Source: a virus. Taken from it: 21,224 nt of DNA. The notes under the pieces are model-generated. The model was given only the letters and a program-made list of their open reading frames with translations, was not told the origin of the DNA and ran no database searches. Shown piece after piece: positions 1 through 21,224 of this stretch. Position numbers and translations under genes: made by a program. Every line of letters begins with the position of its first letter. Position 1 is the first letter of the stretch. The stretch is from the IMG/VR virus record IMGVR_UViG_3300008264_000564, positions 1 through 21,224 of that record. One strand, 5' to 3'.

Positions 1-183
1 GGGACAGAATTTAAGGATCTCGTTGCTTTCAGTGAACAGATCATCATCACTGCCCAAGGTGAGAACGATCTGCGAGAATTCACCAGTGTTGTTGATAACG
101 GAGATCGTTGGGGAATCATCGGTCTTCAGGTATTGAGACCGGGTCCGACGACCCTGCTCGCTTTTGTTGGAGTGCGCCGATGA
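1..183 (+). CDS. C-terminal end of a probable head-tail connector/head completion protein (partial)
   Basis: An open frame runs from the first base of the window to a TGA at 181-183, giving the last 60 residues of a protein (ending LLAFVGVRR). The stop overlaps the next start as ATGA, the same coupling used elsewhere in this operon, which supports it as a real gene end. I do not recognise a family from this fragment. Its place directly before a tail terminator suggests a head completion or connector protein by analogy with siphovirus gene order. That role is inference only, and the start lies outside the window. Confidence 0.6.
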   Translation, partial: GTEFKDLVAFSEQIIITAQGENDLREFTSVVDNGDRWGIIGLQVLRPGPTTLLAFVGVRR

Positions 184-599
184 GCCTCACTCACCAGCAA
201 GCCCGTGACGAGATCCTTGACGTTTTCAAAGCGGCATGGGATACGACTGGCTATCCGGTGCATTATGAGGACGTTCGAAAGCAGCGCTCTAAGAATGAAG
301 AACCGTGGTCCACCGTAACTCTCAAACATGCGAGTGGTTTTCAGTCAACTCTCAGTGGGGTAGTTGGCAGAAGGACATTCACAAGGTTGGGATTTATCAC
401 GGTTCAGATATTTACGCCAAATGGAAAAGGCTTGCAAGAGGCCTACGATTTGGCTAAGGTGGTGTCCGACGCCTTCGAAGGCATCAGCACTCCAGGTGGA
501 GTGTGGTTCCGTAACGTGAGGTTGAACGAAGTCGGGCGTGACGGTGAATTCTTTCAACTGAATGTCGTCGCCGAATTCCGCTACGACGAAGTCAAATAA
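180..599 (+). CDS. Tail terminator-like protein (DUF4128 / gpU-like)
   Basis: This 139-residue protein has the size and layout of phage tail terminator (gpU-like, DUF4128) proteins, which form a ring that caps the tail tube and joins it to the head. An N-terminal helix (MSLTHQQARDEILDVFKAAW) is followed by beta strands with WSTVTLKHASG, then a helix around LQEAYDLAKVVSDAF, and a final strand VVAEFRYDEV. I chose the ATG at 180 because it overlaps the upstream stop (ATGA); the longer frame from 108 would run through the preceding gene. The next gene is the tail tube, which is the usual neighbour of a terminator. The family assignment is from pattern memory; the structural role is inferred from order and size. 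Confidence 0.65.
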   Translation: MSLTHQQARDEILDVFKAAWDTTGYPVHYEDVRKQRSKNEEPWSTVTLKHASGFQSTLSGVVGRRTFTRLGFITVQIFTPNGKGLQEAYDLAKVVSDAFEGISTPGGVWFRNVRLNEVGRDGEFFQLNVVAEFRYDEVK

Positions 600-609
600 G
601 GAGGCTACT

Positions 610-2145
610 ATGCCACAGGTCAACAAGATCGACTCCAACATCACGGGACTAGCCTATGCTGAAGAAGCCAGTCTCGGAGTTCTCGGCGGTTCACCCGTTT
701 GGAACCGGCTGGAGCCGAACAGCTATGATGATTTCGGCGGGGAAGTCACTACGGTTTCTCCAAACCCGATCAACCCTTCTCGCCAGCGCAAGAAAGGTGT
801 GATCACGGATCTTGACGCTTCGGGTGGATTCAACCACAACCTTTCATTCTGGAATGCTCAAGATCTTCTGCAGGGTGTCTTTTTCGCAGACACTCGACAA
901 AAAGGTCGCCGCGTTGTTACGGCTGTCGACATTGACTTGGCGAACCCTGACGAATACGAAGTTGCGAATACGACTGGCTTCTTGGTCGGTTCTTTGATTC
1001 GTGGTTTTGGTTTCACCAATGCTGCTAACAATGCTCTCAATGCTGTCACAGCGATCGTTTCAAACGTTTCTGTTGAAGTCGCAACTGGCCTCTTGGTAAC
1101 TGAAACTCCTCCGGCTGGTGCTTTCATTCAAGTTGTTGGAAACCGCTCGGCAGTCGGTGATATCGACGTTGATGCTTCTGGTGATCTTCCAGCTTTGACT
1201 TCTACCATTCTCAACTTCACGACTCTTGGTCTTGTTGTTGGTCAGTGGATTTTCATTGGTGGTGATCTCACAGCTAACCGATTCTCGAACGCTGCGAATA
1301 ACGGGTTCAAGCGAATTCGTTCTATCGCTGCAAACCGCCTTGTCCTGGACAAATCGGTCCAGACGATGGTGACTGAAGCGAACACAACTCTTCTCATCGA
1401 TCTCTACTTCGGTGATGTTCTTCGCAATGAATCTGGTTCAACCATCAAGCGTCGTTCTTACACTGTGGAACGAACTCTTGGCGCTCCGGACGATGCTGCA
1501 CTCGCACAGATCCAGAGTGAATTCTTGCGTGGTGCTGTTCCCAGTGAATTCACTATCAATGTTCCAACTGCGAACCTTGTCAATTTCGACATGTCGTTCT
1601 TGGCAGTGTCCCATGAACAGCGACTTGGAACACAAGGTCCTCTTCAGACCGCTGTGGTGAGTCAACGGAGAGCAAACGTCTTCAACACCTCGAGCGATTT
1701 CTCTCGTATCAAGATGGCTCTCGTGTCAGATACAGAAGAGGCTCAGACTTCTCTGTTCGCCTTCATCACGGAAGCGACTCTTACGATCAACAACAACCTC
1801 TCTGCGAACAAAGCAGTTGGGACTCTCGGGGCATTCGATGTCACTGCTGGAACTTTCGAGGTCAGCGGAAACATCACTGCCTATTTTGGAAACGTGACAG
1901 CCATTCAGGCTGTGCGAAACAGTGCCAACGTCACTCTGGACATGGCGATCGTCAAGGAAAACCAAGGCATCGTCATCGATATTCCTCTCGTCTCCTTGGG
2001 CGATGGGCGTCTGAACGTCGAGCAAGATCAGCCGATTACGCTCCCGCTCAGCATGGACGCTGCCACTGCTGAAGATCTGGCGACTGGTATGGATCACACC
2101 ATGCTTCTCACCTTCTTCGCTTACCTTCCGAACGCTGCCGACTAA
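610..2145 (+). CDS. Major tail (tail tube) protein
   Basis: This 511-residue protein is the likely tail tube subunit, which polymerises around the tape measure. The N terminus (IDSNITGLAYAEEASLGVL, then EPNSYDDFGG, then INPSRQRKKG) and the C-terminal strand region (FITEATLTINNNLSANKAVG) match the pattern I know for a family of phage tube proteins (Phage_tube_2-like). The ATG at 610 follows a strong TAAGGAGG site (597-604) that overlaps the upstream stop; an upstream in-frame ATG at 562 lies inside the previous gene. It is long for a tube protein. The extra length is mainly residues about 100-270, where two related segments occur (about 122-178 and 205-268, each with a LVGSLI/VVGQWI-type strand and an S/T-NAANN motif). 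These look like duplicated surface domains. Confidence 0.8.
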   Translation: MPQVNKIDSNITGLAYAEEASLGVLGGSPVWNRLEPNSYDDFGGEVTTVSPNPINPSRQRKKGVITDLDASGGFNHNLSFWNAQDLLQGVFFADTRQKGRRVVTAVDIDLANPDEYEVANTTGFLVGSLIRGFGFTNAANNALNAVTAIVSNVSVEVATGLLVTETPPAGAFIQVVGNRSAVGDIDVDASGDLPALTSTILNFTTLGLVVGQWIFIGGDLTANRFSNAANNGFKRIRSIAANRLVLDKSVQTMVTEANTTLLIDLYFGDVLRNESGSTIKRRSYTVERTLGAPDDAALAQIQSEFLRGAVPSEFTINVPTANLVNFDMSFLAVSHEQRLGTQGPLQTAVVSQRRANVFNTSSDFSRIKMALVSDTEEAQTSLFAFITEATLTINNNLSANKAVGTLGAFDVTAGTFEVSGNITAYFGNVTAIQAVRNSANVTLDMAIVKENQGIVIDIPLVSLGDGRLNVEQDQPITLPLSMDAATAEDLATGMDHTMLLTFFAYLPNAAD

Positions 2146-2177
2146 TTGTCGGTGATCTTTAGAAAAGGAGAAATGAT

Positions 2178-2630
2178 ATGAATACGATGTTCGACCAGTT
2201 CGAAACTGATCCAGTCCTTGAAGCTGAAGGGATCTGGATCGATTACGGGGCTTTCCGGGTTCAGATTGCTCGTGCAGGTGGCGGGAACAAAAAATACCTG
2301 TCTTATGCAGAAGCTAAGACCAAGCCTTTCCGTCGTGCGATCGCCGCTGGGACAATGCCTGAAGAACGTTCTCGTTCGCTGCTCTATGATATCTACGCCA
2401 AGACCGTCGTCTTGAATTGGCAGATCTCTGATGGCGAAGACAAGGACGGAAACACCAAGTGGAAGAACGGTATCCACAAGAAGGGTGGCGGTATCCTGGA
2501 AGTTACGCCCGAGAACATCGCACTCACTTTCAAGCTGCTGCCGTCCCTCTTCATGGATCTTCAGCAGTCGGCTGAAGGTATCAGTTTGTTCCGCAAGGAG
2601 GAGATGGAGGCAGACGGAAAAAACTCGTAG
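2178..2630 (+). CDS. Tail assembly chaperone, short form (lambda gpG-like)
   Basis: This is a 150-residue protein in the slot of lambda gpG, the chaperone that coats the tape measure during tail assembly. It has a strong Shine-Dalgarno (AAAAGGAG, starting near 2163) before ATG 2178. It ends at TAG 2628-2630, only two codons after a slippery A AAA AAC. The gene lies between the tube protein and the tape measure, as in most siphoviruses. The N-terminal half has a beta-rich WIDYGAFRVQIARAGG segment followed by helices. Sequence family was not identified with certainty; function rests on position, size and the frameshift arrangement, which is highly characteristic. Confidence 0.8.
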   Translation: MNTMFDQFETDPVLEAEGIWIDYGAFRVQIARAGGGNKKYLSYAEAKTKPFRRAIAAGTMPEERSRSLLYDIYAKTVVLNWQISDGEDKDGNTKWKNGIHKKGGGILEVTPENIALTFKLLPSLFMDLQQSAEGISLFRKEEMEADGKNS

Positions 2631-2947
2631 AAGTCCTGCTCTATTTCCTGGAGCAGGGGGCTGTCGAGCAAAAGATCATGCAGCAATGCCTACGGGAAGG
2701 GATCCCCTTCCCGGACCGCATTGCAAATGCTCCGGAACTCATAACAGGTCTAGAACTATATTATCTAGCCTTCTTTGAGCTCTCCGACAGTCGGCAAATA
2801 GGGATGTCATTGGGTCCTATTCCTTGGAAGGTCATTCATGACTACTGCAAGGCTTATGATCTCAATGATGAACAAACGGAAGAGATGCATCACCACATAA
2901 GGGAGATGGACTCAGCCTATCTGGAGCATCACAGGAGAAAGAAATAA
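2178..2947 (+). CDS. Tail assembly chaperone, frameshifted long form (gpGT-like)
   Basis: A -1 slip on A AAA AAC (2618-2624) joins the 149 codons read to 2624 to the -1 frame, which is open from 2624 to TGA/TAA-type stop at 2945-2947. The result is a fusion of about 256 residues. The downstream 107-residue part starts LVEVLLYFLEQ and continues through an ATG at 2678 (MQQCLREGIPFPD), which a gene finder would probably call as a separate 89-residue gene. I see no Shine-Dalgarno before 2678, and the open frame extends back exactly to the slippery site. Both points favour fusion over independent initiation. In lambda the corresponding T domain binds the tape measure and recruits tube subunits; the same role is inferred here. 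Confidence 0.8.
2618..2658 (+). promoter_or_regulatory. Programmed -1 ribosomal frameshift signal
   Basis: The heptamer A AAA AAC occupies 2618-2624 in the correct X XXY YYZ register relative to the short chaperone frame (GGA AAA AAC TCG TAG). Ten bases downstream a hairpin can form: CCTGCTC (2635-2641) pairs with GAGCAGG (2651-2657) around a 9-nt loop, with one more T-G wobble pair. The zero-frame stop falls between the slip site and the stem. A purine-rich AAGGAGGAG (2594-2602) lies 15 bases upstream of the heptamer and could act as an internal Shine-Dalgarno stimulator, as known for bacterial frameshift sites. The efficiency cannot be judged from sequence. Confidence 0.85.
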
Positions 2948-3427
2948 GTGGCAACCCTCCTCCAGTTCTCTCGTAACATTCGGAAGCTCGGTTCTAGAAT
3001 CGAGAATAATTCCGTTGCGCTGACAAAGCGCGTTGCGAAGAGAGCTCTGGTAGCTCTGGTTGAGGGGACTCCTGTTGATGAAGGTGACGCTCGTTCGAAC
3101 TGGCGTGTCTCCTTGGGCAATCCGACACGTTCAGTAATCCCTGCATATTCTCCGGGTAAGAAACTCGGCATTGGTGAACGGCAGAATGCTCGTGCCACTA
3201 TCCAAGCCGGGATCGCAACTATTAATCAACTTCGTGTTGGAGCGAAGCGTGGTTCCGGTCAAGCTGGGACTGCGCTCTTCATCACAAACGCAATCCCATA
3301 TCTTGGTCGTCTTCGTGATGGGTCTTCATCACAACAACCGAATGACTGGGTTGAAATAGCACTTCTCGATGCCCAAGCTGAGATTGCTCAGGTAAGGCTT
3401 CTGGATAGAACGGTGAGCGCTGAATAA
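2948..3427 (+). CDS. HK97-gp10-like neck/tail completion protein
   Basis: A 159-residue protein with the pattern of the HK97-gp10-like family: a basic helical N terminus, then EGTPVDEGDARSNWRVSLG (the family's usual VDTGxxRxxW region), and a C-terminal ITNAIPYLGRLRDGSSSQQP block matching the usual PYAxxLExGxSxQxP motif. It starts at GTG 2948, immediately after the chaperone stop, with AGGAG at 2933-2937. Its stop overlaps the tape measure start (TAATG). Family members act at the head-tail interface or in tail completion. The position here, between the chaperones and the tape measure, differs from the HK97 order, in which it sits before the tube gene. Confidence 0.7.
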   Translation: MATLLQFSRNIRKLGSRIENNSVALTKRVAKRALVALVEGTPVDEGDARSNWRVSLGNPTRSVIPAYSPGKKLGIGERQNARATIQAGIATINQLRVGAKRGSGQAGTALFITNAIPYLGRLRDGSSSQQPNDWVEIALLDAQAEIAQVRLLDRTVSAE

Positions 3428-6400
3428 TGGCAACAGAAACCATTGACATCATCGTAAGAGAGAACGGAGCTCGGGTTGTCAAGCGCAACCTCGAGGAGAT
3501 TGGCGCTGTCGCTGAACGCTCGGTTCGCGGTCTTCGTCTTCTTCAGAATGCTTTGTTCGTCCTCGGTGGTGCTGGTCTTCTGGCTGGCCTGACTCGTATG
3601 CTGGACACGCTGACGAACTTCGAGAACCGACTCGTCCTGGTGACCAAGAGCACTCAGGAACTGAATGCTGTTCAGGAAGAACTGTTCAACATCAGCAACA
3701 GGACTCGTTCGAACTTCGAGTCCACTGCTGAAATCTACACTCGTGTCGCCCTCGCTGTTCGTGAACTCGGTTTGTCACAAAAAGACACATTGAATTTCAC
3801 TGAGACTTTGAACCAAGCAACTATCCTTTCTGGGGCGAGCAGTCGTGAAGCTAGTGCTGCATTGATTCAGTTGTCACAGGGCTTGGCTTCTGGTCGACTG
3901 AACGGTGACGAACTTCGTTCTGTTCTGGAACAGCTTCCATTTGTCGCTGACGTCATTGCCAAGCAACTTGGAGTGACTCGTGGTGAACTTCGTAAACTCG
4001 GTTCTGATGGAAAGATCACTACAGACATTATCATCAATGCTTTCCGAAACGCTCGTGAAGAAATTGCTGGTAAGTTCGCCCAGACCGTTCCAACGATCAG
4101 TCAGGCTTTCAGTGTTCTCAGAACAGAAGCTCTTCGTCTGCTTGATGCTTTTGATGATTCTACTGGAGCAAGTGAAGCTGTCGCTCGTGCGATCATAGCT
4201 TTGTCAAATTCACTGAATGTTCTTGTCGGTGCTGTAATCGCCGCAATCGCTGCTTTCGCTGGTTGGAAGATAGGAACTCTTGTATCTTCTTTAGCTTCAT
4301 GGCTTGCTATTCAGCGTCAGGTTACTGCCGCTGTCGCTGCTGGTAATGCAACTTTGTTGACTGCGACTGGTATTGAGCAAGCGAAAGCTGCGACTGCTCT
4401 TCAAGCGGCTGCTGCTGAGAGTGCGAATGCTGCTGCTACTGTTCGTTCAACTCAAGCTGATCTTCTTCAACTTCAAACTCAACGTTCTCTACTTCTTCAG
4501 CAACAAGCGTCTATCGCAATCGACACTCAGCGTCGTATCGCTCGTGATGCCTTGACTGGTCGCTTCATCGCATACAATGCAGCGGTCGCTCAAAACATCC
4601 GGACTAACATTGCTCTTCAGCGAACCGAGACTGCTCTTCTTGCGACCAAAGGTCAACTGACAGGTGCTTTGGCTGCTCAAACCGCTGCGACGAACACTCT
4701 GACGGCTGCTCAGAGCCGTGCCACAGTGGCGAATGCCGCCGCTGGTGGCGTCCTAGCACGTCTGAGCACGGCTTTCCCAGGTCTCGCAGCAATCGTTCGT
4801 GGTGTCGCTTCAGCTTTCACGGCTCTCTGGGCTGTCATTATCGCTAACCCAATCGGTGCGATCATTGCTCTTATCGCCGCTGTCGTTCTCGCTCTGGTGT
4901 ATTTCTCTGATCAGATCGGTGTGGCTGATAATGGGCTTGTCACTCTTCGTGATGTAGGTATCGCCACTTTCCAATTGATCATGGAAGCTATCGCTCCAGT
5001 TGAGAAATTCCTTGTGGACGTCTTCGGCCCTGCGTTGAATTGGGTCGGTGAGAAGTTCACATGGTTGTGGAACAAGATAGTTGAGATCCTTGGTTGGATC
5101 GTCAATGCTGTCAAGACTTATATCAACATGCAGATCGGTCTCTGGGTCGGTCTGGTGAACAGCGTTGTCAAAGCGTGGGATATTCTTCCCGCTGCTTTGA
5201 TGGACGTTGGCAAGATGGCAATCAATGGATTGATAACTGTCATTGAGACTGGGATCAATGGTATCCTCGCCGCAATCCAAGGTCTGCTTGACTTTATTGG
5301 TCAGGCCGCTGTCGCAGTCGGCAAAGAGAACCCGTTCGCTAACTTGATTGGAAAAGTTGATCTCAGCCAATATCGTCAGGAGTTGTCTGGTGCTGCTTCT
5401 GAAGTCGGTCAGATTTTCAGTGAAGAATTTGGTAGGTCTCTAAACACCGATTATATCGGCAATGCTTGGAGTGCAGTTCTTGCTCGTGCTCGTCAGGTTG
5501 CCCAAGAGAGGCTGGCTCGCACGAATGCTGATCTCAATAAACCAGGAACTGCTGGAACGACTCCAGGGGCTGCTGGAAGTGGAAGTGGTGGTGGAAAGAC
5601 TTTTGAACAGATTGTTCAAGAGCTCACTCTTCAGAATGAATTGCTTCGTGTGAATGCTGCTGAGCGTGAGAAACTACAGGCAATCATCAAAGTTGAAGAA
5701 GAACTCAAACGGAAGTTGACTGAGACCGAACGTGCTCTGGTTATGGAAATTCTCAACGAGAACGAGACCTTAAAGAAAGCCGCTGAGATTTACCAATCTG
5801 TTCGTGGCCCTGCCTACGAATATGAATTGACTCTTCGTGCCCTCAATGAGCTCCTTAAAGCTGGCAAGATCAATCAAGCTGAATTTACGAATGAGGTGAT
5901 CAAGGCTCGTATAGAATTCCTCAACTCTCAAACTGACATGGCTTCTGGTATGGAGCGAGGGTTCTTAAAGATCCTTCAGAAGACTGGCGACTATGCCACT
6001 CAGATGGAAAATATCATCACGACTGCATTTGATGGCATGTCGTCGGCGATTGCTGATCTTGTGGTTGATGGTGAAGCTGACTTCGGCTCTCTAATCCGCT
6101 CTATCAATAAAATGATCATTCAGCTCGTTGTTTCTCAAGCGTTCCAACAACTCTTCGGTGGCTCGGGGATTGGAGGAGGGGCTGGAGGTCAGGCTGGCGG
6201 GAATATATTCGGTTCTCTGTTCTCTGGTTTCAAGAGCCTATTTGGTCTTCAAACTGGTGGTTCATTCACTGTCGGTCCAAACACTGGCATCGCTCCTCTG
6301 CCTAATGGTGGGAATGATAACAGACTGGTCGCTTTCCGCGCTCAAGATGGAGAAGAGGTTTCGGTCACCCCTCGTGGACAAAGTGGTAGAAACGGTGGAG

Positions 6401-6525
6401 CTTCAAACCAGACGATTGTGAACTTCAATATCACAACTCCTGATGTAGCAAGTTTCCGTGCTAGTGAGTCTCAGCTCTCTGCTAAGGCTGCTCGTATGAT
6501 CGGTCGCGGACAAAGGAATATGTGA
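3427..6525 (+). CDS. Tail tape measure protein
   Basis: This 1032-residue protein sets tail length and is ejected ahead of DNA. Residues about 55-245 match the conserved tape measure N-terminal domain, with the diagnostic stretches LSGASSREASAALIQLSQGL, GRLNGDELRSVLEQLP and GVTRGELRKLGSDGKI. Hydrophobic segments occur near 260-295 and 463-493 (IIANPIGAIIALIAAVVLAL), suited to membrane insertion. An Ala/Gln-rich helical stretch spans about 300-440. The C-terminal part has FDGMSSAIADLVVDGEADF followed by a Gly-rich linker and a GGSFTVGPNTG/DGEEVSVTPRG ending common in lambda-type tape measures. The start overlaps the previous stop as TAATG. At about 1.5 angstroms per residue it predicts a tail near 150 nm, which is an inference. 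Confidence 0.93.
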   Translation: MATETIDIIVRENGARVVKRNLEEIGAVAERSVRGLRLLQNALFVLGGAGLLAGLTRMLDTLTNFENRLVLVTKSTQELNAVQEELFNISNRTRSNFESTAEIYTRVALAVRELGLSQKDTLNFTETLNQATILSGASSREASAALIQLSQGLASGRLNGDELRSVLEQLPFVADVIAKQLGVTRGELRKLGSDGKITTDIIINAFRNAREEIAGKFAQTVPTISQAFSVLRTEALRLLDAFDDSTGASEAVARAIIALSNSLNVLVGAVIAAIAAFAGWKIGTLVSSLASWLAIQRQVTAAVAAGNATLLTATGIEQAKAATALQAAAAESANAAATVRSTQADLLQLQTQRSLLLQQQASIAIDTQRRIARDALTGRFIAYNAAVAQNIRTNIALQRTETALLATKGQLTGALAAQTAATNTLTAAQSRATVANAAAGGVLARLSTAFPGLAAIVRGVASAFTALWAVIIANPIGAIIALIAAVVLALVYFSDQIGVADNGLVTLRDVGIATFQLIMEAIAPVEKFLVDVFGPALNWVGEKFTWLWNKIVEILGWIVNAVKTYINMQIGLWVGLVNSVVKAWDILPAALMDVGKMAINGLITVIETGINGILAAIQGLLDFIGQAAVAVGKENPFANLIGKVDLSQYRQELSGAASEVGQIFSEEFGRSLNTDYIGNAWSAVLARARQVAQERLARTNADLNKPGTAGTTPGAAGSGSGGGKTFEQIVQELTLQNELLRVNAAEREKLQAIIKVEEELKRKLTETERALVMEILNENETLKKAAEIYQSVRGPAYEYELTLRALNELLKAGKINQAEFTNEVIKARIEFLNSQTDMASGMERGFLKILQKTGDYATQMENIITTAFDGMSSAIADLVVDGEADFGSLIRSINKMIIQLVVSQAFQQLFGGSGIGGGAGGQAGGNIFGSLFSGFKSLFGLQTGGSFTVGPNTGIAPLPNGGNDNRLVAFRAQDGEEVSVTPRGQSGRNGGASNQTIVNFNITTPDVASFRASESQLSAKAARMIGRGQRNM

Positions 6526-7157
6526 TGGCTTTTCACGAAGTTCAATTCCCCACAGGTATCTCCAAAGGTTCTTCCGGTGGTCCGCGTCGGATGACTGACG
6601 TTGTGACTTTGCGATCTGGGTTCGAGCAACGGAACAGCATCTGGCAGCATTCTCGTCGTAGCTATAATGCTGGTCTTGGTTTGCAAGATCTTAAGGATCT
6701 GTATGAGACAATTGAGTTCTTTGAAGCTCGTCGTGGGAAATTGCATGGTTTTCGCTGGAAAGACTGGGCTGATTACAAGTCAAAAGATCCTATAACAGCG
6801 ACAACAGCAACTGACATTCAGATCGGTGTTGGTGATGGGACTACGACTCAATTTCAGTTGGTTAAGACATACTTCGACGCTGGTGGATCTTACACTCGGA
6901 TTATCAAGAAGCCGGTTGCTGGAAGCGTTAAGATCGCTCTGAACGGAGTTGTTCGAACAGAGATAACACACTATACCGTGAACACGACGACTGGGATTAT
7001 AACTTTCCTCTCTGCTCCAGGAGCTGGTGTTTCTGTGACTGCTGGTTTTGAATTTGATGTTCCGGTTCGTTTTGATATCGATCAAATCATGATCAACGTT
7101 GAGCAATTCAACGCTGGTGCTATTCCCGACATTGACATCTTGGAGATTCGGGTATGA
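6525..7157 (+). CDS. Distal tail protein, GTA gp12-like (DUF2460)
   Basis: This 210-residue protein matches the DUF2460 family (GTA gp12), the distal tail ring below the tube. It opens with FHEVQFPTGISKGSSGGPR, and continues with LYETIEFFEARRGKLHGFRW KDWADYKS, the family's best conserved block, followed by a beta-rich domain in which VDxxFEFDVPVRFD-like strands close the protein. I took ATG 6525, which forms TGATG with the tape measure stop and has AAAGGA (6512-6517) upstream; a GTG at 6522 adds one residue and is an alternative. It is the first of four consecutive genes in the same order as in gene transfer agents. Confidence 0.88.
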   Translation: MAFHEVQFPTGISKGSSGGPRRMTDVVTLRSGFEQRNSIWQHSRRSYNAGLGLQDLKDLYETIEFFEARRGKLHGFRWKDWADYKSKDPITATTATDIQIGVGDGTTTQFQLVKTYFDAGGSYTRIIKKPVAGSVKIALNGVVRTEITHYTVNTTTGIITFLSAPGAGVSVTAGFEFDVPVRFDIDQIMINVEQFNAGAIPDIDILEIRV

Positions 7158-8032
7158 AAGCTCTTCCTGCTGGACTTCAGACTTTCCTTGATCAGGGTGA
7201 AACCACGATGGTTCATTGCTGGAAAGTCACACGTTCTGACGGACTGATACAGGGCTTCACTGAGCATGACGTCGATCTCACTTTTGCTTCTGTCACTTAC
7301 AAAGCTGCCAGTGGCTTCACTGCTTCTCAGATTGAATCCTCCATTGGGCTATCGGTAGATAACCTGAATGCTGAGGGAGCTCTCAGCGACGACACTATCA
7401 ATGAAGATGATCTTGCAGCGGGTCGTTATGACGACGCTCTCGTCGAACTGTATTGGGTCAATTTCAATGACGTCGCTCAACGTGTTTTGCTCAGCAAGGG
7501 AAACATCGGTCAGGTGAAGCGTGGTGAGTATGCTTTCAGTGCTGAACTTCGATCACAGACAAACAGACTTCAACAAAGAACTGGACGCAGTTATCAACGG
7601 ACTTGTGACGCCATTCTCGGTGATAGCCGTTGCAAGAAGAACCTTGCGGCTTTCACTGATATTGCGACTGTCAGTTCGGTAGAAGATAATCGTCGCATGA
7701 CGCTATCTGGATTGGCGAATAGTGGGCAAGCGAATTTCTATACTCAAGGTGTCCTTGAATTTCAGACTGGTAGTAACGCTGGTCTTCGTTTTGAAATTAA
7801 AGCTCATTCCAGTAATGTCGTCGTTCTCTGGGAACGCCCTCCTTTTCCAATCGGTGTGAGTGACAGTGTGCAAGTGGTCGCTGGCTGTGACAAGTCAATT
7901 GCGACTTGCAATTCTAAATTCGCTAATACGACGAACTTTCAAGGGTTTAATCTCATTCCAGGGTCAGACTACATCACCAGATATGCTAATCGTGATGGCA
8001 GTCAGAGTGGGGAGAGCATCTTCAATGACTAA
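7154..8032 (+). CDS. Tail-tip hub protein, GTA gp13-like (DUF2163, BR0599 family)
   Basis: A 292-residue DUF2163/BR0599-type protein that forms the baseplate hub in gene transfer agents. The N terminus (LPAGLQTFLDQGETTMVHCW, then GFTEHDVDL) and SSIGLSVDNLNAEGALSDD are typical. Four cysteines lie in two pairs, C151-x8-C160 and C245-x6-C252, in the places where the hub family carries a cysteine-ligated cluster; iron-sulfur binding is known for related hub proteins and is inferred here. The start overlaps the previous stop (ATGA), and its own end overlaps the next gene by 8 bases. Confidence 0.88.
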   Translation: MKALPAGLQTFLDQGETTMVHCWKVTRSDGLIQGFTEHDVDLTFASVTYKAASGFTASQIESSIGLSVDNLNAEGALSDDTINEDDLAAGRYDDALVELYWVNFNDVAQRVLLSKGNIGQVKRGEYAFSAELRSQTNRLQQRTGRSYQRTCDAILGDSRCKKNLAAFTDIATVSSVEDNRRMTLSGLANSGQANFYTQGVLEFQTGSNAGLRFEIKAHSSNVVVLWERPPFPIGVSDSVQVVAGCDKSIATCNSKFANTTNFQGFNLIPGSDYITRYANRDGSQSGESIFND

Positions 8033-8453
8033 GCGTCAAGAAATAGTTGAAATTGCAAAAAGCTGGATCGGCACTCCTTACCATCATCAAGAATCGGTGA
8101 AGGGTCAGGGCTGTGATTGTCTCGGCCTTCTTCGCGGAATATGGCGTGAATTCTATGGGTCTGAGAACCCAGAGGAGTTGCCGAATTATTCTCCTTCATG
8201 GGGTGACCATCGAGTAGACGATCCTCTGATGGCTGTCGCAAAGAAGTATTTCATTGAGGTCAAAGAGCCCAAGGAGGGTGACCTACTACTCTTCAGGATG
8301 CGTCGTGACATGGCTGTCAAACACTGTTCAATCGTTTCTGGGCCGAAGTTGATGATTCATGCTTATTCAGATCATCAAGTTCGTGAAGATGAAATCACTG
8401 AATGGTGGGAGAAAAAGCTCGTCGGTGTCTTCAAGTTTAAGGGAGTCCGTTGA
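8025..8453 (+). CDS. NlpC/P60 family tail peptidase, GTA gp14-like
   Basis: This 142-residue cysteine peptidase probably cleaves peptidoglycan cross-peptides during genome entry. The family's catalytic DC motif is at residues 31-32 (GQGCDCLGLLRG), His100 lies in KHCSIV, and a third polar residue is His112 (MIHAY), in the expected order and spacing. WIGTPYHHQ precedes the catalytic Cys as in other phage NlpC proteins. The longer open frame from 7860 lies inside the previous gene; I chose ATG 8025 because the homologous region begins there (MTKRQEIVEIAKSWIGTPY), giving an 8-base overlap. It sits between the hub and the megatron-like protein exactly as in GTA clusters. Confidence 0.9.
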   Translation: MTKRQEIVEIAKSWIGTPYHHQESVKGQGCDCLGLLRGIWREFYGSENPEELPNYSPSWGDHRVDDPLMAVAKKYFIEVKEPKEGDLLLFRMRRDMAVKHCSIVSGPKLMIHAYSDHQVREDEITEWWEKKLVGVFKFKGVR

Positions 8454-11400
8454 TGGCTACTCTCCTCTTGACAGCTGCTGTCGCCTCCGCTGGGCTTTCC
8501 GGATTCACGTTGTTCGCTGCTAATCTTGCGGCTGCTGCTGTTGGATCGTTCATTGATAATAGACTTTTTGGTGTCAGTCAGAATCAGCAGAGCGAAGGTC
8601 CTCGTCTTACCGAAATGCAGGTTTCGACCTCTTCTGAAGGTCAACCGATTAAACGTCTATACGGGAGAGCTCGTATAGGTGGTAATCTGATTTGGACAAC
8701 AAATTTCAAAGAAACGAAAAACACTTCCACTGAAAAAGTCGGTGGGAAAGGCGGTGGTGGAAAGAAATCCACTGTCACCACGACGACCTACACTTATTCA
8801 ATTTCGTGCGCTTTTGCCTTCAGTGAAGGCAATGATCGTTGTCGTATCGGTCGTATCTGGATCGATAATAAACTGTTTGACACGAACGGTGTGACTTACA
8901 GATTCTACCCTGGAAGCCAGACTCAGGGTAAAGACCCGAAAATAGTAGCAGTTGAAGGAGCCAATAACGTCTCTGCTTATCGAGGGATTTCTTATATCGT
9001 TTTTGAGAATTTGGAACTTGAGAAGTTTGGTAATCGTATTCCTCAGATCACAGCTGAGATTATTGTTCCAATCAATAATCCTAGTGCAGACATCATGGAA
9101 AACCTTATCCAAGCGGTAAACATGATTCCTGCAACTGGTGAGGTTGCTTATTCTACCACACCTTCGATAAAAGATGATGGTTTCGGCAATGCTATTGCTG
9201 AGAACATTCATTTGAAAGCTGATGAGACTGACATTGAACTCTCTGTTGAGGATCTTGTCTCTCAAATGCCTAACGCGAAACGGATGAACCTCGTTATCTC
9301 GTGGTTCGGTAACGATCTTCGCATGAATAATTGTAAGATTGAACCAAGGGTAGAAATCAAACAAAACAAAGTTCTTCAACCGATTGACTGGAACGTTGGT
9401 GGTCTGAACCGCTCTACTGCAAATCAGGTTAGCCAGATAAATGTCAATGGTGAAAATCGCCCTGCTTTCGGTGGGACACCTTCTGATCATTCTGTTGTTG
9501 AAGCGATTCAATATCTGTGTGACGGTCAAGGAATAGATGTTCTATTCTATCCGTTCTTACTCATGGACATCCCTGCTGGTAATGGTCTTCCTGATCCTTA
9601 TGGTGGAGCTGAACAGTCTGTGTATCCTTGGAGAGGACGCATAACGACGAGCAATCCAGCAACTGTTGATAAGACAGCGACTGCTCAGACTGAGATTGAT
9701 GCTTTCTTCGGAAGCGTAACCGCTGGTAATTTCAGCGTATCAGGAACTACTGTGACTTACACTGGCTCTCCCAGTGACAGAGGTTACAGAAGAATGATTC
9801 TTCATTACGCTCATCTGTTCGCTGCTGCGATTAATACTCTCACAGTTAAGAGTCGTGGCTATGGTTTCTATGTTGGAACCGAGATGAGAGGCATCACACA
9901 GACTCGTCGCAACGGAACTGGTGTTTATCCAGGTGTGACCAAGTTCAGCGATCTGATAAATGATGTGAAAGCAATCTTCAATGCTGCTGGACTATCAAGT
10001 GTTCGAGTGAGCTATGCGGCTGACTGGAGTGAATATCATTCACATCGTCCTACCGATGGAACAAATGACGTATTCTTCAACATGGATCCTCTCTGGACGA
10101 ATCCTAACTGCGCTTACGTCGCTATCGACAATTATGTCCCAGTTTCTGATTGGCGTGACGGTGTAAGCCATAGTGATTACGGTTCTGGGAACGATGTCTA
10201 CGGGAATCCTAAATCCACAAGCATCTATGATAAGAACTATCTTCAAGGTCAGATTGAAGGTGGTGAGGGATACGATTACTTTTATCTCAATGATAGCAAC
10301 CGCACTAATCAAGTGCGAACTGCTATCACCGACGGAGCTCATGGGAAGCCTTGGGTCTTCAGGCAGAAAGATTTTCGTTCTTGGTGGAGCAATCAACACT
10401 TTAATCGTCCTGGTGGTGTTCAAAGCGGATCTCCGACTTCATGGACTGCAGGATTGAAGAAGATCGTGTTCTCTGAATATGGTAGTCCTGCCGTAGACAA
10501 AGGAACTAATCAGCCGAACGTTTTCTATGATCCAAAGTCTTCTGAGAGTTTTCTACCATACTTCTCCTCTGGGCAAAGAGACGACACGCTTCAACGAGCA
10601 TATTATGAAGCTCTCATTCTGTATTGGAGAGACAACGCTCCTACAATCGGCAGCGTGAAGATGATCGATCCATCTGACATGTATGCTTGGACATGGGATG
10701 CTAGACCGTTCCCTGCTTTCCCATATCGGACAGACTTCTGGAGCGATGGTGAGAACTGGCAACTCGGTCACTGGCTGAACGGTCGAGTTGGTGTTGTTCC
10801 TCTCGGAGAGCTTGTGAAGATTATCTGTGGGTGGGTCGGTTTCACTGACGCAGACATTGATGTTTCCGGTCTTGTTGGCTCGAACACAATAGTTCGAGGA
10901 TACCCAATCGACAGCATCATGTCTCCTCGTGAGGCACTCAATCCTCTTTTCAGCGCATACCTGTTTGACGGCTTTGAATCACAAGGTAAGATCAAATTTC
11001 TTCTGCGAGCTAACACTCCTTTCTCGCCTGTAGATATCCAGGATTTCATCTCAACCAGAGAAAATCCTTCTGGCTATCAGCTGAACCGAGCCCAGGAAAC
11101 AGAGCTTCCAGCGAAGTCGATCTTGTCCTACATGGATGAGCAGAAAGACTATCAGGTAGGAACAGTTGGAACTCAAAGACAGACTACGACAAGCTCTGTC
11201 GTCATAGAACTGAGATTCCCTCTTGTTCTCCCAGAAACCATTGTAGCTATTCTGTCAGCAGTCGTCATTCAAGAAACATGGGCTGCTCGTGAGACCTTGG
11301 AGTTCGCTCTTCCGCCAAGCGAGATCGCATTTGATCCTGGTGACGGTGTGATACTGACAATCGGTGGTCGACAGCTTTCATTCAGAATCACTGGCGTTCA

Positions 11401-12427
11401 AAAAGGTGAAACTCTCAACATGAATGCTGAGGGTATCGATACTACGATCTATGATGCTCTTGTGTCTGGTGCAGGATCGAACAATAATGCTGGAGTGTCT
11501 GTTGTCGGGAAGTCTATAGTTAGATTCATGGATATCCCACTCGTCAGTGGAGAGGAGCCTCTCCCTTGGGCTCCTCGAGTCGCTGCATATCAAGGACCAT
11601 TCCCTCCGGCTGTGAACATTTATGAAAACACTGGCTCTGATCTTCTATTGATGAACCAGTTGCTTTCACCAACTCAGATGGGTGTCCTTGTCACTCCTCT
11701 CTTGGCTGGACCTCACACTATCATTGATGAAGGAAACATCATTCAAATCGACATGAATGACGGGAATTTCCAAGTTCTGTCTGATACAGAAACAAACGTT
11801 CGCAATGGATCGAATGCTATCGCTGTGCAGACCTCTAATGGTGACTGGGAAATCATTAAGTTCGTGAATGCGGCTTTGCAAAGCGGTCGTCGTTACAACC
11901 TGAGCAGACTGTTTCGTGGTCAACTCGGAACTTATCCAATCATGGAAGCATCGATCCCCGCTGGTCAGCCTGTTGTCTTTCTAGATACGGCTACAGTCGT
12001 TCCTCTCAATATACCTGAAGCTCGTAGGCTAGAGACCATAAACTATCGTTATGGCCCGAACGTCTATCCAACTGGATCATCGTTCTACCAGGATCTTGCA
12101 CATCTTGGAAAAGCTGTTGGTCAACGTCCTTATCCTGTTGCAGATGTTCAGTTTTTTCCTCAAAGTGGAGCAGTTATGTTCACTTGGAAAAGACAAACTC
12201 GCTTCGGTGGAGAGGGATTCGAAGAAGAGACAGTGCCTCTGAACGAGGACAGCGAGCGCTATCAAATCGATTTACTTGACGGTTCAGACGTGCTATTGTC
12301 AACGGTGGAAGTCACAACTCCCACTTATACCTTTACAGGAGCTCCGTCAGTGTTCAAAGCCCGCATTTATCAGATGTCTGCCAGCGTCGGCCGAGGACGT
12401 CCGGTGACTGCAACTTACGGAGTGTGA
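8453..12427 (+). CDS. Tail-tip 'megatron'/host specificity protein, GTA gp15-like with TIM-barrel domain
   Basis: A 1324-residue tail-tip protein. The N-terminal part has RLYGRARIGGNLIW, typical of hub-like J-type proteins. Residues about 445-775 form the GTA TIM-barrel-like domain, with strongly conserved stretches such as VGTEMRGITQTR, SYAADWSEYHS, AIDNYVPVSDWRDG, GTNQPNVFYDPKSSES and GHWLNGRVG. Residues about 800-1000 resemble the Phage-tail_3 domain (REALNPLFSAYLFDGFE), and the C-terminal part includes RLFRGQLGT. The barrel resembles glycoside hydrolases, so sugar binding or cleavage at the cell surface is possible but unproven. ATG 8453 forms TGATG with the upstream stop and has AAGGGAG (8439-8445). 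It lies last in the GTA-like set. Confidence 0.92.
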   Translation: MATLLLTAAVASAGLSGFTLFAANLAAAAVGSFIDNRLFGVSQNQQSEGPRLTEMQVSTSSEGQPIKRLYGRARIGGNLIWTTNFKETKNTSTEKVGGKGGGGKKSTVTTTTYTYSISCAFAFSEGNDRCRIGRIWIDNKLFDTNGVTYRFYPGSQTQGKDPKIVAVEGANNVSAYRGISYIVFENLELEKFGNRIPQITAEIIVPINNPSADIMENLIQAVNMIPATGEVAYSTTPSIKDDGFGNAIAENIHLKADETDIELSVEDLVSQMPNAKRMNLVISWFGNDLRMNNCKIEPRVEIKQNKVLQPIDWNVGGLNRSTANQVSQINVNGENRPAFGGTPSDHSVVEAIQYLCDGQGIDVLFYPFLLMDIPAGNGLPDPYGGAEQSVYPWRGRITTSNPATVDKTATAQTEIDAFFGSVTAGNFSVSGTTVTYTGSPSDRGYRRMILHYAHLFAAAINTLTVKSRGYGFYVGTEMRGITQTRRNGTGVYPGVTKFSDLINDVKAIFNAAGLSSVRVSYAADWSEYHSHRPTDGTNDVFFNMDPLWTNPNCAYVAIDNYVPVSDWRDGVSHSDYGSGNDVYGNPKSTSIYDKNYLQGQIEGGEGYDYFYLNDSNRTNQVRTAITDGAHGKPWVFRQKDFRSWWSNQHFNRPGGVQSGSPTSWTAGLKKIVFSEYGSPAVDKGTNQPNVFYDPKSSESFLPYFSSGQRDDTLQRAYYEALILYWRDNAPTIGSVKMIDPSDMYAWTWDARPFPAFPYRTDFWSDGENWQLGHWLNGRVGVVPLGELVKIICGWVGFTDADIDVSGLVGSNTIVRGYPIDSIMSPREALNPLFSAYLFDGFESQGKIKFLLRANTPFSPVDIQDFISTRENPSGYQLNRAQETELPAKSILSYMDEQKDYQVGTVGTQRQTTTSSVVIELRFPLVLPETIVAILSAVVIQETWAARETLEFALPPSEIAFDPGDGVILTIGGRQLSFRITGVQKGETLNMNAEGIDTTIYDALVSGAGSNNNAGVSVVGKSIVRFMDIPLVSGEEPLPWAPRVAAYQGPFPPAVNIYENTGSDLLLMNQLLSPTQMGVLVTPLLAGPHTIIDEGNIIQIDMNDGNFQVLSDTETNVRNGSNAIAVQTSNGDWEIIKFVNAALQSGRRYNLSRLFRGQLGTYPIMEASIPAGQPVVFLDTATVVPLNIPEARRLETINYRYGPNVYPTGSSFYQDLAHLGKAVGQRPYPVADVQFFPQSGAVMFTWKRQTRFGGEGFEEETVPLNEDSERYQIDLLDGSDVLLSTVEVTTPTYTFTGAPSVFKARIYQMSASVGRGRPVTATYGV

Positions 12428-12428
12428 C

Positions 12429-13622
12429 ATGGCGACGCCGATCCTTGGTATTCCAGAACTTGAAGCTGCTCAGGGGCAGAAATATCTGACAGTCAATCAA
12501 GCTCTTCAACGACTTGATGCTCTTGTCAATTTGACAGTGTTCAATCGCACTCAGACAGCCCCTCCCGGATCACCAGCTGAGGGGCATCGCTACATTGTTG
12601 CTTCTGGTGCGACTGGCGCTTTCGCTGGTCAAGTGAACAATGTTGCTGTCTATATTGGAACGAATTGGGTCTTCTTCACTCCGAGTGAAGGCTGGCGAGC
12701 ATACGATCAAGGCGCAAATCAATTCCTCGTTTACGATGGAACTGCATGGGTTGTCAATGGTCTCACGAGTGCTTCGCTGAGCAATGGTTCAGTGAACTTG
12801 CTCGGTGTCGGTGCAACACCGACTACGACCAATCGTCTATCTGTGACTTCTCCTGGCGTATTGTTCAATCGTGAAACAAATAGTTTCGCATTGACTATGA
12901 ATAAACAGGCGGCTGCTGATACTCTTCAAATAGTGACTCAGACGAATTTCAGCACCAGATCTATTTTCGGAAATCTTGGGAACGACGATTTCACAATAAG
13001 AGTCTCTCCAAACGGCTCTACGTTCTTTGATGCTGTTGTCTTTGACAGAAATAACGGAAGCGGAAAGATGATCTGGCTCGGTCTAGGTGGAGCAACGCCA
13101 GACACGAACAATCGTCTTTCTATAAATTCCCCAGCGGCTCTTTTCAATCATGCTGGTGGCAACATCGCTGTCACATTGAACAAGAACGCAGTCGGCAACG
13201 ATGCTGGTTTCATATTCCAGAATAACTTCAGCACTCGTGCTCTCTTTGGGCTCCTTGCTGACGACAACTTCACTGTTAAAGTCTCACCGAACGGTTCTTC
13301 GTTCGTCACTGCTTTGACGCTGAATGCGACGACTGGTGCTGCAACCATGAGCGAAGGTTATTCGACTCTGGCGACTGATGCAGCGTTTACGATCAACCCG
13401 TTTGATCCAGCAGAACTACTTCATACAGGAACTCTGACTGCCGCTCGAGCTTGCACACTGGGAACCTCTGGAGCGATCGCTGGTCAGCGCAAAAGACTCA
13501 CTCGAACAGGTGGTGGCGCATTCAACATCACGTTCGCTGGAAAGAACGTCGCTACTGGTCAATGGGCAGAAGCAGTCTACAACGGAACAGCGTGGTATCT
13601 ATCCGCGTTTGGTTCGCTATAA
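12429..13622 (+). CDS. DUF2793 tail protein with internal repeats (putative fibre/appendage)
   Basis: A 397-residue protein starting one base after the megatron stop. Residues about 1-110 fit DUF2793, seen next to GTA-type tail genes (QGQKYLTVNQALQRLDALV; APPGSPAEGHRYIVASGATG; YDGTAW). Residues about 124-210 and 217-303 are two copies of one unit of roughly 93 residues, sharing G-ATP-x-T-NRLS, FN..., NFSTR-x-(I/L)FG and FT(I/V)-x-VSPNGS. The C-terminal segment (GQRKRLTRTGGGAFNITFAG, ending YNGTAWYLSAFGSL) resembles the end of fibre proteins. A role in receptor contact is inferred from position and repeat structure; no enzymatic motif is visible. Confidence 0.75.
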   Translation: MATPILGIPELEAAQGQKYLTVNQALQRLDALVNLTVFNRTQTAPPGSPAEGHRYIVASGATGAFAGQVNNVAVYIGTNWVFFTPSEGWRAYDQGANQFLVYDGTAWVVNGLTSASLSNGSVNLLGVGATPTTTNRLSVTSPGVLFNRETNSFALTMNKQAAADTLQIVTQTNFSTRSIFGNLGNDDFTIRVSPNGSTFFDAVVFDRNNGSGKMIWLGLGGATPDTNNRLSINSPAALFNHAGGNIAVTLNKNAVGNDAGFIFQNNFSTRALFGLLADDNFTVKVSPNGSSFVTALTLNATTGAATMSEGYSTLATDAAFTINPFDPAELLHTGTLTAARACTLGTSGAIAGQRKRLTRTGGGAFNITFAGKNVATGQWAEAVYNGTAWYLSAFGSL

Positions 13623-13633
13623 AGGATATAGAT

Positions 13634-13837
13634 ATGTTGAATACGACAGAGATACAAGTCAACTCGATCATCGCCGAGCTTCGTGCCCAAAGGGAGTTGG
13701 CGAACGATCGTGCAGCGAACATAGCGGTAGAATTGGCCGTTGTGAAAGCTGAGAAAGAAGTTCTGGAGACACTGGTAAAGAATCTCCAGGATCAATTGAA
13801 ATCGGCTGTAACTGGAGATCAGGAAAGCCAAAATTAG
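13634..13837 (+). CDS. Small coiled-coil protein of unknown function
   Basis: A 67-residue, highly charged helical protein with AAAGGA (13621-13626) seven bases before ATG 13634. Most of the length (about residues 10-58) has heptad-like spacing of I, L and V, for example SIIAELRAQRELANDRAAN and LETLVKNLQDQL, predicting a coiled coil. There is no TM segment. The longer open frame from 13451 starts inside the previous gene and is not used. It closes the tail operon and lies directly before a structured intergenic region. It could be a small fibre accessory or chaperone, but I do not recognise a family. Confidence 0.65.
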   Translation: MLNTTEIQVNSIIAELRAQRELANDRAANIAVELAVVKAEKEVLETLVKNLQDQLKSAVTGDQESQN

Positions 13838-13839
13838 AC

Positions 13840-13964
13840 GCTCAGAGAGCGCTCAGAGGCTGTGCCGCTGTAAAGGGGCGGTAACATAGGCCAAGGCCAC
13901 AAGGCCATTGTCCGAGCATCTCTGAGGCGCTCCGAGCATAGCAGCAAGGCGGTCCAACCGCGTT
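13840..13964 (+). other. GC-rich structured intergenic element, possible RNA domain
   Basis: The 147-base gap between the tail and lysis genes can fold extensively. A 5' arm at 13840-13858 carries GCTCAGAG twice and is nearly the reverse complement of 13920-13937 (CTCTGAGGCGCTCCGAGC), giving a basal stem of about 16 pairs with small bulges around a 61-base interior. Inside, CCGC (13865-13868) pairs with GCGG (13878-13881), and three GGCC blocks (13889, 13895, 13903) can pair in alternative ways. Downstream, GCGG (13949-13952) pairs with CCGC (13958-13961) over a 5-base loop. No T-run follows, so this is not a standard terminator. It precedes the AAAGGGGG site of the next gene. Confidence 0.5.
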
Positions 13965-13984
13965 AAACAAAGGGGGCAGATAGC

Positions 13985-14326
13985 ATGGGATCAAGCAACA
14001 TGTCAATGACGAATGAAGAACTTCAGATCGTCGTAAGGGAGGCGGTCTCGGGCGCTGTTGGAACTACTGTGAAAGAAACGTTGATCTCACTTGGTATTGA
14101 CGTTAAAGATCCGATCAAAACCCAAGAGCAGATGGTAGCTCTTCGCGACATCGCTAAGATGCTGGATGACGAGGAATTCAAGAAGGATCTCGCTCACGTC
14201 CGCAAGTGGCGACAATCTGTTGACAAAGTTTCTGATGTCACTCTGCGAACTGCCATTGGATTCTTGATAACTGGTTTCTTTGGCTTTATGGTCTTCGCCG
14301 TGAAGGCATGGCTTGAGAAGAACTGA
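13985..14326 (+). CDS. One-TM membrane protein, putative holin or lysis accessory
   Basis: A 113-residue protein with a soluble helical N-terminal region and one predicted TM helix near the C terminus (about residues 89-107, AIGFLITGFFGFMVFAVKAW) followed by a short basic end. The block LGIDVKDPIKTQEQMVALRD followed by a W-x(2)-S segment and a C-terminal TM is a pattern I have seen in small phage membrane proteins near endolysins. AAAGGGGG (13969-13976) sits before ATG 13985; ATGs at 14000 and 14006 are alternatives. It lies 15 bases upstream of the endolysin, so a holin or holin-like role is inferred; a one-TM C-anchored topology is not the commonest holin class. Confidence 0.6.
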   Translation: MGSSNMSMTNEELQIVVREAVSGAVGTTVKETLISLGIDVKDPIKTQEQMVALRDIAKMLDDEEFKKDLAHVRKWRQSVDKVSDVTLRTAIGFLITGFFGFMVFAVKAWLEKN

Positions 14327-14341
14327 AGAAGGAGAATTCAG

Positions 14342-15178
14342 ATGACACCGACTGACAGCCAAAGACTTCTCGCAGCCGCTGGATACTACTCTGGTGGAAT
14401 TGATAATGATTGGGGTCCGAAGTCCCAAATAGCGGCGAACAAGCTGCTTGAATCACGAGCGAGTGAACTTCCAGTTGGCTGGCAACGGTGGGGAGTTGAG
14501 CGTCGTCGAATCGCTGCCTGTCAGTTGATTTTGAAACACGCTGGCTACGATGAAGTTGGTGAGATCGATGGTTTTGCCGGACCTTCAACGAAATATGCGA
14601 TTGAGAATTGGAACCACTTCCAATTATACGGAAAGAAGCCTGATAATTGGCGTGAAGATGATGTCGTTCAAGAGGATGACGATCAGGAGCCGCTGCGACT
14701 TCAGACTTGGCCTCTTCAATCACAGATGACCAAGTTCTTTGGTCAGCCCGGAGGTTCCCAATGCACGGCTGGAAAGATCCAGCTTCCTTTCAAGATGAGG
14801 ATCGCGTGGAACAAGAAACAAACGATCTCTGTCATCTCTTGCCATGAGAAGGTCGCTGATAGCGCCGAGCGTGTCTACAAGAAAATTGCCTCGCAGTATT
14901 CTCCGAAAGACATCTCTCGCTTGGGCTTTGACCTCTTTGGTGGATGCTACAATTATCGCAAGATGCGAGGAGGCTCTAGTCTTTCGACTCATGCCTACGG
15001 TATCGCAATAGATCATGATCCTGATCGTAATCAGCTCAAGTGGGGTCGTGATCGCGCTTTCCTCGCCAAGAACGAATGTGTCGAATTTTGGCGAGCCTGG
15101 GAATCCGAGGGGTGGCTGTCCCTCGGTCGTGCAAAAAACTATGATTGGATGCACGTCCAAGCAGCCAGAGTGAATTAA
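14342..15178 (+). CDS. Endolysin: peptidoglycan-binding domain plus M15 peptidase
   Basis: A 278-residue lysin. Residues about 5-95 hold two peptidoglycan-binding-like helical repeats (LLAAAGYYSGGIDNDWGPKS and LILKHAGYDEVGEIDGFAGP). Residues about 125-275 are an M15/VanY-type metallopeptidase domain with S-x-H-x2-G-x-A-x-D at 215-224 (STHAYGIAID) and WMHVQ at 269-273. His217, Asp224 and His271 are the expected zinc ligands. An acidic linker (about 104-117) joins the two parts. Members cut L-Ala-D-Glu or D-Ala bonds in peptidoglycan stem peptides; the exact bond is not predictable here. There is no signal peptide, so it should depend on a holin. AAGGAG (14329-14334) precedes ATG 14342. Confidence 0.88.
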   Translation: MTPTDSQRLLAAAGYYSGGIDNDWGPKSQIAANKLLESRASELPVGWQRWGVERRRIAACQLILKHAGYDEVGEIDGFAGPSTKYAIENWNHFQLYGKKPDNWREDDVVQEDDDQEPLRLQTWPLQSQMTKFFGQPGGSQCTAGKIQLPFKMRIAWNKKQTISVISCHEKVADSAERVYKKIASQYSPKDISRLGFDLFGGCYNYRKMRGGSSLSTHAYGIAIDHDPDRNQLKWGRDRAFLAKNECVEFWRAWESEGWLSLGRAKNYDWMHVQAARVN

Positions 15179-15195
15179 CAACGAAAGGAGATCCT

Positions 15196-15441
15196 ATGAA
15201 TTCCAATCTCTTCCACAATATCCTGAACGTTGTGATTGCGCTGCTCGCAGCCTTCACAGCATTCTTGATCGCTACCGGCTGCACCACGTTGCCGACTGGC
15301 TCTCTCGAATGTTCAAAGTCATGGATCAGCCCTGAATGGACTGCCCTTGCCGTCACTGGCCTCGGCATCCTGAAGACGGTCATCAACATCGTTCGTGACG
15401 GTTTCAGCGGCTTGTTCAAGAAACAGCCGCCTGTCCAATAA
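15196..15441 (+). CDS. Two-TM membrane protein, putative holin
   Basis: An 81-residue protein with a strong AAAGGAG before ATG 15196. TM1 covers about residues 9-28 (LNVVIALLAAFTAFLIATG) and TM2 about 48-66 (ALAVTGLGILKTVINIV), with a basic C-terminal tail (LFKKQPPVQ). Size, two TM helices and position between endolysin and spanins fit a class II holin. Cys29 after LIATG resembles a weak lipobox (Ala rather than Leu at -3), so an alternative is a lipoprotein with a second TM. It cannot be decided from sequence whether this protein or the one at 13985 is the main holin. Confidence 0.6.
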   Translation: MNSNLFHNILNVVIALLAAFTAFLIATGCTTLPTGSLECSKSWISPEWTALAVTGLGILKTVINIVRDGFSGLFKKQPPVQ

Positions 15442-15452
15442 GGAGAACGACA

Positions 15453-15677
15453 ATGACGTGGCTCTCGCTTCTTATCAATCTGTTGAAATTGGCAACGGGT
15501 CTGTTCAATTATATTGAGCGGAATCAGCTGATGTCAGCAGGAGAGGCGAGAGCTCTCGCCGCACAACTGGAGGAACTCAATGGTCGAGTCAAGAAATCCC
15601 TTGAAGCTCGCGAGTCTGTTGCTCGTGACGCTGCTGCTGGTAGGCTGCGAGACGACGATGGGTATCGGCAAGATTAA
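15453..15677 (+). CDS. Putative inner-membrane spanin (Rz-like)
   Basis: A 74-residue protein with a hydrophobic N-terminal segment (about residues 2-18, WLSLLINLLKLATGLFN) and a charged helical remainder (about 27-62) of coiled-coil character rich in Ala, Glu and Arg. That is the i-spanin plan: one N-terminal TM anchor and a periplasmic helix. AAGGAG (15440-15445) overlaps the previous stop. It is short for an i-spanin, and the hydrophobic segment is only marginal as a TM helix. The best support is the nested lipoprotein gene beginning inside it in the +1 frame, as in lambda Rz/Rz1. Confidence 0.65.
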   Translation: MTWLSLLINLLKLATGLFNYIERNQLMSAGEARALAAQLEELNGRVKKSLEARESVARDAAAGRLRDDDGYRQD

Positions 15678-15813
15678 CACTGGAGTTGCTAATCAACTTC
15701 AGGTTTGTCAGGCTTGGCAACCAATCCGTTGGAAGTCGTCCTGGCCTGATGAAGCTATTCTTCAGGCGAAACAGAACAACGCTGCGAGATTGGCGTGGGG
15801 TTGTCCACGGTGA
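15580..15813 (+). CDS. Putative outer-membrane spanin lipoprotein (Rz1-like)
   Basis: A 77-residue lipoprotein. Residues 1-22 form a signal peptide with basic residues followed by LASLLLVTLLLVG, and Cys23 completes a good lipobox (LVGC). The mature part contains VCQAWQPIRWKSS and ends with QAKQNNAARLAWGC, a layout I associate with small o-spanin-like proteins of phages. ATG 15580 lies inside the putative i-spanin gene in another frame, overlapping it by 98 bases, with an internal GGAGGA (15569-15574) five bases upstream. This nested arrangement is characteristic of two-component spanins, which fuse inner and outer membranes in the last step of Gram-negative lysis. Confidence 0.75.
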   Translation: MVESRNPLKLASLLLVTLLLVGCETTMGIGKINTGVANQLQVCQAWQPIRWKSSWPDEAILQAKQNNAARLAWGCPR

Positions 15814-15816
15814 AAC

Positions 15817-16090
15817 TAAGTAGAGGCAGGTAGAGGCAGAGAAAGTCAGCTAAGTGTTTGGAATTACTTCATAAACATTCTGCCGACTCCACTTGCTTTA
15901 CTGGCTCCACATGCTGGCAAACCACAGGCTGCACGGCCCAAGGTGGTCAGCGGCCCTCTGAGGCTCCACTTTTATTTTAGTGGAGTAAGTAGAGTAAGTA
16001 AAGTCAACAGGGCTTAAACCCTTGTAAACATTGGAATTCCTCTGACTCCACTTAGATCTTTCACCTGAAGCTAAGTAAAGTCAAGTGGGG
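15817..16090 (+). repeat. Iteron-like array of a 9-bp motif (CTYYACTTR) in both orientations
   Basis: The 351-base gene-free stretch 15814-16164 is dominated by a 9-mer. Forward-type copies: CTCCACTTG 15887, CTTTACTGG 15896, CTCCACATG 15905 (three in tandem), CTCCACTTT 15964, CTCCACTTA 16046. Reverse-type copies: TAAGTAGAG 15817, TTAGTGGAG 15977, TAAGTAGAG 15986, TAAGTAAAG 15995 (three in tandem), TAAGTAAAG 16072, CAAGTGGGG 16082. A tandem 10-mer TAGAGGCAGR (15821-15840) and repeats of AAACATT (15873, 16026) and TTGGAATT (15858, 16031) are also present. Such arrays bind replication initiators or repressors. It lies between the lysis cassette and the helicase block. No coding signal is seen here. 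Confidence 0.75.
15964..15985. repeat. Perfect 7-bp hairpin inside the iteron-like array
   Basis: CTCCACT (15964-15970) and AGTGGAG (15979-15985) are perfect inverted copies around an 8-base T-rich loop. The two arms are themselves a forward and a reverse copy of the 9-mer motif. It could be a dimer binding site, a cruciform, or in RNA a weak hairpin. No T-run follows the right arm, so it is a poor terminator on the + strand. Confidence 0.6.
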
Positions 16091-16112
16091 TCAGTGAAAC
16101 GAAACAAGGAGA

Positions 16113-16141
16113 TTGCTCTGCTACCCTCTTTGGGCTATGAT
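16113..16141 (+). promoter_or_regulatory. Candidate sigma70-type promoter for the helicase gene
   Basis: TTGCTC (16113-16118) and TATGAT (16136-16141) are separated by 17 bases. The -10 matches consensus at five of six positions; the -35 matches only at TTG. A start near 16148 would give a very short leader before AAAAGGAG (16151-16158) and ATG 16165. The position just after the motif array suggests that array-binding proteins could control it. Confidence 0.4.
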
Positions 16142-16164
16142 GACACTCAGAAAAGGAGAACCAT

Positions 16165-17640
16165 ATGATATCCCTAGAAGAATACCCGCATACAATTCAG
16201 CCGTTTCAGCATCAGAAGAACCACCTCGAAAAGAGAGTTCGATCCACATCATGGGGTCTATTCTGGGAGCAGGGAACCGCAAAGACGAAACCTATCGTCG
16301 ACACAGCTTCATTCTTATATTTGAATGGCGAGATAGATGGACTTCTTGTCGTCGCTCCTCCAGGAGTTGAGCGAAATTGGAACACCGACGAGATTCCAAA
16401 ACACATGCCTCCAGACGTTGCGCTGGACACAATGGTCCAAGTTTTCTTGACTGCAAAGAAAGACACCAAAGATCACGCTCGAGCGATGGAGATGCTGATG
16501 AAGCATCGAGGTCTCGCTGTCATGCTGATTTCTTACAATGCGTTCATGACACAGAAAGGTAAGGACACAGTCTGGAAGTTTCTTCGTCGTCGCCGTTGTC
16601 TCTACGTTCTGGATGAAGCTCACAACATCAAATCTCCTGGTGCTAAACGAACGAAGTCAATCATCGCCAGCGGGAAGTATGCTTCACATCGTCGCATCCT
16701 CACAGGAACTCCAATCGCAGTCGGACCGTTTGACGTTTACTCACAAGTGAAGTTCCTTGATGAGAACTTCTGGAAACGGAAAGGAATCGGTGGGGCAGTT
16801 GAGTTCCGTCAGTTCTTTGGTGAGTGGTTTACTGCTGAACAGTGTAAACGTGAGCTCGGTTACGATCCTGGATACGACAAACTGCTCGGTTACAAGAATA
16901 TGGAGTTTCTGGAGCAGTGGCTCAGTGAGATCACAGATCGTGTTCTGAAAGACGATGTCCTCGATCTTCCACCGAAACTCTATACCAAGAAATATGTAGA
17001 AATGACTTCTCAGCAGAAGGCAATCTACAACGAACTCAAAGACGAGTTTCTTTACGATTTCGGCGATGGGAATATCATCGATGGTGAGTTGCCGATCGTC
17101 CGGTTGTTACGTCTCCAACAAATCCTCTGCAACTATGTTCCGACTGGCGAGGATGAGCCTGTCCGCATCTTGGGCAATCAGAACCCTCGCCTTGAAGCGA
17201 TGGAAGAGATTCGTGATGAAACCTTCCATCCTGGAATTGTATGGGCAAGATTCCGTCATGACGTTGATCAGATCATGGACCTCTTGGGCGATAAGGCTGT
17301 TCGCTATGATGGTATGGTCGATGATGATCAAGCAGAACGAAATAAATTGGCTTTCCAAGCTGGAGACGTTCAGTGGTTCGTCGGCACAGCCCAAAAGGGA
17401 GGTCCTGGTCTGACTCTTCATCAGGCTAAGACAATGGTCTACTACTCGAATAGCTTCCGACTAATTGACCGTCTACAATCAGAAGACAGAGCTCATCGCG
17501 CTGGCATGGATGAGAACCCTGTTCTATATATCGACATTGTTTGCCCAGGAACAGTTGATGAACGAATTGTTGATAATCTTCGCAACAAACGTGACATCGC
17601 CAGCACAATCCTCGGTGACGAACTGAAGGAGTGGATATGA
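16165..17640 (+). CDS. SNF2-type DEAD/DEAH-box helicase
   Basis: A 491-residue SF2 ATPase of the compact SNF2-like type common in phage replication blocks. Motif I is EQGTAKT (residues 35-41), motif II DEAH (150-153), motif III LTGTP (179-183), motif V near GGPGLTLHQAKTMVYYSNSF, and motif VI near QSEDRAHRAGM (about 438-448). Both RecA-like lobes are therefore complete. Motif I has Ala where Gly is usual (GTGKT), the one odd residue. Phage enzymes of this kind are thought to remodel DNA in replication or recombination; the exact role is not shown by the sequence. ATG 16165 follows AAAAGGAG. The gene overlaps the next by ATGA. Confidence 0.9.
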   Translation: MISLEEYPHTIQPFQHQKNHLEKRVRSTSWGLFWEQGTAKTKPIVDTASFLYLNGEIDGLLVVAPPGVERNWNTDEIPKHMPPDVALDTMVQVFLTAKKDTKDHARAMEMLMKHRGLAVMLISYNAFMTQKGKDTVWKFLRRRRCLYVLDEAHNIKSPGAKRTKSIIASGKYASHRRILTGTPIAVGPFDVYSQVKFLDENFWKRKGIGGAVEFRQFFGEWFTAEQCKRELGYDPGYDKLLGYKNMEFLEQWLSEITDRVLKDDVLDLPPKLYTKKYVEMTSQQKAIYNELKDEFLYDFGDGNIIDGELPIVRLLRLQQILCNYVPTGEDEPVRILGNQNPRLEAMEEIRDETFHPGIVWARFRHDVDQIMDLLGDKAVRYDGMVDDDQAERNKLAFQAGDVQWFVGTAQKGGPGLTLHQAKTMVYYSNSFRLIDRLQSEDRAHRAGMDENPVLYIDIVCPGTVDERIVDNLRNKRDIASTILGDELKEWI

Positions 17641-17975
17641 CGGTATTCGTTGTCCAAAAACAAATGAGATTTGACGAGGCAACAGGAGAGCTTGTTCCTC
17701 GTTTCAAAACGCTGGAGAAAGCTGCACGATTCGGACAGATTGAATATCTTCTAAGTCCGAGTGCTCATCCTTTTAATCCAGAACACATCATTGGTGATCT
17801 GCATGAAAAGCTGAAGAGCTACACTGAGAAGGACTATCTACTCCTAATCGGTAATCCTGCTCTAATAGGTATGGCAACGGCTGTCGCTGGTCACTATAAT
17901 GGTGGAGTTCTGAAACTACTACAGTGGTCTGGCCGTCAAGGAGACTACGCCGAAATTTCTGTGCGAATGTTTTGA
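17637..17975 (+). CDS. Conserved phage protein of unknown function
   Basis: A 112-residue protein beginning at ATG 17637, which overlaps the helicase stop (ATGA) and has AAGGAG just upstream; GTG 17631 in frame is too close to that site to be preferred. Conserved-looking stretches are VVQKQMRFDEATGELVPRF, GQIEYLLSPSAHPFNP, and DYLLLIGNPALIGMATAVA followed by YNGG...LLQWSG. I recall similar proteins next to phage helicases, always without assigned function. No TM segment, zinc site or catalytic motif is evident. The tight coupling to the helicase suggests a partner or a shared pathway, which is inference. Confidence 0.7.
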   Translation: MTVFVVQKQMRFDEATGELVPRFKTLEKAARFGQIEYLLSPSAHPFNPEHIIGDLHEKLKSYTEKDYLLLIGNPALIGMATAVAGHYNGGVLKLLQWSGRQGDYAEISVRMF

Positions 17976-17976
17976 G

Positions 17977-18005
17977 TTGTCAGATGAATCGGTGTTTGCT
18001 ATACA
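17977..18005 (+). promoter_or_regulatory. Probable sigma70-type promoter
   Basis: TTGTCA (17977-17982) and TATACA (18000-18005) are spaced by exactly 17 bases and match consensus at five and four positions. Transcription would begin near 18012, right at the base of the hairpin at 18011-18039. It lies in the only sizeable gap between the 112-residue gene and the next gene, so it probably drives the 18058-19545 pair. Confidence 0.6.
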
Positions 18006-18010
18006 TGGTT

Positions 18011-18039
18011 CTGAGGGGTGGCATGGTGTCAGCCCTCGG
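18011..18039 (+). other. Strong leader hairpin upstream of the 188-residue gene
   Basis: CTGAGGG (18011-18017) pairs with CCCTCGG (18033-18039) with one T-G pair, then after a single G-G mismatch TGGCA (18019-18023) pairs with TGTCA (18027-18031) around a TGG loop. That is 12 pairs with one mismatch. No T-run follows, so it is not a terminator. Placed at the predicted 5' end of the transcript, it may stabilise the mRNA or modulate translation. Confidence 0.6.
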
Positions 18040-18057
18040 TAACGGAGACCAGATAAC

Positions 18058-18624
18058 ATGAGCGAAGACATACACGATTATTCTGCGTTCAAGCAGGAAC
18101 CCGATCAGGTTGGTGGAAACTTGATGTCAGCTCTGGTCAGCCTCGCTGACCAACAGGAAGCTGCACAGGCCGAAGTTGAGCGTTTGGAACTGCTCCTTGA
18201 TGAGGCCAAGAAGAATCACGATCGCATCAGTCAGATCGAAATCCCCAAATTGATGGACGGTATTGACGGAAAGCTCAATCTTCCCGATGGACGAGTCGTC
18301 ACTATTTCTGAAAAGATTCGTTCCAGCATCTCCAGTGACAAGAAACCACTGGCCTTCAAATGGCTTGATGAAAATGATCACGGCGGCTTGATCAAGCGGC
18401 GCTTCATCATCGAGTTTGGTCGTGACCAAGAAGAATGGGCGAAGAAGTTCGAGGCTCAGCTCGCGAAGAGCAAAGAGCCACTCAACGTGAAACAAGAGCA
18501 GAACGTTCACTGGCAGACGTTGGACGCTTTCGTCCGACAACAGCTTGAGAACGGCGACGAGCTTCCTCTTGAACTGTTCGGCGTCTTCCGCCAGCGGTTC
18601 GCGAAGATCAAGTCGGCTCAATAA
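18058..18624 (+). CDS. Conserved phage protein with N-terminal coiled coil, unknown function
   Basis: A 188-residue, soluble, charged protein. Residues about 25-62 predict a coiled coil (ALVSLADQQEAAQAEVERLE onward), followed by EIPKLMDGIDGKLNLPDGR, a small beta region, then FKWLDENDHGGLIKRRFIIEFG, and a C-terminal block with the pattern VHWQTLDAFVRQQLENGDELPLELFGVF. I recall proteins with this same layout in many lytic phages next to DNA replication genes and without an assigned role. GGAG (18044-18047) lies before ATG 18058. It shares a probable transcript with the SSB-like gene that follows, which hints at a DNA metabolism function. Confidence 0.75.
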   Translation: MSEDIHDYSAFKQEPDQVGGNLMSALVSLADQQEAAQAEVERLELLLDEAKKNHDRISQIEIPKLMDGIDGKLNLPDGRVVTISEKIRSSISSDKKPLAFKWLDENDHGGLIKRRFIIEFGRDQEEWAKKFEAQLAKSKEPLNVKQEQNVHWQTLDAFVRQQLENGDELPLELFGVFRQRFAKIKSAQ

Positions 18625-18630
18625 GGAATT

Positions 18631-18657
18631 CGGCATGGCGGAGCCTCGGCCATGTTG
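18631..18657 (+). other. Leader hairpin upstream of the SSB-like gene
   Basis: CGGCATGGC (18631-18639) pairs with GCCATGTTG (18649-18657) around a 9-base loop, nine pairs including two G-T pairs; the core CATGGC/GCCATG is perfect. It sits between a stop at 18624 and the AAAGGAG of the next gene. There is no following T-run. It shares GGCATGG and a CCTCGG-type block with the leader at 18020-18039. Confidence 0.5.
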
Positions 18658-18702
18658 TCTTATCCAGAGGCATCAACCATCAACTGATAAAGGAGTCCAG
18701 TC

Positions 18703-19545
18703 ATGGCTGGCAAAGAAGTAGCAAAACAGGAAACGGGCGGCGCTGTCGCAGCCTACAATTACGGTGATCACGCTGGCGTCGGTTTTGAAGGCACGAAGGG
18801 TTCCGATCTTTCAATTCCCTTCATCAACCTTCTTCAGTCCAACTCGCCGGAAGTCGAGGAAGAACTTGTCGCTGGTGCAAAAACTGGTGACATGTTGAAC
18901 ACGGTCACAGGCGAGCTCATCAAGGGTGACACTGGCTTCGTGTTCTTACCAGTCCACAAGGAAGAAGCGTGGGTTGAGTGGGTTCCTCGTGTGAAGGGTG
19001 GTGGCTTCGTTGGGATGCACGATCCCAATGGTGAATTGGTCACTGACCTGATCAAGGCGAATGGTGGCTCTCGGATTCCTCCGAAGGGGTCAGATGGCAA
19101 GCGCATTTCGTTCAAGCACGGCGACAACGAGGTCATCGAGACCTACTACGTCTACGGGCTTCTCCTGAATCAGGAAGGCACTGAAGTCGAGTCCTTCGCT
19201 GTCATTTCGTTCAGCTCGACCAAGATCAAGCCGTATCGCGACTGGCTCACCTCGATGTATCTCATCAAGGGAAAGCCGCCGATGTTCGCTAACCGTGCTC
19301 GACTCAAGTCCGTCAAGCAGAAGAACGAATCCGGCACTTATGCCAACTTCTCGATCGGACCTCTCAAGGAAACGTGGGCGAAGTCGCTCATTGATCCTTC
19401 CGGTGAGAAGGCACTGCTTGATGAAGCCATCTCGTTCCGCGAAATGGTCCTCAACGGTGTTGCTCGTGCCGACTTCAATCACCAACAGAATGCCGCCGCT
19501 GGTGGCGACGGTGGTGGTGGTGAAGGGGAAAAGGCTCCGTTCTGA
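18703..19545 (+). CDS. Putative single-stranded DNA-binding protein
   Basis: A 280-residue soluble protein with AAAGGAG (18689-18695) before ATG 18703. The body contains conserved-looking segments such as SDLSIPFINLLQSNSPEVEE, GFVFLPVHKEEAWVEWVPR and FAVISFSSTKIKPYRDWLTS with KGKPPMFANRARL. The end is a low-complexity, Gly-rich acidic tail closing with GEGEKAPF. A flexible acidic tail with a terminal aromatic residue is how bacterial SSB (ending IPF) and T7 gp2.5 recruit partners. With helicases on both sides, an ssDNA-binding or annealing role is the best guess. I do not see a clear OB-fold signature, so this is inference. Confidence 0.6.
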   Translation: MAGKEVAKQETGGAVAAYNYGDHAGVGFEGTKGSDLSIPFINLLQSNSPEVEEELVAGAKTGDMLNTVTGELIKGDTGFVFLPVHKEEAWVEWVPRVKGGGFVGMHDPNGELVTDLIKANGGSRIPPKGSDGKRISFKHGDNEVIETYYVYGLLLNQEGTEVESFAVISFSSTKIKPYRDWLTSMYLIKGKPPMFANRARLKSVKQKNESGTYANFSIGPLKETWAKSLIDPSGEKALLDEAISFREMVLNGVARADFNHQQNAAAGGDGGGGEGEKAPF

Positions 19546-19569
19546 CCCTCCTCCCCAGAACGTGAGCCT

Positions 19570-19608
19570 ACGGCCAGAGGGTGAACTCGCCCGCTCCCCT
19601 CTGGCCGT
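19570..19608 (+). terminator. Rho-independent terminator
   Basis: A perfect 12-bp stem: 19570-19581 (ACGGCCAGAGGG) pairs with 19597-19608 (CCCTCTGGCCGT) around a 15-base loop, followed by TTTCTTCCTC. It begins 25 bases after the SSB-like gene's stop. The downstream tract is pyrimidine-rich rather than pure T, so some read-through to the next gene is likely. Confidence 0.8.
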
Positions 19609-19635
19609 TTCTTCCTCATTGGGCAGGAGACGAAC

Positions 19636-19830
19636 ATGCAACAAGATCAAACTCAAGATATCATGTCTGGCTTGATGGAACTCGGTCAGTTCAACACACT
19701 CAAGCAGATGGCTCGTGGACAGAAATCAAGAAAAGGAACTGCTGATCGTCATGTGATCCGTCGTTTCGTCAAAGATGGTCGAGAGTATTACCTTCACGCA
19801 ACTAAAGGCTGGAGGACTCGTCGGGTATGA
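19636..19830 (+). CDS. Small basic protein of unknown function
   Basis: A 64-residue basic protein with AGGAG upstream of ATG 19636 and an ATGA overlap with the following helicase start. Features are a helical N-terminal part (IMSGLMELGQFNTLKQMARG), a Lys/Arg patch (QKSRKGTADRH) and a C-terminal RFVKDGREYYLHATKGWRTR block. Charge and neighbours suggest a nucleic acid-binding or helicase accessory role, but no known domain is recognised. Translational coupling to the helicase is clear from the overlap. Confidence 0.65.
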   Translation: MQQDQTQDIMSGLMELGQFNTLKQMARGQKSRKGTADRHVIRRFVKDGREYYLHATKGWRTRRV

Positions 19831-21062
19831 GATGGTCACCTCAGCAAGATGACGCTCTTTCAGCAGTCCGTGACTGGCTGCTGAACGGCGATGAGCAGGT
19901 GTTCCATTTGTTTGGATACGCCGGAACAGGGAAGACTACTCTCGCAAAACATCTTGCTGAGGGGGTCAACGGAAAGGTTCTTTTCGCAGCCTTCACAGGA
20001 AAGGCAGCTTACGTTCTTCAATCAAAAGGTTGCGCTGGAGCGACCACAATCCATTCACTGATCTATCACTCTCGTGACAAGGGTCAGGCTCAACTTGTTG
20101 AAATGGAAAAACAACTCCAGCAGCTCATAGACGAACTTGTCGCTGAGGGAATGAAAGAAGCTGAGATTGATAAACACATTCGGGTAAAAGACCTGAGGAA
20201 GATGATCAATCATGAAAGGGACTCTGTCAAACAGCCTTTCTTCGTCCTCAATATGGACAGTGAAGTTCGTGGTGCGAAACTAATAATCATAGACGAATGC
20301 TCTATGGTCGATGCTCGTATGGGTGCAGATCTCCTTTCGTTTGGTGTTAAGGTTCTCGTCTTGGGCGACCCTGCTCAGTTACCTCCTGTCGGTGGGGCTG
20401 GCTACTTCACAGAGAACGTTAAGCCAGACATCATGCTGGAAGAGATTCATCGTCAGGCTGAGGAATCTCCAATTATCCGCATGGCAACCCAAGTGAGGAA
20501 AGAGCAGTCTCTCTCCTTGGGCGACTTCGGCAATGATTGCCGAGTGATAGCTGGAGAAAGGATCGAGCCAGACATAGCATTGGCTTTCGATCAAATACTC
20601 GTCGGTAAGAACAAGACACGCTTCGCAACGAACAAGCGTGTCAGAACTCTCAAAGGCATTGATGATCCTTATCCTGTCTTGGATGATCGCATCGTATGTC
20701 TTCGCAATGACCATGATGCTGGCCTCCTCAACGGAGCTCTATTCAGGGTCGTCAGCGTCGGTGGTGTGATGGACCATAAAGTGATGATGGACATCGTCCC
20801 AGAAGGAGGACCTTTCGCTCAAAGTGTCATGGCTCACGAACACTACTTCCTAGGGAAGGGTGATGACTTACCGTGGTTTGAGCGAAAAGAGGCTCAAGAG
20901 TTCGACTACGGATATGCCCTCACAGTTCACAAAGCTCAGGGCAGTCAGTGGGATAGTGTTCTCTTGTTTGATGAATCTCATTCTTTCAGAAAGGATCGTT
21001 GGCGATGGCTCTACACGGGGATAACGAGGGCAGCGGAAAAGCTGACCGTAGTGCGAATGTAA
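19827..21062 (+). CDS. SF1B helicase, Dda/RecD2-like
   Basis: A 411-residue 5'-3' type helicase. Walker A is GYAGTGKT (residues 30-37), motif Ia AFTGKAA (55-61), Walker B IIIDECSMV (153-161, Asp156-Glu157), motif III GDPAQLPPVG (180-189), and the C-terminal UvrD_C_2-type region has ALTVHKAQGSQWDSVLLFDE (about 364-383) and WLYTGITRAAEKL near the end. Phage members such as T4 Dda help start replication and clear proteins from DNA. Between motifs Ia and II, residues about 83-135 form a charged, coiled-coil-like insertion (LVEMEKQLQQLIDELVAEGM) that I do not associate with Dda. The start ATG 19827 overlaps the upstream stop (ATGA). Confidence 0.9.
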   Translation: MRWSPQQDDALSAVRDWLLNGDEQVFHLFGYAGTGKTTLAKHLAEGVNGKVLFAAFTGKAAYVLQSKGCAGATTIHSLIYHSRDKGQAQLVEMEKQLQQLIDELVAEGMKEAEIDKHIRVKDLRKMINHERDSVKQPFFVLNMDSEVRGAKLIIIDECSMVDARMGADLLSFGVKVLVLGDPAQLPPVGGAGYFTENVKPDIMLEEIHRQAEESPIIRMATQVRKEQSLSLGDFGNDCRVIAGERIEPDIALAFDQILVGKNKTRFATNKRVRTLKGIDDPYPVLDDRIVCLRNDHDAGLLNGALFRVVSVGGVMDHKVMMDIVPEGGPFAQSVMAHEHYFLGKGDDLPWFERKEAQEFDYGYALTVHKAQGSQWDSVLLFDESHSFRKDRWRWLYTGITRAAEKLTVVRM

Positions 21063-21224
21063 ACCCTGTCTCTGTTATGACAGAACAGCTTCAGGAGGCT
21101 TACTCCAAAGCTGGTGAAGATATGGCGAAACAGATGGCAGCAGCCGTCGTCGCTATTGTGGCCGGAGTGACTTCTGGTCAAGGCTTGCCGGGAATGTCCG
21201 GATGGCCGAAAGGTAATATTCCGG
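21005..21224 (+). CDS. N-terminal part of an unidentified protein (partial)
   Basis: An open frame runs to the window edge. Two starts are possible. ATG 21005 lies inside the helicase gene, overlaps it by 58 bases and has AAAGGA (20990-20995) about nine bases upstream; it would begin MALHGDNEGSGKADRSANVN. ATG 21077 lies after the helicase stop but has no visible Shine-Dalgarno. I prefer 21005 on that ground. The visible part has a helical region (EQLQEAYSKAGEDMAKQMAA) and then AAVVAIVAGVTSGQG, with GLPGMSGWPKGN at the edge. The family is not recognised, and the protein continues beyond the window. Confidence 0.5.
   Translation, partial: MALHGDNEGSGKADRSANVNPVSVMTEQLQEAYSKAGEDMAKQMAAAVVAIVAGVTSGQGLPGMSGWPKGNIP

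Follow-up and report, generated by a model that had tools for sequence, protein, structure and literature searches.

Gene neighborhood of the array

The window, the whole 21,224-base stretch of DNA that was analyzed, represents part of the genome of a relative of Pseudomonas phages YuA and M6 (Mesyanzhinovviridae); a near-identity search of phage records returned no match to it. The tail and lysis genes, with an endolysin at 14342–15178, lie upstream of an array of 9-bp repeats that sits between the lysis genes and the gene of an SNF2-type helicase. As noted in a preliminary description of this DNA, the array occupies the only long gene-free stretch of the window. The gene order around it matches that of Pseudomonas phage M6 and of other Mesyanzhinovviridae, and the features that follow it are:

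16113–16141, + strand: sigma-70-like promoter of the helicase operon, TTGCTC-17-TATGAT
16165–17640, + strand: SNF2-type DNA helicase (phrog_62), the first gene past the array
17631–17975, + strand: Pam3 gp32-like protein
18058–18624, + strand: Pam3 gp33-like protein
18703–19545, + strand: Pam3 gp34-like protein
19827–21062, + strand: Dda-like helicase

The final copy of the array ends 22 bp before the -35 box of the promoter at 16113. The close relative L003 has such a promoter approximately 52 bases upstream of its helicase start, and similar boxes are found in other relatives. Just before the array are two overlapping small genes (15453–15677 and 15580–15813), the inner one with a lipobox-like LLLVGC. 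From their sequences, the two look like a spanin pair (i-spanin and o-spanin).

Composition of the repeat array

The preliminary description reported roughly eleven copies of CTYYACTTR in either orientation. The dense array is real and far beyond chance, while the count becomes 12 when up to one mismatch is allowed (15817–16090; 0.87 expected in the 296-bp region and at most 4 in any of 1000 dinucleotide shuffles). Exact matches number 8 in the entire window, 6 of which fall within 15817–16080, compared to 1.15 expected for the whole window and a maximum of 3 in 100 shuffles. The self-match of the array region at a lag of 9 is 0.366, a value reached by none of 1000 shuffles (0.251 ± 0.025). 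As a genome-wide detector of arrays, the lag-9 self-match was rejected since it is confounded by codon periodicity. The elements of the array are:

Starts of the 12 copies (F, forward; R, reverse): 15817R, 15827R, 15887F, 15896F, 15905F, 15964F, 15977R, 15986R, 15995R, 16046F, 16072R, 16082R
15817–15835, - strand: left outer pair (15817–15825 and 15827–15835), 10-bp spacing
15887–15913, + strand: forward tandem triplet CTCCACTTG CTTTACTGG CTCCACATG, period 9
15914–15963, no strand: GC-rich, weakly conserved segment between the array halves
15964–15972, + strand: forward copy, hairpin partner of 15977–15985; hairpin not conserved in relatives
15977–16003, - strand: reverse tandem triplet, reading TTAGTGGAG TAAGTAGAG TAAGTAAAG on the + strand; conserved more strongly than any other part of the array
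16046–16054, + strand: single forward copy CTCCACTTA
16072–16090, - strand: right outer pair (16072–16080 and 16082–16090), 10-bp spacing
15968–16017, no strand: the 50 bp of lowest stability near the array, a candidate DNA unwinding element (z 2.9 in the window)

Along the array, the copies therefore run R R, F F F, F, R R R, F, R R. The two facing head-to-tail triplets lie where they had been placed and keep a period of 9 bp, although half of their six copies have a single mismatch and the outer pairs have a period of 10 bp. Variation among the copies falls mainly at the two pyrimidine positions, in agreement with the preliminary description. The hairpin between a forward and a reverse copy at 15964–15985 is present in the window but absent from L003 and other relatives. 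Since the pairing is not kept, the hairpin is probably incidental.

Conservation among related phages

Relatives were gathered by a protein search with the helicase and, separately, by a blind search with the tandem 9-mer alone. The blind search recovered many of the phages of the helicase search, and in these the array again precedes the helicase gene. Between the window and L003, the offsets of the copies agree within 1 bp across 265 bp. Across seven aligned relatives, identity to the window is 68% in motif columns versus 40% in spacers (2 of 278 shifted masks were as good), and for the reverse triplet at 15977–16003 the identity to relatives is 0.78, 0.93, and 0.94. Phages M6, LKO4, FP1, and Epa5 also have an array with the same synteny and layout. 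According to the preliminary description, its observation would be refuted if the 9-mer were equally frequent elsewhere in the genome or if motif and spacing were not conserved in related phages. Neither is the case, as spacing and layout are conserved, and seven of the nine exact copies in the 64-kb relative G001 fall in one 300-bp stretch.

A systematic survey drew on 80 further loci and covered 60 non-redundant 500-bp regions upstream of the helicase. An array was considered significant if it contained a repeated 9-mer beyond all 40 shuffles, with stretches inside the helicase gene serving as controls. Significant arrays were identified in 28 of the 60 upstream regions and in 1 of the 60 controls. 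About half of the 500-bp regions, mostly those of distant relatives, have no significant array. Some of these negatives arise because HNH genes push the array beyond 500 bp. In L002, L006, and L008, an HNH gene puts approximately 450–500 bp between the array and the helicase start, and the array copies persist. Phage Simon has no significant array at the locus, yet an AT-rich block remains; the gaps of the more distant relative Pan1, inspected by eye, revealed no obvious array. A conserved TCGCTAGG-like box is found beside the array in some relatives only.

The genes inserted between the array and the SNF2 helicase encode HNH_3 endonucleases (L002:4532–4978, L006:4480–4965, L008:4468–5004). 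Their placement looks as if homing genes target this spot.

Duplex stability and strand skew

When 50-bp blocks are ranked by stability across the genome, the one at the array comes lowest or second lowest in G001, G002, G003, G005, G006, and M6, all near-complete at 54–66 kb. In 37 of 60 relatives, the stability minimum of the locus is found no more than 650 bp upstream of the helicase. As in known iteron origins, several short direct repeats of one motif stand in a non-coding region and adjoin an AT-rich segment of low stability. The block has the appearance that an unwinding element would be expected to have, although a high AT content is also possible in promoters and other gaps.

The minima of the cumulative GC skew fall away from the array and lend an origin no support. 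GC skew is a weak origin test here because the genes are mostly one-directional. The T-A skew has an extreme within 3.5 kb of the array in six genomes; it was rejected as origin evidence since its sign is opposite to the usual expectation and it may reflect gene modules. A host-type origin with DnaA boxes was also rejected, as 16 regions contained no exact TTWTNCACA box and only scattered matches with one mismatch.

Switching of the repeat between lineages

When the arrays of different phages are compared, the repeat can be written in a general form, [AC]AGT-NNN-GT with a period of 9, in which NNN is lineage-specific and largely common to the copies within one phage. The central triplets are:

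Window's group: RRA
G062, G070, and G071: ATG
G065 and related phages: GAT/ATA
G068: ATA
M6-like phages: TAA
G073 and G076: CGA, with AGA in the center

The M6 array, for instance, has AAGTTAAGT copies. Most copies of one phage carry its own triplet, and some phages are mixed. A triplet that is common to the copies of one phage is the pattern expected if a single phage-encoded protein reads all of them.

A primase-helicase as the candidate binder

All near-complete relatives encode an 800-aa primase-helicase composed of a RepB-type primase (Pfam RepB_primase) and a DUF5906 (SF3) helicase. It was found in 25 of the 30 records searched, including every record over 31 kb; in M6 it is gp068. The gene lies approximately 18–20 kb from the array, outside the 21-kb fragment, which is why no initiator gene was seen in the window. 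The primase-helicase had been named as a candidate before the two comparisons described below were made.

The first comparison concerns G068, a phage with the switched motif CAGTATAGT. The SNF2 helicases of G068 and G005 share 86% identity, as is usual in the clade, whereas the two primase-helicases share only 66% instead of the clade's 90%. Identity also drops for gp34, an unknown 347-aa protein (phrog_8203; G005 18873–19913), and a DUF1653 protein. Of these, gp34 and the 347-aa protein may be partners that were exchanged together with the primase-helicase.

The second comparison related motif distance to protein divergence across 13 related genomes and the 24 families conserved with G005. 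The primase-helicase was the best of the 24 families at tracking the motif (raw r 0.62). After control for the SNF2 helicase, the partial r was 0.46 with a permutation p of 0.003, a value which would fail a strict correction for 24 families had there been no prior candidate; in addition, the genomes are related to one another. The primase-helicase also ranked first of 24 in four further set-ups: with genome-wide distance as the control, on the central triplet alone, after removal of G068, and after removal of G073 and G076. The gp34 (0.04) and 347-aa (0.17) proteins do not track motif distance.

AlphaFold predictions for the primase-helicase did not reach the quality that a fold search requires. 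The whole protein had a mean pLDDT of 51 with only the C-terminus reaching approximately 70–85, and the C-terminal domain calculated alone had a pLDDT of 56. With modest confidence, the models suggest that the C-terminus has the order of elements of a winged helix. This part correlates with the motif no better than the other domains. A D5_N family search was uninformative for this group. The primase-helicase is a ranked candidate for the protein that reads the 9-mers.

A contig encoding an 88% identical primase-helicase (among L179 and L004/L106) shares metagenome 3300005528 with a contig that is 99% identical to the helicase of the window. The former may derive from a closely related phage, as a further piece of its genome.

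Function of the array

The preliminary description offered two readings of the array, an origin with a new initiator or an operator with multiple sites serving the promoter at 16113. The origin is the better supported of the two given the conserved array, the lowest duplex stability, the concerted change of the motif, and the co-variation with the primase-helicase. An origin with an initiator is favored, but the likely binder is of a known type (RepB-like primase with an SF3/DUF5906 helicase) and not a new one. We consider it probable that the array is an iteron/AT-rich replication origin at which the phage's own primase-helicase binds and melts the DNA. The origin function itself, which we infer from sequence comparisons, is well supported. 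The primase-helicase, with its RepB-like primase, SF3/DUF5906 helicase, and predicted winged-helix C-terminus, would bind the 9-mers on both sides and melt the adjacent block of low stability at approximately 15968–16017. It would then load as an SF3 helicase and prime DNA synthesis. The SNF2 helicase, the Dda-like helicase, and gp32–gp34 encoded beside the array may act with it.

The main rival is an operator without origin function, in which a phage regulator on the 9-mers controls the helicase-operon promoter at 16113–16141. Arrays of this look are possible for multi-site operators, the conserved sigma-70-like promoter directly follows the array at a distance of 22 bp from the last copy to the -35 box, and in M6 a small protein with helix-turn-helix matches adjoins the primase. 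The copies, however, reach approximately 300 bp upstream on both strands with none on the promoter core, and in L002, L006, and L008 they are kept despite the HNH gene between the array and the helicase start. Further points against an operator are that the array block is the genome's place of lowest stability and that the best co-varying protein is the primase-helicase. An operator alone is thus unlikely, and the operator reading stays as a rival or as an additional role. In iteron replicons, it is common for the sites of the initiator to serve both the origin and promoter control. A dual use of this kind, in which the initiator would start replication while repressing or activating the promoter next to the array (autoregulation of the replication operon), is compatible with an origin. 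It fits the adjoining array and promoter in close relatives but not their separation in the phages with an HNH insert, and we regard it as a possibility with somewhat less than an even chance.

Two other readings are far less probable. As RNA, the inverted copies could form a structured leader or a terminator of the lysis operon, and the + strand does fold better than shuffles (z -3.6). Inverted copies fold by construction, though, the pairing at 15964–15985 is broken in relatives, the + strand has no T-tract terminator, and Rfam gave no match, which makes this reading very improbable. Repeat arrays also mark packaging, partition, and recombination sites. The chance that the array is one of these is slighter still: none of the analyses points to such a site, in M6 the terminase genes are approximately 24 kb from the array, and no partition or integrase gene lies beside it.

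If the array is an origin, the conserved gene-free region would be explained. The YuA/M6-related phages are common and much sequenced, and with candidates for both the origin and the initiator, their start of replication becomes directly testable. The array may further represent a naturally diversified pair of initiator and iterons within one phage family, in which the AGT...GT frame and the layout are kept and most copies switch their central triplet together, in step with the divergence or replacement of the primase-helicase. We see the chances of this as evenly balanced. If true, the pair would offer a ready-made set for reading the DNA-recognition code of the initiator, and the lineage-specific triplets provide naturally occurring variants with which site recognition can be studied.

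Comparison with known origins

In satellite P4, a winged-helix domain of the multifunctional primase-helicase alpha binds short origin repeats and the protein then unwinds and primes the DNA (PMC4234260). The phages described here are similar in having short DNA repeats and a proposed primase-helicase as their reader. They differ in that the P4 alpha primase is of the Toprim type instead of RepB-like (AEP), the 9-mers are not the P4 repeats, the genome is that of a 60-kb phage that encodes a PolA-type polymerase of its own, and the binding is proposed from sequence. With a RepB-type primase and a DUF5906 helicase, the protein falls outside the P4 alpha type, which combines a Toprim primase, a helicase, and an origin-binding winged helix.

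The origins of PICI/SaPI elements (pri-rep-ori) have two iteron sets that flank an AT-rich region, together with a primase and an initiator of helicase type, an organization stated to be shared with no other known bacterial replicon (PMC6092414). The array likewise has two iteron sets around an AT-rich region. A PICI origin is directly 3' of its initiator gene; here, the array is upstream of the SNF2 helicase gene and the primase-helicase gene is approximately 18–20 kb away. The polymerase of phage NrS-1 (6k9c/6lrb) is the closest solved relative of the helicase domain (E 3e-14). This primase-polymerase has an 8-nt recognition sequence (PMC7102993, PMC8718748), but this sequence occurs just twice in the NrS-1 genome and no iteron array has been described. 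The oriV of RSF1010 (RepA, RepB, RepC) is an iteron origin with a RepB-type primase (PMC4234260). It shares with the present phages the pairing of such a primase with iterons; in contrast, a separate RepC reads the iterons and the work is split over three polypeptides.

An iteron/AT-rich type of origin is therefore already known from satellites and plasmids, and the reading proposed here would extend the P4/PICI type from satellites to full-size phages. The apparent novelties are the occurrence of this origin type in the phage family, its association with a primase-helicase of the RepB type, and a repeat that switches from lineage to lineage. The literature found, which did not include the original YuA genome paper, describes no origin for YuA/M6-related phages, and no description was found of an iteron origin for the RepB-like primase and SF3 helicase type in phages of this size.

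Arrays in unrelated phages

The blind 9-mer search also matched unrelated phages. In L103, the array is directly 3' of a RepB/DUF5906 primase-helicase gene. A VapE-like helicase lies approximately 0.1 to 1.6 kb from the array in L012, and the array of L093 is near a DnaG-type primase. In the L033 group (L033:663–2903; L015, L027, L043, L048, L079, L090), a tandem AAGTAAAGT array with inverted copies is directly 3' of a Toprim/AAA_25 primase-helicase gene. The arrays of L117, L124, and L068 are near terminase genes instead. The neighborhood of primase and helicase genes supports an origin but, as these cases were examined after the search, is only suggestive.

Two of the arrays near terminase genes (L117:1515–1532 and L124:7118–7135) consist of tandem AAGTAAAGT copies and are accompanied by a second repeat that is TTTTACAACACC-like.
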